Shown in pieces: positions 1 to 64,000 of a stretch of 64,000 nucleotides of DNA. The stretch is taken from positions 248,001 through 312,000 of the forward strand of contig NZ_JAUTDO010000002.1 in the NCBI RefSeq assembly GCF_030646165.1, in the 5' to 3' direction. Made by a program: the position numbers and the translations under genes. Positions within the stretch are counted from its first letter, which is position 1, and each line of letters starts with the position of its first letter. The notes under the pieces are model-generated. The model had not been told where the DNA came from. It worked only from the letters and a program-made list of their open reading frames with translations, and searched no databases. Source of the DNA: Conexibacter sp. CPCC 206217. GTDB lineage: Bacteria; Actinomycetota; Thermoleophilia; Solirubrobacterales; Solirubrobacteraceae.

Positions 1-644
1 GCCGGCTGGAGTGGGCGCGCGAGGAGTGCCGCCGGATGGAGGACGCCAGCGACGAGCGCGATCCCGAGACCGCGTTCGAGCGGCTGCCGCGCTCGGGACA
101 GCTGGACCCGCGCGCACGCGCGGTCGCGCGTGAGGTCGCCGCCTGGCGCGAGCGCACCGCGCAGCAGGAGGACAAGCCGGTCGGCACGATCCTGCCCGAC
201 CCCGCGCTCGTCGAGATCGCCAAGCGCAAGCCGGCCAGCACGCGCGAGCTGGAGCAGATCCGCGGCCTTCACGGCGGCCACCTGCGCCGCCGCGGCGACG
301 CGATCGTCGAGGCCGTCGAGCGTGGCAGCAACGCCGAGCCGATCGCGCGCGAGGCGCGCCGGCCCGGCGGCGAGCAGGGCGACGCGCCGCTGATCGCGCT
401 CGTCGAGGCCGTCATCCGCACGCGCGCGATCGAAGCCGAACTGGCCTACGAGCTGGTCGCCTCGCGCGCGGAGCTGGAGCAGATCGTGATCGCCGCGCGC
501 CGCGGCGACCCGGAGCCCGACGTGCGCGCGCTGACCGGCTGGCGCCGCGAACTGGTCGGCGCGGAGCTGGCCGACGTGCTCGCCGGCCGGCGCGCGGTCG
601 CGATCCGCGAGGGCAAGATCGACGTGCGGCCGCTCGAGGACTGA
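1..644 (+). CDS. rnd: Ribonuclease D, C-terminal part (5' end outside window)
   Basis: The reading frame is already open at base 3 and runs to the TGA at 642-644, so this is the 3' end of a longer gene. The encoded part matches the C-terminal half of RNase D, a 3'-5' exoribonuclease of tRNA maturation and RNA turnover. It shows the linker with EDKPVGTILPDPALVEIAKRKP and then an HRDC-type helical domain (STRELEQIRGLHGGHLRRRGD). The DEDD exonuclease domain would lie upstream of the window. The ATG at 36 is an internal Met, because the codons before it (RLEWAREECRR) continue the family sequence. I see no AGA arginine codon in this fragment, unlike many later genes. The identification is firm for the family; the full length cannot be seen. 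Confidence 0.85.
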   Translation, partial: RLEWAREECRRMEDASDERDPETAFERLPRSGQLDPRARAVAREVAAWRERTAQQEDKPVGTILPDPALVEIAKRKPASTRELEQIRGLHGGHLRRRGDAIVEAVERGSNAEPIAREARRPGGEQGDAPLIALVEAVIRTRAIEAELAYELVASRAELEQIVIAARRGDPEPDVRALTGWRRELVGAELADVLAGRRAVAIREGKIDVRPLED

Positions 645-705
645 GGGTCTGCACGGAAGATTGCTTCACTCGCGGGCGCGCCTGCCGATGTTTAAGGTCG
701 TGCGC

Positions 706-2010
706 ATGTCCCGCCGCCTCCCCCTGCTCGCAACGCTGACGCTCGCGTTGATCGCGATCCCGACCGGGGTCGTCGCCGCACCCGCCCCGGACGACCTCAC
801 GCCGGTCGCGAGCGCCGCCGGCGACGGCGGCGGCGGCGCGGCGCCCGGCAACGTTCCGCCGGCCCAGAGACCCGGCAGCGGGACCGGCGACGACGCGCCC
901 GTCGAGCCGCAGGACACCGGCACCGCGCTCGCCCCGCTCGGCCTGCGGAGCGCGGCGCTGACGCAGGACGGCAGCGTGCTCGCCTGGACCGCGACGACGA
1001 ACGCGCGCTGGTCGCCGGCGTCGCTGCGGCGCAACAGACAGACGCTCTGCCTGCGGCTCGTCTACGAGGCCGGCGGCGTGCAGTCGCGCGAGGTCTGCGT
1101 GCGGCGCACGGGCGCGACGACGACGCTGACGCTCGCGCGCGTGCTGAAGTCCGGCGGCCACGGCCCGCTGCACGCGCTCAGCGCGAGAGTGTCGCACCGC
1201 GACCCGAGGGCGATCAGCGCCCGCTTCACGCTCGAGAAGGCCGGCATCCCCGAGGGCTCCGCGGTCCGCTGGCGCGTGCTGTCGAGCACCGACGGCTGCA
1301 ACGTCGGCGGCACGCGGGACTGCTTCCGCGCCCGACCCGCGAACGGCGCCGTGCTGCAACTGAGAGTGCCGCTGCCGGTCGGCTGCATACCGAACGGGCC
1401 CGACTTCGTCACCAACGGCTCGCGCGCGAAGAGGGTCGTCGCGCTCACCTTCGACGACGGGCCGTCGACCTACACCAACAGCTTCCTCGACGTGCTGAAG
1501 CAGAAGGGCGTGAAGGCGACCTTCTTCATGATCGGCCAGCAGGTCGCGCCGAACGCCAGCATCGCGCGCCGCGTCCTCGCCGAGGGTCACGAGATCGGCG
1601 ACCACACCTGGAGCCACCCGAACGTCTCCGCCGGCGGCGCCTTCGCCTCGGGCCAGATCACCTCGACCGCGAACGCGATCCAGACCGCGACCGGCTTCCG
1701 CCCGTGCGCCTTCCGCGCGCCCGGCGGCGCGATAAGCGGAAGCCTCACGAGCCTCGCGCGCGGCCTCGGCTTCAACACGATCCAGTGGGACGTCGACACG
1801 AACGACTGGCAGCTGCCCGGCACCGAGGCCGACTACCAGCGCGTCGTCAACGGGGTCCACAACGGCTCGATCGTGCTGATGCACGACGGTGGCGGACCGC
1901 GCTCGCAGGGCCTCGCCGCGCTGCCGCGGATCATCGACACGCTGAAGGCGCGCGGCTACGGGTTCGTGACGGTCGCGCAGCTGATCGGCGCGACGATGAC
2001 GTACCGCTGA
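706..2010 (+). CDS. Secreted polysaccharide deacetylase (NodB domain)
   Basis: Start chosen at ATG 706, because it gives a clean signal peptide (MSRRLPLLATLTLALIAIP..VAA). A TTG at 661 and an ATG at 688 are in frame but would add an unhelpful N-terminus. A Gly/Pro-rich linker follows, then a region of about 150 residues with several Cys. The NodB homology domain starts near residue 240: motif 1 TFDDGPS (catalytic and metal Asp), motif 2 DHTWSHP (metal His pair), motif 3 FRAPGG, DTNDW, and motif 5 LMHDGGG. All catalytic residues are present. The enzyme should remove N- or O-acetyl groups from peptidoglycan, chitin-like or other acetylated glycans outside the membrane. The substrate cannot be read from the sequence. 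Confidence 0.88.
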   Translation: MSRRLPLLATLTLALIAIPTGVVAAPAPDDLTPVASAAGDGGGGAAPGNVPPAQRPGSGTGDDAPVEPQDTGTALAPLGLRSAALTQDGSVLAWTATTNARWSPASLRRNRQTLCLRLVYEAGGVQSREVCVRRTGATTTLTLARVLKSGGHGPLHALSARVSHRDPRAISARFTLEKAGIPEGSAVRWRVLSSTDGCNVGGTRDCFRARPANGAVLQLRVPLPVGCIPNGPDFVTNGSRAKRVVALTFDDGPSTYTNSFLDVLKQKGVKATFFMIGQQVAPNASIARRVLAEGHEIGDHTWSHPNVSAGGAFASGQITSTANAIQTATGFRPCAFRAPGGAISGSLTSLARGLGFNTIQWDVDTNDWQLPGTEADYQRVVNGVHNGSIVLMHDGGGPRSQGLAALPRIIDTLKARGYGFVTVAQLIGATMTYR

Positions 2011-2040
2011 GATAGTTGTAGCCGTACAAGCATTGCTATC
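2011..2040. promoter_or_regulatory. Inverted repeat ahead of the efflux gene, candidate MarR operator
   Basis: TTGTA-GCCG-TACAA (2016-2029) lies inside a wider GATAG...CTATC pair (2011-2015 and 2036-2040), about 10 bp before the GTG start of the transporter. MarR proteins bind palindromes of this size over their own promoters, and a MarR gene is the second gene of this unit. The assignment rests on position and symmetry only. Confidence 0.5.
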
Positions 2041-2049
2041 GTCGATGGC

Positions 2050-3486
2050 GTGCCCGACGCGCCCCAGCCCGATCCCCGCCGCTTCCTGATCCTCGCGATC
2101 TGCTGCATGAGCCTCTTCATCGTGGGGGTCGACGCGACGGCGGTGAACATCGCGCTGCCGTCGATCCGCAACGATCTCGGCGCCTCTGTCGCGCAGCTGC
2201 AGTGGACCGTCGACGCCTACACGCTGACGCTCGCCTCGCTGCTGCTGCTGGCCGGCTCGACCGCCGACCGGCTCGGCCGCGCGCGGATCTTCAAGGTCGG
2301 GCTGTCGCTCTTCTCGCTCGGCTCGCTGCTGTGCTCGATCGCACCGAACGTGCAGCTGCTGATAGCCGCCCGCGTGCTGCAGGCGATCGGCGGCTCGATG
2401 CTGAACCCGGTCGCGATGGGGATCGTCCGCAACACCTTCACCGATCCGCGCGAGCGCGCGCAGGCGATCGGCATCTGGGGCGGCACGATCGGCGTCAGCA
2501 TGGCGCTCGGACCGGTCCTCGGCGGGCTGCTCGTGCAGGCGGTCGACTGGCGCGCGATCTTCTGGATCAACGTCCCGGTCGGGATCGCCGCGTACCTGCT
2601 GACGACGCGCTTCGTGCCGGAGTCGAAGGCCGCGCGCGCCCGCCGCGTCGACGCCGTCGGCCAGGTGCTCGTGATCCTGCTGCTGGCGACGCTCACCTAC
2701 GCGATCATCGAGGCGCCGGCGCACGGCTGGACCTCCAGCGGCAGCATCGCGCTGTTCGGCTTCGCGCTCGTGCTGCTGATCGCGCTGGTGCGATGGGAGC
2801 TGCGCCGCCGCGAGCCGCTGATCGACATGCGCTTCTTCCGCAGCGCGCCGTTCTCGGGTGCGACCGGGATCGCCGTCGCCGCGTTCGCCGGGCTCGGCGG
2901 CTTCCTCTTCCTCAACACGCTCTACCTGCAGGAGGCGCGCGACCTGTCGCCGCTGACGGCAGGCCTGTGGACGCTGCCGATGGCGGCGATGACGGTGATC
3001 GGCGGGCCGCTCGCGGGCCGGCTGCTGGCGCGCGCGGGCGCGCGCCCGTGCTTGCTGATCGGCGGCGTCGCGATGACGCTCGGCGCGCTGCTGCTGACGA
3101 GCGTCGACGGCACGACGTCGCTCGCGCACCTGTTCGCCGCCTACGTGCTGTTCGGAATCGGCTTCGGCTTCGTCAACCCGCCGATCACGAACACGGCGGT
3201 CTCCGGCATGCCGGCCGACCAGGCGGGCGTCGCGGCGGCGGTCGCGTCGACCAGCCGCCAGTTCGGCTCGACGCTCGGCGTCGCGGTCGTCGGCGCGATC
3301 GCGGTGCCGAGCGCCGCGCTCGCGTCCGACGGCGCGATCGCCGCGGCGGGCCACACCGGCTGGTGGCTGGTGACCGGCTGCGGCCTGCTGGTGCTGCTGC
3401 TCGGGATCGCGACGACGAGCCGCTGGGCGAACGGCACCGCGGCGCGCGCGGCGCTGGCCTTTGACCGGACGGCGGCGGGCACGTGA
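2050..3486 (+). CDS. MFS drug efflux transporter, DHA2 (EmrB/QacA) family
   Basis: The product has 478 residues with about 14 predicted membrane segments, the normal size for DHA2 proton antiporters. Motif A is seen as TADRLGRARIF in the loop after the second segment. The motif-C-like GVSMALGPVLGG lies in the fifth segment and is typical of exporters. The start is GTG 2050; the ATG at 2045 is out of frame. It probably exports hydrophobic toxic compounds across the cytoplasmic membrane. Its stop overlaps the start of the downstream MarR gene (GTGA at 3483-3486), so the two are translationally coupled, the standard arrangement of a pump with its ligand-sensing repressor. The substrate is unknown. 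Confidence 0.9.
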   Translation: MPDAPQPDPRRFLILAICCMSLFIVGVDATAVNIALPSIRNDLGASVAQLQWTVDAYTLTLASLLLLAGSTADRLGRARIFKVGLSLFSLGSLLCSIAPNVQLLIAARVLQAIGGSMLNPVAMGIVRNTFTDPRERAQAIGIWGGTIGVSMALGPVLGGLLVQAVDWRAIFWINVPVGIAAYLLTTRFVPESKAARARRVDAVGQVLVILLLATLTYAIIEAPAHGWTSSGSIALFGFALVLLIALVRWELRRREPLIDMRFFRSAPFSGATGIAVAAFAGLGGFLFLNTLYLQEARDLSPLTAGLWTLPMAAMTVIGGPLAGRLLARAGARPCLLIGGVAMTLGALLLTSVDGTTSLAHLFAAYVLFGIGFGFVNPPITNTAVSGMPADQAGVAAAVASTSRQFGSTLGVAVVGAIAVPSAALASDGAIAAAGHTGWWLVTGCGLLVLLLGIATTSRWANGTAARAALAFDRTAAGT

Positions 3487-3956
3487 GCGACCGGGCGCAG
3501 GCGGCGGGCGACGACGACCGCGCTCAGCGGCGTGCCGGCGCCGACGACGCGGCGAGCGATCCCGTCCAGCTGAGCTGGAGCGTGATGCGCGAACTGGTGC
3601 TCGACCACGACCGCCGGCACGAGATCGCGGAGGCGCTGGGGCTCAGCTTCGCGCGCGTGCGATCGCTGAAGTACATCGCCGAGCAGCCGCTGACGCTGCG
3701 CGCGCTCGCCGATCGGCTGCAGACGGATCCGCCGTACGCGACGCGGATCGTCGACGACCTCGAGCAGCTCAGGCTGGTCGCCCGCACCGCCGACCCGCGC
3801 GACCGGCGCGCCAAGCTCGTCTCGGCGACGGCGGAGGGCAAGCGGATCGCGGCGCGCGCCAGCGAACTGCTCGACGTCCCGCCGGCCGGGCTGCGGACGC
3901 TGGCGCCCGACGACCTCGCCACGCTCGCGCGGATCCTGTCGCAACTCGCGCGCTGA
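3483..3956 (+). CDS. MarR-family transcriptional regulator
   Basis: A 157-residue winged-helix regulator. The recognition region is LTLRALADRLQTDPPYATRIVDDLEQLRLV, and the wing is DPRDRRAKLVSATAEGK, which carries the DxRxxxxxLT-like signature of MarR. It starts at GTG 3483 inside the stop of the efflux gene. MarR dimers usually repress a neighbouring pump until a phenolic or other small ligand binds. The inverted repeat at 2016-2029 in front of the pump is the obvious candidate target. A disordered acidic N-terminus of about 25 residues precedes the fold. Confidence 0.88.
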   Translation: MSDRAQAAGDDDRAQRRAGADDAASDPVQLSWSVMRELVLDHDRRHEIAEALGLSFARVRSLKYIAEQPLTLRALADRLQTDPPYATRIVDDLEQLRLVARTADPRDRRAKLVSATAEGKRIAARASELLDVPPAGLRTLAPDDLATLARILSQLAR

Positions 3957-4025
3957 CACGCTGGCCGGCCGCACGGACCCAGCAGCTCACCGTGATGTGG
4001 GATTTTGGTATGTTTCCACGTCCTA

Positions 4026-4041
4026 GGAACAGCGTTGTTCC
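4026..4041. promoter_or_regulatory. GGAACA-GCGT-TGTTCC palindrome, candidate operator
   Basis: Perfect 6-bp arms around a 4-bp centre, in an AT-richer stretch about 105 bp ahead of the HxlR-type gene. It could be the operator of that regulator or of the MarR protein. Its right end touches the hairpin starting at 4040, so it might instead be part of the terminator region. Confidence 0.35.
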
Positions 4042-4062
4042 CTGCCGTTTGCAGGGGCGTTT
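4040..4062 (+). terminator. Rho-independent terminator after the efflux/marR unit
   Basis: Stem CCCTGC / GCAGGG (4040-4045 and 4051-4056) with a CGTTT loop, followed by GCGTTTT. It stands 84 bp after the MarR stop and before the HxlR gene. It is one of few hairpins in the window with a real T-run. Confidence 0.55.
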
Positions 4063-4146
4063 TACGATTTATCGTCATATCGAGGGGCCGCTCCAGGGTG
4101 GACTGCCGCACGTGCGTGCGCCGGATGGGCGGTCGGGGAACCGTTC

Positions 4147-4800
4147 ATGCCGACAAGGGACTTCGGGGAGAAGCCGCGCCGTCAGTGGGCACCGGACGCG
4201 CGTGCGCTGAACGTCCTCGGCGACCGCTGGCTGATGGTGATCGTGCGCGACCTGGCGGCGGGGCCGCTGCGACTCGACGAGCTGCGCCGCTGGCTCCCGG
4301 GCGTCTCCGCGGGCGCGCTCGAGGCGCGCCTGGCGAAGATGGCGGAGGAGCGGCTGATCGTGCGCCGCCGCTTCCGCTCGCTGCCGCCGCGCGTCGACCT
4401 CGAGCTGACCGACCGCGGCCGCTCCCTGCTGCCGGTGATCGGCGAGATCGCCCGCTGGGAACTGCAGACGAACTGGTCCGCCCCACGTGCCGACGAATGG
4501 ATCGACGTAGCCGCCTGCTTCCGCCTCGCCCCCTTCCTCGCCACCGCGCCCAACGGCGCCGACGGCGAGCTCGCCCTCACGATCGAGCACGAGGAGAAGC
4601 CCCAGGAATACGCCTACGTGCGCCAGAGCGGCCGCGCCAAGGTGGAACACCGCCCCGCCCCCGACGCCGCGATACGCATCAGCGGCACGGCAGAGCAATG
4701 GGTCGCGACGCTCAGCCCCGAGACGAACGCGAACGCGCTGCGGATAGAGGGCGAGCAGGCACCGGCGGATGCGTTCCTGCGCCTGTTCGACAGTCGCTGA
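4147..4800 (+). CDS. HxlR-type regulator with C-terminal SCP2-like domain
   Basis: The N-terminal half (to about residue 105) is an HxlR winged helix: ALNVLGDRWLMVIVRDLAAGPLRLDELRRWLPGVSAGALEARLAKM. The second half (ELALTIEHEEKPQEYAYVRQSGRAKVEHR..AAIRISGTAEQWVATLSP) resembles the small SCP2 sterol-carrier-like domain fused to some actinobacterial HxlR proteins. The Cys that many HxlR proteins carry before the helix-turn-helix (CPVE motif) is not present. The fused domain probably senses a hydrophobic ligand, but no ligand can be named. The gene stands alone between two hairpins, so its target may be itself or a distant locus. Confidence 0.75.
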   Translation: MPTRDFGEKPRRQWAPDARALNVLGDRWLMVIVRDLAAGPLRLDELRRWLPGVSAGALEARLAKMAEERLIVRRRFRSLPPRVDLELTDRGRSLLPVIGEIARWELQTNWSAPRADEWIDVAACFRLAPFLATAPNGADGELALTIEHEEKPQEYAYVRQSGRAKVEHRPAPDAAIRISGTAEQWVATLSPETNANALRIEGEQAPADAFLRLFDSR

Positions 4801-4830
4801 CCAGCCGAAAAATCGGCGCCGGCGAAATTC

Positions 4831-4867
4831 TCGGCGGCCGCTGCGTCCCCCACGCAGCGGCCGCCGA
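4831..4867 (+). terminator. Long perfect hairpin after the HxlR gene
   Basis: Arms of 16 bp (4831-4846 and 4852-4867) with a CCCCC loop, starting 31 bp after the HxlR stop. It has no T-tract, as is common for terminators in GC-rich actinobacteria. Confidence 0.6.
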
Positions 4868-5593
4868 AGCCGCGGGCCAACCTCGCGGTGGCCCTATCGG
4901 CGGGCGACGGCGTCCGGCAGCGACAGTCTGGGCAAGGCCCCGGGGTAGAAGCCGCTTCGCGCTCGCGTGGGCGCGGCCGCGGTTCCGGGTCCATGTGCCG
5001 CCGACAGACTGTGCGCACGTGGCGCCGCCGTCTGCCGATCAGGATCCACTGCGCCGTCGCGTGCCGGCGCGTGTGTGCAGACCATCGCGTATGCCCCGTG
5101 CAGGAGGGCCGGTGCGGTGGACCTGCATCCGTGTGGATGCTGGATCGGCAGGTTTTGCTCGGTTTCCGATCTCATGATTAATCTCCGGAGAACCGAAGAA
5201 CTGATGCACTGCTTGACGTTCCACGAGGCGCCGCGACGGCACGCCCCTTCCCCTCGACACGAAATCCCCGTGGTTGCGGAGTTCGTGCTTGCCACGCTAA
5301 CGCGCTTGGACAGCTGCGTCAACCGCTCAATTACGTCCACAACCGACACCTTGGCAGCTGTATACAGCGGCCTCGCGGGATGCACCGGTATCGTCGTTGT
5401 TCGCGATCCTGACAAACGAATGCATAGCTTTCTGCTCTGCCTGAAGGCGGTGTTTCGATCGGGTGACAAAGGGCTATATGGCGCGAGCGCGCGCACGATT
5501 CCCGCTTGGCGCGGCTGCTCTGGTACGGTCGGTGATTCCGCATCCCGGAAATGAGGTTGTCCGATCCCCAGTCAGGCGAAGAGTCCCGCGATC
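4868..5593. other. Long intergenic stretch without a credible gene
   Basis: About 725 bp before the IclR gene. Open frames exist on both strands, but they show no family motifs and no actinobacterial third-position GC bias. From about 5150 to 5480 the composition is clearly less GC-rich than its surroundings. A perfect 12-bp palindrome GCTGTATACAGC sits at 5357-5368. The TGTATACA core is of the type bound by GntR- or IclR-like dimers. The stretch may be the regulatory region of the IclR gene or a decayed gene. Confidence 0.4.
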
Positions 5594-6394
5594 GTGCAGT
5601 CCGTCGCGCGTGGCTTCGACCTTCTCGAAGCGGTCGCCGCGGCCGACGAGATCGGGCTGGTGGAGCTGGCGCACCGCACGGGTCTGCAGCCGAGCACGAC
5701 GCATCGGCTGCTCGCGACGCTGATCGCGTGCGGCTATGTCGTGCAGAACCCGCAGACGAGCCGTTACCGCCTCAGCCACAAGGTCGTCGAGCTGGCCGGC
5801 GGGCAGGAGCACCGCATGCAGCGGCTGCGCACGGCGGTGCGCCCGCACCTGCTGATGATCCGCGACGCGACCGACGAGACGACCAACCTCTGCGTCCTGG
5901 ACCGCTTCACGATCGTCTACGTCGACCAGGCCGAGAGCAGCCGCACCGTGCGGATGTTCACCGAACTGGGCCGGCGCGTGCCCGCGCACGCGTGCGCAGC
6001 CGGCAAGGCGATGCTCGCGTTCCAGACCGGTGACGTGATCGGCGACCTGCGCGAGCGCGCGCCGTTCCCGTCGCTGACCCCGCACACGATCACCGCCGCC
6101 GACGAGCTGGAGGTCGAGCTGCGTCGCGCGCACGCGCGTGGGTATGCGATCGATCGCGAGGAGTACGAGGACGGCGTGCTCTGCATCGCGGCGCCGATCT
6201 TCGGCTCCGACGGCGAGGTGGTGGCCGCGGCGAGCGTCTCCGGCCCCGCCGCGCGGCTGCTGCGCCAGGACCTGTCGGAGCTCGGCGAGCTGGTGCGGGG
6301 ACGGATGCTGGAGGTCTCGCGCGAGCTCGGCTACGAGCCCGGCGAGGGCGCCGGCACGCCGGCCAACGGCGCGGGCGCTCCCACCGCGGCCTGA
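5594..6394 (+). CDS. IclR-family transcriptional regulator
   Basis: N-terminal winged helix (residues 1-60: VARGFDLLEAVAAADEIGLVELAHRTGLQPSTTHRLLATLI) followed by the GAF-like IclR effector domain (ETTNLCVLDRFTIVYVDQ, VPAHACAAGKAML, GYAIDREEYEDGVLCIAAPIF). GTG 5594 is the only start in the open frame, which begins just after a stop at 5552-5554. The usual upstream residues (SQAKSPAI) are encoded but have no start codon of their own. It is codirectional with the aminotransferase gene 120 bp downstream, so control of amine or amino-acid catabolism is a reasonable guess. The effector is unknown. Confidence 0.88.
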   Translation: MQSVARGFDLLEAVAAADEIGLVELAHRTGLQPSTTHRLLATLIACGYVVQNPQTSRYRLSHKVVELAGGQEHRMQRLRTAVRPHLLMIRDATDETTNLCVLDRFTIVYVDQAESSRTVRMFTELGRRVPAHACAAGKAMLAFQTGDVIGDLRERAPFPSLTPHTITAADELEVELRRAHARGYAIDREEYEDGVLCIAAPIFGSDGEVVAAASVSGPAARLLRQDLSELGELVRGRMLEVSRELGYEPGEGAGTPANGAGAPTAA

Positions 6395-6516
6395 CGCGCG
6401 GGTGTGCGCGCAAGGCGCGCTCACCGATCGACACTCGCCATCCTGCACAAGGCCGCCCCGCGACGTTGGACCGATGGCGGCTTGTGGGCTCCCGCGGCCG
6501 TTGCGACAGTCCCGTC

Positions 6517-7806
6517 ATGACTTCGATCGATCGCCGGGAGGCCGACGTGGCGGACACCCGCCTGTGGCACCCCTTCTCAGACATGTCGGCGGTGCGCCAC
6601 AGCGAGTTCGTCCTGACGCGCGGCGAAGGCGTCTGGATCTACGACGAGGAGGATCGCCGCTATCTCGATGCGACCGCGAGCCTCTGGTACGCGAACGTGG
6701 GACACGGACGGCGCGAGATCGCCGACGCGATCGTCGAGCAGCTCGGCAGGCTGGAGGCGTACTCGGCGTTCGGCGACTTCACGACACCGCCCGCGCAGGA
6801 GCTCGCCGCGCGCGTCGCGCGGCTGGCGCCGGTCGACGACGCGCGTGTCTTCTTCACGACCGGCGGCGGCGAGGCGCTCGACTCGGCCGCGAAGATCGCG
6901 CGCCGCTACTGGAGCGCGAAGGGCCAGCCGGAGCGCGTGCACCTGATCGGCCGCACCGGCGGCTACCACGGCACCAACGGCTACGGCACGGCGATCGGCG
7001 GGATCGAGGGCAACCGCGCGGGCTGGGGCCCGCTGATGAGTCAGGTCTCGTCGGTGCAGTGGGACTCGCTCGCGGCGCTGGAGCAGGAGATCCTGCAGGT
7101 CGGCCCCGAGCGCGTCGCGGCCGTCTTCGCCGAGCCGGTGATCGGCGCGGGCGGCGTGCTGCCGCCGCCGGCGGGCTACCTCGAGGGCGTCCAGGCGATC
7201 TGCAACGAGCACGGCATCCTGTTCGTCGCCGACGAGGTCATCTGCGCGTTCGGCCGCGTCGGGCACTGGTTCGCGTCGGAGCGGTTCGGCCTCAGCCCCG
7301 ACATGATCACGTTCGCCAAGGGCGTCACCAGCGGCTACCTGCCGCTCGGCGGCGTCGTCGCCTCCGGGCGCGTGGCGGAGCCGTTCTGGGACGAGGCGGG
7401 CAACACGCTGCGCCACGGCGCGACGTACGCGGCGCACGCGACCTGCTGCGCGGCCGGCAGCGCCAACCTCGACCTGCTGGAGCAGGACGGACTGGTCAGC
7501 CGCGCGCTGGAGCTGGAGGGCCCGCTGCTGGAGGCGCTGAAGCCGTTGGCCGCGCATCCGCTCGTGCACGAGGCGCGCGGCGGCGTCGGGCTGCTGGCGG
7601 CGCTCGAGTTCACCCCGGAGGCGAACGCCGCCGGCGCGCCCGGGGCGGTCTTCGCGGCGGCTCGCGAGCGCGGCGTGATCGTGCGCGCGCTCGGCCAGGG
7701 GATCGCGGTCTCGCCGCCGCTGACGATCGAGCAGGAGCAGATCGAGCTGCTCGCGACGACGGTCGGCGAGTCGCTCGACGCGGTCGCCGCGGCGTCCGTC
7801 CGATAG
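6517..7806 (+). CDS. Class III (omega) aminotransferase
   Basis: A PLP fold-type I aminotransferase of 429 residues starting at ATG 6517 (MTSIDRREADVADTRLWHPFSDM). The opening LWHPFSDM is typical of omega-amino-acid:pyruvate and related transaminases. PLP-site features are FFTTGGGEALDSAAKIAR, FVADEVICAFGRVG and the Schiff-base Lys in FAKGVTSGYLPLGG (about residue 268). It moves an amino group from a terminal amine or omega-amino acid to a keto acid, usually pyruvate. Substrate choice (beta-alanine, putrescine, taurine and others) cannot be decided. An IclR gene precedes it and strong hairpins follow it. Confidence 0.87.
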   Translation: MTSIDRREADVADTRLWHPFSDMSAVRHSEFVLTRGEGVWIYDEEDRRYLDATASLWYANVGHGRREIADAIVEQLGRLEAYSAFGDFTTPPAQELAARVARLAPVDDARVFFTTGGGEALDSAAKIARRYWSAKGQPERVHLIGRTGGYHGTNGYGTAIGGIEGNRAGWGPLMSQVSSVQWDSLAALEQEILQVGPERVAAVFAEPVIGAGGVLPPPAGYLEGVQAICNEHGILFVADEVICAFGRVGHWFASERFGLSPDMITFAKGVTSGYLPLGGVVASGRVAEPFWDEAGNTLRHGATYAAHATCCAAGSANLDLLEQDGLVSRALELEGPLLEALKPLAAHPLVHEARGGVGLLAALEFTPEANAAGAPGAVFAAARERGVIVRALGQGIAVSPPLTIEQEQIELLATTVGESLDAVAAASVR

Positions 7807-7980
7807 AGTGCACACGCGCCATCTGGGGTCCAGATCGCTGAACGGATAGCGGTGCGCTGATCGACCAGACCCGATTTGGTGAAGGCTTCTTCACTGTCGG
7901 GAATGCGAACGTCCGCCAAAAGCGCGACACTTACGATCTCACAGTGACTCGAAGGGGTCGCGAGTGGGAAGTTTTCAAAG

Positions 7981-8010
7981 CGTGACGGCTTCTCCCCCGA
8001 GGCCGTCACG
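7981..8010. terminator. Hairpin in convergent gap (first)
   Basis: CGTGACGGC / GCCGTCACG, 9-bp perfect arms with a 12-base loop, between the aminotransferase and the GST gene that runs toward it. Read on the minus strand it is followed by CTTTGAAAA, so it may terminate the GST transcript. Confidence 0.5.
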
Positions 8011-8034
8011 GGCCACGCCGCCCCGCGTGGCTCC

Positions 8035-8076
8035 GGCCGGTCGCGCTCCCCCTGGCGCGGCCGGCCACCCTTTTCT
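8035..8076 (+). terminator. Hairpin with CCCTTTTCTT tail (second)
   Basis: GGCCGG...GCGC / GCGC...CCGGCC stem followed by ACCCTTTTCTT. This is a classical intrinsic terminator for the aminotransferase direction. Confidence 0.6.
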
Positions 8077-8093
8077 TCAGGCTCCGCTGGTGC

Positions 8094-9047
8094 TCAGGCT
8101 GCGAGCCGCGCGCGATCGTGCGGCGCGTCGAAGTCCAGCGCCGGGCCCTTCGGGACGATCCGCGACGGGTTCAGCTGCGGGTGCGTCATGTAGTAGTGGC
8201 GCTTGATGTGGTCGAAGTCGACCGTCTGCGCGATCCCCGGCTGCTGGTAGAGGTCGCGCACGTAGCCCGACAGGTTCGGGTAGTCGGCGATCCGCCGCAG
8301 GTTGCACTTGAAGTGGCCGACGTAGACGGCGTCGAAGCGCACGAGCGTGACGAACAGCCGCCAGTCCGCCTCGGTGATCTGGTCGCCGGTCAGGTAGCGC
8401 CGTCCGGCGAGGCGCTCGTCGAGCACGTCGAGCGTCTCGAAGAGCGCGTCGAAGGCCTCCTCGTACGCCTCCTGGGAGCCCGCGAAACCGGCGCGGTAGA
8501 CGCCGTTGTTGACCGTCGCGTAGATGCGCTCGTTGAGTGGGTCGATCTCACTTCGCAACGCTTGCGGGTAGAGGTCGACGCTGGCGTCACCCCATTCGTC
8601 GAACGCCGAGTTGAGCATCCGGATGATGTCGGCGCTCTCGTTGTTGACGATCCGCCCCGTCCGCTTGTCCCACAGCACCGGCACCGTCACGCGGCCGTCG
8701 AAGGCGGGGTCGCTGGCGGCGTACGCCTGCGCCACATACTCGAAGCCGTTGACCGGATCGGGCTCCTCGGCGGTGAAGCGCCAGCCGCGCTCGTCGCGCA
8801 GCGGGTCGACGACGGTGACGTCGATCACGTCCTGCAGCCGCTTGAGGTTGCGCACGATCAGCGTGCGCGAGGCCCACGGGCAGGCGAGCGAGATGTACAG
8901 GTGGTAGCGACCGGGCTCGGCCGGGTAGGGACTGGATCCGTCGGCGGTGACCCAGTCGCGGAAGCGGCTCTGCTGTCGGACGAACGCGCCGCGCGCGTCC
9001 GACTCCTTCGGAAACTGGACGGCGCAGGAAGCGGCGGTGTCGGACAT
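8094..9047 (-). CDS. Xi-class glutathione S-transferase / glutathionyl-hydroquinone reductase-type
   Basis: A 317-residue protein matching the ECM4/YqjG family, which is longer than classical GSTs. The catalytic cysteine motif is LACPWASRT, followed by NNESADIIRMLNSAF (thiol-binding SNAIL-like motif) and the C-terminal alpha domain with LTGDQITEADWRLFVTLVRFD. Members reduce glutathionyl- or other thiol-conjugated hydroquinones. Actinobacteria usually use mycothiol, so the physiological thiol here is an inference. The gene diverges from recD2, with an inverted repeat in the shared upstream region. Confidence 0.88.
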   Translation of the reverse strand: MSDTAASCAVQFPKESDARGAFVRQQSRFRDWVTADGSSPYPAEPGRYHLYISLACPWASRTLIVRNLKRLQDVIDVTVVDPLRDERGWRFTAEEPDPVNGFEYVAQAYAASDPAFDGRVTVPVLWDKRTGRIVNNESADIIRMLNSAFDEWGDASVDLYPQALRSEIDPLNERIYATVNNGVYRAGFAGSQEAYEEAFDALFETLDVLDERLAGRRYLTGDQITEADWRLFVTLVRFDAVYVGHFKCNLRRIADYPNLSGYVRDLYQQPGIAQTVDFDHIKRHYYMTHPQLNPSRIVPKGPALDFDAPHDRARLAA

Positions 9048-9065
9048 CGGCGTGATGGCTCCAAA

Positions 9066-9084
9066 AGTTGTTGCTTGCGCAACT
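9066..9084. promoter_or_regulatory. Inverted repeat between GST and recD2
   Basis: AGTTG...CAACT (9066-9070 and 9080-9084) overlaps GTTGC-TTGC-GCAAC (9070-9083), about 20 bp upstream of the GST start. It is a plausible operator over the GST promoter. No regulator gene is adjacent, so the binder would be encoded elsewhere. Confidence 0.4.
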
Positions 9085-9158
9085 AATACTAGCGGGTGCG
9101 CAAAGGCGCGCGAAACACGTGGTCTGCTGTCGCAAATGAGTCACTAGGCTGGCTGACG

Positions 9159-11402
9159 ATGCCCCTGCCCTCCCCCACCTGGCCGCCCGCCGAGGGCGAC
9201 GCGTTCGCCGGCGAGGTCGTCGTCACGGGCCAGCGCTTCGCCAACGAGGACAGCGGCTTCGCGGTGCTCGACGGCGAATGGGATGGCGAGCGGATCGTGC
9301 TCGTCGGGCCGCTCGTCCACCTCGAGCAGGGCGAGCAGGCGACGGTCGCCGGCAGCTGGGTGATCGACCCGCGCTACGGCCCGCAGGTGAGAGTCCGCGA
9401 GGCGCACCCGCTCGTGCCGACCGACGACGAGGCCGTGCTCGCCTACCTGCGCAGAGTCCGCCACATCGGCCCGCGGCGAGCCAGAGCGCTGCAGCAGCTG
9501 TTCGGCGCCGACGCGCTGAGCGAGATCGACCGCGATCCCAAGGGCGCCTTCGCGCGCGCCGGCCTGACGCCGCAGCGCGCCGGCGAGGCGGCCCGCTCGT
9601 GGGATGCGCTGCGCGCCACGCGCGGGCTGCACCTGCTGCTGGCGCCGCACGGCCTCGCCCACCTCGCCGGCAGGATCCACCAGCACTACGGCGACAGCTC
9701 CTACCGCGTCGTGCGCGAGCGGCCGTACGACCTCACGAGCGTCTTCGGCGTCGGCTTCGTCACCGCTGACGCGATCGCGCGCGGCCTCGGCGCGCCATTG
9801 GAGAGCAAGGGCCGCACGCGCGCGGCGATCCTGCACGCGCTGACCGAGGCCGAGCGCGACGGCTCGACCTGCCAGCCGGCCGCCGCGCTGCTGCTGCGCA
9901 CGCGCGAGCTGCTGAGCGCTCAGAGCCCGCCGCCGGCGACGTTCCTGGCCGAGCTCGAACACGAGGGCGACGTCGAGCTGGCGCAGGACGACGACGCCGT
10001 CTGGGTCTACCGTGCCGAGGTCGCGCGGCTGGAGCGCGAGCTGGCCGAGCGCGTCGCGGCGCTGCTCGACGGCAAGCCGTCGGACAAGCTGAGCGTGCCG
10101 GAGGAGCCGCCGGACGCCGGCGCGGAGGGCGTCGAGCTGACCGGCGAGCAGTGGGCCGGCGTGCGCGGCGCGTTCGCGCAGCGGCTGTCGGTCGTGACGG
10201 GCGGGCCGGGCACCGGCAAGACCGCGAGCATCCGCATGATCGGGCAGATCGCGCGCGACCAGCGCGCGCACGTGATGCTCGTCGCGCCGACCGGGCGCGC
10301 GGCGCTGCGGATGACCGAGGCGACCGGCCTCGACGCCTCGACCGTGCACTCGGCGCTCGCGTGGATCCCCGGCGAGGGCCCGGTCCACGACGAGGCGACG
10401 CCGCTCAGAACGGACCTGGTGATCGTCGACGAGACGTCGATGGCGAACCTCGAGCTGCTCGTGACGCTGCTGCGCGCGATCGGCGACTCGACGCACGTGG
10501 TGCTCGTCGGCGACGCGGATCAGCTCGCGCCCGTCGGCGCCGGCAAGCCGTTCGCGGAGCTGGTCGCCTCCGGCCGCGTGCCGACCGCGCGGCTGCAGCA
10601 CATCTTCCGCCAGGCGGCCGGCTCGATGATCGTGCAGGGCGCGCACGCGATCCGCGGCGGCAACGCGCCCTCGTTCGTGCGCGCGGACGGGATGAAGCAC
10701 GACCTCTTCTTCATCGCGCGCAACGATCCCGTCGCCGCGCGCGAGGAGATCGTCTCGCTCGTCAGCTCGCGCCTGCCGAAGCACTACGGCGTCGACCCGC
10801 ACGGCGACATCCAGGTCTTCGCCCCCGTCTATCGCGGCGAGTTGGGCATCGACGCGCTCAACAGATCGCTGCGCGCGGCCCTGAACGCCGACGGCCTGGA
10901 GGTCGGCAACGGGCGGCTGCGGATCGGCGACAAGCTGATGCTGGTCGGGCGCAACCTGCACGACCTCGGCGTGATGAACGGCTCGCTGCTGCGGCTGCTG
11001 CAGGAGGTCGCGCCGGCCGGCGGCGGGTCGGAGGACGAGGACGAGGAGGCGGCCGAACCGAGACGCAGAGGCGGCGGCGACGCCGGCGGCGTCCTGGTCG
11101 GGGTCGACGGCGGCGGCGTCGTGCAGATCCCCGCGGCCGAGGTCGGCGGGCTGCAGCTCGCCTACGCGTGCTCGGTGCACCGCGGCCAGGGGATCGAGCT
11201 GCCGATCGCGATCGTCGTCGCCCACCCCGCCGCCGGCGGCCGCTTCCTGCGGCGCGAGATGCTCTACACCGCGATCACCCGCTCGACCGTCGCGACCGTC
11301 GTCGTCGGCACCCCCGAGATGGTCGCCCGCGCCGCTCGCACGACCGACGCCGGCCGCCGCCACAGCCGCCTCGCCGAACGGCTGGACGAGCTGCACGCGT
11401 AG
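9159..11402 (+). CDS. recD2: RecD2-type 5'-3' DNA helicase
   Basis: Start ATG 9159, giving MPLPSPTWPPAEGD. The N-terminal OB-like and helix-hairpin-helix region (VRHIGPRRARALQQLFG; SVFGVGFVTADAIARGLG) is characteristic of RecD2/YrrC, which act without RecB and RecC. The SF1B core follows: Walker A VVTGGPGTGKTAS, DEAD-type LVIVDETSM, GDADQLAPVGAGKPF, and the C-terminal ACSVHRGQGIELPIAIVV with YTAITRS. The length (747 residues) is normal. It probably acts in replication-fork or recombination repair. There is an acidic/Arg-rich insertion (EDEDEEAAEPRRRGGGD) in the UvrD-like C-terminal part. It appears to be a single-gene unit. Confidence 0.9.
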   Translation: MPLPSPTWPPAEGDAFAGEVVVTGQRFANEDSGFAVLDGEWDGERIVLVGPLVHLEQGEQATVAGSWVIDPRYGPQVRVREAHPLVPTDDEAVLAYLRRVRHIGPRRARALQQLFGADALSEIDRDPKGAFARAGLTPQRAGEAARSWDALRATRGLHLLLAPHGLAHLAGRIHQHYGDSSYRVVRERPYDLTSVFGVGFVTADAIARGLGAPLESKGRTRAAILHALTEAERDGSTCQPAAALLLRTRELLSAQSPPPATFLAELEHEGDVELAQDDDAVWVYRAEVARLERELAERVAALLDGKPSDKLSVPEEPPDAGAEGVELTGEQWAGVRGAFAQRLSVVTGGPGTGKTASIRMIGQIARDQRAHVMLVAPTGRAALRMTEATGLDASTVHSALAWIPGEGPVHDEATPLRTDLVIVDETSMANLELLVTLLRAIGDSTHVVLVGDADQLAPVGAGKPFAELVASGRVPTARLQHIFRQAAGSMIVQGAHAIRGGNAPSFVRADGMKHDLFFIARNDPVAAREEIVSLVSSRLPKHYGVDPHGDIQVFAPVYRGELGIDALNRSLRAALNADGLEVGNGRLRIGDKLMLVGRNLHDLGVMNGSLLRLLQEVAPAGGGSEDEDEEAAEPRRRGGGDAGGVLVGVDGGGVVQIPAAEVGGLQLAYACSVHRGQGIELPIAIVVAHPAAGGRFLRREMLYTAITRSTVATVVVGTPEMVARAARTTDAGRRHSRLAERLDELHA

Positions 11403-11540
11403 CGGCGGCTCGCGCCGTTGCTGCGCCGCGGCCGAACGTGCGCGGCCGGCTCCCCTCCGCGACACGCGTCGCGCTCGCATGCCGGGCCCCGCTCCCGATA
11501 CAGTGAACGGGTAACAGTTTTCAACTTCTCGGGAGTGGTC

Positions 11541-12347
11541 ATGGCGGATGACAGTGCGACGGTCGGGCTGACCTGGATCGGCCAGGCCGGCTACGCGATC
11601 GAGGCGCCAAGCGGCGAGCTGTGCCTGCTCGACCCGTACCTGTCCGAGTTCGCGCTGGAGGAGCTGGGCCTGCCGCGCCTGGCGCCGATCCCGCTCGACC
11701 CGGCCGCGACCCGCGCCGACGTCGTCGCGATCACGCACAGCCACCACGACCACCTCGACCTGACCACCTGCAGAGCGCTCGCCGGCGCGAACCCCGGCGT
11801 CGTCTTCGTCGGGCCGTCGAGCATCGTCTCGCGGCTGGTCGGTCGCGGGATCCGGTCCGAGCAGATCGTCACCGTCGAGCGCGGCGAGACGGTCACCGTC
11901 GGGGCGTTCACGTTCCACGGTCATTACGCCAGACACGAGGTCGCCGGCTGGCTGACCGAGGACGCGCTCGCCTACGTGATCGAAGTCGGCGGCACGCGGA
12001 TCCTGCACAGCGGCGACACCGAGTACGACCAGCGCTGCCTCGCCGTCCACGCGCGCGCCCCGTTCGACGTCGGCATCTTCGTGACCAACGGCAGCGGCGG
12101 CAACATGCACGCGCTCGAGGCGGCGCTGATGGCGACGCAACTGGCGCCCGCGGTCGCGATCCCCTGCCACTACGGGATGTGGGCTCCGGAGGCCTACGGC
12201 AGCAGCCACGCGCCCGGCGGCAGACCGACGCTCGACCCGCGGCTGTTCGCCGACGCGTGTGCGAAGCTCGGCGGGCCCGCGGTGCGGGTGCTGGAGCTGG
12301 GCGAGCGCATCGACGTGCGTCCGACCGGGGTGACGATCGCCGCATGA
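11541..12347 (+). CDS. Metallo-beta-lactamase-fold hydrolase, UlaG-like
   Basis: ATG 11541 is preferred over upstream in-frame codons because MADDSATVGLTWIGQAGYAIEA is the usual family start. The metal-binding motif HSHHDHLD stands at about residue 65, with a further ligand in LHSGDTEYD and CHYGMW near the end. The family includes UlaG (L-ascorbate-6-phosphate lactonase), so a sugar-lactone or phospho-sugar hydrolase is possible but unproven. The last bases overlap the start of the GntR gene (ATGA at 12344-12347), so the two are co-translated. The GntR has a close paralogue in the 14-28 kb glycan operon, which suggests a related substrate. Confidence 0.75.
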   Translation: MADDSATVGLTWIGQAGYAIEAPSGELCLLDPYLSEFALEELGLPRLAPIPLDPAATRADVVAITHSHHDHLDLTTCRALAGANPGVVFVGPSSIVSRLVGRGIRSEQIVTVERGETVTVGAFTFHGHYARHEVAGWLTEDALAYVIEVGGTRILHSGDTEYDQRCLAVHARAPFDVGIFVTNGSGGNMHALEAALMATQLAPAVAIPCHYGMWAPEAYGSSHAPGGRPTLDPRLFADACAKLGGPAVRVLELGERIDVRPTGVTIAA

Positions 12348-13081
12348 CGAAGGAGCAGACCGATCCGATGACGAGCCTCAACCTTGGCCGCCACGCAGCC
12401 GCCGGGGCGCCCGGCGGCACGCCGGGGCAGCACGCGGTGAAGCTCGATCGCAGCGTCTACTCGGGTCGCGTCGCCTCGGTCCTGCGCGAGGCGATCGTCG
12501 AGGGAACGCTCGTCGCCGGCGAGCCGCTCGTCGAGGCGCGACTGGCCGAGCAGTTGGCCGTCAGCCGCGGACCGATCCGCAACGCCCTGCACGTGCTGGA
12601 GGGCGAGGGCCTGGTGCGGACGCAGCCCAACGGCCGCTCCGTCGTCGTCGGCTTCTCGGCCGCCGACCTGGAGGACCTCGTCGGCGTGCGCTTCGAGCTG
12701 GAGTCGACCGCGATCCGCCGCGGCATCGCCGCCAGAGCCGACACCGCCCCGATCCGCAGCGCCTACGCGCTCGTGCTCGACGAGGGCGCGTCGACCCAGC
12801 GCCTGGTCGACTTCGACATCGACTTCCACCGCGCGCTGCTCGAATTCTCGGGCAGCCGCTTCCTGACGCAGGCCTGGCTCGCACTCGCCCCCGTGATCCA
12901 CACCGTCATCACGATCGGCAACCGTCGCATGGCCGAAGCCGACCCCGACGAGAACTTCACCCGCATCATCTCCGTTCACGCCCCCCTCGTCGACGCGATC
13001 GAGGCCTACGACGCCAGCGCCGCCCTCAGACTGCTCGGCGCCCAGTTCGCGGTCACGAGAGAGATGTTCGCGGAGCGATAG
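12344..13081 (+). CDS. GntR regulator, FCD subfamily (paralogue of the 22.5 kb GntR)
   Basis: Winged helix SVYSGRVASVLREAIVEGTLVAGEPLVEARLAEQLAVSRGPIRNALHVLEGEGLVRTQPNGRSVVV, then an FCD ligand domain (FELESTAIRRG, DIDFHRALLEFSGSRFL). The start is ATG 12344 within the MBL gene's stop. The DNA-recognition segment is nearly the same as that of the GntR at 22516-23238 (AVSRGP-I/V-R-N/S-AL-H/Q-VLEGEGLVRT), so both may bind similar operators. FCD regulators typically respond to small organic acids or sugar acids. Confidence 0.88.
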   Translation: MTKEQTDPMTSLNLGRHAAAGAPGGTPGQHAVKLDRSVYSGRVASVLREAIVEGTLVAGEPLVEARLAEQLAVSRGPIRNALHVLEGEGLVRTQPNGRSVVVGFSAADLEDLVGVRFELESTAIRRGIAARADTAPIRSAYALVLDEGASTQRLVDFDIDFHRALLEFSGSRFLTQAWLALAPVIHTVITIGNRRMAEADPDENFTRIISVHAPLVDAIEAYDASAALRLLGAQFAVTREMFAER

Positions 13082-13245
13082 AGAACATCCGCTGCGGTGG
13101 GCGAGAGTTCGAGCGAAAGCTGGTCCAGAGGTATAGCCAGAGCTGGTCCGGAGGGATGGTTTCTGCTGGTTGAGAGGGTGAGTACCTCGTCCATCCGAGC
13201 CTGCGGAGGCGGCTGACAGCCGGTCCGGTGCGTACGATCTCGGGC

Positions 13246-13665
13246 ATGTCTGACGTGCATCGCGAGACGAGCCGCCGCGCCGGACGCACGCGAGCGGGCG
13301 TGCGGGGGCCGATCGTCGGCGGCTTCGTGCTTGCCGGATTCGGGGCGCTGTCGCGCGAGCTGAAGAGCGCCGTCGGCGGGACGCTCGCGCACGTCGAGCA
13401 GCTCGACGTGGAGCGTGAGCGGCTGGCGACGCACGTCGAGCAGCTCGCGGCCGAGCGAGCGCAGCTCAGCGCCGAGCGAGCGCTGCTCGACAGGGAGCGC
13501 GCGAGGCTGCACAACAAGATCGAGCAGCTCGAACGCAGACTCGCCGCAAAGGACCGCAAGCTCGCCAAGCTGCAGGCCTTCGACGCCGAGCGCCGCACGC
13601 TCGAACCCGCCCCGCCGGAGGATCCGCTGGCCGGGCAGCTGACGTTCGACGCGGTCGCGGAGTAG
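13246..13665 (+). CDS. Coiled-coil protein, unknown function
   Basis: A 139-residue product (start ATG 13246; GTG 13228 is also in frame). A short hydrophobic stretch GPIVGGFVLAGFGAL is followed by about 75 residues of heptad-rich charged sequence (repeats of EQLxxERxxL, then KIEQLERRLAAKDRKLAKLQ), a strong coiled coil. The acidic tail ends GQLTFDAVAE. No family recognised. The reverse frame is also long but shows the Ser/Ala/Arg pattern of an antisense shadow. It stands alone between the GntR gene and a convergent membrane-protein gene. Confidence 0.6.
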   Translation: MSDVHRETSRRAGRTRAGVRGPIVGGFVLAGFGALSRELKSAVGGTLAHVEQLDVERERLATHVEQLAAERAQLSAERALLDRERARLHNKIEQLERRLAAKDRKLAKLQAFDAERRTLEPAPPEDPLAGQLTFDAVAE

Positions 13666-13704
13666 CCGATCGCCGTCGGGGCCGCCCGCGTTCGCGCGAC
13701 GGAC

Positions 13705-14112
13705 CTACCAACCGAACCATTGACCGACGCCCTGATCCTGGGCCAGGTGCTGTGCGGGATCGACGATCAGGAGCGTCAGCGCGACGATCGCGGCGAACAG
13801 CACGAACCGGTAGGCGTGGCGCCTGAGCGCCGAGCTTGCCCACAGAGCCCACACAGACAACGCCGAGCCGACGACGCCGACACCGCAGACGGCCGCCACC
13901 GTCACGCGCGCGAACTGCTGGGTCGGCGTCGTGCAGAACGGAATCTCGGCGCCGCATGCCGCGCCGTTCACGTGCTCGATCAGCCCAGTCGCAAGGACTC
14001 CGAGGATCACCGCGGCGGCGGCCGCGAGAAGCGTCGCCGCGAACCTGAGCGATCGCTCGCCCACGACGAGGGGATCGGCCGGCCCGGCTTGAGATCCCGC
14101 TCGAGGTCGCAC
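13705..14112 (-). CDS. Small membrane protein, unknown function
   Basis: A 135-residue product with about three predicted membrane segments (LRFAATLLAAAAAVILGVLATGLI, VTVAAVCGVGVVGSALSVWALWA, AYRFVLFAAIVALTLLIV) and two Cys in the loop after the first (NGAACGAEIPFC), which may form a disulfide outside. The start is GTG at 14112. I recognise no family. It lies 161 bp after the lipoyl-protein gene on the same strand and could be transcribed with it. Confidence 0.6.
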   Translation of the reverse strand: MRPRAGSQAGPADPLVVGERSLRFAATLLAAAAAVILGVLATGLIEHVNGAACGAEIPFCTTPTQQFARVTVAAVCGVGVVGSALSVWALWASSALRRHAYRFVLFAAIVALTLLIVDPAQHLAQDQGVGQWFGW

Positions 14113-14273
14113 ATCTTCACTGCTACCACCATGGGAGGCGATCCAGTCGCCGTCCAGAGCGACCGCGGATGGTCGAGGCGAAGAGCGGCGTGCCGGAGTT
14201 CACGGGCGCGCGATCAGCTTCTGGGTGCGGGTCGCGCGCACGAATGTGCCGGCGGGAGCGGCGGCATCTGTGC

Positions 14274-14519
14274 TCACGCCGCCGCGTCGTCCGCGATCCG
14301 CACGACCACGTCGCCGACCGCGCACTCCTGACCTGGGCTGACGAGGATCTCGGCCACGACGCCCTCGGCGCCGGCCTCAACCTCGAACGTCGCCTTGTCG
14401 CCCTCGACCTCGACGACCGAGTCGCCGGCGATGACGCGGTCGCCGACCTCGACCATCACCTCGAGGATCTCCACCTCCACCGTGGACATGCCCATCTTCG
14501 GAATGTGGACGTCGATCAT
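14274..14519 (-). CDS. Free-standing lipoyl-domain protein
   Basis: A complete 81-residue protein that is one lipoyl/biotinyl domain: MIDVHIPKMGMSTVEVEILE.. with the swinging-arm lysine in VEGDKATFEVEAGAEG (about residue 45). In classical 2-oxo acid dehydrogenases this domain is the N-terminus of E2, followed by an E3-binding and a catalytic acyltransferase domain. Here the protein stops right after the lipoyl fold and no E2 core follows. It overlaps the E1-beta stop by 4 bp (ATGA). It likely accepts the acyl or aldehyde unit from E1, like a GcvH or LbpA-type carrier. The downstream acceptor is unknown. Confidence 0.85.
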   Translation of the reverse strand: MIDVHIPKMGMSTVEVEILEVMVEVGDRVIAGDSVVEVEGDKATFEVEAGAEGVVAEILVSPGQECAVGDVVVRIADDAAA

Positions 14520-15574
14520 CGGGCGACCTCCTGGGCGGCGCCGGTTCCGGCACCGGCGCCGGCGCCGGCAGCCGCCGGGCGCGGACCGGGTCCGACCGCC
14601 GCGACCGCGCGGATCGCGTCCGTCAGCTGCTCCCGGCTCGGCAGCAGCGCGACCTCCAGCTCGACCGCGAACGGGATCGGCGCGTCGGCGCGGGTGATCC
14701 GTTTCGGCGGCGCGACCAGCAGATCGGCGAACTCCTCCGCCGCCGTCGCGACGACCTCGGCCGCCAGGCCGCACGTGCGGTTGGTGTCGTCGGTCACGAC
14801 GAGCCGGCCCGTCTTGGCGACCGACGCCCGCAGGCCCTCCCAGTCGAACGGGTGGATCGTGCGCGGGTCGAAGACCTCCACCGAGATCGTGGCCCCGTCC
14901 TCCGACGCCGCCAGCGCCTCCGCGACCGCCAGCGCGTCTCTGACGAGGTGGCCGACCGCGACCACCGTCACGTCGTCGCCGCTGCGGTGCACGCGGCCGA
15001 CGCCGAGCGGGATCGGCTCCGCGTCGTCGGCGACCTCCTCGCGCGAGCCGAGCGCCGCCGCCGGCGCGAAGAAGACGACCGGGTCGTCGTCGCGGATCGC
15101 GGCGACGAAGAGGCCGTAGGCGTCCGACGCCGTCGCCGGCACGACCGTCTTCACGCCCGCCTGCGCGAACAGCGCGTACGGGTGGTCGGAATGCTGCGCC
15201 GCGAGGCCCATGCGCGCGCCGGAGCCGGGCACGATGTAGGTCACCGGCACCTTCGCCTGCCCGCCCGTCATCAGGCGGAACTTCTGCGCCTGGTTGACGA
15301 TCGGCTCGAACGCCGTGAACAGCAGCGACGGGATCTGGTACTCGACGACCGGGCGGTGGCCGGCCAGCGCCGCGCCCATCGCGAAGCCCGTGAAGGCCTG
15401 CTCGGAGATCGGCGTGTCGATGATCCGCTGCTCGCCCAGCTCCGCCGCGAGCCCTCTCGTGACGCCGCGCAGCGACGCGCGCACGTCCTCGCCGAGCACG
15501 AACACCGACGGGTCGCGCAGCATCTCGTCGCGCAGCGCCTTCGCCAGCGCCTGCTGGTATCGCATGCGGGCCAT
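14516..15574 (-). CDS. 2-oxo acid (acetoin-type) dehydrogenase E1, beta subunit
   Basis: A transketolase-like pyrimidine-binding domain plus C-terminal transketolase domain: MARMRYQQALAKALRDEM.., VFVLGEDV, DTPISEQAFTGFAMGAALAGHRPVVEYQ, AAQHSDHPYALFAQAG, VFDPRTIHPFDWEGL. It is most like AcoB/PdhB. Start ATG 15574, overlapping the E1-alpha stop. Unusually the last ~28 residues are an Ala/Gly/Pro-rich tail (GPRPAAAGAGAGAGTGAAQ) that looks like the flexible linker found between E2 domains; the lipoyl gene starts immediately after. It works with E1-alpha as an alpha2-beta2 TPP enzyme in the cytosol. Confidence 0.9.
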   Translation of the reverse strand: MARMRYQQALAKALRDEMLRDPSVFVLGEDVRASLRGVTRGLAAELGEQRIIDTPISEQAFTGFAMGAALAGHRPVVEYQIPSLLFTAFEPIVNQAQKFRLMTGGQAKVPVTYIVPGSGARMGLAAQHSDHPYALFAQAGVKTVVPATASDAYGLFVAAIRDDDPVVFFAPAAALGSREEVADDAEPIPLGVGRVHRSGDDVTVVAVGHLVRDALAVAEALAASEDGATISVEVFDPRTIHPFDWEGLRASVAKTGRLVVTDDTNRTCGLAAEVVATAAEEFADLLVAPPKRITRADAPIPFAVELEVALLPSREQLTDAIRAVAAVGPGPRPAAAGAGAGAGTGAAQEVAR

Positions 15575-16581
15575 CAGACCGCCACCCCCTCGCGCGGCAC
15601 GGGGCCGCTCGCGTACACATGGTCGCGCGCCGTCGAGACCTCCGGGCGCGGGCTCTCGCGCGCGAACGCCAGCGCGCTCTCCAACGACGATTCGACCGAC
15701 GCGTCGATCGCCTCGATCTCGCCGGCCTCCATCCGCGCGCCGAGCACGAGCAGCGGATCGCGCTCCCGCCACCCCGCGATCTCCTCGTCGCTGCGGTAGC
15801 CGAGCCCCATCGTCGCCTCGGCCGTGTGGTGACCGACGAAGCGGTAGGTGCGGCATTCCAGGAACGACGGGCCGCCGCCGGCGCGCGCGTGCGAGACCGC
15901 CTCGGCCGCGGCCGTCGCGACCGCCTCGACGTCCATCCCGTCGACCGCGACCGACGGCATCCCGTAGGCGGCGGCGCGCTCGACCAGCGAGCCAGCGGTC
16001 GCATCCTCCTGCGCAAAGGACACCGCGTAGCCGTTGTTCTCGCAGACGAACAGCACCGGCAGTCTCCAGATCCCGGCCATGTTCATCGTCTCGTGCAGCA
16101 CGCCCTGGTTGACGGCGCCGTCGCCGAAGAAGCAGACGGCGACGCGATCGCTGCCGGCCTGCACGCCGGCCCAAGCCGCGCCGGCGGCGATCGGCGCACC
16201 GGCCGCGACGATGCCGTTGGCGCCGTAGATCCCGAGCGAGACGTCGGCGATGTGCATCGAGCCGCCGCGCGCGCGGTTGAGGCCCGTCGTGCGGCCCAGC
16301 AGCTCGGCCATCATCCGCGCCACGTCGGCGCCCTTCGCGATCACGTGACCGTGGCCGCGGTGCGTCGAGGTGATCACGTCGTCGTCGCGCAGCGCGGCGC
16401 AGACGCCGGTCGCGACGGCCTCCTGGCCGATGTACTCGTGCGTGACGCCGGCGATCTCGTTGGAGTTGACGAGGATCACGATCTGCTCCTCGAAGCGGCG
16501 GATCGTGCGCATCGTGCGGTAGAGGTCGGCGCGGGCCAAGGTCGCCGGCGACGCGCCGCCGTTCGTGGTCGCGGCGCTCAT
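15574..16581 (-). CDS. 2-oxo acid (acetoin-type) dehydrogenase E1, alpha subunit
   Basis: TPP-binding alpha subunit of 335 residues: start ATG 16581 (MSAATTNGGASPATLARADLYRTM). It has GVTHEYIGQEAVATGVCAAL, THRGHGHVIAKG, GGSMHIADVSLGIYGANGIVAAG, and the TPP motif GDGAVNQG...CENN. The phosphorylatable-loop region reads TYRFVGHHTAEATMG. It decarboxylates a 2-oxo acid (or cleaves acetoin) and passes the product to lipoyl-Lys. It is linked by 1- and 4-bp overlaps to E1-beta and the hydroxyacid dehydrogenase. The neighbouring sugar genes suggest that the substrate is a sugar-derived oxo acid rather than acetoin; this is an inference. Confidence 0.9.
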   Translation of the reverse strand: MSAATTNGGASPATLARADLYRTMRTIRRFEEQIVILVNSNEIAGVTHEYIGQEAVATGVCAALRDDDVITSTHRGHGHVIAKGADVARMMAELLGRTTGLNRARGGSMHIADVSLGIYGANGIVAAGAPIAAGAAWAGVQAGSDRVAVCFFGDGAVNQGVLHETMNMAGIWRLPVLFVCENNGYAVSFAQEDATAGSLVERAAAYGMPSVAVDGMDVEAVATAAAEAVSHARAGGGPSFLECRTYRFVGHHTAEATMGLGYRSDEEIAGWRERDPLLVLGARMEAGEIEAIDASVESSLESALAFARESPRPEVSTARDHVYASGPVPREGVAV

Positions 16582-17552
16582 CGCGGCACCGGCACAGGAT
16601 CGCGGGGTTGGTCGCCGGCGAGCACGCGCAGGGCGTCGTCGAGCGCGCGGCTGCGCACCTCGGCGAGCGCCTGCTCGGAGAACGCCGCCGAGTGGGGTGT
16701 GACCACAGCAGACTCCAATCCGATCAGGGGACTGTCTTGGGGGAGCGGCTCGACCTCGAACACGTCGAGGCCGGCGCCGCCGAGATGACCGCCGGCGAGC
16801 GCCGCGGCGAGCGCGTCCTCGTCGACGATCTCGCCGCGGCTCGTGTTGACGAGCAACGCGCCGGGCTTCATCGCCGCCAGCTCCGGCGCGCCGATCAGGC
16901 GCTGCGTGGAGGGGGTCAGCGGAAGGTGGATCGAGAGCGCGTCGCAGCGCTCCAGCAGGTCGTTCAGGTCGTCGGCGCGCGTGGCGCCCACGCGCGTGAG
17001 CGTGACGTCGTCGACGCCGGGATCGTGCACGAGCAGCTCCATCCCGAACGCGTCGGCACGACGGGCGGCAGCGCGCGCGATGCGGCCGAAGCCGAGCAGC
17101 CCGAGCGTCGCGCCGCGCAGCCGCCGCATCGCGCCGAGCTGCGCGTACGGCAGCCAGCGCCCGGCGCGCAGCGCGCGGTCCGACGACGGCACGCGCCGGG
17201 CGCACGCCAGCAGCAGCGCGAGCGTGTGGTCGGCGACGTCGTCGGTCCCGTAGTCCGGGACGTAGACGACCTCGACGCCGCGCGCGTGCGCCGCCTCGAC
17301 GTCGACCTTGTCGTAGCCGCTGCCGCAGCGCGCCACCACGCGCAGCTGCGGCAGCTGGTCGAGCAGGTCCGCGTCGACCGTCGCGTGGTAGACGAAGATC
17401 GCCGCGGCGGCGCCGCCGCCCGCAGCCACGATCCGCGCGGGATCGTGGCCGTCGAGCGACAGCAGGTCGGCACCGGCCGCTGCCGCCGCCGCGCGCTCGG
17501 GCGCGGCGAACGGGAAGCGGTCGGCGTCGGTCAGAAGCAGCAGCGGCCTCAT
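16578..17552 (-). CDS. D-2-hydroxyacid dehydrogenase (NAD-dependent)
   Basis: A 324-residue D-isomer-specific 2-hydroxyacid dehydrogenase. NAD site LGLLGFGRIARAAA (about residues 145-158) and the catalytic set: Arg in LLVNTSRGEIVDE, Glu in DVFEVEPLP, His in TPHSAAFSE. It interconverts a D-2-hydroxy acid and a 2-oxo acid, the substrate class of the following E1 genes. It starts 10 bp after the stop of the GH36-like gene and overlaps the E1-alpha start by 4 bp, so it sits centrally in the operon. The exact substrate is not visible. Confidence 0.9.
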   Translation of the reverse strand: MRPLLLLTDADRFPFAAPERAAAAAAGADLLSLDGHDPARIVAAGGGAAAAIFVYHATVDADLLDQLPQLRVVARCGSGYDKVDVEAAHARGVEVVYVPDYGTDDVADHTLALLLACARRVPSSDRALRAGRWLPYAQLGAMRRLRGATLGLLGFGRIARAAARRADAFGMELLVHDPGVDDVTLTRVGATRADDLNDLLERCDALSIHLPLTPSTQRLIGAPELAAMKPGALLVNTSRGEIVDEDALAAALAGGHLGGAGLDVFEVEPLPQDSPLIGLESAVVTPHSAAFSEQALAEVRSRALDDALRVLAGDQPRDPVPVPR

Positions 17553-17562
17553 CGTCTCCCTT

Positions 17563-20500
17563 TCAGGGGCGCACGTGGAAGGCGTCCACGCTCACCGTGT
17601 TTGCGGTGCTGTCGTAGTTGCGCGAGCCGAGCACTCTCACCGTGAGGGTGTGCGGGCCGCCGGTCGGGAACGTCGCCTGGTACAGCGCGGCCTGATCGAC
17701 CGTCGGGCCGCGGTAGCCGTAGCTGTCCACGCGCGCGGCGAGGTTGCCGTCGAGCGAGACGTCGGCTCTGCCGCACGCGGCGCACTGCTTGCCGACCCAG
17801 GTGATGCGGCGGCCCGTGAATCTGACCGTCGCGGTGTCGCCCGCGGTCGCGCTGGATCTCACACCGCCGGCCGTCGTCCAGCCGCTGCCGCCGTAGGCGA
17901 TCGCGGCGTCGGTCTCGTTGAGGACCGTCGGCGCGTTGGTGAGCGCCTGGAAGCCGTCGAGCGTGACCGCGAGGCCCGTCGAGCGGCTGTTTCTGCTGCC
18001 CGCCGGCTCGATGCTGATCGTGTGTCTGCCGACCGATCCGAACGTCTTGACGTAGACGGGGATCTGGTAGTTGGTCGTGTCCGGCGCGTAGAGGTCCAGC
18101 GTCGTGTCGGTGACGCCGTCGATCTTCACCGTGACTCTGCCGAGCTCCGGCGCGAGCTGGGCGAGGTACGTCACCTGGCTGCCGGTGAACGTCCACGCGG
18201 CGGTTGCGCTGGAGGCCGCCGGCGGCGGCGGATCGGTCGAGTAGCGCACGTACGGATCCCACGCGGTCGCGTCGTACTGGTAGTCGCCGTTGCGGTTGAC
18301 CTCGAAGCGGATCGCGTCACCCGCGGCGACGCTGATCGAGGCGACGTTCGCGTCGACTCCGGTCGTGTCGTCGGCGCCGATCGAGGTCGGGCCCCACAGC
18401 GTCGCGCCGTTCTTGGTGATCTTCACGACGACGCCGTCGCCGCCGGTCACAAGCTTCGCGACGTGGCTGGTGACGCTGACCGTCCCGGCTCTCGGCGCAA
18501 CCCACGTGCGGGCTGTGTCGTTGGAGGCGCCGGGGTGCTCGGCGGCGGGCCAGACGAAGCCGCCCGAGGCGTCGTGCCACTCCTTCATCCCGAGGTATCC
18601 GCCGGTCGCGGCGTAGCCCGCGATGTCCTGCCATCTGCCGGAGACGAGGTCCTGGTAGCGCCAGTTGTTCGTCCCCTGCGTGCCGGAGAAGCCCGAGCAG
18701 GCGTCGTTGCAGGTGCCGGCCGAGCGCGACAGCGTCTGCCCGGAGGCGTCGGCGACGCCGGTCTGGTGGTCCCAGCCGCCGCTGTAGACGACGGCGCCGT
18801 CGTCGTCCTCGGCGGCGACCGTGTCGACGGTGAAGCCGCCGGGGCTGGCGCCGCTGGAGAGGTTGCCGTCGCCGTCGAGCGTCTTCACCACGTACGGCGC
18901 GTTCGGCGAGGCGAGCGCTCCGGTGTGGAAGAAGTAGCGGCCCTTGGCGACCGTCGCGATCGTTCTGCCCAGCAGCGAGACCTCGTAGCCGCTGACGAAG
19001 TTGTCATCGGCGCCCGCGTCCCACGTCAGCTCGACGCCGGCGTAGTTCATGTTCGTGCGGACCTGCGCCTGCACGTTGGCGGGGTTCGACGGCGCGGTTC
19101 TGTCCTGGCCGCCGCCCGGGTGCTTCGGCAGGCCGATCCAGATCAGCTCGCCGGCGGCGATCGACGGCAGTCTGATGCCGTTGGCCATCAGGTCGCTGCC
19201 GGTGCGCGATGCACTGCCCGACGACAGCTCGTAGCGGACGTCGTAGGTCGTGCCGGGCGTGAGGCCGCGCGGGTAGACGGTGACGGCGCCGCCGGAGCCG
19301 CCGCCCTTGTAGATCACGAGCGACTTGGTCGCGTCCTGGCTGACACGCTGGTACCAGTTTCTGGCGTTGTCACTCGCCTCCGGGTGGTACTGGTGAATCC
19401 AGCGACCGACGAGGCCTCTGTCGCGCAGGAAGCGGTACTTCTCCACCAGCTTGCGCATGCAGGCGAGCTTCACCGGGTCGTTCGTGTCACCGGTGAAGTC
19501 CGGGTTGAACATCAGCAGCGCGTTCCAGGCGACGGAGCAGTTGCCGGGGTTCCAGGCGTCTGGGATCCCGCTCATCTTGTCGCCGGGGAAGAGGCGCGAG
19601 GCGTCGTACTGCGCCGCGAAGCCGTCGAGGTCGGTGATCGAGAAGCCCGACGCCATCCGCATGAACTCATACGAGGTGTCGTGGCCGCCGGAGTCGACGC
19701 CCTGGATCGCGGAACCCGTGCGGGTGTCGAGGAAGCGCGCCTGGACGCGGCGGAACGCCTGGTCCTGCGCGAGCTGCTGGGAGCCGGGCGTGTTGGCGAC
19801 CGGGCAGGCGTCGTTGCGCCACTGGAAGTCGCCCCACGCCGCTGCCTTGCCGATCAGCAGGTCGCCCATCCACGCCTCCGCGCCGGGCTGGGTGAGATCG
19901 ATCAGACGATCGGCGTACCCGCAGGGCGAGCCGTTGACGAACCAGTCCGGATGGTCTCTGTAGACCTGCGAGTTCGTGTTCGCGTCGTAGGCCATCATGT
20001 ACGTCAACTGCTTGGCGCCGGACTTGCCGAGGTAGTCGATCGACTGTCTGAAGTCGGGACCGTCCCAGTTGCCGGGCGTGTCCCACCAGCCGTTGTCACG
20101 GTGATAGGTGTCGGCGCCGATCGTGGTGAGGTGGGGCGCGAAGCCGAACACCTTCTGCAGCGTCCCGGCCTGATCCCACGATCCGGTCCACTGGCTGCCG
20201 GTGTACCAGTAGCTCAGCATGCGGATGCCGTTGAAGTACGGCGCACGCGTGTAGTCCCACATGTATCTGTACTGCCAGTCGAGCAACCGGTTGGTCATGT
20301 CGTCGAGGTCGTCGACGTAGACGTGCGTGAACGCTCTCGGCGTAGTGATCGAGGCGCCCGCCGCCAGCGACGCGTCGTAGTTGGGGATCGCGAGCGACAG
20401 CGAGCCGGTCCCGCCGGCCTGGTTGCCGGCGTCCATCGCCCAGCGGCCGTAGTAGTCGAAGCCGATCGCGACGCCGTCTCTGTGCGTGCGGTTCCAGACC

Positions 20501-21723
20501 GAGAACCACGGGATGTAGTTGAAGGAGGTCTCCGCCCAGCCGGTCGTCGGGCAGGCGCTGGAGCCGCCGAAGTCCTGGTAGCGCCACTGCTTGGCCCCCT
20601 GCGTCGAGGAGAAGCCGCTCGACGCCGTGTAGGAGGTGCCGCCGCCGCTGTAGGCGACGGTCGGATCCCAGCTGGTCGCGTCGTTGGCCCAGTCGCCGTT
20701 GTTGGCGATCTCGAAGCGGATCACGTCGCCGGCGACGACCGAGACGCCGGAGACGTTCGTCGCGATGCCGGTCGTGTCCGTGCCGGCGATCGTTCTGGCG
20801 CTCCAGATCGGCACGTCGTTCTTCGTGATCTTCACGACGACGCCGTTGCCGAGCGTGTTCATCTTCGCCGCTCTGCCGGAGATGTCGACGGTGCCGGCTC
20901 TCGGCGCCGTCCAGGCGCGCGCGGTCGCGTTGCCGGGTCCGGGGTGCTGCGCTCCGGGCCACACGTAGCCGCCGGAGTCGTGCCACTCTCTCATCGAGAG
21001 GTAGCCGCTGGCGTTGTAGGTGGCGATGTCCTGCCACGCCGGCACGCCGCTGGTGTTGGCCGGGCAGTCGAAGCTGTCAAAGCTGTCGAAGGTGCGCGCG
21101 TAGGTGCTGGAGAGCGGGTTGGAGCGCAGCTCCCATGAACCGGCGGTCGAGCGCGCGCCGCTCATCCAGCGCAGCGTCGTGTCGGCCGTCTCGTCACCCA
21201 TCACGTGCTGCTCCAGAAACGACGGGCGCGTCAGTCTGTGCGCGCTGGAGTCGGTGTTTCTGTAATCCGCCCACTCGCGCACGACGGACGTCGAGGGATA
21301 GACGATGTAGTGCTTGGTGACGCTGAGGCCGGCGCGAGCGATCGTCACGTCGAGCTGAATCGCCGACTCGCCGCCGACCGTTCTGCTCGCGGCGCTGCCG
21401 GAGCCGCACGACCAGCCGGGCGTCGCGCCCGTGATCGTCGTGCCGTCCCAGTCGAAGCGGACCTCCGCGGAGGGCTGCCCGGCGTCGACGTACTCGCGCA
21501 CCGGGGAGGCGAGCTTGTTCTTGAAGCTGGCGAGCGTGAACGTCCCGCCGCTGAAGGAGAGGACCTTCTCGGTGGCGGCGGTGCCGATCGTCCAACTGCA
21601 CTGGTTGGCGCCGGCGGTCGCGTAGGCGTCACCGACGGTGACGGCGTGCGCGGCCGCCGACGCGGCGAGCGTCAGGGCGACGGACAGCGGGAGCGCTAAC
21701 GCGCTCCGCGGGATTCGGGACAT
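17563..21723 (-). CDS. Large secreted GH36-like (alpha-galactosidase superfamily) multidomain protein
   Basis: A 1386-residue exported protein (signal peptide MSRIPRSALALPLSVALTLAASAAAHA). The N-terminal super-sandwich is interrupted at about residues 220-400 by a beta-rich module. The TIM-barrel-like part (about 470-790) contains a candidate nucleophile region GDFQWRNDACP and SGGHDTSYEF, which resembles the acid/base segment of clan GH-D enzymes. A fibronectin-like domain (TAPSNPANVQAQ..YEVSLLGRT) follows, then a second copy of the inserted module (about 1010-1140) and two C-terminal beta-sandwiches, likely carbohydrate-binding. It probably releases sugars from a plant or microbial glycan for the adjacent ABC transporter. 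The GH assignment is moderate; the substrate is unknown. It uses many AGA codons. Confidence 0.65.
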   Translation of the reverse strand: MSRIPRSALALPLSVALTLAASAAAHAVTVGDAYATAGANQCSWTIGTAATEKVLSFSGGTFTLASFKNKLASPVREYVDAGQPSAEVRFDWDGTTITGATPGWSCGSGSAASRTVGGESAIQLDVTIARAGLSVTKHYIVYPSTSVVREWADYRNTDSSAHRLTRPSFLEQHVMGDETADTTLRWMSGARSTAGSWELRSNPLSSTYARTFDSFDSFDCPANTSGVPAWQDIATYNASGYLSMREWHDSGGYVWPGAQHPGPGNATARAWTAPRAGTVDISGRAAKMNTLGNGVVVKITKNDVPIWSARTIAGTDTTGIATNVSGVSVVAGDVIRFEIANNGDWANDATSWDPTVAYSGGGTSYTASSGFSSTQGAKQWRYQDFGGSSACPTTGWAETSFNYIPWFSVWNRTHRDGVAIGFDYYGRWAMDAGNQAGGTGSLSLAIPNYDASLAAGASITTPRAFTHVYVDDLDDMTNRLLDWQYRYMWDYTRAPYFNGIRMLSYWYTGSQWTGSWDQAGTLQKVFGFAPHLTTIGADTYHRDNGWWDTPGNWDGPDFRQSIDYLGKSGAKQLTYMMAYDANTNSQVYRDHPDWFVNGSPCGYADRLIDLTQPGAEAWMGDLLIGKAAAWGDFQWRNDACPVANTPGSQQLAQDQAFRRVQARFLDTRTGSAIQGVDSGGHDTSYEFMRMASGFSITDLDGFAAQYDASRLFPGDKMSGIPDAWNPGNCSVAWNALLMFNPDFTGDTNDPVKLACMRKLVEKYRFLRDRGLVGRWIHQYHPEASDNARNWYQRVSQDATKSLVIYKGGGSGGAVTVYPRGLTPGTTYDVRYELSSGSASRTGSDLMANGIRLPSIAAGELIWIGLPKHPGGGQDRTAPSNPANVQAQVRTNMNYAGVELTWDAGADDNFVSGYEVSLLGRTIATVAKGRYFFHTGALASPNAPYVVKTLDGDGNLSSGASPGGFTVDTVAAEDDDGAVVYSGGWDHQTGVADASGQTLSRSAGTCNDACSGFSGTQGTNNWRYQDLVSGRWQDIAGYAATGGYLGMKEWHDASGGFVWPAAEHPGASNDTARTWVAPRAGTVSVTSHVAKLVTGGDGVVVKITKNGATLWGPTSIGADDTTGVDANVASISVAAGDAIRFEVNRNGDYQYDATAWDPYVRYSTDPPPPAASSATAAWTFTGSQVTYLAQLAPELGRVTVKIDGVTDTTLDLYAPDTTNYQIPVYVKTFGSVGRHTISIEPAGSRNSRSTGLAVTLDGFQALTNAPTVLNETDAAIAYGGSGWTTAGGVRSSATAGDTATVRFTGRRITWVGKQCAACGRADVSLDGNLAARVDSYGYRGPTVDQAALYQATFPTGGPHTLTVRVLGSRNYDSTANTVSVDAFHVRP

Positions 21724-21739
21724 GACGGTGGGACCCTCC

Positions 21740-22519
21740 CTACAGCAACGCGCCGCCGTTCACGCGCAGCACGTGACCGGTGACGAAGGTGGACAGGGGG
21801 CACAGCAGGAAGATGCAGGCGCCGGCGATCTCCTCCGGCTGACCGAGGCGGCCGAACAACGTGCGCGAGCCGGCGATCGCCTTCTGCTCGGGCGTGACCG
21901 CCAACAGGCCGTCGGTCTCGACCGGGCCGGGGCTGACCGCGTTGACGCGCACCTGCGCCGGCGCGGCCTCGCGCGCGAGCGACTTCGTCAGCCCGATCAC
22001 GCCGCCCTTCGCGGCGGCGTAGTGGCTGGCGGGGCTGATCGAGCCGTACTCGCCCGCGGTCGAGGCGACGTTGACGACCGCGCCGCAGCCGCGCGCGATC
22101 ATCCCTGGCAGGACAGCCTGGCAGCCGGCGACGGTGGTCAGCAGGTTGGCGGTGAGCGAGCGCGCCCAGGCGGCGGCGTCCAGCTCGTCGAAGGCGCGCT
22201 TCTCGAACGTGCCGGCGCAGTTGACGAGCCCGTCGACCGGACCGAGCGCGGCGGCCGTCTCGTCGTGGAAGGCCGCGAAGGCGGCGGGGTCGGAGGCGTC
22301 GATGGCGCGGGCGAGGATCTGCCCGTCCGCCAACTGCCCCGCCAGCGCGTCGAGCGGCTCTTGGCGCAGATCGGTCAGCGCGACGCGCGCGCCGGCGGCC
22401 GCCAGCGCGTGCGCGATCGCGCGGCCGATCCCGCCTCCCGCACCGGTCAGGATCACGGTCCGGCCGGCCAGCAGCGGCGTCGTGCCCGCCAGCGTCGCGG
22501 TCATCGTCTCGGCGATCAT
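21740..22519 (-). CDS. Short-chain dehydrogenase/reductase
   Basis: A classical SDR of about 259 residues: TGAGGGIG cofactor motif, NCAG, catalytic Ser in VNVASTAGEYGS and YAAAK. Start ATG 22519 (MIAETMTATLAG), overlapping the GntR stop by 4 bp. The operon position suggests oxidation of an imported sugar or its lactone precursor. The stop is 16 bp from the start of the GH36-like gene. Confidence 0.88.
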   Translation of the reverse strand: MIAETMTATLAGTTPLLAGRTVILTGAGGGIGRAIAHALAAAGARVALTDLRQEPLDALAGQLADGQILARAIDASDPAAFAAFHDETAAALGPVDGLVNCAGTFEKRAFDELDAAAWARSLTANLLTTVAGCQAVLPGMIARGCGAVVNVASTAGEYGSISPASHYAAAKGGVIGLTKSLAREAAPAQVRVNAVSPGPVETDGLLAVTPEQKAIAGSRTLFGRLGQPEEIAGACIFLLCPLSTFVTGHVLRVNGGALL

Positions 22520-23238
22520 GCGTCCTCCCCCTGCCCGTCGCCGAACATCGACGCGGTCAACTCGAACTGGTCTCTCAACATCGCCACCGCCTCCTCGGGA
22601 TGCGCGGCGCCGATCGCGGCGATCAGCGGCTCGTGCGACGCGACGATGCGGCGGAAGTGGGTCGCGGGATCGACCGCGGCGAGACGCCTGTTGCCGATCG
22701 CGATGACGGTCTGGATCACGGGCGCGACGGCCTTCCACGCCTCGACGAGGAAGCGGCTGCCGCTGCGCTCCACCAGCGCGCGATGCAGCGCGATGTCCAG
22801 CTCCACCAGCCGCGGCGTCGTCGCGCCCTCGACCTCGAAGGCGTCGAGCGCGGCGGACAGCGGCGCTATCGGGGCGGAGCGCTCCGCGCCCCAGCGGATC
22901 GCGGTGCTCTCCAGCTCGAAGCGGACGCGGAAGAGGTCGCGCAGGTCCTCGGCGCCGAAGCCGACGACGCTCGTGCGGCCGTTGGGCAGCGTGCGCACGA
23001 GCCCCTCGCCCTCGAGCACCTGCAGCGCGCTGCGGACCGGGCCGCGGCTGACCGCCAGCTCGTCGGCGACGCGCGCCTCCACCAGCGGCGTGCCCGAGGC
23101 GAGCGTGCCGTCGATGATCGCCTCGCGCAGCACCCCGGCGACCCAGCCGGAGTAGATCGAGCGGCCGAGCTTGGTCGTGTGCTGGCCGTTGACGAGCGAC
23201 GGCCCGACGCTGTCCAGCCGCGACGCGAGCGGGCTCAT
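22516..23238 (-). CDS. GntR regulator, FCD subfamily, of the glycan operon
   Basis: A 240-residue protein with winged helix SIYSGWVAGVLREAIIDGTLASGTPLVEARVADELAVSRGPVRSALQVLEGEGLVRTLPNGRTSVVG and FCD domain (FELESTAIRWG, LDIALHRALVERSGSRFL). It overlaps both neighbours by 4 bp. It is the likely local regulator of the transport/catabolism operon. The motifs near 27116 (before the permease) and 28195 (before the second SDR) are candidate operators. It is a close paralogue of the GntR at 12344. Confidence 0.88.
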   Translation of the reverse strand: MSPLASRLDSVGPSLVNGQHTTKLGRSIYSGWVAGVLREAIIDGTLASGTPLVEARVADELAVSRGPVRSALQVLEGEGLVRTLPNGRTSVVGFGAEDLRDLFRVRFELESTAIRWGAERSAPIAPLSAALDAFEVEGATTPRLVELDIALHRALVERSGSRFLVEAWKAVAPVIQTVIAIGNRRLAAVDPATHFRRIVASHEPLIAAIGAAHPEEAVAMLRDQFELTASMFGDGQGEDA

Positions 23239-24752
23239 GCGGTCACCGCCGTCGTCGTCGCCTCGATCACGCGCGCCTCGCTGCCCTCGCCGCGTCTGAA
23301 CTCGTCGACGATCGAGCCGTCGGCGAGCACGAGGCAGCGGTCGCAGAGGCCGACCAGCTCGGCGATCTCGGAGGAGACCACCAGCAGCGTCACGCCTCTG
23401 TCGGCGAGGTCGAGGATCAGGCGGTAGATCTCCTGCCGCGTCTCGACGTCGACGCCCTTGGTCGGCTCGTCCAGCAGCATGATCTTCGGCGCGTTCATCA
23501 GCACGCGCGCGAGCAGGATCTTCTGCTGGTTGCCGCCGCTCAGGTGCGCGACGTCGGAGCTGGCCGACGGCGCCTTGATCTGCAGCGACCTCATGAAGCC
23601 GAGCGCCGCCTTCTGCTCGCCGCGGCGGTCGACCCAGCCGCCGCGCGCAAGGCCGCCGAGGTTGCCGGCGGTGATGTTCTCGCGCAGCGCGAAGTTGAAC
23701 AGCAGCCCGCTGCCCTTGCGGTCCTCGGTCAGCATCGCGATGCCGGCACGGCGCGCGTCGGCGGGCGTGCGCAGCTTCAGCGGCCTGCCCTCGACGGCGA
23801 TCGTGCCGCTGTGCGGCAGCGCGCCGTAGATCGCCGACAGCAGCTCGGTGCGCCCTGCGCCGACGACGCCGGCGATCCCGACGATCTCGCCTCTGCGGGC
23901 GACGAAGTCGACGTCGCGCAGGACGTCGCGCGGGCGCGTGGGGTGCGGCACGCCGACGCCCTCCAGGCGCAGCACCTCCTCGTCACCGTGAACGCTGCTG
24001 CGGGTCGGATAGAGGTGGTCGACCTCGCGGCCGACCATCGCGGCGACGATCCCGCGTTCGCTGAATTCACTGCGCTCCAGCTCCGCGACCTTGCGCCCGT
24101 CGCGCAATACCGTCGCGCGATCGCACATGCGCATCACCTCGGGGATGCGGTGCGTGATGAAGACCATCGTCGTGCCGGCCTCGCGCAGGCGGTCCAGCAC
24201 GGTGAAGAGGCGGTCGGTCTCGGTGCCGGCGAGCGACGCGGTCGGCTCGTCGAGGATCAGCACGCGCGGGTCGGTCGTCAGCGCGCGGGCGATCATCACC
24301 AGCTGGCGCTGCGTCGCGCTCAGCGCGGCGACGGGCGCGCGCGGGTCGAGCGGGATCTCCAGCCGGCTCAACAATTCACCCGCGCGGCGGCGCAGCTCGC
24401 GGAAGGAGACGCGCGGCGCGGTGTCGAGGCCGGTCTGGCCGACGTAGAGGTTCTCGGCGACGCTCAACTGCTCGACGACCTGGATCTCCTGCGGCACGTA
24501 GGCGACGCCCTGCTCGCGCGCGGCGGCGGGCGAGGAGAACTCCACGACGGCGCCGTCGAGCTGGAGCGCTCCCGTGTAGCTGCCGGCCGGGTGCACGCCG
24601 GTGAGGATCTTCACGAGCGTCGACTTGCCGGCGCCGTTGTGGCCGATCAGCGCGTGCACCTCGCCCGGGTGCAGGCGGAAGTCGACGTCGCTGAGGGCGG
24701 GCACACCGGCGAAGCGCTTGCCGAGCCGTTCAGTTTCGAGCACGTAGGTCAT
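23235..24752 (-). CDS. Sugar ABC transporter, double ATP-binding protein (RbsA/MglA type)
   Basis: Two fused ATPase domains, about 505 residues, as in ribose/galactose-type importers. First domain: Walker A GHNGAGKSTLVKILTG, signature ALSATQRQLVMIARAL, Walker B VLILDEPTAS. Second domain: degenerate A-loop GVVGAGRTELLSAIYG, signature LSGGNQQKILLARVL, Walker B MLLDEPTKGVDVETR. The degenerate second Walker A is normal for the family. ATG 24752 is chosen; GTG 24761 lies three codons upstream. The gene energises the permease and lipoprotein upstream. Confidence 0.92.
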   Translation of the reverse strand: MTYVLETERLGKRFAGVPALSDVDFRLHPGEVHALIGHNGAGKSTLVKILTGVHPAGSYTGALQLDGAVVEFSSPAAAREQGVAYVPQEIQVVEQLSVAENLYVGQTGLDTAPRVSFRELRRRAGELLSRLEIPLDPRAPVAALSATQRQLVMIARALTTDPRVLILDEPTASLAGTETDRLFTVLDRLREAGTTMVFITHRIPEVMRMCDRATVLRDGRKVAELERSEFSERGIVAAMVGREVDHLYPTRSSVHGDEEVLRLEGVGVPHPTRPRDVLRDVDFVARRGEIVGIAGVVGAGRTELLSAIYGALPHSGTIAVEGRPLKLRTPADARRAGIAMLTEDRKGSGLLFNFALRENITAGNLGGLARGGWVDRRGEQKAALGFMRSLQIKAPSASSDVAHLSGGNQQKILLARVLMNAPKIMLLDEPTKGVDVETRQEIYRLILDLADRGVTLLVVSSEIAELVGLCDRCLVLADGSIVDEFRRGEGSEARVIEATTTAVTA

Positions 24753-24842
24753 GTGATTCACAGGGGTCGGCGGACGGAGGGCGCCGGAGTGCGCCGTGCT
24801 GCGGCGCGCGAGCGCCCTCCGCGGATGCCGGTCGGTGGGTCC

Positions 24843-25922
24843 CTAGAGGCCCTTCGTGGCCGCGTCGGCCTCGTCGAGCAGCCCTTCGAATCTCGCGACC
24901 TGATCTCTCGTGATGATCGTGGCCGGGAGCGGGTTCTCGTACGAGACGGTCTTGCCCTCGGCCAGCTCGCCGAGCAGGTCCGCGGTCTTCGCGCCCTCCT
25001 CGAACAGCGGCTGGCCGACGACGGCGAAGACCTTGCCGTCTCTGACGAGATCGAGGTTCTGGCGGACGTAGTCCATCCCGATGATCGTCAGTCTCTTGCC
25101 GGCCTGGTCGGCCGCGCCGGCCCAGGTGACGGGGCCGCCGCCGGTCGTCGAGAAGGCCGCGACCGTGTCGGGGTTGGCCTGCAGGATCGAGACCGCCTTC
25201 GCCTTCGCGGCGGGCACGTCGAAGCCCTCCTCCTGCGGATCGAGCACCTTCACGTCCGGGCAGTCGGACTTCATCTGGTCGGTGAACGTTCTCGCGACGA
25301 GGTTCTCGACCGTGTTGAACGATCCCTCGGTGACAGCGACGGTGCCTCTGCAGCCGATCTCTCTGCCGATCGCCGTCGCGGACTCTCTCGCGTAATCGGT
25401 CGGGGTCGTGCCGGTGACGGCCTTCAGGCCGGGCGCCTCACCCTCTCTGACGGGGATGTGCCAGGAGACGATCGGGTAGTCCTTGCCCCATCTCGCGATG
25501 AAGGGGTACGTCGACGGGTCGTAGGCGTAGACGCCGATCGCTCTGATCCCGCCCTTGCTGAGGACGGCGTCGGCCAGCGGCGCGGTCGAGGGCATGTCGA
25601 GCTGCTCAGAGCCGACGATCTCGCACTCGTACCCGAGTCTCTTGCACTCGCTCAGGAAGCCGCCCTGCATGATGCGGTGGACGGGGTTGTTGCGCAGCGG
25701 CTGAACCCACAGCAGCTTGCCCTTGTCACCGCCGCCGCTGTCGGCCGCGGTCGTCTCGGTGCCGCTTTCGCTGCTGGCGGCCTGCGTGGTAGCGCCGTCA
25801 CTGCTGCTGTCGTCGTCGCTGCTGCTCGATCCGCACGCGGCGAACGTCAGCGCGACGAGCGCGAGGGCGGCGAGCATGAGCAGGCGCAGGGGGCGCCGCC
25901 CGCTCGGGGTGAACGTGTCCAT
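24843..25922 (-). CDS. Sugar-binding lipoprotein of the ABC importer
   Basis: A 359-residue periplasmic-binding-protein type 1 fold with an N-terminal signal and lipobox (ALTFAAC, lipidated Cys about residue 30) followed by a Ser/Asp-rich tether. Features include LLWVQPLRNNPVHRIMQGGFLSECKRLGY, IGVYAYDPSTYPFIARW and AAFSTTGGGPVTWAGAADQAG. It captures the sugar outside the membrane and delivers it to the permease. It resembles autoinducer-2/rhamnose/ribose-type binders, but the ligand cannot be named. It has many AGA codons. Confidence 0.9.
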   Translation of the reverse strand: MDTFTPSGRRPLRLLMLAALALVALTFAACGSSSSDDDSSSDGATTQAASSESGTETTAADSGGGDKGKLLWVQPLRNNPVHRIMQGGFLSECKRLGYECEIVGSEQLDMPSTAPLADAVLSKGGIRAIGVYAYDPSTYPFIARWGKDYPIVSWHIPVREGEAPGLKAVTGTTPTDYARESATAIGREIGCRGTVAVTEGSFNTVENLVARTFTDQMKSDCPDVKVLDPQEEGFDVPAAKAKAVSILQANPDTVAAFSTTGGGPVTWAGAADQAGKRLTIIGMDYVRQNLDLVRDGKVFAVVGQPLFEEGAKTADLLGELAEGKTVSYENPLPATIITRDQVARFEGLLDEADAATKGL

Positions 25923-25944
25923 CTCTCTCCTCTCCAGGGGATTG

Positions 25945-27012
25945 CTACGAAGTGCCGCCGGCGAGCGAGACGCGCCGCCGTGCGATGTCGACGCCGACGG
26001 CCAGGACCATGATCAGTCCGACCGCGACCGTCTGCCAGTTGGGGTTGACGCCCACGACGACGAGGCCGCTCTGCACGACCTGCAACAGCAACATGCCAAC
26101 GATTCCGGCGGCGACCGTGCCGACGCCGCCGAACAGGCTGACCCCGCCGATCACCACGCCGGCGATCACGGTCAGCTCCCAGCCGGTGCCGATCGCCGGG
26201 GTGCCGCTGGCGCCGTCGGCGAGCACGAGCATGCCGGCGACCGCCGACAGCGCGCCGACGACCATGAAGCAGGCGATCTTCACGCGCCCGGTGGAGATGC
26301 CCACCAGCCGCGCGACCTCCGCGTTGCCGCCGGTCGCGTACAGGTTGCGGCCGGTGGTGGTGCGCCGCAGGACCACGTCCGCGATCACCGCCAGCACGAC
26401 CAGCAGCACGAACGACCAGCCCAGCCCGAAGAGCACGTCGGCGCTGCCGATCTCGCCGATCGCTCTCGGCAGGGGATAGATCGGGTAGCCGTTGGTGATG
26501 ACGTAGATGAAGCCTCTGGCGGCGTACAGCATCCCGAGCGTCGCGATGAACGCGGGGATCCCGACGCCGACGACGAGGATGCCGTTGACGAAGCCGACGA
26601 GCGCGCCGGTCGCCAGCCCGCCGAGGATCCCGAGCGGGACCGGCAGATTGCCCTTCGTCATCAGCCAGGCGCTGACGATCGCCGACAGACCGGCGACGGA
26701 GCCGACCGAGAGGTCGAACTCGCCGGCGACGAGCAGCAGCGTCTGGCCGATCGCGATGATCCCGACGAACGAGACCGCCGTCAGCATCGAGCGCACGTTG
26801 GTGCCCGACAGGAAGGCCGGCTCGAGCAGCCAGAAGACCAGCACGAGTCCGGCGAGCGCGGCGATCACACCGGCCTCGCTGACCGCGAGCGCTCGGCGCA
26901 GCCGATTGGGGGCGGCGGGCGGGGCGGCGACCGCCTCGGCACCGGCCTCGGCCTCCGCCGCGACGGCTGCGGGCACGGAGGCGCCCAGCCGGTCGCGCTG
27001 CAACAGGTTCAC
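25945..27012 (-). CDS. Sugar ABC transporter permease (RbsC type)
   Basis: A 355-residue integral membrane protein with about ten hydrophobic segments and the branched-chain/ribose permease signature (GEFDLSVGSVAGLSAIV, NGILVVGVGIPAFIATLGMLYAARG). Charged/Ala-rich N-terminus of about 35 residues. First gene of the long minus-strand operon; the 314-bp region upstream contains the candidate operators and a palindromic repeat. It forms the transmembrane channel (homodimer) with the double ATPase. Confidence 0.9.
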   Translation of the reverse strand: MNLLQRDRLGASVPAAVAAEAEAGAEAVAAPPAAPNRLRRALAVSEAGVIAALAGLVLVFWLLEPAFLSGTNVRSMLTAVSFVGIIAIGQTLLLVAGEFDLSVGSVAGLSAIVSAWLMTKGNLPVPLGILGGLATGALVGFVNGILVVGVGIPAFIATLGMLYAARGFIYVITNGYPIYPLPRAIGEIGSADVLFGLGWSFVLLVVLAVIADVVLRRTTTGRNLYATGGNAEVARLVGISTGRVKIACFMVVGALSAVAGMLVLADGASGTPAIGTGWELTVIAGVVIGGVSLFGGVGTVAAGIVGMLLLQVVQSGLVVVGVNPNWQTVAVGLIMVLAVGVDIARRRVSLAGGTS

Positions 27013-27115
27013 GTCGTCTCTCTCCTCGGGTTTCGGACGAGGTGCTCGCCGTGTGCGACCGCGGCGCGCTCTCGTCCGACTCTCTACCGCTTCCGTCCTC
27101 TCCGGTCAGTTCCGG

Positions 27116-27140
27116 AAAACGAAAACGGTAAACAATTTAC
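27116..27140. promoter_or_regulatory. Candidate operator/promoter of the glycan operon
   Basis: In the AT-rich patch ahead of the permease gene: AAAACGAAAACG (27116-27127) followed directly by GTAAA-CAA-TTTAC (27128-27140), a perfect 5-bp inverted repeat. On the operon strand the second part reads TTGTTTACC. A similar AAAACGAATACG lies before the SDR at 28106, and AACGGGTAACAGTTTTC before the MBL gene. These may be sites for the paralogous GntR proteins. Confidence 0.45.
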
Positions 27141-27250
27141 GAAGACCGTATACCGAGGACGGCGAGCCTGTCAAGGGCGATTTTCGGACCAGGCCGACGA
27201 GCCGGCCGCGACCCGCCCCGCCCCAGCCGCCCGCTCCCGCGATACCGGTG

Positions 27251-27299
27251 GAGGACCGAAGGATTACTACCGCTCTACGGCAGCAGTCCTTCGGTGGTG
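27251..27299. repeat. Palindromic repeat, diverged third copy
   Basis: The first 18 bases (GAGGACCGAAGGATTACT) are identical to the two copies at 42658 and 43586. The second half has diverged, but ACCGAAGGA (27254-27262) still pairs perfectly with TCCTTCGGT (27288-27296). It lies between the 3' end of the SDR gene and the operon promoter, where it could also work as a terminator. It has no T-run. Confidence 0.7.
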
Positions 27300-27326
27300 G
27301 AAATCGGACGGGGCCGTCCGGCGCCC

Positions 27327-28106
27327 TCATACCAACCGCGCGAGCAGGCCCGCGTCAGCGACGACCGTCGTGCCGTTGACGACGGCGGCAGCGGGGGTCG
27401 TCAGCCACGCGATCACGTCGGCGATCTCCTGCGGCGCCGCGATCCGGCCGATCGCCGTCCCGCGACCGGCGACGTCCGAGTCGTCGAAGCCGGCCTCCGC
27501 GGCGGACAGGCCGCGCCGCTCCAGCTCGCGGCGTGTCAGCGGCGTGTCGACGGAGCCGGGCGCCACGCAGACCGCGCGGATCCCGTCGGGCGCGAGGTCG
27601 AGCGCCATCTGCCGGGTGAGCGCGACGAGCGCACCCTTCGAGGCGGCGTAGGCCGCGTTGTCGGTCATCGTCGCGTAGGCGTGGACCGAGGCGGTGTTGA
27701 CGATCGTCCCGCCGCCCGCGGCCCGCAGCAGCGGGATCGCATGACGGGCGAGCCGAAAGACCGAGCCGAGGTTGACCGCCAGCAGGCGCTCGAGGTCGGC
27801 GTCGGAGACGTGCTCGACGGAATCGGGCGCGACCGCGATCCCGGCGACGTTGACGAGCGCGCGCAACTCCCCGAGCGCGGTCGCGGCGGCGACCGCCGCT
27901 TCGCAGTCGGCGCTTGACGCGACGTCGACCGCCCGCGCCAGCGCCCGTCCGCCGGCCTCTTCGATCTCGCCAGCGGTCCGCTCCGCGCCCGGACCGTCGA
28001 CGTCAGCGACGAGCACCGCATCGCCCTGTGCCGCAAGCGCGAGCGCCGCCGCCCGGCCGATCCCCGACGCGGCGCCGGTCACGATGCTCGCTCGCTGCGC
28101 GCTCAT
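27327..28106 (-). CDS. Short-chain dehydrogenase/reductase, second copy of locus
   Basis: A classical SDR: TGAASGIG, NVAG, NTASVHAYA and YAASK with SVDTPLTRREL near the C-terminus. Start ATG 28106 (MSAQRASIVTGAASGIG); an in-frame ATG at 28145 would add 13 charged residues. It has its own promoter region carrying a motif like that of the main operon, so it is probably co-regulated. The likely role is an NAD(P)-dependent oxidation of a sugar or sugar-derived alcohol. Confidence 0.88.
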   Translation of the reverse strand: MSAQRASIVTGAASGIGRAAALALAAQGDAVLVADVDGPGAERTAGEIEEAGGRALARAVDVASSADCEAAVAAATALGELRALVNVAGIAVAPDSVEHVSDADLERLLAVNLGSVFRLARHAIPLLRAAGGGTIVNTASVHAYATMTDNAAYAASKGALVALTRQMALDLAPDGIRAVCVAPGSVDTPLTRRELERRGLSAAEAGFDDSDVAGRGTAIGRIAAPQEIADVIAWLTTPAAAVVNGTTVVADAGLLARLV

Positions 28107-28194
28107 GCGCTCGCCCGCGCGCTGCTCGTCACGCCGCTTCCACATCGGTCCATCGTCTGCTCCCCTCGCGCGGCGAGCGCGCGCGTCGATCTTC

Positions 28195-28216
28195 GTATTC
28201 GTTTTCTGTTGACAAA
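28195..28216. promoter_or_regulatory. Motif shared with the glycan-operon promoter
   Basis: CGTATTCGTTTTC followed by TGTTGACA (28207-28214), about 90 bp before the SDR start. The complement AAAACGAATACG matches AAAACGAAAACG at 27116 at all but one base. TGTTGACA has the TGT..ACA form expected of FCD-type GntR sites. Confidence 0.4.
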
Positions 28217-28277
28217 GTCTCCGCGACCGTAGAGGCTACGCGCCGGCCGCGTCAAGCAGCGCGGACGCCGGTCGCCG

Positions 28278-29327
28278 ATGACCTCCCCTGCCGACATCAC
28301 GCTCGAATCCGCCGCCGTGCGCGTGCGCTGCACGCCGGCGCAGGGCTTCTCGATCGCCTCGCTGGTCGATCGCGCGAGCGGTGCGGAGGCGCTCTGGCAG
28401 CGCCCGAACCACGACCCTGCGCCATGCACCCGCGTGCTCGGACCGGCCGGCGTCGCGTCGGAAGCGGGATTCCTCGACGTCTTCGCCGGCGGCTGGTTCG
28501 AGATGTTCCCCGAGGTCGGGTACACGCAGCCCGGGGATCCGACGTCGCTGCTGCACGGCGAGGTCGTGCGGCTGCCGTGGGAGGTCCTCGACGCGGGGGC
28601 GCAGCATGTCGAGGCGCGCGTCGCGTGCGTGCGCCGACCGCTGACGCTGGTGCGGCGGCTCACGCTCGACGGCGCGACGCTGCGCGTCTGCGAGCGGATC
28701 GAGAACACCGGTGCCGAACCCGCTCCCTACACGTGGGGCCACCACCCCTGCTTCGCGCGCGCGACGTTCGCGGGCGGCCGGATCGAACTGAGCGCCGCCT
28801 CCGCGGAGGTCCCGGACCCATGGTTCGACCCCGCACACGCGACCCTCGCCCCCGGCCTGTTCCAATGGCCGCACGCGCGGGCGCGCAAGAGCAGCGACAG
28901 CTCAGCGGACGCGAGCAGCGGCGCCCCGGCGGGCGCGGCCGGCGACGCTCCTCCCTCCGCCACCGTCGGCCTCGCCGCCACGATCGACCTCGCCGCGGTC
29001 CCCGTCACCCCCGACGGCCGCCACGACCACGCCTGCCTCACGCGCGCGAGCAACACGCTGCGGATCACCGCTCCGGGCGCGGGCGAACACGGCCGCGCAC
29101 TGCGGATCGAGGTCGACCGCGAGCGCTTCCCGCACCTGCTGCTGTGGCAGAACCTGCGTGCCGGCGGCGGCTACCCGTTCTGGGGCGGCGCCGACACGTT
29201 CGCGCTCGAGTTCTCGACGATCCCAGGCCGTTCCACCCCCGACGCCCTCGCCGCCGGCGCAGTCTCGACCCTGCAGCCGGGCGAGACCGTCGAGACCGCC
29301 TTCGCGGTCGGCTGGGAAGCGATCTGA
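28278..29327 (+). CDS. Aldose 1-epimerase-like protein (galactose-mutarotase fold)
   Basis: A 349-residue protein of the aldose-epimerase superfamily. It has the N-terminal SLVDRASGAEALW segment, GGWFEMFPEVGY, the catalytic-type His in TWGHHPCFA and a candidate Glu in FALEFSTIPG near the end. It probably interconverts anomers of the sugar handled by the adjacent operon, which is transcribed divergently. An Ala/Ser-rich insertion of about 25 residues (SSDSSADASSGAPAGAAG) interrupts the middle, probably a surface loop. Confidence 0.75.
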   Translation: MTSPADITLESAAVRVRCTPAQGFSIASLVDRASGAEALWQRPNHDPAPCTRVLGPAGVASEAGFLDVFAGGWFEMFPEVGYTQPGDPTSLLHGEVVRLPWEVLDAGAQHVEARVACVRRPLTLVRRLTLDGATLRVCERIENTGAEPAPYTWGHHPCFARATFAGGRIELSAASAEVPDPWFDPAHATLAPGLFQWPHARARKSSDSSADASSGAPAGAAGDAPPSATVGLAATIDLAAVPVTPDGRHDHACLTRASNTLRITAPGAGEHGRALRIEVDRERFPHLLLWQNLRAGGGYPFWGGADTFALEFSTIPGRSTPDALAAGAVSTLQPGETVETAFAVGWEAI

Positions 29328-29346
29328 ACCGCCCCGGAACGACGAC

Positions 29347-29376
29347 GGGGCCGGTGCGAAAATGCACACCAGCCCC
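29347..29376. terminator. Hairpin between convergent epimerase and M1 peptidase genes
   Basis: GGGGC-c-GGTG / CACC-a-GCCCC stem with one mismatch and a 10-base loop (CGAAAATGCA), in the 72-bp convergent gap. Confidence 0.5.
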
Positions 29377-29399
29377 GCTCTGTCAGGCTTCGCTGCCCC

Positions 29400-31391
29400 T
29401 TACGGGGTGTCGAAGTTCGCCGGCGTGATGCTCGGCTTGTTACCGGGCACCGACGGGTCGCCCTCGTAGGGGGTGTACAGCCACTGGGTGAGGAACTCGT
29501 CCCAGCGCGTCGCGCGGGTCGGGTCGGTCGCCTTGACGAGCGCGACGAACTCCTCCGTGGTGACGTTGCCGTAGGCGTGGCTGGTCAGCCACTTTCTCAT
29601 CATCGCCCTGAAGCCATCCTCGCCGAGCGACGGCGTGGCGAGGAAGATCTCGCGGATCGCCGTCATCGTCGTCGCGCCGCGGTCGTACATCGCGTCCGTG
29701 TCGAAGATGTCCGCCGCGGTCGGTGGGTTGGCCGGCGCGATGCTCCAGAACGTCGTGTCCGGCCCGTCGAACGGGTCGTCGTAGATCTCGGAGAAGCGAT
29801 CCGCCATCGTGTCTCTGCTGCCGTTCGCGTAGACGTCCCACAGCCATGACGAGAACTCGGTGATGCCCTCGTTGAGCCAGATGTCCTTCCATTGCGCGAG
29901 CGTCACGAAGTCGCCGAACCACTGGTGGGCGTTTTCGTGCGCGACGGTCGTGATGCCGGGCGCTCTGCCGGTCGCCGTCGACGCGGTCGCGTAGGTCGGC
30001 TTCGTCTGCGTCTCGAGCGCGTAGCCGACGCTGAGGCGCGGGACGATGCCGCCGGCCGCTCCGAACGGATACGGCACGCCGTAGTAGCCGGCGTAGTAGT
30101 CGAGGATCGAAGGCACTCGCTGCTGGTCGGCGATCATTCTCGCTCTGTTGGTCGTGAAGCCGCCATCGACGTACACGTACAGAGGGCGATCGGGGTTGGA
30201 GAAGTCCGATCCCGTCGTGTCGAATCTGGCGATCGAGATCGTCGCGAGGTACGACGCCATCGGCTCCGCCGAGCTCCATTCGTAGGTGGAGGTGCCGTCG
30301 TCGTGTGCGATGGTCGCGTCGAGCACGCCGTTGGAGACGGCCTGGAAGCCGGCCGGCGGCGTCACGGAGATGTCGTAGGTCGCCTTGTCCGTCGGCACGT
30401 TGTTGTTCGGGAACCAGCCCTGCGCGCCGATCGGCTCGCCGAGCGCGGTGGCGCCCACGGTAGCGCTGGCGATCCAGCCCTCGGAGGAGCCGTCAGGATC
30501 GATCACCGGCGACGTCGGGCCGCCGTAGACGACCTTCACGGTGAAGGTCGTGCCCGTTCTGATGCCGCTGCTCGGGGTGACGATCAGCTTCGAGTCGACG
30601 TAGTCGAATGCGAACGTCGCGGGTCTGCCGTCGACCGTCACCTCGTTGACCGCCTTCGACTGGAAGTCGAAGCTGAAGTCCTTCAGGTTCTGCGTCGCGA
30701 TCGCGGTGATCGTCGCAGTGCCGAGCATGACTCTCGTGATCGGGTTGGGGTAGCTGATGTCGAGGTCGTAGTGCTCGGCGTCGTAGCCGCCGTTGCCGAT
30801 CGTCGGGAAGAGCGAGTCGTTCAGCGTGCGCGCGCCCGACGTGTAGACCGTCGGGTCGACCGGAGGCGCGGGCGGCGCGGGCGGAGCCGGCGGCTTCGGC
30901 GGGACAGGCTTCGGCTTGGGTCCCTCGATGAAGACACGTCTGCCGGCGCGTTCGCAGATCACGCGCGGAGCGCCGCGATGCGTGCGCACGCAGACGCGCG
31001 CGCGAAAGCCTCCGGGAACGGCGCGCTTCAGCACGGGAGCCGTCACCGACGCGGAGAACGAGCGCGACGAATGCGCCTTGACCGTGGCGAGTCTCACACC
31101 ACCGAGCGAGAACACCTTGACCGGATTGACGTTGCCGCGCAGCGTCAGCTCGAGCTGCGCCGGACTGGCGGCGCCGCCTCTGTTGGCGACCTTGCCGCGG
31201 ATCGTGAAGCGCTGTCTGCCTTTGAGCGAAGTCGCCGAGGCGCTGATCGACGTGACGGTCAGCTTGGGCGTCGAGCGCTTCGCCTGCGGTCTCGCCGCGA
31301 TCGCGCTCGCGGGCGCGAGTCCGGCGGCGAGGAGACAAACGGTCGCTGCCGCAGCGCGCCGCGCCCGGACCTTCCGGGATCCATCGTTCAT
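29400..31391 (-). CDS. Secreted M1-family zinc metallopeptidase with CARDB-like domain
   Basis: Start ATG 31391 (MNDGSRKVRARRAAAATVCLLAAGLAPASA, signal peptide). Residues about 35-135 form a CARDB-type beta domain, followed by a Pro/Lys hinge (GPKPKPVPPKPPAPPAPP). The M1 N-terminal saddle and catalytic domain come next: zinc motif HENAHQWFGD at about 482 with the third ligand in NEGITEF about 20 residues later. The substrate-exopeptidase motif usually GAMEN reads GYALETQ, still offering the key Glu. It should trim peptides outside the cell. It uses many AGA codons. Confidence 0.88.
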   Translation of the reverse strand: MNDGSRKVRARRAAAATVCLLAAGLAPASAIAARPQAKRSTPKLTVTSISASATSLKGRQRFTIRGKVANRGGAASPAQLELTLRGNVNPVKVFSLGGVRLATVKAHSSRSFSASVTAPVLKRAVPGGFRARVCVRTHRGAPRVICERAGRRVFIEGPKPKPVPPKPPAPPAPPAPPVDPTVYTSGARTLNDSLFPTIGNGGYDAEHYDLDISYPNPITRVMLGTATITAIATQNLKDFSFDFQSKAVNEVTVDGRPATFAFDYVDSKLIVTPSSGIRTGTTFTVKVVYGGPTSPVIDPDGSSEGWIASATVGATALGEPIGAQGWFPNNNVPTDKATYDISVTPPAGFQAVSNGVLDATIAHDDGTSTYEWSSAEPMASYLATISIARFDTTGSDFSNPDRPLYVYVDGGFTTNRARMIADQQRVPSILDYYAGYYGVPYPFGAAGGIVPRLSVGYALETQTKPTYATASTATGRAPGITTVAHENAHQWFGDFVTLAQWKDIWLNEGITEFSSWLWDVYANGSRDTMADRFSEIYDDPFDGPDTTFWSIAPANPPTAADIFDTDAMYDRGATTMTAIREIFLATPSLGEDGFRAMMRKWLTSHAYGNVTTEEFVALVKATDPTRATRWDEFLTQWLYTPYEGDPSVPGNKPSITPANFDTP

Positions 31392-31611
31392 GCGGGGCCT
31401 TTCTTGCGCATCGCGCCGCCGCGAGCCTGTCCCCCAGCTGGACGCGATCGGCGAACGATGCCATTCCCCAAGCCCGCGCGTCCAGCGATCTCGTCCACAA
31501 TTGCCGCCCGCACCCTTACCAAGCGGCCAAAGACACGCCGTCGTTTGCAGCGCCCAGAACAACAGAATTCCCGCATGCGCGGTGCTTTCGGAGGCGCTTT
31601 GTCATTGTGGG

Positions 31612-32643
31612 CTAGGTGGTCCAGTAGGCGACGCTGTACTTGCACTCGCTGCCCGTCCAGGCCTGCCACACCACGACCGTCGTCGTAGCGTCGCCCTGTG
31701 AGACGGTGAATGTCGTGCGACGGGTCGTGCTGGTCGTTGGGCTGATGATGCCCCCGTAGGGCAGCGTGCTGTAGGAGACACCGTCGTCGGAGTCGTCCTG
31801 CCAGACATCCATTGCCGCCGCGGGGTCAACGTTCTGGAACTGGAGAATCGAGTGCGGATCGGCGGTCGGGACGCAGGTCAGGTTGGCCTGTCCACCGGGA
31901 ACGTTGAAGGAAGCGCCGTATCTCGTGGTTGCCGATCTCAGGCGCATCTGTCCGCCGCCTTGGACGAACGCGGCAGGGGTGAGGCCTCGGAACTCGCTGG
32001 CGTTTGGTGCTGTCGCGCCGGTCGCGAAGCTGGACGTGTCGATCGAGCCGGGCGCGATCGATGGGTTGGGGTAGGTGCCGGTGAGCGCGCCACCCGCGGC
32101 GACACCGTTGATCGTGGCGTCTGTTCCGGGAGGGCCTTGCACGCCTTCGTCGCCTTGCAGGCCTTGCTCGCCTCTGTCGCCTTGCTCGCCTCTCTCGCCC
32201 TGCGGTCCTTGCGGGCCGGGCTCGCCCTGCCGGCCGGCGTCGCCTCTTGCGCCGGGCGCGCCGTCGGCGCCCGCCGGGCCGGCCGGTCCCGCCGGCCCGA
32301 TCGGTCCGGCGGGTCCGGCGGGACCCGGGGTGGTCGAGGGCGCGCCGGCAGGTCCCTGCGCGCCTCGCGCCCCTCTCGGACCTGTCGCGCCGCGCGGCCC
32401 TGCCGGACCCGGCTGCCCCTTCTCGTTCCACGCGATCAGCCGCTGCCCGCTCGGACATCTCCCACCAGGCCCCGCGAGGTTCAACGTCCCGTACGCCTCC
32501 GTCACGCATGCCTGCACCACCGCTCGCTGCGAGCCCGCTCTGACCGCCGCGGTCGCAGCGACCGACGTCCCACCAAGCGCCACGAACAGCGCCAGATACC
32601 CGATCACGTGCGTTCGCACGTGCTGCACCACACGACCAACCAT
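31612..32643 (-). CDS. Collagen-like surface protein
   Basis: Start ATG 32643 ([33 protein letters not shown]), the short exported N-terminus typical of Thermoleophilia collagen-like proteins. A Cys-containing head ([31 protein letters not shown]) is followed by about 110 residues of Gly-X-Y repeats ([16 protein letters not shown].., [21 protein letters not shown]), then a C-terminal beta-rich domain with two Cys. It likely forms a trimeric rod at the cell surface. Function unknown. It is one of three Gly-X-Y proteins in the window. Confidence 0.8.
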
Positions 32644-33117
32644 CAAAGACCCCTTCGACCGCAAATGCCCGAAAGGGTCGGTATCGGCGACGCGCCACGA
32701 CACCCTGAGCCAGCGGGTCAGCAACAAGACCTCTCCTCGCGGGCGCCTTCGGCCACCCGCGGTCGACGCCCTGGGCTTACTCCGAGGCATCTCGTCGTTT
32801 CTCGACCATTGCGGCGCGCCGACATCGATGGCGCACCTCACCCCGGTCTCTCGTCCGACCGATACAGAGCGTGTCGGAACGGGCGGGGGTGCAACGCCGC
32901 ACGATGCCGATCTTCTGCAACACGAGCGCCCCGGCACCGCCGGGGCGTTCGTGCGTTCTGGGCTACCGGCAGCCGGCCCGATCCACGGCTCGATGATGCC
33001 GGCGACAGCCTCGCGCCGTGATCCTGCCGGCGCGCCCGACGGCCCTTGACCAACACAACGTCCAAGAAGACCGTCATGCAGGAGCCCCGAACCCCTGAAT
33101 CCACCGCCGCTGCGAGA
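32644..33117. other. Non-coding stretch upstream of the collagen-like gene
   Basis: 474 bp between the collagen-like gene and tRNA-Thr, both on the minus strand. I see no credible gene. It holds the strong hairpin at 32921-32953 and presumably the collagen-gene promoter. Confidence 0.4.
32921..32953 (-). terminator. Strong hairpin downstream of tRNA-Thr
   Basis: 15-bp arms CACGAGCGCCCCGGC / GCCGGGGCGTTCGTG (one G-T pair) with a 3-base loop. It is about 165 bases downstream of tRNA-Thr in its transcription direction and a likely end of that transcript. Confidence 0.5.
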
Positions 33118-33190
33118 AGCCGACGCCCGGATTCGAACCGGGGACCCCTTCATTACGAGTGAAGTGCTCTACCAGCTGAGCTACGTCGGC
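33118..33190 (-). tRNA. tRNA-Thr (anticodon CGT)
   Basis: Reverse complement folds as a full cloverleaf: acceptor GCCGACG/CGTCGGC, D-arm GCTC..GAGC, anticodon stem CTTCA/TGAAG with loop CTCGTAA (anticodon CGT, reading ACG), T-arm CCCGG-TTCGAAT-CCGGG, discriminator U. The 3' CCA is not encoded. 73 nucleotides. Confidence 0.97.
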
Positions 33191-33293
33191 GAACCCCCCG
33201 GGCGACGCGGGGCCGCCGGGACGGACATCCTAGCCGACCAGGAGTTGCGACGAAGCCTCGCGCGCGGGCGACAGCGATGTTACAGTTGGACTC

Positions 33294-34859
33294 GTGGTGT
33301 CACTTCGTCGCACCAGCGTGCGGGAGACGCACGGGTCCAGCTCGCTCAACGCGGGTCGGCGGGCCGCTGAGCTGGAGACGCTCGCGGGCGGCGCGGTCGT
33401 CGACCTGCTCGTCGTCGGGGGCGGCGTCACGGGCGCGTGGACGGCGCTCGACGCCGCCGCGCGCGGGCTCGACGTGGCGCTGATCGAGCGCGGCGACCTC
33501 GCCAGCGGGACCAGCGGCTGGAGCAGCAAGCTCGCACACGGCGGGCTGCGCTACCTCGCCCACCTCGAGTTCGGGATCGCGTGGGAGTCCGCCTCGGAGC
33601 GCGCGACGCTGATGGACGTCAACGCTCCCCATCTGATCCGCGCGCTGCCGTTCATCATCCCGCTCGGCGACCAGGTTTCGCGCGCGGCCGGCGCGAAGCT
33701 GGAGACCGGCATCCGCATCGGCGACCGCATGCGCGCCGCCGCCGGCACGAACCGCCGCCGGCTGCCGCCGATGCGCCGCATCTCGACCGAGGAGGCGCGG
33801 CGCCTGGCGCCCGGCCTGACCGACCGCGGCATGCGCGGCGCGCTGCTGCACTGGGACGGTCAGATCGAGGACGACGCGCGTCTCGTGCTCGCGATCGCTC
33901 GCACCGCCGCCGCCCACGGCGCGCGCATCCTCACCTACACAAGCGCGCAGGAGCTGACGCGCGACGGCGCCGTCGTCGTCGACGAGCGCAGCGGCGAACA
34001 CCATCAGCTGCGCGCCCGCAACGTCGTCAACGCGACCGGCGTGTGGGCCGGCGGGCTCACCGGCGGCGTCGAGCTGCGGCCGAGCAAGGGCTCGCACCTG
34101 CTCGTGCGCGCCGGGCTGCTGGGCGACCCGCGCGCCGGCGTCAGCGCGCCGATCCCCGACAGCGGCGGCTCGCGCTTCGTCTTCGCGGTCCCTCGCGGCG
34201 ACGGCCTCGTGATGATCGGGATCACCGACGAGCCGTACGACGGGGGCGAGATCCCCGACGTGCCGGAGGTCTCCGACGCCGAGCAGGCGTTCCTGCTGGA
34301 GAACGTGAGCCGCGTGCTGCAGCGTCCGCTCACGCCCGCCGACGTGGTCGGCCGCTACGCCGGCCTGCGCCCGCTGCTGTCGAGCGCCGACGACGAGGCG
34401 ACCGCCGACCTGTCTCGTCGCCACGCCGTGCTGGAGCACGACCGCATCGTGACGGTCGTCGGCGGCAAGCTGACGACCGCGCGACGGATGGCGCAGGACG
34501 CGGTCGACGCGGTCGTCGCCCGCCCCGATGTGGACGCACGTCCATGCACCACCCGCAGGCTGCCGCTCGTCGGCGCCGTCGCGCCCGCCGACGCGCCCAC
34601 CGCCGGCGAGCTGCCGCCTCCGCTGGTGCGCCGCTACGGCGCCGAGGCGAGCCGCGTCGCCGCGCTCGCGCACAGCGACCCAGAGCTGCTCGCCCCGATC
34701 GCGCCGGACGTGCCCGTCTCGCGCGCGGAGCTGCGCTTCGCCGTCGAGCACGAGCTGGCGCTGACGGCCGCGGACCTGCTCGACCGCCGCACCCGCCTCG
34801 GCTTCGTGGCGAGCCGGCGCGACGCCGCGCTCGCCGCCGCCGAGCAGGCGCTGGTCTGA
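33294..34859 (+). CDS. glpD: Glycerol-3-phosphate dehydrogenase (FAD-dependent)
   Basis: A 521-residue flavoprotein of the GlpD family. The FAD dinucleotide-binding motif is LLVVGGGVTGAWTALDAAARGLDVALIERGD, followed by the family signature GTSGWSSKLAHGGLRYL. FAD/substrate segments include VVNATGVWAGGL and RPSKGSHLLV, and VVGGKLTTARRMAQDAV lies near the end with a C-terminal helical DAO_C domain. It oxidises sn-glycerol-3-phosphate to dihydroxyacetone phosphate at the membrane, feeding quinones. GTG 33294 is taken as start; GTG 33297 is equally possible. It stands alone between tRNA-Thr and the GH3 gene. Confidence 0.9.
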   Translation: MVSLRRTSVRETHGSSSLNAGRRAAELETLAGGAVVDLLVVGGGVTGAWTALDAAARGLDVALIERGDLASGTSGWSSKLAHGGLRYLAHLEFGIAWESASERATLMDVNAPHLIRALPFIIPLGDQVSRAAGAKLETGIRIGDRMRAAAGTNRRRLPPMRRISTEEARRLAPGLTDRGMRGALLHWDGQIEDDARLVLAIARTAAAHGARILTYTSAQELTRDGAVVVDERSGEHHQLRARNVVNATGVWAGGLTGGVELRPSKGSHLLVRAGLLGDPRAGVSAPIPDSGGSRFVFAVPRGDGLVMIGITDEPYDGGEIPDVPEVSDAEQAFLLENVSRVLQRPLTPADVVGRYAGLRPLLSSADDEATADLSRRHAVLEHDRIVTVVGGKLTTARRMAQDAVDAVVARPDVDARPCTTRRLPLVGAVAPADAPTAGELPPPLVRRYGAEASRVAALAHSDPELLAPIAPDVPVSRAELRFAVEHELALTAADLLDRRTRLGFVASRRDAALAAAEQALV

Positions 34860-34938
34860 GCCACAGCCTCCCGTTTGGCCGCGTCTGGAGCGGGCAGGCA
34901 CCTCAAGGGACCGGAGCAAACCCCCGGAGGAGAGCCCT

Positions 34939-37197
34939 ATGTCCAGACCCGTACCGTTCGTCGTACGGATCGCGCTGGCCGCCGCTCTCGCGGCCCTGCT
35001 GGCGCTCGTCCTGCTGCTGATGCCGCGCGGCACCTCGCCGCCCGCGATCGCGCAGGACCCAAGCACCGACGTCGAGGCGAAGATCGACGGCTGGCTGTCG
35101 AGAATGACGCTCGAACAGAAGCTCGGGCAGCTGCAGCAGCTCGACGCCGACTTCCCGACGGGAAGACTGAGAGACGACCAGCTGCAGCTCGTGCGCGAGG
35201 GACGGCTCGGCTCGACGCTGAACGGCCGCGGCGCCGTCCCCACCAACGCGGCGCAGAGAGTGGCGCTCGAGGAGTCGTCGCTGAGAATCCCGCTGCTGTT
35301 CGGCTTCGACGTGATCCACGGCTACCGCACCGTCTTCCCGGTCCCGCTCGGCGAGGCCAGCAGCTGGGATCCCGCCGCCGCCGAGAGCTCGGCCGCGATC
35401 GCCGCGCAGGAGGCGCGCGCGGCCGGCGTGCACTGGACCTTCGCGCCGATGGTCGACATCGCGCGCGACCCGCGCTGGGGCCGCGTCGTCGAAGGCGCCG
35501 GCGAGGACGTCTACCTCGGCTCCGTCTTCTCCGCCGCGCGCGTGCGCGGCTTCCAGGGCGACGACTACTCCAGACCCGACCGCGTCGCCGCGACCGCGAA
35601 GCACTGGGTCGGCTACGGCGCCGCCGAGGCCGGCCGCGACTACAACACGACCGACATCTCCGAGCGCCGCCTGCGCGAGACGTACTTCCCGCCGTTCAGA
35701 GCGGCCGTCGACGCCGGCGTCGCCTCGTTCATGACGTCGTTCAACGATCTCAACGGCACGCCCGCGACCGCGAACCCGTTCGTGTTGAGAGACGTGCTGC
35801 GCGACGAGTGGGGCTTCGACGGCGCCGTCGTGTCCGACTACACCGCGTTCAGAGAGCTGATCAACCACGGCATAGCGGCCGACGACGCCGACGCCGCGCA
35901 GCTGGCGGTCAACGCCGGCACCGACATCGAGATGGTCAGCAGAACGCTCGCCGAGAACGGCGCCAGACTGGTCGCCGACGGACGGCTTTCGGAGGCGACG
36001 ATCGACGACGCCGTGCGCCACGTGCTGCGGCTGAAGTACCGCCTCGGGCTGTTCGACAGACCGTACGTCGACGCCTCCAGAGAAGCCGCTGTATTGAGCG
36101 ACCCGGAGCATCGGCGGGAAGCGCGAAGGATCGCCGGGCGCTCGATGGTGCTGCTGAAGAACGACGGCGGCGCGCTGCCGCTGTCGCGCAAGCTGAACAA
36201 GCTCGCGGTCGTCGGCCCGCTGGCCGATTCGAAGCTCGACATGATGGGCACCTGGATCGGCGACGGCAAGGAGGACGACGTCGTCACCGTCCGCGAGGGC
36301 TTCGAGCAGGTGCTCGGCAGACGCGGCGTGCGCTACGCACAGGGCTGCGACGCCGTCTGCAGAAGCAGCGGCGGCTTCGGCAACGCGGTCGCCGCCGTGC
36401 GCTCCTCGCAGGCCGCGGTCGTCGTGCTCGGCGAGCCGTGGGACTGGAGCGGCGAGGCCTCCTCGCGCAGCCAACTGGACCTGCCGGGCAGACAGCTGCA
36501 GTTGTTGAGAGCGATCGCCGCGACCGGCAAGCCGTACGTCGTCGTGCTGATGAACGGCCGTCCGCTGACGCTCGACTGGGCGGCCAGACACGCGCCCGCG
36601 ATCCTCGAAGCCTGGTACCCCGGCACCGAGGCCGGCAACGCCGTCGCGGACGTGCTGCTGGGCAGAGTCAACCCGGGCGGCAAGCTGCCGATGTCGTTCC
36701 CGCGCAACGTCGGCCAGATCCCGCTGCACTACGACGAGAAGCCGACGGGCCGTCCGTTCGATCCGGCCAACAAGTACACGTCGAAGTACCTCGACGTCGA
36801 CAACACGCCGCAGTACCCGTTCGGCTTCGGCCTCTCGTACACGAGATTCGCGTTGAGCGGACTCACGGTGACGCCGAATTCGATCGCGCCCGACGGCGAG
36901 GTCACCGTGACGGCGACGGTGCGCAACACTGGTCGCGTCGCCGGTGACGAGGTCGTGCAGCTGTACGTGCGCGACAGAGTCGCGAGTGTCACCCGTCCGG
37001 TCAGATCGCTGCGCGGCTTCGAGCGCGTGCCGCTGGCGGCCGGCCAGTCCAGACAGGTGACGTTCAGACTCGACCACGACGACCTGTCGCTGATCGACAA
37101 CAGCGGCAGAGAAGTCGTCGAGCCCGGCGCCTTCACCGTCTGGGTCTCGACCAGCTCCGTCGGCGGGCTGCAGGGGAGCTTCACCGTGACGGGATGA
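34939..37197 (+). CDS. Exported GH3 beta-glucosidase (BglX-like)
   Basis: A 752-residue glycoside hydrolase family 3 enzyme with an N-terminal signal or anchor segment (IALAAALAALLALVLLL) and an excellent ribosome site (GGAGGAG). Domain order: (beta/alpha)8 barrel with FGFDVIHGYRTVFPVPLGEA, KHWVGYGAAEAGRDYN and the nucleophile Asp in GAVVSDYTAF (about residue 300); alpha/beta sandwich with the probable acid/base Glu in GEASSRSQLDLPG (about 504); C-terminal Fn3-like domain. It releases beta-linked glucose or similar sugars outside the membrane. By hand count about 25 of 68 Arg codons are AGA, extreme for this GC content. Confidence 0.92.
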   Translation: MSRPVPFVVRIALAAALAALLALVLLLMPRGTSPPAIAQDPSTDVEAKIDGWLSRMTLEQKLGQLQQLDADFPTGRLRDDQLQLVREGRLGSTLNGRGAVPTNAAQRVALEESSLRIPLLFGFDVIHGYRTVFPVPLGEASSWDPAAAESSAAIAAQEARAAGVHWTFAPMVDIARDPRWGRVVEGAGEDVYLGSVFSAARVRGFQGDDYSRPDRVAATAKHWVGYGAAEAGRDYNTTDISERRLRETYFPPFRAAVDAGVASFMTSFNDLNGTPATANPFVLRDVLRDEWGFDGAVVSDYTAFRELINHGIAADDADAAQLAVNAGTDIEMVSRTLAENGARLVADGRLSEATIDDAVRHVLRLKYRLGLFDRPYVDASREAAVLSDPEHRREARRIAGRSMVLLKNDGGALPLSRKLNKLAVVGPLADSKLDMMGTWIGDGKEDDVVTVREGFEQVLGRRGVRYAQGCDAVCRSSGGFGNAVAAVRSSQAAVVVLGEPWDWSGEASSRSQLDLPGRQLQLLRAIAATGKPYVVVLMNGRPLTLDWAARHAPAILEAWYPGTEAGNAVADVLLGRVNPGGKLPMSFPRNVGQIPLHYDEKPTGRPFDPANKYTSKYLDVDNTPQYPFGFGLSYTRFALSGLTVTPNSIAPDGEVTVTATVRNTGRVAGDEVVQLYVRDRVASVTRPVRSLRGFERVPLAAGQSRQVTFRLDHDDLSLIDNSGREVVEPGAFTVWVSTSSVGGLQGSFTVTG

Positions 37198-37265
37198 GTC
37201 AGCTGAGCCGCTGAGGGGCACGCCGCAGGCAGGAAGGAACGGTCGGCCGGGGAAAGCTCTGAGAC

Positions 37266-37805
37266 ATGCCCCGACTGACCCTCCTTCCCCTGCGGCGCGG
37301 GCGCCGCGCGGCGAGCCTGCTCGCCGCCGCGGCGACCACCGCCGCCTGCCTCACCGCGGTCGCCGCCCCGAGCGCCACCGCCGCGACGCCGCGCTGCACC
37401 ACCGCCAAGCTGCTGGGCGAGTTCAAGAAGCCCTCTGCCGGCGCCGGCAGCCGCTTCGTCAACCTCGTGCTGACCAACCACACGCGCAAGAGCTGCAGCG
37501 TGTTCAACTACCCGGGCGCGCAGCTGCTCGGCAAGACGAACGCCGAGCTGCCGACGCAGATCGTGCGCGACAGAAGCCGCACGCCCAAGACGGTCGTGCT
37601 GAAGCCGGGCGAGAGCGCGGAGTCGGCCTGGCGCTGGGGCGCGATCGCCGGCAGAGGCGAGCCGACCAAGGGCCCCTGCGAGATCACGCCCGCGCGAATC
37701 GAGATCACCCCGCCCAACGACTTCCAGCACCTCGTGCTGCCCTGGCGGATGGGCCCCGTCTGCGAGCGCGGCACGATCACCGTGCGCCCGATGATCAAGC
37801 CGTAG
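37266..37805 (+). CDS. Secreted DUF4232-like protein
   Basis: A 179-residue product with a twin-Arg-rich signal (MPRLTLLPLRRGRRAASLLAAAATTAACLTAVAA) and a domain matching the DUF4232 pattern: TPRCTTAKLLGEFK.., FVNLVLTNHTRKSCSVFNYPGAQLL, VLKPGESAESAWRW, four Cys that may form two disulfides. Function unknown; such proteins are common secreted or lipoproteins in actinobacteria. It follows the GH3 gene by 68 bp on the same strand. Confidence 0.75.
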   Translation: MPRLTLLPLRRGRRAASLLAAAATTAACLTAVAAPSATAATPRCTTAKLLGEFKKPSAGAGSRFVNLVLTNHTRKSCSVFNYPGAQLLGKTNAELPTQIVRDRSRTPKTVVLKPGESAESAWRWGAIAGRGEPTKGPCEITPARIEITPPNDFQHLVLPWRMGPVCERGTITVRPMIKP

Positions 37806-37872
37806 CGAGCGTCGGTCGGACCGGCGCCCGCCGCCGGCGGCCTTGTGGCCTGCGGCGGCCGCCGCGTCACGG

Positions 37873-37912
37873 AGCGAGCGGTCGCGGCGGGTGCGTCCGC
37901 CGCGACCGCTCG
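37873..37912. terminator. 17-bp perfect hairpin between convergent genes
   Basis: Arms 37873-37889 and 37896-37912 are perfectly complementary with a 6-base loop (GTGCGT). It lies between the DUF4232 gene and the convergent collagen-like gene, so it can terminate both. Confidence 0.65.
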
Positions 37913-37919
37913 CGCATGC

Positions 37920-39341
37920 TCAGCTGCGCTTGACGGCGGCGTGCCCCTTCGCCGCCGCGGCGCGCTTCTTCGCCGCGAGCGCGCGCTTCCGCTTCGCGGC
38001 CGCGGCGCGCTTGCGCTTCGCCGTCGCCACAGCCGCACGCTTCTGCTTCGCCGCGGCAGCCTTCTTCTTCGCCGCCGCCGTCTTGCGCGCTCTCGCGCTC
38101 GGAGCCGATCTGCCGGCCGGGCCGCGGGCGCCGCGCTGGCCTTCCACGCCTTGCGGGCCCACCGGACCAGCCGGACCGACGGGTCCGCGCGCGCCGTCGA
38201 GGCCGTCGTAGCCGTCGTAGCCGGTCAAGCCGGGGAGCCCGGGCAGGCCAGGGGCGCCGGGTGCGCCTGCGTCGCCGGTGGCGCCGGTCGCACCGGTCGC
38301 GCCTCTGGCGCCTCTCGCGCCTCTCTCGCCGTCGGCGCCCGCCGGCCCCTCCTCACCCGGCTCGCCCGGCTCACCGATCGGGGCGCCGGTGCTGGTGCCG
38401 GCCAGCCCGACCCGGTGCTCGCCGGCCGTCGTGTTCGCGTGCAGCACGAGCTGCGCGGTGCTGGTCGCCAGCGCCGCCGACGGCGCGAAGCGGATCGACA
38501 CGGTGCAACTCGCGGCCGGCGCGACGTCCGCGCGCGTGCAGGTCTGCGTCGTGACGATGAAGTCGTCCGCCTGCGCGCCCTCGACCCACAGGTCGTCGAC
38601 GTCGAGCGGCTGATCGCCGTGGTTGGTGACCGTGACGGTCCGCGCCGGGCCGATCGTCTGCGCGGTCTGGTTCGCGAACTGCGGCTTGGGCGCGAACAGG
38701 AACGGCGCGCCCGGAACCACCGGAGAGGCCGGCAGCGCCAGTCTGCCGGCGAATCTGAGGCCGATCGGGCCCGGGACGCCGAGCAGCATGCCGGCCTGGG
38801 TGCAGAAGTCGCCGCCGGTGATCGTGGCTCTGGGGTCGCCGGCGGCGATCGCCATCGAGCCGGTCAGCAGGTCGCGCGGCGCGCCCGTCACCGGGATCGG
38901 ATCCAGCGCGCTGCCGAGCACGACGCCGTCGGTCGTGTAGCGGTAGTCGGGCAGCAGGATCTCGCACGTCGCGACCGTCGGGGTCGTGAATCTGAGCACG
39001 ATGTGGAAGTCGCCCGTCAGCGTCACCTCGCCGGTCGTCTCGTCGAGTCTGCCGACCATGTCCTCGGTCGCGCCGATCGTGACGTTGGCGCCGATGTCGG
39101 CGACCGGGATCGTCGGCAGCGCGAAGCCCGAGCCCGGGAAGTCGAGGTTGCCGGCGGCGTCGATCGTGCCGCTCCACGGCACGCCCGGCAGCGCCGAGGC
39201 GAGGTCGTCGTCTCTCAACTGCAGCGCGAAGCCGGAGAGCGAGAACTGCACGGGGCCGGGCGTGAAGGCGGCCAGCGCGCCGGGCGCCGTCGCAAGCAGC
39301 AGCGCGCATGTCGCCGCGAGCAGGCCGATGAGTCGTCGCAT
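37920..39341 (-). CDS. Collagen-like protein with ASH domain and Lys/Ala-rich tail
   Basis: Start ATG 39341 (MRRLIGLLAATCALLLATAPGALAA, signal peptide). Order: a beta-rich N-terminal domain of about 190 residues; an ASH/choice-of-anchor-D-like domain (FANQTAQTIGPARTVTVTNHGDQPLDV..DDFIVTTQTC..SCTVSIRFAP); about 80 residues of Gly-X-Y (GEPGEPGEEGPAG.., GARGATGATGATG, with the unusual GLTGYDGYDGLDG); and a basic tail of about 60 residues made of AAAKKKA / AKRKRA repeats. The tail resembles histone-H1-like segments and should bind polyanions. Function unknown; probably at the envelope. Confidence 0.75.
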   Translation of the reverse strand: MRRLIGLLAATCALLLATAPGALAAFTPGPVQFSLSGFALQLRDDDLASALPGVPWSGTIDAAGNLDFPGSGFALPTIPVADIGANVTIGATEDMVGRLDETTGEVTLTGDFHIVLRFTTPTVATCEILLPDYRYTTDGVVLGSALDPIPVTGAPRDLLTGSMAIAAGDPRATITGGDFCTQAGMLLGVPGPIGLRFAGRLALPASPVVPGAPFLFAPKPQFANQTAQTIGPARTVTVTNHGDQPLDVDDLWVEGAQADDFIVTTQTCTRADVAPAASCTVSIRFAPSAALATSTAQLVLHANTTAGEHRVGLAGTSTGAPIGEPGEPGEEGPAGADGERGARGARGATGATGATGDAGAPGAPGLPGLPGLTGYDGYDGLDGARGPVGPAGPVGPQGVEGQRGARGPAGRSAPSARARKTAAAKKKAAAAKQKRAAVATAKRKRAAAAKRKRALAAKKRAAAAKGHAAVKRS

Positions 39342-39379
39342 GGAGAAGGTCCTGTCGTGGGAGGGGGTGCGCGCGGGCA

Positions 39380-41182
39380 TCAGATCGCCCGTCCGCGCTT
39401 GACGCCTGCGCGCTGCTTGTGCGCGACGGCCTGGGTGATCACGACGGCGCGCGTCGCGATCCGCACGTTGCCGGCGGCGTCCTTCGCCTGCACCGACAGG
39501 CGCGCGCGCAACTGCGGGGCGGCGCCGCGACGGCGCAGCCTCGCGAGCGCGCTCTCGACCCGCTTCGCCTCCTTCGCCGACAGCTTCAGCCGCAGCTGGC
39601 GTCTGCCGGGCTGCGCCGACGCCGTCGCCCGCGCGAGCGTCACGTCGACGGGGCGGTCCTCCGAGCCGCGCTGGCCCGGTCTCGTCGCCAGCTGGGACGT
39701 CCGCAGGATGGCGGTCAGCGTCGCCGCCTCGTCGACCTGCGCGGTCACGAGCAGGCCGACGCTGCGCAGGCTCGCGAGCGTGACGCGGGAACGTGCCGCC
39801 GCCAGTCTCAGGCCGGGCGCGTCGACGTCCTCGACGGTCACGACGCCGGGGCGCGGGTTCGGCACGCGCGGAGGCCGCGGGGCGCGCGGCGCGGGCTCGG
39901 CCGGCGGCTGCGGCGCCGCCGGCTGCTGGCCGGCGGGATGCTCGCCGCCCGGCTCCTCGCCACCGGGCTCCTCCTCGCCCTGATCCTGATCGGGATCCTC
40001 GGGCACTTCGCGGGCGGGCCGGAACGGGCCAGTCACCTCGTAGACGACGCCGTCGCCGCCTTGGCCGCGCTGCGAGGAGAAGTACATCCGTTCGCCGTCG
40101 GGGGAGAAGATCACGCCCGCGAACTCGGAGCCCTCATGGATGCCGGAGACCGACGAGGCGCGTACGACCGGAGAGATCACGCGCTCGGGCGTCACCATCA
40201 CGATGTCGAACTCGTCGTCGCCGTTGTCCTCGCAGACGAACACGTCGCCCGAGCGCGCGACGGTGAGGTTGTCCGGCCCGTGCAGGAAGTCGCCGTTGCC
40301 GCTGGTCGCCGGGTCATAGAGCTTCTCGAGCGTTCTTCTGACCGTGTCGTACGCCCACAGCGTGTGGTCGCCCTTGGTCGTGAAGTAGACGAAGCCCTCG
40401 TCGAACCAGATCCCCTCGCCGCCGTCGAACTTCGTCGCGGTCGCGACCTGTCTGCGCGTGCTGACAGTCACGCCGAGCGGATCCGGGACCTCGCGCCAGC
40501 TGACACGGTTTGTGCCGCTGCTGAGCACCGCGACCTCCAGCAGGCCGCTGGTGAGGTCCGGGTAGGTGGTGGGCGTGAAGCGGTAGAAGCAGCCCTCGCC
40601 CTCGTCCTCGGTCATATAGAGGCGTCTCTGGACGGGGTCGACCGCGACCGCCTCATGACTGAACGTGCCCATCGCGGGGCGCACGACGGCGTCTCTGAGG
40701 CCGAGCGGATCGCACTCCCACACCTGGCCGCCGCCGAACTCCTCGCATGTCAGCCACGTACCCCACGGCGTGCGGCCGCCGGCGCAGTTGGACGAGGTGC
40801 CCTCGCAGATCCGGTAGGCGGCGCTGACGTTGCCCTGTCTGTCGAAGTGCAGCGCCGATGCGCCGCCCGGCACGCTCTCGGAGTTGGACACGAGCACCCA
40901 ACTGCCGTCGGCCTGGGCGAACGTCGCCTGGCCGTCAGACGCCGGATGCCAGGTGTAGGAGGTGTTGGGGACCGGCGCTCTGCCGCGCGCCAGCTCGCGC
41001 GATCTGAAGCCCTGCGGCAGCATCAGCCCGTTGGCGTCGGGCGCCTGCAGCGGGCCGTAGGGGCCGTCGCCGACGGTCGCGGGGGCAGCGAGCGCGCCGC
41101 GCCAGAAGGACGGGCCGAGCGCGAGCACGCCGGCAGCGGCGACGCCGCCGGCCAGGAAGTCTCGTCGACGAATAGCAGTCAT
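39380..41182 (-). CDS. PhoX-type (DUF839) exported phosphatase with C-terminal extension
   Basis: Tat signal (AIRRRDFLAGGVAAAGVLALG) followed by the PhoX/DUF839 beta-propeller: LMLPQGFRSREL, NSESVPGG, PWGTWLTCEEFGGGQ, GTFSHEAVAVDP, YMTEDEGEGCFYRF, HGPDNLTVARSGDVFVCEDNG. These acidic loops carry the metal ligands of PhoX alkaline phosphatases. After about residue 395 an acidic/Pro-rich hinge leads to a beta-like C-terminal domain of about 150 residues with a basic end (AGVKRGRAI). It likely liberates phosphate from organic phosphates outside the membrane. Confidence 0.82.
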   Translation of the reverse strand: MTAIRRRDFLAGGVAAAGVLALGPSFWRGALAAPATVGDGPYGPLQAPDANGLMLPQGFRSRELARGRAPVPNTSYTWHPASDGQATFAQADGSWVLVSNSESVPGGASALHFDRQGNVSAAYRICEGTSSNCAGGRTPWGTWLTCEEFGGGQVWECDPLGLRDAVVRPAMGTFSHEAVAVDPVQRRLYMTEDEGEGCFYRFTPTTYPDLTSGLLEVAVLSSGTNRVSWREVPDPLGVTVSTRRQVATATKFDGGEGIWFDEGFVYFTTKGDHTLWAYDTVRRTLEKLYDPATSGNGDFLHGPDNLTVARSGDVFVCEDNGDDEFDIVMVTPERVISPVVRASSVSGIHEGSEFAGVIFSPDGERMYFSSQRGQGGDGVVYEVTGPFRPAREVPEDPDQDQGEEEPGGEEPGGEHPAGQQPAAPQPPAEPAPRAPRPPRVPNPRPGVVTVEDVDAPGLRLAAARSRVTLASLRSVGLLVTAQVDEAATLTAILRTSQLATRPGQRGSEDRPVDVTLARATASAQPGRRQLRLKLSAKEAKRVESALARLRRRGAAPQLRARLSVQAKDAAGNVRIATRAVVITQAVAHKQRAGVKRGRAI

Positions 41183-41220
41183 AGACCGCTATCAAACGTG
41201 GCGCGACCTAGTGCACTGTT

Positions 41221-41230
41221 ACTCGCGAGT
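41221..41230. promoter_or_regulatory. ACTCGCGAGT palindrome ahead of the PhoX gene
   Basis: A 10-bp perfect palindrome, 38 bp upstream of the PhoX start, within TTACTCGCGAGTGAA. It shares outer TT-AC and GTGAA elements with the palindrome before the neighbouring TetR gene, so the TetR protein may act here. Weak evidence. Confidence 0.3.
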
Positions 41231-41311
41231 GAAGCGGGTGAGGAATCCCTGTGAACAAGAATTGAGGGCGCCCGTGGCGGACCCTCGCCTGCTAATCGGT
41301 GCGCCGTTCAG

Positions 41312-41890
41312 TCACGGTGAGAGATAGCGATCCAGCAGCCGGCGCAGCTCCGCCAGCTCCGGCTCACGCGCAGCCTCGGCGCCCTCCGCAAGCGTTTGCA
41401 GCACGAAGCCGCGCAGCGCCAGCTCGATCGAGCGGGCGACGATCGGCGGATCCGACGCGACGATCGACCCGTCCGCGACGCCGTCGCGCACCTGCGCCTC
41501 GAACGCGTCGACGACGAGATGCTGGAAGCTGCCCAGGCGCGTCGTGACGTACGGCAGCAGCAGCTCCGGGTCGACGTCGACGATGCGCAGGAAGAGCGGG
41601 TTGCGGGTGAGCCGGTCGGCGCCGAGCACCGCACCCTCGACGAGCCGCTCGCGCGCGCTCGTGAGCGTCGCCGCGGTGCGGTTGACGTCGCCGATGATCG
41701 CGGAGAACTCGCGCGTCATCAGCGCCTGGATCAGCGAGGTCACGTCGGGGTGGCGGCGGTAGAGCGTCATCCGGCTGACGCCGGCCCGCCGCGCGATGTC
41801 CGTCACCGTCGTGCGGCGCACACCGACCGCGAGCACGCACGCGCGCGCGGCGTCGAGCAGGGCGTCGTCCTCAACCGTCCGTTGTGACAC
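41312..41890 (-). CDS. TetR-family transcriptional regulator
   Basis: A 192-residue protein: N-terminal TetR helix-turn-helix LAVGVRRTTVTDIARRAGVSRMTLYRRHPDVTSLIQALM, followed by an all-helical ligand domain with LTRNPLFLRIVDVDPELLLPYV. The start is ATG 41890. The 20-bp palindrome at 41930-41949, 40 bp upstream, is a likely autoregulatory operator. The PhoX gene downstream on the same strand is another possible target. Ligand unknown. Confidence 0.88.
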   Translation of the reverse strand: MSQRTVEDDALLDAARACVLAVGVRRTTVTDIARRAGVSRMTLYRRHPDVTSLIQALMTREFSAIIGDVNRTAATLTSARERLVEGAVLGADRLTRNPLFLRIVDVDPELLLPYVTTRLGSFQHLVVDAFEAQVRDGVADGSIVASDPPIVARSIELALRGFVLQTLAEGAEAAREPELAELRRLLDRYLSP

Positions 41891-41929
41891 GCGCAGAGTG
41901 GTATCAGGTCAGCCGTGCCGCCGGTCCCT

Positions 41930-41949
41930 TTCACCCGCGCGCGGGTGAA
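41930..41949. promoter_or_regulatory. 20-bp perfect palindrome, probable TetR operator
   Basis: TTCACCCGCGCGCGGGTGAA, perfect over all 20 bases, 40 bp upstream of the tetR start and about 65 bp before the small gene at 42015 on the other strand. Size and position are those of a TetR dimer site controlling both directions. Confidence 0.65.
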
Positions 41950-42014
41950 CGCGATTTCTGAGAGTTCCCACGAGTCACTTGCGCTGACGTGCGCGGCGCG
42001 GGAAGATCGCGCCC

Positions 42015-42245
42015 GTGCCTCTAGAAGCTCGCTCACCTCGGCTGGATGCCGAGATCGAGGAGATCGTTCAGATCCTGCGCCGGTACGGCGTGATGCCCGT
42101 CCAGCGGGTCGCGACGCTGGCCGGTGCCGACTACTGGCACGCCGACTCCCACTTCGGCCGCGCGCTGGAGCGCGCGGTCACGCTGAAGCGGATCCGCCGG
42201 CTCGGCATCGACCTCTACGAGCTGACCGAGGACGCTCCGGTCTGA
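42015..42245 (+). CDS. Small conserved-looking protein, unknown function
   Basis: 76 residues from GTG 42015: MPLEARSPRLDAEIEEIVQILRRYGVMPVQRVATLAGADYWHADSHFGRALERAVTLKRIRRLG.. The alternation of helices and a basic turn (VQRVATLAGADYW..FGRALERAVTLKRIRRLG) suggests a winged-helix-like fold, but no family can be named. It is divergent from tetR across the palindrome at 41930, so it may be under TetR control. Confidence 0.55.
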   Translation: MPLEARSPRLDAEIEEIVQILRRYGVMPVQRVATLAGADYWHADSHFGRALERAVTLKRIRRLGIDLYELTEDAPV

Positions 42246-42291
42246 CCTGTCGTGACCGCTCGCGCGCGGTCGTGACATCCTGGACGGTGCG

Positions 42292-42546
42292 ATGCGAGTC
42301 CTCGTCCCCGCCGTCCGCTATGGCCTGCCGCTGCTGTTGACCGCGGTCGGCGTCTGGCTGCTGGAGACGCAGTCGGAGAAGTGGGGCGGCCTCGGCGTGA
42401 TGCTGATCGGCACCGCCGTCATCGTCCTGATGCTCAACCTGCTCTTCCGCCTCAGCATCAAGTCCAACAACGAGCGCGCTGACGAAGAGAGAGCGCGCGA
42501 GTACTACGACGAGCACGGGCGCTGGCCGGAGGGGTACGGGCGGTAG
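42292..42546 (+). CDS. Small two-segment membrane protein
   Basis: 84 residues: two hydrophobic segments (VRYGLPLLLTAVGVWLL and GLGVMLIGTAVIVLMLNLLF) followed by a charged C-terminal tail (NNERADEERAREYYDEHGRWPEGYGR). It has the form of the small actinobacterial inner-membrane proteins of unknown function. It starts 46 bp after the preceding small gene on the same strand. Confidence 0.65.
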   Translation: MRVLVPAVRYGLPLLLTAVGVWLLETQSEKWGGLGVMLIGTAVIVLMLNLLFRLSIKSNNERADEERAREYYDEHGRWPEGYGR

Positions 42547-42639
42547 GGGCGGCGCGGCGTGTGATCGTGCCGCGCTCTCGGCGCCGATTCGGCACAGCCC
42601 GCGCGCCACACGGCACAGTTTTCCTGGCACGCTCGGAGC

Positions 42640-43584
42640 ATGCCGCCACTCCCCCTTGAGGACCGAAGGATTACTGCTGCTGTACAGCAGCAAACTGTCG
42701 GTCCTATCGATCGAGACATCGCAAAGCTGGCGGATCGCCAGCATGGTGTTGTGGCCAGGCGGCAGCTCGACGCGCTCGGGGTCACACCTTCGATGGTGGC
42801 CGTTCGCCTCGACCGTCGGCGACTGCTCAAACTCCACCGCGGCGTCTACGCCGTCGGCCATGCCCGTCTGACGCGACAGGGTGAATGGCTGGCAGCGGTG
42901 CTGGCCGCCGGACCCGGCGCCGTCTTGAGCCACCGCAGCGCCGCGGCCTTGCACGGCCTGCGAGGCGAGCGCGGCAGACGTGTCGACGTCGCTACCGCAG
43001 CGAACCGGGTCAGCACGCATCGGATCGAAGTGCACCGCCGCCAACTGCTCCCCGACGCCGACGTCACCGCACGCGCGGGGATCCCGGTCACAACGGTCTC
43101 GCGCACCCTCGTGGATCTTGCCGAGCTGCTCGGGCCCCGTCCGCTGGCGCGCGCCATCAACGAGGCCGACGTGCTCGGCATGCTCGACCTCGACGACGTG
43201 CTCGCAGCGACGGGCCGGTTGCGCGGACGGCGGGGCCGCGGCCGCGGCATGATCGTCGCCACGCTCGAGCGCCACCTCGGCCCGGATCTGCTGCGCTCCG
43301 AACTGGAACACCGCTTCAGAGAGCTGCTGATCGATCACGCACTCCCCCGAGCCGAGCACAACGTCCACATCGGCAGATGGGAAGTCGACGCATGCTGGCG
43401 CCCGCAACGTCTCATCGTCGAACTCGACAGCAGATTCCACGACACCCCTGCCGCACGACGGCAGGACGCCGTCAAGGAACGCGCGCTGCGGGCCGCCGGC
43501 TGGCACGTCGTCCGCTACCGCTGGCGCGACGTCGTCGGAGCCCCGCGGCGCACCGCGGACGAACTGCGCGGGGTGCTCCACTGA
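42640..43584 (+). CDS. AbiEi-like wHTH plus DUF559 (PD-(D/E)XK-type) protein, palindrome-bracketed
   Basis: N-terminal AbiEi/transcriptional-regulator-like domain (IAKLADRQHGVVARRQLDALGVTPSMVAVRL..LHRGVYAVG), a middle region (VTTVSRTLVDLAELL), and a C-terminal DUF559/Vsr-like nuclease fold with the acidic motif WEVDACWRPQRLIVELDS and GWHVVRYRWRDV. Family proteins normally start at about IDRDIAKLADRQHG; the codon there is ATC, and the upstream 22 residues from ATG 42640 are mostly encoded by palindrome copy 1. A second palindrome begins two bases after the TGA. The function is unproven; it may be a nuclease of a mobile cassette or an orphan toxin/antitoxin-like gene. Confidence 0.75.
   Translation: MPPLPLEDRRITAAVQQQTVGPIDRDIAKLADRQHGVVARRQLDALGVTPSMVAVRLDRRRLLKLHRGVYAVGHARLTRQGEWLAAVLAAGPGAVLSHRSAAALHGLRGERGRRVDVATAANRVSTHRIEVHRRQLLPDADVTARAGIPVTTVSRTLVDLAELLGPRPLARAINEADVLGMLDLDDVLAATGRLRGRRGRGRGMIVATLERHLGPDLLRSELEHRFRELLIDHALPRAEHNVHIGRWEVDACWRPQRLIVELDSRFHDTPAARRQDAVKERALRAAGWHVVRYRWRDVVGAPRRTADELRGVLH
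42658..42706. repeat. Palindromic repeat, copy 1 (at the gene start)
   Basis: A 49-bp element; 48 bases are identical to copy 2. Outer arms GAGGACCGA and TCGGTCCT (final base changed to A), inner perfect palindrome GCTGCTGTACAGCAGC (42676-42691). It is read in frame as EDRRITAAVQQQTVGP at the N-terminus of the DUF559 protein. Confidence 0.9.
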
Positions 43585-43585
43585 C

Positions 43586-43634
43586 GAGGACCGAAGGATT
43601 ACTGCTGCTGTACAGCAGCAAACTGTCGGTCCTC
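43586..43634. repeat. Palindromic repeat, copy 2 (after the gene stop)
   Basis: A 49-bp element with perfect 9-bp outer arms GAGGACCGA / TCGGTCCTC and the inner 16-bp palindrome at 43604-43619. It starts two bases after the DUF559 stop codon and ends 9 bp before the 3' end of the DNA polymerase III delta' gene on the other strand, so it may also act as a terminator. Confidence 0.9.
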
Positions 43635-43643
43635 GGTGCGCCG

Positions 43644-44759
43644 CTAGTTCAGCAGCGCCTCGAGGCGGTAGGCGAGGGCCTCGAGCGCCAGCTCCTCGGT
43701 GACGTTGCTGCGCAGGCGCCGGCGGGTCTCCTCGACCAGTTCGACCCCGGCGCGCAGCTGGTCGGCTCTGCGGCCGTCGGCGTCCTTCGCCAGCTGCTCG
43801 GCGCGGTCGCTGTTGTGAACCAGCTCGGGCGTCTGCCACAGCAGGCAGGCGACGTCGCGCAGCCACAGCGAGGAGAGCTGCAGGCCGAGGTCCAGCGCGC
43901 CCGTCTCGACGCGGCGTCTGGTGCGGCGGATGCGCTCGGCGTACTCGTTCTCGAGTCTGCGCCTCTCTCTTCTGGAGACCATCTCCAGCTCGTCGGCGAG
44001 CTGCGCCTCCAGCTGCCCGACCGCGGTCTCGCCGCGCGCTCTCTTGACGCTCAGCAGCTCCCCCCACGGTCTCATGCTGCCGACCTTGCCGTGGATCGCC
44101 GCGCGCGCGAAGCGCTCGCCGCCGGCACGCAGCGCCGGCCCGTCGCCGAGCGCCAGCTCGAGCGCCCGCGCGCCGTCGCCGAGCGCCAGGCGCGCACACG
44201 CGGCGGCCTGCTCCGGCGGGACGCCGTGGCGCCCGACGCGCGCCTCCAGCTGCGCGACCGTGAGCGCGTCGAAGCGGACCAGCTGACAGCGCGAGCGGAT
44301 CGTCGGCAGGACCTCCGCGATGCGGTCGCTCAGCAGCACGATGTGGACGAACCGCGCCGGCTCCTCCAGCGTCTTCAGCATCTTGTTCGCGGCCTGGTCG
44401 ATCAGCGTGTCGGCGCGCTCGATCACGAACACCCGCCGCGTCGCCTCGAACGGCGTCATCGCCGCCGCCTCGACGACCGCCTCCTGCACGTCGCCGACGA
44501 GCATCTCGTGCGCGCCGCTCGGCGTCACCCACGTCAGATCCGGATGCGTGCCGTGCTCGACGCGCCTGCGGACGCCGTCGGGATCGGGCGCGCCGTCGGC
44601 CAGCAGCGCGGCCGCGAAGCCGCGCGCGGCGGTCCGCTTGCCGCTGCCGGCGGGGCCGTGGAAGAGGTACGCGTGCGACGGCCTCCCGCCGGGCGCGAGC
44701 GCGGCGCCGAGCGTCGCGCGCGCGTTGGGGGCGTGTTCGGTGCCGGGCAGGTCGGCCAT
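43644..44759 (-). CDS. holB: DNA polymerase III delta' subunit
   Basis: AAA+ clamp-loader protein of 371 residues. Walker A FHGPAGSGKRTAA, the sensor/Walker B region RVFVIERADTLIDQAANKMLKTLEEPARFVHIVLLSD and IRSRCQLVRFDAL (SRC motif, as in delta'/gamma). The C-terminal helical collar domain ends TEELALEALAYRLEALLN. The zinc-binding cysteines seen in many delta' proteins are absent, which occurs in actinobacteria. It helps load the beta clamp during replication. It diverges from the SDR at 44839. Confidence 0.88.
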   Translation of the reverse strand: MADLPGTEHAPNARATLGAALAPGGRPSHAYLFHGPAGSGKRTAARGFAAALLADGAPDPDGVRRRVEHGTHPDLTWVTPSGAHEMLVGDVQEAVVEAAAMTPFEATRRVFVIERADTLIDQAANKMLKTLEEPARFVHIVLLSDRIAEVLPTIRSRCQLVRFDALTVAQLEARVGRHGVPPEQAAACARLALGDGARALELALGDGPALRAGGERFARAAIHGKVGSMRPWGELLSVKRARGETAVGQLEAQLADELEMVSRRERRRLENEYAERIRRTRRRVETGALDLGLQLSSLWLRDVACLLWQTPELVHNSDRAEQLAKDADGRRADQLRAGVELVEETRRRLRSNVTEELALEALAYRLEALLN

Positions 44760-44838
44760 GTGGATTCGAGCTTATCGGCGGGTGTGCGCAGACTGTCCAC
44801 CGACGCGTGAGACGGCGATGCACGGGTAGCGTCTCGCC

Positions 44839-45762
44839 ATGCCCACCAGACGCCCCATCTCAGGTCAGGTCGTGCTCGTCACCGGCGCCGCCCGCGGGAT
44901 CGGCGCGGGGGCGGCGCGAGCGCTCGCGGCGCGTGGCGCGAAGGTCGCGCTCGTCGGGCTCGAGCCGCTGGAGCTGGCGAAGGTCGCCGCCGAGTGCGGT
45001 CCCGACGCCGCCTGGTTCGAGGCCGACGTGACCGACGCCGACGCGATCGCGGCGGCCGTCGACGGCGCGGTCGCGCGCTTCGGCGGGATCGACGTCGTGA
45101 TCGCCAACGCCGGGATCGCGACCGGCGGCACCGTCCGCTCGATCGACCCGGCCGCGTGGGAGCGCGTCGTCGAGGTCAACCTGTTCGGCAGCTGGCGCAC
45201 GATCCGCGCCGCGCTGCCGCACGTGATCGCGCGGCGCGGCTACGTGCTGCAGATCTCCTCCTTCGCGGCGGTCGGCCACGCGCCGTTCATGTCCGCCTAC
45301 AGCGCGAGCAAGGCCGGCGTCGAGGCGTTCGCCGACTCGCTGCGCACCGAGGTCGCGCGTCACGGGGTCGACGTCGGCGTCGCCTACTTCTCCTGGATCG
45401 ACACCGACATGGTGCGCGGCGCCGATGCGCGCAGAGAGCTCGGCGGGATGCGGGAGAAGCTGTCCGGCCCGCTCGGCAGGACCTCGCCGCTGGAGGACTG
45501 CATCGACGGGATCGTGGACGGGATCGAGCGCCGCCGCCGCTGGGTCACGGTGCCGAAGTGGGTGCGCGCGATGATCCTCCTGCGCGGCCCGCTCGCGGTG
45601 CTGATCGACCGGCTCGGCCGCAGAGAGGTGGCGGAGGTCGAGGACAAGATGCTCGCCGCGATCGAGCGCGAGGGCGCCGCGGCCGTGACCGCGCCCGTCG
45701 GCGCCGGCGGGGCGGCCGACAGCGCGGCGCGCGAGCGCGACCGGGCGATCCGGACGAGATAG
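44839..45762 (+). CDS. Short-chain dehydrogenase with extended C-terminus
   Basis: A 307-residue SDR: TGAARGIG, ANAGIA, ISSFAAVGHAPFMSAYSASK with the catalytic Tyr/Lys. The C-terminal extension (RRRRWVTVPKWVRAMILLRGPLAVLIDRL) is amphipathic or membrane-seeking, as in the SDR subgroup of lipid or steroid dehydrogenases. Substrate unknown. No operon partner: holB is divergent and galE convergent. Confidence 0.87.
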   Translation: MPTRRPISGQVVLVTGAARGIGAGAARALAARGAKVALVGLEPLELAKVAAECGPDAAWFEADVTDADAIAAAVDGAVARFGGIDVVIANAGIATGGTVRSIDPAAWERVVEVNLFGSWRTIRAALPHVIARRGYVLQISSFAAVGHAPFMSAYSASKAGVEAFADSLRTEVARHGVDVGVAYFSWIDTDMVRGADARRELGGMREKLSGPLGRTSPLEDCIDGIVDGIERRRRWVTVPKWVRAMILLRGPLAVLIDRLGRREVAEVEDKMLAAIEREGAAAVTAPVGAGGAADSAARERDRAIRTR

Positions 45763-45926
45763 CTGCGAGGCGCCGCGGCTACATCACGGTCTGCGCAGGA
45801 AGAAGCACTGCGTCGAGGCGGCCTCGGTCGGGTCCGAGCCGCTCGCGTAGCGGAGGCGCATCGGCCGATCGTACGGACAGCAGCGGCGCCCTGACGCCGC
45901 TCAACCCGGACCCGCGCCTCCGCTCC

Positions 45927-46901
45927 CTACCCCCCGTACCCCAGCGGCCGCTCCTGCGCGAACCTCCAGGCGTCGGCGACCATGTCGGTCAGCGACTTCG
46001 TCGGCGACCAGCCCAGCTCGGCGCGGACCTTGCCGTTGGCGGCGACCAGCCTCGGCGGGTCGCCCGGGCGGCGGTCGGCCTCCTGCGCGGGGACGTCGAG
46101 GCCGGTGACCGTTCTGACCGCCTCGATCACCTCGCGCACGGAGTAGCCGTCGCCGCTGCCGAGGTTGAAGATGCGGTGCTCGCTCGGGCGCGTCGCTTCG
46201 AGCGCCAGCACGTGGGCGTGCGCGAGGTCCTCGATGTGGACGTAGTCGCGCACCGCGGTCCCATCCGGCGTCGGGTAGTCGGTGCCGAAGATCTTGACCG
46301 CGTCCTGGCGCCCCTGCGCGGCGCGCAGCACGTTCGGGATCAGGTGCGTCTCGGGGTAGTGGTCCTCGCCGAGGTGGCCGCTGGCGCCCGCGACGTTGAA
46401 GTAGCGCAGCGAGACCGCGCCGAGCCCGTGCGCGCGGCACTCGTCGGTGATCATCCCGTCGACGGCGAGCTTCGAGGCGCCGTAGGAGTTGACCGGCCGG
46501 GTCGGCGTCAGCTCGTCCATCGGGACGACCTCGGGCTCGCCGTAGACCGCGCACGTGGAGGAGAAGACGAGTCGCTGCACGCCGGCCGAGCGCAGCGCGT
46601 CGAGCAGGTTCAGCGAGCCGACGACGTTGTTGCGGTAGTACAGCTCCGGTCTCAGCACGGACTCGCCGACGAGCGCGAACGCGGCGAAGTGCAGCGCGCC
46701 GTCGAAGCCCTCGGCGACGGCGTCGCGTACCCCCTCCGCGTCGAGCAGGCTCAGCTCCAGCAGCCGCGCGCCATCCGGCACCGCCGCGCGATGTCCCCGC
46801 TCCAGGCTGTCGAGCACGACGACCTCGTGACCCGCGCCGAGCAGCTGCTGCGCGACGATCGATCCGATGTATCCGGCGCCGCCGGTGACGAGAAGCTTCA
46901 T
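45927..46901 (-). CDS. galE: UDP-glucose 4-epimerase
   Basis: A 324-residue extended SDR: NAD motif TGGAGYIGS, HFAAFALVGESV, SSTCAVYG (catalytic Ser/Thr), NSYGASK (catalytic Tyr/Lys), LRYFNVAGA, and GDPPRLVAANGKVRAELGW near the end. It interconverts UDP-glucose and UDP-galactose (or the N-acetyl forms) for polysaccharide synthesis or galactose use. Stand-alone gene; the GH36-like glycan locus is far away, so linkage to it is speculative. Confidence 0.93.
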   Translation of the reverse strand: MKLLVTGGAGYIGSIVAQQLLGAGHEVVVLDSLERGHRAAVPDGARLLELSLLDAEGVRDAVAEGFDGALHFAAFALVGESVLRPELYYRNNVVGSLNLLDALRSAGVQRLVFSSTCAVYGEPEVVPMDELTPTRPVNSYGASKLAVDGMITDECRAHGLGAVSLRYFNVAGASGHLGEDHYPETHLIPNVLRAAQGRQDAVKIFGTDYPTPDGTAVRDYVHIEDLAHAHVLALEATRPSEHRIFNLGSGDGYSVREVIEAVRTVTGLDVPAQEADRRPGDPPRLVAANGKVRAELGWSPTKSLTDMVADAWRFAQERPLGYGG

Positions 46902-46984
46902 GGCCGGAGTTTCTAACAGACGGACCTCACGGCTCCGGAGGCTCGTCGCCGAGCCGGCGCACTGAGTACCCTTGGGCGCTCGCG

Positions 46985-47686
46985 ATGAGGCCCCGCACCC
47001 GCATCCGCCGCGTGTTCGCGCTCGCGCTCCTCCTGTTGCTGCTGCCGAGCGCCGCCGCCCTTGCCGATCGCGCGACGTTCGACAGAGTCTCGACCGCGTA
47101 CGCCAACAACGCCGGCCAGCTCGATCCGTGCTCGTTCTCGCAGGCCGACCTGGAGTCGGCGCTGGAAGGGATCCCGAGAGAGTTCGAGAGCGTCGTGCCG
47201 GACCTCAGAAGAGCGATCGAGACCGGCATCCAGGCGCACAGAGAGGGCGACTGCAGAGGGATCGCGCCGACCGGCGGCGCCACGACGACGCCCGCCGGCA
47301 CCCCGACGACCCCGACGACGCCCGCCACGCCGACGACGACGCCGACCACCCCGGCGACGACGACCGGCACCGAGACGGGCGCCGTGCCGCCACCGGTCGC
47401 GACGACCCCGTCGGCGACGCCCCCGGCCGCCGCCGCACCGTCGCAGGTGACGACGACGCCGGGCGTGCAGCCACCCGCGACGAAGCGCTCGACGAGACCG
47501 CTGATCGCCGGCGCGATCGTGCTCGCCGCGCTGCTGCTGCTGGCGCTGCTGACGTGGGGCTGGGCGCGCCTGCGCGGCTGGGATCCGCTGTGGGCGCAAC
47601 GGGCGCGCCACGCCTGGGGCGAAGCCGGCTACCGTGTCACGACGACGTGGGCCGAGTTCACCGACTGGCTGCGGCTCGGCCGCTGA
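46985..47686 (+). CDS. Exported protein with Thr/Pro stalk and C-terminal membrane anchor
   Basis: 233 residues: signal peptide (VFALALLLLLLPSAAALA), a compact domain of about 70 residues with two Cys (LDPCSFSQADLESALEGIPREFES..REGDCRGI), a Thr/Pro stalk of about 70 residues (TTTPAGTPTTPTTPATPTTT..), one membrane segment (LIAGAIVLAALLLLALLTWGWA) and a short cytoplasmic tail. This is the layout of a surface-anchored sensor or adhesin; no family recognised. It diverges from galE. Confidence 0.7.
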   Translation: MRPRTRIRRVFALALLLLLLPSAAALADRATFDRVSTAYANNAGQLDPCSFSQADLESALEGIPREFESVVPDLRRAIETGIQAHREGDCRGIAPTGGATTTPAGTPTTPTTPATPTTTPTTPATTTGTETGAVPPPVATTPSATPPAAAAPSQVTTTPGVQPPATKRSTRPLIAGAIVLAALLLLALLTWGWARLRGWDPLWAQRARHAWGEAGYRVTTTWAEFTDWLRLGR

Positions 47687-47794
47687 GACACTCGGCCAGG
47701 ACGCGCAGATATTCCTCGCAGTTAGCGGGGCAGGCCCTGCGAGCCGACCGCCGACTTGGCTAGGTTCTGAGGAAGTGTCCCGTCGTGGCCCCGG

Positions 47795-47813
47795 AACGTC
47801 TAAAATAGATGTT
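47795..47813. promoter_or_regulatory. Inverted repeat ahead of nrdJ, possible NrdR site
   Basis: AACGTCTA-AAA-TAGATGTT (7 of 8 arm positions match), 112 bp before the start; the centre TAAAAT could be a -10 element. Its AT-rich dyad resembles NrdR boxes, but only one copy is seen while NrdR usually has two, so the assignment is weak. Confidence 0.35.
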
Positions 47814-47924
47814 TTCCAGGGATTAAAGAGTCGTCCGGTGTGAGCGGGAGCATTCACACCCCCCTTGATCAGGCCGAGATCCAGGTGGAGGCGACCGGCG
47901 GGCAATCCCAAGGAGCAGGCAGGC

Positions 47925-50837
47925 ATGGCAAATCTCTCGCAGACCCCCCCGAACACGACCGGCACCCAGCCAGCTGAAGCGCTGCGCGTCTCGCGCCGCT
48001 TCACGTCCCCCGGAGTGCATCCGTTCGATGCGATCGAGTGGGAGCTGCGCGATGCCCGCATCGGCCATGGCGACAAGGTCTCGTTCGAGCAGGTCGGCGT
48101 CGAGTTCCCGAAGACGTGGTCGCAGAACGCGACCAACATCGTCACGCAGAAGTACTTCCGCGGACAGCTGAACTCGCCGGCCCGCGAGCGCTCTGTCAGA
48201 CAGATGATCGGCCGCGTCGCCGGCACGATCGCCGACTGGGGCCGCCAGCGCGGCTACTTCGCCACGGCGGAGGACGGCGACACGTTCGAAGCCGAGCTGA
48301 CGCACATCCTCCTGCACCAGCTGGCGGCGTTCAACTCGCCGGTCTGGTTCAACGTCGGCTTCGAGGAGCAGCCGCAGTGCTCGGCCTGCTTCATCCTCTC
48401 CGTCGACGACACGATGGAGTCGATCCTCGCCTGGAACACCAAGGAAGGCAACATCTTCCGCGGCGGCTCCGGCTCGGGCATCAACCTGTCGAACATCCGC
48501 GGCTCGATGGAGCCGCTGAGAAAGGGCGGGACCGCGTCCGGCCCCGTCTCCTTCATGCGCGGCGCCGACTCCTGGGCCGGCACGATCAAGTCCGGCGGCA
48601 AGACGCGTCGCGCGGCGAAGATGGTCGTGCTGGACGTCGACCATCCGGACATCCACGAGTTCATCTGGTGCAAGGCGAAGGAAGAGGACAAGGCCGAGGC
48701 GCTGCGCGACGCGGGCTTCGACATGTCGATCGACGGTGACGGCTTCACCTCGATCCAGTACCAGAACGCGAACAACTCCGTGCGCGTCTCGGACGAGTTC
48801 ATGCACGCGGTCGAGCACGGCAGATCGTGGGACCTGACCGCCCGCACCGACGGCAGAGCGGTCAGGACGGTCGACGCGCGCGAGCTGATGCGCGAGATCG
48901 CCGAGGCCGCCTGGCGCTGCGCCGACCCGGGCGTCCAGTACGACACGACGATCAACCAGTGGCACACGAGCCCGGTCTCCGGCCGCATCAACGCGTCGAA
49001 CCCGTGCTCGGAGTACATGCACGTCGACGACTCGGCCTGCAACCTCGCGTCGCTGAACCTGATGAAGTTCCGCCGCCCCGACGGCAGCTTCGACGTCGCC
49101 TCCTTCGAGCACGCGATCGACGTCGTCTTCCTCGCGCAGGAGATCATCGTCGGCGCCTCCAGCTACCCGACCGAGGGGATCGCGAAGAACGCCAACGCGT
49201 TCCGCCAGCTCGGTCTCGGCTACGCCAACCTCGGCGCCTACCTGATGGCGAACGGCATGCCGTACGACTCCGACGCGGGCCGTGGCACCGCCGCCGCGAT
49301 CACGGCGCTGATGACCGGCCGCGCCTACCAGCGCTCGGCCGAGATCGCCGGCGCCGTCGGCACGTTCGAGCGCTACGAGGAGAACCGCGAGCCGCACAAC
49401 GCGGTCATGCGGATGCACCGCGACGCGTCGTACGCGATCCCGAACGGCTCGTGCAGCGACGCCGCGCTGCTGACGGCCTCGCGTCGCGTCTGGGACGACG
49501 CGGTCGAGCTGGGCGAGAAGAACGGCTATCGCAACGCGCAGGCGACGGTGCTCGCGCCGACCGGCACGATCTCGTTCCTGATGGACTGCGACACGACGGG
49601 CGTCGAGCCGGACTTCTCGCTCGTCAAGTTCAAGGAGCTGGTCGGCGGCGGCTCGATGACGATCGTCAACAGAACGGTGCCGCTGGCGCTGCGCGAGCTC
49701 GACTACTCCGACGCGCAGATAGAGCAGATCGAGGCCTACATCAACGACAAGGGCACGATCGTCGGCGCCCCCGGCCTCGCGGCCGAGCACCTGCCGGTGT
49801 TCGACGTCGCCGTCGGCGAGCGCGCGATCTCGCACATGGGCCACATCAAGATGATGGGCGCGGTCCAGCCGTTCATCTCAGGCGCGATCTCCAAGACGGT
49901 CAACCTGCCGCAGACGGCGACCGTCGAGGACATCGCGGACGCGTACATCCAGGCGTGGCGCCTCGGCGTCAAGGCGCTGGCGATCTACCGCGACGGCTCC
50001 AAGACGGCGCAGGCGCTGCGCACCGACGCGCAGAAGGGCAAGAGCGTCGACGCCGCTGCGGAGGGCCTCTTCACGCAGGAGCAGCTCGACGCGGCGGTCG
50101 CCAACGCGGTCGCGCAGGCGCAGGCGGGCGTCAAGACCGACATCACGCCGGCGCGCAGACGGATGCCGCGCGAGCGTCAGTCGCTGACGCACAAGTTCTC
50201 GCTCGCCGGCCACGAGGGCTACATCACCGCGGGCCTCTACCCTGACGGCTCGGTCGGGGAGATCTTCCTGACCGACATCGGCAAGGAGGGCTCGACCCTC
50301 CGCGGCATGATGAACTCGTTCGCGACGACGGTCTCGATCGCGCTGCAGTACGGCGTGCCGCTCGAGACGCTCGTGCAGAAGTTCAGCTACATGCGCTTCG
50401 AGCCCGAAGGCATGACGATGAACCCCGAGATCCCGTTCGCGAAGTCGATGCCGGACTACATCATGCGCTGGCTCGCATCGCGCTTCCTCGACGCGGACGC
50501 GCAGGAGGAGCTCGGCATCCTCACGCCGGCCGTGCGCGCCCGCAAGAGCGCGCAGGAGACCGCGATGTCGGTCAACGGCGACACCTCGGGCCCGTCGCTG
50601 CCGTCCGCCGCGGCTGCGGCCCCCGCCGCGCCGACGACGCCGACCACCCCGGCCAACGGCGCCGTCGCGCAGCCGCCGACGGCTGCGCTGACCGACACCC
50701 CCCCGGTCGTGCCGGCCCGCATGGGCAACTTCGGCCTCGACCTCGGCCCGGCGTGCGAGCAGTGCGGCGGCATGATGCAGCGCACGGGCTCCTGCTACAC
50801 GTGCTCCAGCTGCGGCAACAACACCGGCTGCGGCTGA
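47925..50837 (+). CDS. nrdJ: Ribonucleoside-diphosphate reductase, adenosylcobalamin-dependent (class II)
   Basis: A 970-residue class II ribonucleotide reductase, start ATG 47925 (MANLSQTPPNTTGTQPAE..). Features: FNSPVWFNVGF and QCSACFILSVDDTMESI (first redox Cys), GGSGSGINLSNIRGS, NPCSEYMHVDDSACNLASLN (active-site Asn/Cys/Glu loop, about residue 360), NAQATVLAPTGTISFLMDCDTTGVEPDFSLVKFKELVGGG, and a C-terminal Cys-rich tail CEQCGG..TGSCYTCSSCGNNTGCG. It makes dNTP precursors without oxygen dependence, using coenzyme B12. An Ala/Pro/Thr-rich linker precedes the tail. A hairpin follows the stop. Confidence 0.95.
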   Translation: MANLSQTPPNTTGTQPAEALRVSRRFTSPGVHPFDAIEWELRDARIGHGDKVSFEQVGVEFPKTWSQNATNIVTQKYFRGQLNSPARERSVRQMIGRVAGTIADWGRQRGYFATAEDGDTFEAELTHILLHQLAAFNSPVWFNVGFEEQPQCSACFILSVDDTMESILAWNTKEGNIFRGGSGSGINLSNIRGSMEPLRKGGTASGPVSFMRGADSWAGTIKSGGKTRRAAKMVVLDVDHPDIHEFIWCKAKEEDKAEALRDAGFDMSIDGDGFTSIQYQNANNSVRVSDEFMHAVEHGRSWDLTARTDGRAVRTVDARELMREIAEAAWRCADPGVQYDTTINQWHTSPVSGRINASNPCSEYMHVDDSACNLASLNLMKFRRPDGSFDVASFEHAIDVVFLAQEIIVGASSYPTEGIAKNANAFRQLGLGYANLGAYLMANGMPYDSDAGRGTAAAITALMTGRAYQRSAEIAGAVGTFERYEENREPHNAVMRMHRDASYAIPNGSCSDAALLTASRRVWDDAVELGEKNGYRNAQATVLAPTGTISFLMDCDTTGVEPDFSLVKFKELVGGGSMTIVNRTVPLALRELDYSDAQIEQIEAYINDKGTIVGAPGLAAEHLPVFDVAVGERAISHMGHIKMMGAVQPFISGAISKTVNLPQTATVEDIADAYIQAWRLGVKALAIYRDGSKTAQALRTDAQKGKSVDAAAEGLFTQEQLDAAVANAVAQAQAGVKTDITPARRRMPRERQSLTHKFSLAGHEGYITAGLYPDGSVGEIFLTDIGKEGSTLRGMMNSFATTVSIALQYGVPLETLVQKFSYMRFEPEGMTMNPEIPFAKSMPDYIMRWLASRFLDADAQEELGILTPAVRARKSAQETAMSVNGDTSGPSLPSAAAAAPAAPTTPTTPANGAVAQPPTAALTDTPPVVPARMGNFGLDLGPACEQCGGMMQRTGSCYTCSSCGNNTGCG

Positions 50838-50883
50838 TCCCAGCCGGCGGCGCGCTGCCGCCGCGCTGACAGAGACGTTCCGT

Positions 50884-50908
50884 GAGGGCCGCCCGGTGGG
50901 CGGCTCTC
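50884..50908 (+). terminator. Hairpin after nrdJ
   Basis: GAGGGCCGCCC / GGGCGGCTCTC, 11-bp arms with one G-T pair and a 3-base loop, 46 bp after the nrdJ stop. Confidence 0.6.
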
Positions 50909-51060
50909 ATGCGTTGGCAGGCCCTCGCGGGTTTCCCGCAACGGTCGGTGGTTGTCACGGAGGGCGGACACGCAGCTCTGCCCGATGGCGCGGGGGCGCT
51001 GCGGTCGTACGGTGAATGCACACCTCAGCTCCCCGCCGACGAACTCCGAAGGAGACCCTC

Positions 51061-51666
51061 ATGGCCCGCTCTACGCTTATCGCCTCGAACCCCGCAGGTC
51101 CGGCTCAAACCGCCGCAGAACGCAAGCCGGCCGCCGCTGCGAACGACAGCGCTGCAGCGAACGCGGCCCACACGCTGACCCGCGAGGTCGCCGCGCGCTA
51201 CACCTGGGCCGCCGCCCGCATCTCGCTCGCGACGATCTTCCTGTGGGCCTTCCTCGACAAGCTCTTCGGCCTCGGCCACGAGACCGCCTCGGCCGACTCC
51301 TGGCTCAACGGCGGCAACCCGACCGAGGGCTTCCTGAGCCACTCCGTCGGCCCGTTCTCCGGCATCTACCAGGACATCGCCGGCGCGACGATCGTCAACG
51401 TGCTGTTCATGGCCGGCCTCGCCGCGATCGGCGTCGCGCTCCTCAGCGGCATCGCGATGCGCTTCGCCGCCGCGGCCGGCGCACTGATGATGGTCCTCAT
51501 GTGGAGCGCGTCGCTGCCGCCGGAGAACCATGTCTTCATGGACGACCACATCATCTACGCGATCGTCCTGATCGGCCTGGCGTTGGTCCGCGCCGGCGAC
51601 ACGCTCGGCCTCGGCCGCATCTGGTCTGAGACCGCGCTCGTCAAGCGGCTGCCCTGGCTGAACTGA
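51061..51666 (+). CDS. DoxX-like membrane protein
   Basis: 201 residues from ATG 51061 with a good ribosome site (GAAGGAG). A disordered Ala-rich N-terminus of about 45 residues is followed by four hydrophobic segments (ARISLATIFLWAFLDKLFGLG, GATIVNVLFMAGLAAIGVALLSG, FAAAAGALMMVLMWSA, HIIYAIVLIGLALVRAG). It fits DoxX/thiosulfate:quinone-oxidoreductase-type small subunits with FLDKLFGLG and LPPENHVFMDDHIIY. The role is uncertain: quinone- or redox-linked membrane protein. Confidence 0.7.
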   Translation: MARSTLIASNPAGPAQTAAERKPAAAANDSAAANAAHTLTREVAARYTWAAARISLATIFLWAFLDKLFGLGHETASADSWLNGGNPTEGFLSHSVGPFSGIYQDIAGATIVNVLFMAGLAAIGVALLSGIAMRFAAAAGALMMVLMWSASLPPENHVFMDDHIIYAIVLIGLALVRAGDTLGLGRIWSETALVKRLPWLN

Positions 51667-51683
51667 CCCGAACCATCCCCGAC

Positions 51684-51719
51684 CGCTGATGCCCCGGCCA
51701 CCCCGCCGGGGCATCAGCG
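51684..51719. terminator. 15-bp hairpin after the DoxX-like gene
   Basis: Arms 51684-51698 and 51705-51719 perfectly complementary, 6-base loop. A terminator-like stem without a T-run. Confidence 0.65.
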
Positions 51720-51773
51720 CGTTCTCGGGCAGATCTCAGCCTCCCGCGAGGGGATCCCGAGGCGGCGGGCGTT

Positions 51774-51794
51774 GACTGGTCCAGGACACCAGTC
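51774..51794. promoter_or_regulatory. GACTGGT inverted repeat before a small secreted gene
   Basis: GACTGGT-N7-ACCAGTC, perfect 7-bp arms, 22 bp before the start of the gene at 51817. It could be an operator or a 5' UTR hairpin in front of the ribosome site. Confidence 0.4.
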
Positions 51795-51816
51795 ACCGAC
51801 AGGAAGGACCACGCCA

Positions 51817-52101
51817 ATGCGCCTCCCCAAGCCGATCATCGCCGCCCTGGCGGCCGGCACGCTGCTGCTCGGCGGCGGCACCGCGCTCGCAGCCAGCAGC
51901 TCGTCCGACTCGGGCTCCGGGTCGAGCGGGTCGGGCACGACGACGCAACAGCAGCAGGACAGACCATCGCAGCCGCAGGGCCAGAACGGCGGCAGAGCGG
52001 GTGCGCCATGTCCCGAGGGCACCGCCCCGCGCAGCTCCGGTGAGTCCGGCTCCAGCGACTCCTCCAGCTCCGGCAGCGCCGACGCGACCGGCAGCGTCTG
52101 A
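51817..52101 (+). CDS. Small secreted Ser/Gly-rich protein
   Basis: 94 residues from ATG 51817 with a ribosome site (AGGAAGG). The signal peptide is MRLPKPIIAALAAGTLLLGGGTALAA. The mature part is low-complexity: Ser/Gly/Gln-rich (SSSSDSGSGSSGSGTTTQQQQ), one Cys in GAPCPEGTAPRSS, and a Ser-rich end. No family recognised. It may be a disordered envelope or secreted protein. Confidence 0.6.
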   Translation: MRLPKPIIAALAAGTLLLGGGTALAASSSSDSGSGSSGSGTTTQQQQDRPSQPQGQNGGRAGAPCPEGTAPRSSGESGSSDSSSSGSADATGSV

Positions 52102-52114
52102 CCCAGAGACCCGT

Positions 52115-52140
52115 CCCCGCGCGCCCTTCCCCGCGCGGGG
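52115..52140. terminator. Hairpin between convergent small genes
   Basis: CCCCGCGCG / CGCGCGGGG with an 8-base loop, in the 46-bp convergent gap. Confidence 0.55.
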
Positions 52141-52147
52141 GCGGAGC

Positions 52148-52447
52148 TCAGCCGCGCCGGTCGGCGAGCGCCCAGCTGGCGGCGCCGCTGACGGCGGCGA
52201 CCGTCAGCACCGACGGCCAGGCGCCGATCCGCTTCGCGAGCGGATGGGACGCGCCGAAGCCGCCGAGGTAGGTGGCGAGCAGCGCACCCGCGACGGGCGC
52301 GCCTGCGGAGCGCGCCCATTCGCGCGTGCACCACGCGCCGGCGACCGCGAGGACAGCGCCGCCGAGCGGGCGCACGCCCGTCTCGCGGGCGACGAGGTAG
52401 CCGCCGACGAGCGAGCCGGCGGCGACGGGAGCTGTGGGAAGGGCCAT
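52148..52447 (-). CDS. Small membrane protein, unknown function
   Basis: 99 residues rich in Ala/Gly with two to three hydrophobic helices (VAAGSLVGGYLVARETG, GGAVLAVAGAWCTREWARSAG, APVAGALLATYLGGFGASH, WPSVLTVAAVSGAASWALA). It looks like the small conserved actinobacterial membrane proteins without assigned function. It diverges from the iron-box-controlled HtaA gene and shares its upstream region. Confidence 0.65.
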   Translation of the reverse strand: MALPTAPVAAGSLVGGYLVARETGVRPLGGAVLAVAGAWCTREWARSAGAPVAGALLATYLGGFGASHPLAKRIGAWPSVLTVAAVSGAASWALADRRG

Positions 52448-52474
52448 CGTCCGATCCTAGTGCGCGACATCCAA

Positions 52475-52493
52475 TTAGGGCACCCTAATCAAT
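52475..52493. promoter_or_regulatory. DtxR/IdeR-like iron box 1
   Basis: TTAGGGCACCCTAATCAAT matches the 19-bp DtxR consensus TTAGGTTAGSCTAACCTAA at 13 of 19 positions (hand alignment). It also contains the perfect dyad ATTAGGG-CA-CCCTAAT (52474-52489). It stands about 90 bp before the HtaA-domain gene. Confidence 0.6.
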
Positions 52494-52517
52494 TTGCTGG
52501 TAGGGTCACCGCCTGCT

Positions 52518-52536
52518 TTAGATAAAGGCAACCTTA
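52518..52536. promoter_or_regulatory. DtxR/IdeR-like iron box 2
   Basis: TTAGATAAAGGCAACCTTA matches the same consensus at 13 of 19 positions, 47 bp before the start codon. Two sites in a row ahead of a haem-binding protein make iron control likely. Confidence 0.6.
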
Positions 52537-52582
52537 CAGATATCCTGCGACCGTACGCGGTCGCCACGGAGAAGGAACCAGC

Positions 52583-55057
52583 ATGCCCCGCGCTCACCCG
52601 CGACGGCGCCGGCTCGGACGGTTCGCGCTCGCGACCGGCGTGGCCGCGTCGACCGCCGTCATCGTCGCCGCCGCCGCTCCAGCCGCCGCGCTCGCCGCCG
52701 GCGAGCCGCCCGTCTCGCTCGCCTCCGGTCACCTCGACTGGGGCGTGAAACAGTCGTTTCGCACCTACATCGCAGGGCCGATCGCGCATGGCTCGATCAC
52801 GGTCTCCGACGGCGTCACGACCAACCCGGACGGCAGCTTCCGCTTCCCGCTGCAGTCCGGGAGCTTCGACCCGGTCGCGAGAACGACCGTCGTGCAGTTC
52901 GACGGCCGCGTCCACTTCAGCGGCCACGCCGGTCAGCTGGAGATGGAGCTGACCGATCCGCGCGTCGAGCTGACCGCCGACGGCGCGCAGCTGGTCGCCG
53001 ACGTCGAGAGCAAGCAGCTCGACGGCGCGACGATCGGCTACCCGGGCGTCGCGCTCGCCGACCTCGACATCGGCGAGGCCAGCCCGACGATCGGCGGCAG
53101 CGTGCTCAGCCCGACCACCACGTGGACCGCGCTGCCGGCGACGCTGACCGCGCCCGGCGCACCTGCCTTCGCCGGCTTCTACACCGCCGGCACGACGCTC
53201 GACCCCGTCACCTTCGCCTACGACGGGCCCGGCGGCAAACCCGCGCTCGAGCAGTGGACCGCCCCCGGCGTCTCGAAGTACGAGCTGAGCGGCACGTACA
53301 GCAGACCGGGCTGGAAGGTCTACACCGTCCTGCCCGACGAGCGGCGCGACGTGACGCACGCGATCCTCAACGTCGGCGGCGGCAAGGCCGCCGTCCAAGC
53401 GCTCGACCCCGCGACGCTCGCTCCGAAGGCCGACCCGGTCGAGATCGACTGGAAGTACAGCGGCGCGACGCTCGACCCGTCGACCGGCACCGTCTTCGTG
53501 CACACCGTCCCCTCCGGCGCCGGCAGCAGAATCACGCTGCTGCGTTGGCACGAGGCGACCGCCAGCTACACGACCGAGTCCGTCCCGACGACCAACGCGG
53601 CCGCAAGGCAGCTGGCCTACGACCCGTTCACGAGAACGCTCTACGGGGTCCAGGAGGACGACTTCATCCCGCAGCCGGTCATCAGACAGGGCGACGACGG
53701 CAGCTGGACCTTCACGTCGTACGCGCCGGAGAACATGTACCCCCTCAGCATGACCTGGCGCGACGTCGTGACGGCGACCGACGGGACCATCCTGGAGGTC
53801 GACAACTCCTACTACAACGTCACGACGCCGATCGTCACGCGCCACTACGACCCGGTCACGAGAACGGTCTCGCGCAGAGCGATCCCCGGCCAGGAGGCGC
53901 TCGGCATCAGCGGCCTCGGCTTCACCTGGATCCAGCCCGGCCCGGACGCGACCGCCTACGCCGCGGAGTTTCGCAAGCAGCAGGGGTACCTCGTCAAGCT
54001 CAGAGGCAGCGACGGCGAGTGGGCGCTCGACGGCCCGCCGCTGAGACCCGGAATCGCCGCGGCCGGCATCGCCGTCGACCCCAACGACGCGACGGTCGGG
54101 CTGCTCGACGGCGCCTACGACCTGCAGATTCTCGACAGAGCAGGCAGAACCGTCCGCACGATCCCCAACCCGAACAGAAGCGGCACGCTCGACACGCACG
54201 TGCTGACCGGCGCCGACGGCACGATCTACATGCGCGCCGACTGGTACGAGAGCGAGGGCGGCAGCGCCGCATACGCGATCACGCGCTCCGGCGCCTCCCC
54301 CGCGCTGACGCAGCAGCCGCAGGACGCCTCCGTCGAGGTCGAGGACGCGCCCGGAGCCTCGGCGCAGGCGACCTTCGCGGCCGCCGCCGACGGCACCCCG
54401 GCGCCGAGCGTGCGCTGGCAGGTGCGGGTACCGGGCAGCGCCGGCTGGAGCGACGTGCCGGGCGCCACGAGCGGCTCGCTGACGGTCGCGGCGACCGCCG
54501 CGGAAGCAGGCAGCCGCTATCGCGCCGTGTTCGAGAACGCGGCCGGAGCGGTCGCGACGGCGCCCGCGACGCTGTCGGTCAAGCTGCTGCCCACGACCGC
54601 GCCGCCGACGGGCGGAGAGGACCCGCCGAGCGGGGGCGACCAGCCCGGCGGGGATCTGCCGGGCGGCGGCCAGCAGCCGCCCCCGCCACAGCCGCCCGCG
54701 CCACAGCCGCAGCCACAGCGCAGACCGGCAGCGCCGAGGGTCTCCCAGCTCAAGCTGAGCGCGACGCGTCTGACGCTGCGGCTCTCGGGCGCGGCGCGCG
54801 GCAGCGCGCGGATCGAGCGGCGCACCGTCAGACGCGTGCGGCGCAACGGGCGCACCCGCACGAAGACCGTCTGGCGCCACGTTCGCACCGTCAGGCTCAG
54901 CAGCGCCCGCGCCGGCACGATCGGCGTCAGGCTGCCCCGCCTGTCGCCCGGCACCTACCGCGTGACCGTCCGCGCCGACGCGCCCGGCAGCTCGTCCAGC
55001 TCCATCCGGCTCGCGCGCACGGTCGTCGTGCGCGCGGCGCCCGCGACGCGGCGCTGA
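52583..55057 (+). CDS. HtaA-domain haem-binding surface protein with Ig-like domain
   Basis: 824 residues. A long Arg-rich signal peptide (to about AAALAAG) is followed by an HtaA domain at about residues 35-170: LDWGVKQSFRTYIAGPIAHGSITVSDG..FRFPLQSGSFDP..FDGRVHFSGHAGQLEMELTDPRVEL. This is the haem-binding module of corynebacterial haem uptake, with its Tyr and His. A beta-propeller-like middle part (WTAPGVSKYELSGTY.., to about 560), an Ig-like domain (QQPQDASVEVEDAPGAS..), a Pro/Gly hinge and a basic C-terminal beta domain follow. It likely binds haem at the surface when iron is short. No haem ABC genes are in the window. Confidence 0.8.
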   Translation: MPRAHPRRRRLGRFALATGVAASTAVIVAAAAPAAALAAGEPPVSLASGHLDWGVKQSFRTYIAGPIAHGSITVSDGVTTNPDGSFRFPLQSGSFDPVARTTVVQFDGRVHFSGHAGQLEMELTDPRVELTADGAQLVADVESKQLDGATIGYPGVALADLDIGEASPTIGGSVLSPTTTWTALPATLTAPGAPAFAGFYTAGTTLDPVTFAYDGPGGKPALEQWTAPGVSKYELSGTYSRPGWKVYTVLPDERRDVTHAILNVGGGKAAVQALDPATLAPKADPVEIDWKYSGATLDPSTGTVFVHTVPSGAGSRITLLRWHEATASYTTESVPTTNAAARQLAYDPFTRTLYGVQEDDFIPQPVIRQGDDGSWTFTSYAPENMYPLSMTWRDVVTATDGTILEVDNSYYNVTTPIVTRHYDPVTRTVSRRAIPGQEALGISGLGFTWIQPGPDATAYAAEFRKQQGYLVKLRGSDGEWALDGPPLRPGIAAAGIAVDPNDATVGLLDGAYDLQILDRAGRTVRTIPNPNRSGTLDTHVLTGADGTIYMRADWYESEGGSAAYAITRSGASPALTQQPQDASVEVEDAPGASAQATFAAAADGTPAPSVRWQVRVPGSAGWSDVPGATSGSLTVAATAAEAGSRYRAVFENAAGAVATAPATLSVKLLPTTAPPTGGEDPPSGGDQPGGDLPGGGQQPPPPQPPAPQPQPQRRPAAPRVSQLKLSATRLTLRLSGAARGSARIERRTVRRVRRNGRTRTKTVWRHVRTVRLSSARAGTIGVRLPRLSPGTYRVTVRADAPGSSSSSIRLARTVVVRAAPATRR

Positions 55058-55173
55058 GTCGCGTCGCATCCCCCGAACCACCCGGCCCGCGCGCGCTCGC
55101 CGTGCGCGGCGCCGGTGACACCCGCGCCACAGCGGCACCGCACCTCCGACCAGACCAGGAACGGATCCCCCAC

Positions 55174-57087
55174 ATGCACCACGAACCCTCGTTGTCGCGG
55201 ACGTGCCGCGGCGCCTCCGCTCCCGCCGCCGGGGCACGCCGGCGGCGCGGACGCGCCCTGCGGCGCACGCTGACGCTCGGCGGCGCGCTCGCCGCCGCGG
55301 CGGCCGGCGCGCTGGCACCGACCGCCGCCCAGGCCGCCTCCGGCTGGTCGCCGGCCGGCGAGCTGCCGAGCGCCCGCTACGCCTTCGACGCGGTGACGCT
55401 GCCGGACGGCGGCGTGCTGGCGGCCGGCGACGGCGCCGGCGCGTTCAGCGACACGGGCAGCCGCTGGAACCCGCTCGCCAGCAGCTGGGCCGACACGCCG
55501 AGAGTGGCCGGCTTCGGCCACTACCTCGGCTTCGCCGCGCCGCTGCCCGACGGAAGAGTCCTGTTCGGCGGCGGGCTCGGCGACAGAACCGCCGACCTGT
55601 TCGATCCGGCGACCGGCCAGTGGACGCCGACCGGCGCGCTCGCCGCCGTGCACCACAACGCGACCGCCACGGCGCTGCGCGACGGCACGGTGCTGGTGGC
55701 CGGCGGCAGCTCCGCCGGCACCACGGCCGAGCTGTACGACCCGCAGAGCGGCAGCTGGAGCACCGTCGGCACGATGACCCAGAGCCGCGCCTACCACTCC
55801 GCGGCGCTGCTGCGCGACGGCCGCGTGCTGCTCGTCGGCGGCCAGGGCGGCGACGCGGTCACGAGCGCGGAGCTGTACGACCCGGCGAGCCGCGCGTTCG
55901 CCGCAACCGGCCCGCTGACCGAGGCGCGCGCAAACAGACCGACCGCGACGACGCTGCGCGACGGCCGTGTGCTGGTGACGGGCGGATACGGCACGCCCAC
56001 CGGCCTGGCGAGCGCCGAGCTGTACGACCCGGCGAGCGATCGCTGGAGCGCGGCCGCTCCGCTCAGAACCGGTCGCTGGTACCACAGCGCCGCGCTGCTC
56101 AGCAGCGGCCGGGTGCTGGTCGCCGGCGGCAACGCGGGCTCGACCCAGACGCTCGACTCGACCGAGATCTGGGACCCGGCGACGGGCAGCTGGAGCGACG
56201 GGCCGAGACTGGCCGGCTCGCGCTCGCGCGCGGGGCTCGTCGCGCTCGGTGACGGCCGCGTGCTGGTCGCGGGCGGCTACAGACGCACCGCCACCGACGT
56301 CGGCAACGTGGCGCTGAGAAGCAGCGAGCTGTTCACGCCCGCCACCGTCGTCGCCGGCGAGGCGCTCGACTTCGGCGACGTGACCGTCGGGCGCCGCGGC
56401 GCCGTGCTGCGCGCGCGCTTCGTCAACGACGGCGACGAGCCGCTGTGGGTGCAGGACAGCGCGATCGGCGGGGCGCAGGCAGGCGACTTCGCGCGTGTGG
56501 AGGACGGCTGCACCGGCGTGCGCGTCGCGCCGGGCCGCGCCTGCGCGATCGCCGTGCGGTTCGTCCCCGGCGCCGCCGGCGCGCGCGCCGCGACGCTGAC
56601 GATCGCCGACTCGACCGTCGCCGGCACCACGACCGTTTCACTGAGCGGCGCGGGCGTCGCCGCCGACGCCGGGCCGGCGGGTCCGCAGGGACCGAGCGGC
56701 CCGGCCGGCGCCGACGGGACGGCCGGCCCCACGGGCGCGCCCGGCGCGCTCGGCACCCCCGGCACGACCGGGGCGAAGGGCGAAGCGGGGGCAACTGGAC
56801 CGCGCGGCGCGATCGGCCCGCGCGGCGCGACGCCGAGAGTCGCCGTCAGCTGCAGGCTGGTCAGACGCCGCACGGCCGTCACGTGCATCGTGCGCAGCAG
56901 AGCGAGCGCGCGCACGTCGGCGACGGTCCGCCTGGCGGGCACGCACAAGCAGGCGCACCGCAGCGGCCGCGGCACGCTCCGCGTGACGCTGACCGCAAAG
57001 CGGCCGATCGCAAAGCGCGCGCGCGTGTTGGTCAGCGTCACGACGCCCCGCGGCCGCGCGGAGATCGCCGTGAACGCTCAACGCTGA
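55174..57087 (+). CDS. Kelch-propeller, ASH and collagen-like surface protein
   Basis: 637 residues from ATG 55174 with a long Arg-rich signal peptide (RTLTLGGALAAAAAGALAPTAAQA). A Kelch/galactose-oxidase-type propeller has repeated units of the form DGRVLVAGG..TAELYDPxSGSWS (about residues 50-375). An ASH-like domain (LDFGDVTVGRRGAVLRARFVNDGDEPLWV..GCTGVRVAPGRACAIAVRFVP), a short Gly-X-Y segment (GPAGPQGPSGPAGADGTAG..) and a basic C-terminal domain with two Cys follow. No copper-radical Tyr/Cys pair is obvious, so an adhesive role is more likely than oxidase. It lies 117 bp after the HtaA gene and may share iron control. Confidence 0.75.
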   Translation: MHHEPSLSRTCRGASAPAAGARRRRGRALRRTLTLGGALAAAAAGALAPTAAQAASGWSPAGELPSARYAFDAVTLPDGGVLAAGDGAGAFSDTGSRWNPLASSWADTPRVAGFGHYLGFAAPLPDGRVLFGGGLGDRTADLFDPATGQWTPTGALAAVHHNATATALRDGTVLVAGGSSAGTTAELYDPQSGSWSTVGTMTQSRAYHSAALLRDGRVLLVGGQGGDAVTSAELYDPASRAFAATGPLTEARANRPTATTLRDGRVLVTGGYGTPTGLASAELYDPASDRWSAAAPLRTGRWYHSAALLSSGRVLVAGGNAGSTQTLDSTEIWDPATGSWSDGPRLAGSRSRAGLVALGDGRVLVAGGYRRTATDVGNVALRSSELFTPATVVAGEALDFGDVTVGRRGAVLRARFVNDGDEPLWVQDSAIGGAQAGDFARVEDGCTGVRVAPGRACAIAVRFVPGAAGARAATLTIADSTVAGTTTVSLSGAGVAADAGPAGPQGPSGPAGADGTAGPTGAPGALGTPGTTGAKGEAGATGPRGAIGPRGATPRVAVSCRLVRRRTAVTCIVRSRASARTSATVRLAGTHKQAHRSGRGTLRVTLTAKRPIAKRARVLVSVTTPRGRAEIAVNAQR

Positions 57088-57094
57088 CGGTCAC

Positions 57095-57679
57095 CTACGG
57101 AAGCTGCAGCACTCCGTCCGCGACTTCCCGCGACACGTCGACGACGCGGCGGCGGGTTGCGCGGGCGTGGGTGCGCAGGCGTTCGAACGCCGTCAGCTGG
57201 TCGACCCCGTGGCGCTCCATCAGGATCCCCTTCGCGCGCTCGATCGTCGCGCGGCGCTCGAGCGCGTTCTCCAGCTGCTCGACCTTCGTCTCCAGCCGCG
57301 CCAGCTCGGCGTGACGGCGCAGCGCCAGCTCGATCGCGCTCTGCACGGCGTCCGGCGTCTCCGGGCGCGCGTAGGCGTCGATGCCGCGGTCGGCGGCGCT
57401 GGCGACGAATTCCGGGTCCTCCCTCAGCGTCAGCACGACGACCGGGCCGGACGCATAGGCCGAGATCTCGTCGATCAGCGCGAGCGCGTGGTCGTCGTCG
57501 GCGTGCAGCACGACCATCGAGATGTCGGGGTCCTCGCTGGCGACCTTCTCCGCAACCTCCGAGACCTCGATCGCGAACGCGATCACCTCGTGGCCGAGGT
57601 CGCGCAACGTGGCGCCGAGGCGCTCCAGCGCCTCGCGATCCTCGTCGGCGATCAGAACGCGCAGTCCCTGAGTGCTCAC
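57095..57679 (-). CDS. Response-regulator-like protein with ANTAR RNA-binding domain
   Basis: 194 residues. N-terminal receiver-like fold (LRVLIADEDREALERLGATLRDLGHEVIAFA) in which the usual phospho-acceptor position is degenerate: VVLHADDDHALALIDEI instead of VVLLD. It is therefore probably a pseudo-receiver. A coiled linker (LARLETKVEQLENALERRATIERAKGILMERHG) leads into the ANTAR domain (VDQLTAFERLRTHARATRRRVVDVSREVADGVL). ANTAR proteins bind paired hairpins in RNA leaders and prevent termination. It is divergent from a SigB-like sigma factor. Confidence 0.87.
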   Translation of the reverse strand: MSTQGLRVLIADEDREALERLGATLRDLGHEVIAFAIEVSEVAEKVASEDPDISMVVLHADDDHALALIDEISAYASGPVVVLTLREDPEFVASAADRGIDAYARPETPDAVQSAIELALRRHAELARLETKVEQLENALERRATIERAKGILMERHGVDQLTAFERLRTHARATRRRVVDVSREVADGVLQLP

Positions 57680-57804
57680 GCGACGCCCATTCGCTCGCCG
57701 CGGCCAGTAGAATGAAACGTCATGTGCCGGTGCGTTGCACCGGCATCACCGAAGCGCCCCAGACCCCCGGCGCCCAATGCAGCAGCCGGAGGGCACCCGC
57801 GACG

Positions 57805-58623
57805 GTGATCACGAAAGACGGAGATCTCGAAAGAGACGGGCGCAGCCATGGACGCCCGTCAGCTTACAGGCGGCCCGCGGACGCTGAACGTCAGCGGATG
57901 GTCGAGCAGCACCTCGGCCTCGCACGGCATCTCGCGCGCCGCTACGCCGACAGCGGCGAGCCGTTCGACGACCTCGTGCAGGTCGCCTCGATCGGGTTGC
58001 TGAAGGCCGTCGACCGCTTCGATCCGGAGCGCGGCGTCAGCTTCAGCTCCTACGCCGTTCCGACGATCCTCGGCGAACTGCGCCGCCACTTCCGTGACCG
58101 CGGCTGGGCGATCCACGTCCCGCGCGACCTGAAGGAAGCCGCGCTGCGTGTCGACCGGATGATCAGGGACCACGTCGGCAGACCGCCGACGCCGGCTGAA
58201 CTGGCGCGCGAGACCGGTCTGGGCCTGGAGACGGTGCTGGAGGCGCTGGAGGTCGCGGGCGCGCACCGCGCGCTGTCGCTCGACGCGCCCGCCCGCGCCG
58301 GCGCCGACGCGGAGGAGGACGCGCCGACGATGGCCGACCGGCTCGGCGGCGACGACGACGAACTGGAGCGGGCGACCGCGCGCGTCACGATCGAGCAGCT
58401 CTCGCGCGGCCTCGACCCGCGCGAGCGCGAGATCCTGCGGCTGCGCTTCGCAGAGGACCTCACGCAGTCGGAGATCGGCGCGCGCGTCGGCGTCTCGCAG
58501 ATGCACGTATCACGGCTGATCCGGACCGCGCTGATGCGGATGCGGCTGCAATCGCAGGCGTCACCGCAGCGCGCCTCGCAGCCGGAGCGCACGGCGATCA
58601 GGGACGGCAGCAGACCTCTTTAG
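57805..58623 (+). CDS. RNA polymerase sigma factor, SigB/SigF-like
   Basis: Group 3 sigma factor with region 2 FDDLVQVASIGLLKAVDRFDPERGVSFSSYAVPTILGELRRHFRDRGWAIHVPRDLKE, region 3 RPPTPAELARETGL, and region 4 LDPREREILRLRFAEDLTQSEIGARVGVSQMHVSRLIRTAL. The start is uncertain: GTG 57805 gives 272 residues, the usual size, and follows GGAGGG. ATG 57712 is also in frame (303 residues), but the intervening stretch is unlike the family and folds into hairpins (57725-57745 and 57754-57773). It probably directs stress or stationary-phase genes; no anti-sigma gene is adjacent. Confidence 0.85.
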   Translation: MITKDGDLERDGRSHGRPSAYRRPADAERQRMVEQHLGLARHLARRYADSGEPFDDLVQVASIGLLKAVDRFDPERGVSFSSYAVPTILGELRRHFRDRGWAIHVPRDLKEAALRVDRMIRDHVGRPPTPAELARETGLGLETVLEALEVAGAHRALSLDAPARAGADAEEDAPTMADRLGGDDDELERATARVTIEQLSRGLDPREREILRLRFAEDLTQSEIGARVGVSQMHVSRLIRTALMRMRLQSQASPQRASQPERTAIRDGSRPL

Positions 58624-58679
58624 CGACCTTTCATGTGACGTTGAGCACGTGTTGCGCGAAGGGGGCGAAGATCCCTTCC

Positions 58680-58778
58680 ATGCAAGACACCGCGATCACC
58701 ATCGCCGCAGCGATCGTCATCACGCTCACTGCGGTCACATACGCGCTCATGATCTGGGCGAACGCGCACCGCTCCTGA
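58680..58778 (+). CDS. 32-residue single-span membrane protein
   Basis: ATG 58680 to TGA 58778 encodes MQDTAITIAAAIVITLTAVT followed by YALMIWANAHRS, that is, one membrane span with a short basic end. The codons keep high third-position GC. A purine-rich stretch (GAAGGGGGCGAAG) lies upstream. It sits between the sigma factor and msrB. Function unknown; comparable tiny proteins are often regulators or subunits of membrane complexes. Confidence 0.5.
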   Translation: MQDTAITIAAAIVITLTAVTYALMIWANAHRS

Positions 58779-58819
58779 ACCACGTCGCAAACCCCGAGCA
58801 ACCCTGTCGCGCCCCGCTA

Positions 58820-58846
58820 TCTTCGATACCGAACGAATATCGAAGA
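58820..58846. promoter_or_regulatory. Inverted repeat before msrB
   Basis: TCTTCGATA-N9-TATCGAAGA, perfect 9-bp arms with the right arm 17 bp before the msrB start. It is likely an operator or 5' UTR hairpin controlling msrB. Confidence 0.5.
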
Positions 58847-58862
58847 GGACGGTGACGACGAG

Positions 58863-59261
58863 ATGGCGACGAGAGTGACCAAGAGCGACGCCGAGTGGCG
58901 CGCGCAGCTGACGCCGGAGCAGTACACGGTGCTGCGCCAGAAGGGCACCGAGCGACCGTTCACCGGTGAGTACGTCGACGTGAAGGCAGACGGCACCTAT
59001 CGCTGCGCCGGCTGCGGCGCGGAGCTGTTCGCGTCCGACACGAAGTACGACTCCCGCTCCGGCTGGCCGAGCTTCCACTCGCCCGCCGGCGAGGACGCGA
59101 TCGCGGTCGAGCAGGACACCAGCCACGGGATGGTCCGCACGGAGGTCAACTGCAACAGCTGCGGCGGCCACCTCGGGCACGTCTTCGACGACGGCCCCGC
59201 GCCGACCGGGCTGCGCTACTGCATCAACTCCGCAGCGCTGGAGCTCGACGCGAAGGAGTAG
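58863..59261 (+). CDS. msrB: Peptide-methionine (R)-S-oxide reductase
   Basis: 132 residues, complete MsrB fold: [22 protein letters not shown], zinc-binding CAGC and CNSC pairs, [21 protein letters not shown], and the catalytic Cys in RYCINSAAL. It reduces methionine-R-sulfoxide in proteins after oxidative damage. Stand-alone gene behind a perfect inverted repeat. Confidence 0.96.
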
Positions 59262-59295
59262 CGCTCGCGCGGCGCACCAGCACAGGCACGAGCAC

Positions 59296-59318
59296 GGGCG
59301 GTCCGCAGCGGACCGCCC
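59296..59318. terminator. Hairpin between convergent msrB and cupin genes
   Basis: GGGCGGTCCG / CGGACCGCCC with a CAG loop, perfect 10-bp arms, in the 67-bp convergent gap. Confidence 0.65.
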
Positions 59319-59328
59319 GCAGTCGCGC

Positions 59329-59727
59329 TCAGCTCCACCAGCCCGGCAGGATCTCGCCGTCGCCCTGGTGGCGCGCGCCGAGCGCGAGCAGCTCGAGCCC
59401 GTCGTCGTCGGCCTCGAAGCAGCGCGCCACCGGCGGCGCGACGCGAATCGCGTCGAGTCTCTTCAGCTCCACGACCTGCTCGTCGAGCTTCGCCCGCCCG
59501 CTGCCCGCGAGCACGACGTAGACCTCCTCCGCGTCTCTGTGGCGGTGGCCGAACGACTGGCGTCTGCCGGGCAGCAGGCTGTGCAGGCTGAGCCCGGTGC
59601 GCTCCGCGTGCAGGTCTCCGGCCGGGAAGCGCGCGGCGCCCGTCTCACCGAACCCGTGCTTGGCGGCGGCGTCCTCGACGTCGAGGAGGTTCACGCGCGT
59701 GTAGTCGGTCTGTCCGTTCGTCTCCAT
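59329..59727 (-). CDS. Cupin-domain protein
   Basis: 132 residues from ATG 59727 (METNGQTDYTRVNLLDVED); an in-frame ATG at 59754 would add nine residues. The cupin motif 1 is SFGHRHRDAEEVYVVLAGSGRAKLDE (two His and a Glu as metal ligands); motif 2 is weaker (IRVAPPVARCFEADDDGLELLALG). A small single-domain cupin of unknown substrate, possibly an isomerase or sensor. It diverges from ftsH. Confidence 0.8.
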   Translation of the reverse strand: METNGQTDYTRVNLLDVEDAAAKHGFGETGAARFPAGDLHAERTGLSLHSLLPGRRQSFGHRHRDAEEVYVVLAGSGRAKLDEQVVELKRLDAIRVAPPVARCFEADDDGLELLALGARHQGDGEILPGWWS

Positions 59728-59837
59728 GAAGTCACCGTATTCCCCCATTTGCACGTTGTCTTGGAAGAACGCGACAGCGGTCCGCTACGTTGACTTTTAT
59801 CCGTCGCGCAGCCTTCCCTGAAAGAATTCTCAGTTAG

Positions 59838-61994
59838 ATGCCCGCAGATCCCCCAGATCAGCGCCCCAGCGGGGATCGCCTGCCCGCTGAGCGGCCCCCG
59901 ACGGGCGACGGGAGACCGACCCCGCCGCCGCCAGCCCCGCCCGGTTGGAGAGTGACGCCGGCGCCCGACGGCCGCGGCACGCCGACCAGACCCCGCACCG
60001 GCGGCTACAGAGGGCCGCGGATGCCCGGCGGTCGCTGGGGGATCCTGATCTTCGTCGTCGTCCTGCTGGGACTCAACTTCTGGATCTCCTCCAACGCGCT
60101 GTCGCCGAGCGAGCGCGTGAAGGTCTCCTACAGCGGCCCGGCCGACACGCCGAGCTTCCTGCAGGAGGTCAGAGACGGCAACGTCAGAGAGATCTTCTCG
60201 ACCGGCGCCTCGATCCAGGGCGAGTTCGACAGAGACGTCACGAACCCGGCGAGAGGCAGAGACGGCTCCGTCACCTCGACGAAGTTCTCGACCGAGATCC
60301 CGGCGTTCGCCGACACCGACGACCTCACCAAGCTGCTGCAGGACAACGACGTGATCGTCAACGCGAAGCCGCCCGAGGACGGCCCGTCGCTGCTGGTATC
60401 GCTGCTGCTCGGGTTTGGCCCGGTGATCCTGATCGTGCTGCTGTTCGTGATGCTGTCGCGCCGGATGGCCGGCGCCGGCGGCGGGATGATGTCGTTCGGC
60501 CGCTCCAGAGCACGGCGCTCCGAGGGCGGCGAGCAGCGCGTCACGTTCAGAGACGTCGCCGGCATCGACGAGGCCGAGAACGAGCTGCACGAGATCGTCG
60601 ACTTCCTCAAGAACCCGCAGAAGTACCAGAGACTCGGCGGCAAGATCCCGAAGGGCGTGCTGCTGAGCGGCCAGCCCGGCACCGGCAAGACGCTGCTGGC
60701 GCGCGCGGTCGCGGGCGAGGCCGGCACGCCGTTCTTCTCGATGTCGGCGTCGGAGTTCGTCGAGATGATCGTCGGCGTCGGCGCGTCGCGCGTGCGCGAC
60801 CTCTTCAGACAGGCCAAGGAAGCTGCCCCTGCGATCATCTTCATCGACGAGCTCGACGCGATCGGGCGTGCGCGCGGCGGCGGCCGCGGCTCGTTCGGCG
60901 GCAACGACGAGCGCGAGCAGACGCTCAACCAGATCCTCACCGAGATGGACGGCTTCGAGCCGACGACCGCGGTGATCGTGATCGCCGCGACCAACCGCCC
61001 GGAGATCCTCGACCAGGCGCTGCTGCGCCCCGGCCGCTTCGACCGCCGCGTGACCGTCGCCCCACCCGACCGCAACGGCCGCCTGCACATCCTCAAGGTG
61101 CACACGCGCTCCGTCCCGCTCGCCGACGACATCGACCTCGACGCGATCGCCTCGACGACGCCGGGCATGGTCGGCGCCGACCTCGCCAACCTCGTCAACG
61201 AGGGCGCCCTGCTGGCCGCCCGTCGCGGCCACGACAAGGTCAGCAGCGCCGACTTCACCGACGCGCTCGAGAAGGTCGTGCTCGGCGCCGAGCGCAAGGT
61301 GATGATGAGCGACGAGGACCGCAGACGGACCGCCTACCACGAGGCGGGCCACGCCGTCGTCGGGATGCTGACCGAGGGCGCGGACCCCGTCCGCAAGGTC
61401 TCGATCATCCCGCGCGGGCAGGCGCTCGGCGTCACCTTCTCCTCGCCGGACGCGGACAAGTACAACTACGACGAGCGCTACCTGGTCGGCAAGATCCGGG
61501 TCGCGCTGGGCGGGCGCGTCGCGGAGGAGGTCGTCTTCGGCGACCTCACGACCGGCGCCGAGTCCGACATCCAGCAGCTGACCGGGATCGCGCGGCAGAT
61601 GGTCGGGCGCTGGGGCATGAGCCCCGCGATCGGCCCGATCGCCGTGCTCGCCTCCGAGGGCAACGGGATGCTGCTGCCGGGCGTCTCGGAGACGTCGGAG
61701 TCGACGCAGCGGCTGGTCGACGAGGAGGTCCGCCGGATCGTCGACACCGCGCACGCCGACGTCACGCAGCTGCTGCGCGAGCATCGCGGCAACCTCGACT
61801 CGCTCGTCGCGGAGCTGCTGAAGAGAGAGACGCTCGACGAGGCCGACGCCTACGCCGCCGCCGGCCTGTTGGAGATGCGCCCCGAGCGGATCGATCGCTC
61901 CACGCCGGTCTTGCCGCAGCTGAAGGACGCGTCCGTGCCCGCCAGCGGCAACGGCCTGCCGGAGGGACTCGAACGGCCGGAGCTGCCGTCGTGA
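59838..61994 (+). CDS. ftsH: ATP-dependent zinc metalloprotease FtsH
   Basis: 718 residues. A Pro-rich cytoplasmic N-terminus of about 65 residues, first membrane segment ([16 protein letters not shown]), periplasmic domain, second segment ([22 protein letters not shown]), AAA+ domain with Walker [19 protein letters not shown] (about 278), Walker [37 protein letters not shown], and the protease site HEAGH (about 500) with [10 protein letters not shown]. It degrades damaged membrane proteins. Most AGA codons fall in the first 330 codons. It overlaps the RDD gene by 4 bp (GTGA). Confidence 0.96.
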
Positions 61995-62668
61995 GCGAGC
62001 TGCGCCGCTTCGGCGGCGCGCAGGACGCCCCGGCGCCGGTGACGTACGAGCTGGCCAGCTGGGGCGTGCGGGCGTGGGCGTACCTGATCGACCTGCTGGT
62101 GCTGCTGGGGCTCTGCATCGTCGTCGCCGCCGGCGCGGTGATCGCCGAGGGCGACACGGAGCAGGCGCGCAGACTGGCGCAGACGCTCGGGCTCGCGGTC
62201 GCGACGCCGCTGTGGCTCGCCTACGCGCCGTTGCTGCTGATGCGCAGGGGCGAGCGCAACGGCCAGACGCTCGGCAAGCAGGCGATGAGAATCCGCGTCG
62301 TGCGCGAGAACGGCGAGCCCGTCACGCTCGGCAACGGCGCCCTGCGCGAGATCATCGGCCGACAGCTGCTGGTCGCCTTCACCTACGGGCTCTACGCGGT
62401 CGTCGACTACGCCTGGCCGTGGTGGGACAAGCCGAGACAGTGCCTGCACGACAAGGTCGCGCAGACGCGCGTCGTGCTGCTGACGCCGCTGAGCGCGGAC
62501 GCCGTCGCGAGCTTCACGACCGGCGTCGACGCGCACGCTCCGGATCAGCCGGTCGCGCAGGATCAGCCGACGAGCGGCCGCTCGACGCCGCTGCCGCCGC
62601 CCCCGGCGCCGCCGGTCGACGACGCGCCCGTGCGCGACGGCTGGCTGCCGCCGACCTCGGGCCGCTGA
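61991..62668 (+). CDS. RDD-family membrane protein
   Basis: 225 residues from GTG 61991 overlapping the ftsH stop. RDD domain: [70 protein letters not shown] with the conserved Arg and Asp residues, and [16 protein letters not shown]. The last ~60 residues are a low-complexity Pro/Gln/Asp tail ([18 protein letters not shown]). The RDD function is unknown (transport or envelope). Its 3' end overlaps the oppositely oriented gene at 62563 by 106 bp. Confidence 0.85.
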
Positions 62669-64000
62669 GGCGCGGGATCGGCCGCTGCCGGCCCGCCCGG
62701 ACCGGCGCGCAGGTAGGTCGTCAGGAACGTCAGCGCGACGACGCCGATGAACAGCAGCGTCGGGCCGGAGTCGTTGAAGAGCGAGCCGGAGATCGACGCG
62801 CCGAGGCCGCCGAACAGCCCCGCCCGCCAGACCGGGTCGGTCTCGACCGCCGAGTAGATCCGCTTGCGGTACTTGACGGCGTAGGTGACCGCGAGCGCGC
62901 ACAGCAGCAGCAGGAGCGGGCCGTAGCCGCTGCGCAGGACCTTCCATGCGAGCTCGTAGCGGCGCTGGAAGGTGTCGAGCTGGTCCGACAGCGAGCCGTG
63001 CAGGACGGTGCGCGTGAAGTGGCCGTCGCCGCTGGTGGCGAGGTCCAGCACGGCCAGCGCCGCGAGCCCCGCGATTGGCGTCAGCAGCGCTCCCAGCAGC
63101 GCCTTCTTCGTGATCCCTCCGGGCAGCATCAGCAGCGTCGCGACGGCCGCGCCGCCGGCGACGGTGAAGATGCCGCCGACGTCGGCGCCGAGCCGGCCGG
63201 AGCCCATCACGAGCGCCAGCACGACGCCGCCGAGCGCGAACGTCAGCGCACCGGCGCGCGAGCGCTCGCGCCGGCGCCACAGCGCCGCGATCGCGATCAG
63301 CAGCATCACCGTCAGGACGATCTCGAGCTCGTTGCCGAGGCCGTAGAAGCGCGAGCCCGAACGCGGGCTGGGGCCCAGCAGCGAGCGGATCACGAGGTGC
63401 GAGTGGTTGGCGAGGTCGACGGTGTAGGCGACCAGTCCGACCACGCACGGCACCGCCGGCCCGCGCGGCCAGCGCACGAGCCGATCGGTCAGCAGCGCGA
63501 GCGCGAACGAGCCGCCCGCGAGCATGAACAGCTCCGCCTGGCGCGACGGCGCGAAGGCGGCCGTCACGAGCACCATCGCCGGCAGCCACATCAGCGCCAG
63601 CCCGCCGAGTCGCAGCGCGAAGCGGACGCCGACGCGGTCGCGCACGATGCCCGCGAGCAGCACGATCGCCAGCCATGTGAAGAGGAACGTCTGCAGCGCC
63701 GGCATGCGCCGCGCGGAGATCACGCTGAGACGCTCGTCGAGCTTGTTCAGCGCCGCCGCGTCGCGCACGCCGGAGAGGCTGATCGGCTGACCGCGCACGC
63801 CGTCGGGCACCGGCACGCCGAGGTGGTCGAGGATCGTCGGCAGCAGGTCGATGCCCGCGGCGACGCCGTCGAGGTGGGTCGTCGCCGACGTGAAGCTGCC
63901 GCCGGATCCGCTCGTGAGGCCGACGATCCCGGTCCACAGCAGCTGCGGCGCGCGAAACGGCGGCGGCGCCTGCTCGGCGATCAGCAGCTGGTCGGGCGCG
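62563..64000 (-). CDS. AlkP-superfamily-like / polytopic membrane protein (5' end outside window)
   Basis: The frame is open from the right window edge to the TGA at 62563-62565. The visible N-terminal part (FTSATTHLDGVAAGIDLLPTILDHLGVPVPDGVRGQPISL) is the C-terminal piece of an alkaline-phosphatase/sulfatase-like domain (ends PTILDHLG.P.P). About eleven membrane segments follow (e.g. LQTFLFTWLAIVLLAGIV, LMWLPAMVLVTAAFAP, LEIVLTVMLLIAIAALWRR, PLLLLLCALAVTYAV). A Gly/Ser/Pro tail overlaps the RDD gene. The fusion suggests an envelope-linked phospho-/sulfo-transfer or hydrolase, not further assignable. Confidence 0.75.
   Translation of the reverse strand, partial: APDQLLIAEQAPPPFRAPQLLWTGIVGLTSGSGGSFTSATTHLDGVAAGIDLLPTILDHLGVPVPDGVRGQPISLSGVRDAAALNKLDERLSVISARRMPALQTFLFTWLAIVLLAGIVRDRVGVRFALRLGGLALMWLPAMVLVTAAFAPSRQAELFMLAGGSFALALLTDRLVRWPRGPAVPCVVGLVAYTVDLANHSHLVIRSLLGPSPRSGSRFYGLGNELEIVLTVMLLIAIAALWRRRERSRAGALTFALGGVVLALVMGSGRLGADVGGIFTVAGGAAVATLLMLPGGITKKALLGALLTPIAGLAALAVLDLATSGDGHFTRTVLHGSLSDQLDTFQRRYELAWKVLRSGYGPLLLLLCALAVTYAVKYRKRIYSAVETDPVWRAGLFGGLGASISGSLFNDSGPTLLFIGVVALTFLTTYLRAGPGGPAAADPAPQRPEVGGSQPSRTGASSTGGAGGGGSGVERPLVG

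Follow-up and report, generated by a model that had tools for sequence, protein, structure and literature searches.

A predicted Vsr/homing-type nuclease gene bracketed by copies of a dispersed 49-bp palindrome in Conexibacter sp. CPCC 206217: a probable REPtron-like unit

RAYT/REP REPtrons consist of palindromes of 20–50 nt, dispersed mostly in intergenic regions and clustered in places, and of repeat-specific enzymes paired with them, and the spreading of GTAG-tagged REPs is credited to HUH tyrosine transposases (PMC8266576, PMC3733652; available text). About six hundred REP copies are reported for E. coli K12 (PMC8266576, available text), and CGTC-tagged REPs are apparently without a dedicated transposase according to the available text of PMC3733652. 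The homing endonuclease I-Bth0305I forms a dimer on a target almost 60 bp long (PMC3943268, available text), AbiEi antitoxins autoregulate through inverted repeats (PMC7319586, available text), and Vsr enzymes nick T-G mismatches (PMC12907096, available text). A search of the open-access literature (subscription papers being outside its scope) found no description linking AbiEi-DUF559 genes to cognate dispersed palindromes and, by title, nothing on such palindromic repeats in Conexibacter.

The window, i.e., the whole stretch of DNA analyzed, comprises 64,000 nt of contig NZ_JAUTDO010000002.1 of Conexibacter sp. CPCC 206217. The following features were identified in it:

42605..43637, strand not assigned: segment present here and missing at the syntenic site of sister genome G005 (ends of blastn HSPs, approximate)
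42619..42633, forward strand: TTTTCCTGGCACGCT, an upstream stretch that recurs at the genome's other intact-looking DUF559 locus, the second one (L017), putative promoter
42640..43584, forward strand: gene encoding a 314-aa protein with an AbiEi-like winged helix and a DUF559 (Vsr/EDxHD-type nuclease) region (ORF, profile matches and model)
42658..42706, forward strand: 5′ copy of the 49-bp palindrome, translated as protein residues 7–23
42715..42855, forward strand: AbiEi_4 winged-helix region, residues 26–72 (profile match)
43357..43569, forward strand: DUF559 region, residues 240–310 (profile match)
43586..43634, forward strand: 3′ copy of the 49-bp palindrome, beginning 2 nt past the stop codon
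27251..27299, forward strand: dispersed member of this palindrome family, lying between genes 25945–27012 and 27327–28145 (both reverse strand); missing from the G005 syntenic region

The two copies of the palindrome at the ends of the gene had the same orientation and a spacing of 928 bp, and were identical at 48 of 49 positions, the last base being A in the 5′ copy and C in the 3′ copy; the pair described in an earlier, sequence-only reading of this DNA was thus confirmed. The outer arms were GAGGACCGA and TCGGTCCTC, whereas the inner perfect palindrome, TGCTGCTGTACAGCAGCA, was 18 bp long and not 16 bp as had been given. The palindrome core (up to three mismatches) occurred twice in the window, against a mean of 0.02 in dinucleotide shuffles, which is far beyond chance.

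The encoded protein matched the AbiEi profile of PADLOC (E-value = 6.9 × 10−31) and had at least 3407 homologues at E ≤ 0.001. Residues E223, D250, D263, H267 and D276 were invariant in an alignment of 45 sequences, and this E-D-D-H-D set agrees in order and residue types with the Vsr-like residues given in the available text of PMC12907096, where the Vsr active-site residues E25, D51, H64, H69 and D97 correspond to E73, D102, D115, H119 and D124 of a Caulobacter DUF559 protein. The AlphaFold model had a mean pLDDT of 91, with values below 50 for residues 1–5 and 7–17, encoded by the first palindrome and the stretch just before it. The AbiEi antitoxin 6y8q was the top PDB match of the model (E-value = 2.3 × 10−7) and the only one at E = 0.001 or better, followed by mitoribosomal proteins with poor rmsd. 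The nuclease domain of the model matched the homing endonuclease I-Bth0305I (3r3p; E-value = 6 × 10−3, TMt = 0.77), the match of the model to Vsr (1cw0) was weak (E-value = 0.17), and a PDB sequence search with the protein gave no match. As modelled, the fold is of a nuclease type and carries the conserved residues; it is predicted from this fold that the AbiEi-like winged helix binds DNA and that the C-terminal domain cuts it.

The bracketed gene was present in one copy in the genome, with a nearest paralogue 46% identical at the protein level, and a protein search of the genome contigs gave one distant locus. The third DUF559 match of the genome (G000:C1:789178-789768, L018–L020) was split over three pieces and looks degenerate. 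The four neighbours of the gene encode a TetR protein, a 76-aa ORF product without a match, a small predicted membrane protein and DNA polymerase III delta′; the AbiEii nucleotidyltransferase toxin was not found among these four.

Alignment of the flanks with sister genome G005 by blastn showed that they abut at window positions 42604/43638, with an overlap of 4 nt in G005. The start of the extra segment thus lies approximately 53 bp upstream of the first palindrome, and its end approximately 3 bp past the second one; the palindromes are not its exact borders. In G005, G004, G003 and G001, the gene of the small membrane protein adjoins holB, with neither a DUF559 gene nor a palindrome between them (the absence was confirmed by blastn for G005, G004 and G003, and was judged by eye for G001). 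The syntenic region of G005 also had no copy corresponding to that at 27251, the single dispersed copy compared. The simplest reading of these comparisons would be a lineage-specific gain of the gene and the repeats, and loss of both in all sisters may be an alternative. Insertion of the gene into a pre-existing host palindrome, with duplication of the latter, was rejected because the syntenic sites examined are without a palindrome.

A 62-bp query around the second palindrome revealed at least 31 further places in the same genome at E < 0.01, this being a lower bound, with the best 40 candidates scored per genome. The same query gave best matches of E = 0.36 or worse in six sister species, one of them having no match at all. 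BLAST identities of the own-genome copies were 76–89%, except for one 20-nt match, and their mean pairwise identity was 75%. The length was 49 bp in 31 of the 33 copies examined, most of which span GAGGACC to GGTCCTC, and 19 of the 33 were intergenic (according to a crude ORF caller, which wrongly assigned one copy, that at 27251, to a spurious ORF). The flanks had few 13-mers in common, and no clear excess of flanking direct repeats, as expected of a target-site duplication, was found at 2–9 nt in 35 copies. In G000:C22:224996-226930, an ordinary-looking gene was located between two dispersed copies 1.9 kb apart.

These results modified the sequence-only reading, which had regarded the palindromes as precise limits of a possible mobile cassette. 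The G005 alignment places the edges of the segment elsewhere, and the part that looks mobile is the palindrome itself, dispersed over the genome, while the gene is single-copy. The suggestion that gene and palindromes belong together was supported, as they were jointly present here and jointly missing at the four syntenic sites; the assignment to nuclease-type proteins agrees with the homing-endonuclease-like modelled domain, and the parallel drawn with RAYT/REP was judged apt. Scattering of the palindromes without a link to the DUF559 family had been named as evidence against the proposal: the palindromes are indeed scattered, but the link to the family persisted, as follows.

The best-scoring 109 loci encoding relatives were taken from longer lists for the genus and the family. 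Gapped hairpin scores of 26 or more were obtained for 39 of 109 loci at the 5′ site and for 11 of 106 at the 3′ site, as against 5 of 735 control windows; scores of 20 or more were obtained for 57 of 109, 18 of 106 and 45 of 735, respectively. The palindrome sequences differed between loci. Since 21 of the 23 ATGs located in loops of 5′ palindromes were in frame with the gene, the palindrome in those loci has its centre at the start codon. In 20 of 105 loci (score ≥ 40), compared with 2 of 1260 swapped pairs, sequence matching the 5′ region was found at or after the stop codon, some of these copies being direct and others inverted. Each genome carries several genes of this family; roughly half of the loci have a clear start palindrome of their own, and roughly one-fifth have a matching copy after the stop. 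In a sample of the phylum, the 5′ palindrome was found at a score of at least 18 in none of 27 loci (26 outside the family and one inside), from which, set against the 57 of 109 family loci reaching 20, it follows that the protein is widespread without the palindrome. Five loci of this sample lying outside the family (L139, L149, L151, L152 and L156) had a hairpin near the stop codon (score 23–38) and none at the start.

Within the genomes searched, the tested palindromes of these genes recurred almost exclusively in their own genomes. Fifteen palindromes combined in one DNA query were searched in five genomes, which yielded 90 places in the respective own genome and no place in another, and 22 palindromes from Conexibacter loci gave, among the matches listed for five genomes, at least 101 own-genome and 3 other-genome places; for all 37 together, at least 191 and 3 places were listed, respectively, the own-genome counts including the copies next to the genes. 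Of the 37 palindromes, 26 (13/15 and 13/22) had three or more listed places, one had two and ten had a single one. Twelve of the 37 measured exactly 49 bp. In genome G014, seven of the eight palindromes tested were dispersed; the ten DUF559 genes of this genome had palindromes at both ends in six cases (some of them weak), at one end in three and at neither in one. A pattern search with the palindrome of locus L094 found 11 solitary copies in addition to the two flanking the gene, and in four other genomes no match or one one-sided match with three mismatches, no more than with a control pattern. Next to some of the L094 solo copies were palindromes resembling those that accompany further DUF559 genes of this genome. 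When nine stretches of G014, each of 20 kb, were scanned, five of the six strongest palindromes (score ≥ 32) belonged to families cognate to DUF559 genes. At G014:C1:1149410-1149840, two such families, those of L190 and L096, are arranged as a BIME-like tandem doublet with a 313-bp period.

The reading considered rather probable is that the locus is a REPtron-like unit, in which a predicted Vsr/homing-type nuclease gene, with a product unrelated to RAYT, is bracketed by its own 49-bp palindrome, likely spread by that nuclease. Recognition of the cognate palindrome by the protein would probably take place on a folded or extruded hairpin; the protein would then nick it, whereupon host repair or replication would copy the palindrome to a new site. 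No rejoining of strands is to be expected from a metal-dependent hydrolytic nuclease, so that spreading would need host functions. Through the copy at the start codon, the protein would also keep down its own expression, in the way that AbiEi antitoxins use inverted repeats. The bracketed nuclease is favoured as the mover because known movers were not found in six of the genomes searched and, in G014, were not near the three repeat families tested, and by analogy with REPtrons as presented in the available text of PMC8266576. Several results run counter to this model: one ordinary gene is located between two dispersed copies, the protein is widespread without a start palindrome, a clear target-site duplication was not found, and, as given below, palindrome similarity is only weakly related to protein similarity and covariation among the copies barely exceeds that of shuffles.

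The locus resembles REPtrons in its short palindromes, both dispersed and clustered, in an enzyme gene bordered by cognate palindromes and in specific enzyme/repeat pairs. It differs in that the enzyme is an AbiEi-DUF559 nuclease without HUH/Tyr, PF01797 being missing from this genome, in that the palindromes are without a GTAG tag and often lie over the start codon, and in the lower number of copies (1 to 13 listed places per palindrome, with 33 further copies for the family of the window). CGTC-REPs are likewise palindromic repeats, apparently without a dedicated transposase, but of the 35 palindromes only 5 and 8 carried CGTC and GACG, respectively, close to an end. The modelled fold of the nuclease domain and the E-D-x-H-D residues are similar to those of the EDxHD homing endonuclease I-Bth0305I, whereas no intron, intein or split target gene was seen here, an AbiEi-like DNA-binding module is attached, and the palindrome is a dispersed repeat of the gene's own. 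The winged helix, the second AbiEi-like domain and the repeats at the gene start recall the AbiEi antitoxin of type IV AbiE systems; in contrast, AbiEii is missing among the four neighbours, a nuclease is fused, and the repeats are genome-wide. The E-D-D-H-D residues and the weak fold match are in common with the Vsr/VsrA (DUF559) nicking endonucleases, from which this multi-gene family differs in having palindromes.

Another explanation, judged unlikely, is that the AbiEi-like winged helix uses the palindromes as its operators, for autoregulation at the gene's own start, with the dispersed ones forming a regulon and no mobility involved. The known autoregulation of AbiEi antitoxins and the in-frame position of the loop ATGs agree with it. 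However, such sites were not found in sister species, and the one syntenic intergenic region compared was without a copy, although the sites of a regulon should normally be retained at orthologous promoters; operators alone also fit poorly with the recurring length of exactly 49 bp and with the second copy after the stop codon.

Very improbable is a homing unit, in which the gene and its flanks would move by double-strand break repair into a fixed target, leaving the dispersed palindromes as remnants of old insertions. The homing-type nuclease fold of the model and the empty site for the entire 1.03-kb segment are consistent with such a unit, but the whole-genome protein search gave no relatives at the dispersed copies, and tblastn on 35 dispersed-copy loci gave two short N-terminal matches only (L300 and L271), in which the palindrome itself is coding. 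Moreover, the segment reaches upstream of the palindrome, and the empty sites examined contained no palindrome as a target.

It is no more credible that these are ordinary REPs moved by a RAYT or IS200/IS605 transposase, with the DUF559 genes as bystanders caught between them. The size and BIME-like clustering agree with REPs, and Y1_Tnp genes were found in G014 (three), G035 (one) and G049 (one); however, no Y1_Tnp (PF01797) match was found in G000 (this genome), G003, G004, G005, G006 and G101, and the Y1/HUH transposase was missing from all five Conexibacter genomes searched. Three repeat probes were at background level within approximately 1.5 kb of the G014 Y1_Tnp genes, and GTAG or CTAC was found near an end in none of 35 palindromes (two of the 37 could not be placed exactly). 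Copies at both ends of a given gene would arise by chance with a probability of approximately 5 × 10−7 (rough estimate), yet matching copies were found in 20 of 105 loci.

The mismatches in the stems bear on the remaining reading. Isolated stem mismatches of the 5′ palindromes, read on the coding strand, were A-C in 24 cases and G-U in 7 (p = 0.003), with 14 versus 5 (p = 0.064) and 10 versus 4 (p = 0.18) under stricter rules; the 3′ copies had no such bias, and some palindrome families had other mismatch types. In the outer 20 pairs of 31 dispersed copies of the window's family, 46 A-C and 23 G-U mismatches were counted, 17 copies leaning towards A-C and 4 towards G-U, a strand bias that is only suggestive because of the common descent of the copies. 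Own-genome copies showed covariation barely exceeding that of shuffles (51 of 500 as high). Five compensatory changes were found between the 5′ and 3′ copies of 20 loci versus a null mean of 1.24 and a maximum of 4 in 500 runs, the numbers being small. That the palindromes are RNA or transcription signals (terminators or start-codon hairpins) duplicated by recombination is likewise very improbable: hairpins do straddle the start codon or come after the stop in many loci, but the excess of A-C over G-U is the opposite of what a selected mRNA hairpin would have, Rfam gave no match on 8 loci, which also disfavours a sense-RNA hairpin in general, and neither role explains same-genome recurrence together with the difference between sister species.

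A-C mismatches on the coding strand correspond to T-G on the opposite strand, and since Vsr enzymes nick T-G mismatches, this may be the substrate feature, although the copies share descent and other mismatch types occur in some families. Similarity of palindromes was only weakly related to that of the proteins (Spearman 0.11–0.16 across three protein regions), and in L038 and L042 winged helices 75% identical were accompanied by a palindrome similarity of 0.44; reading of the palindrome sequence by the winged helix was therefore set aside.

A broader proposal, towards which the evidence leans slightly, is that of a second, independently evolved kind of REPtron, in which AbiEi-DUF559 nucleases would drive species-specific palindromes as several orthogonal enzyme/repeat pairs per genome, acting on the folded strand opposite the gene, where A-C stem mismatches become T-G nicked in the Vsr manner. 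The system is not classed as a REPtron because it has neither an HUH enzyme nor a GTAG tag, though it would work alike. If true, a hydrolytic homing-like nuclease with matched repeats would mean that enzyme/repeat pairs arose more than once, would point to a type of enzyme that is a candidate for orphan repeats, and would assign a role to a protein family that is very common but filed as of unknown function or as an orphan antitoxin; with several distinct pairs per genome, the recognition rules would be testable through swapping.

Of the 109 family loci, 17 contained the motif GGGGGCGA upstream of the 5′ palindrome site, at a distance of up to 90 nt and in several of them directly past the stop codon of the upstream gene; the motif is possibly a promoter, a ribosome site or the end of an element. 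Four dispersed copies of the window's family (L287, L302, L278 and L299) had an altered end (GGTGGTG or GGTGGTA) followed by a common GARATC stretch, which has the look of a recombination between two types of repeat. An ORF at window positions 37920–39380 (reverse strand) encodes long collagen-like Gly-X-Y repeats.
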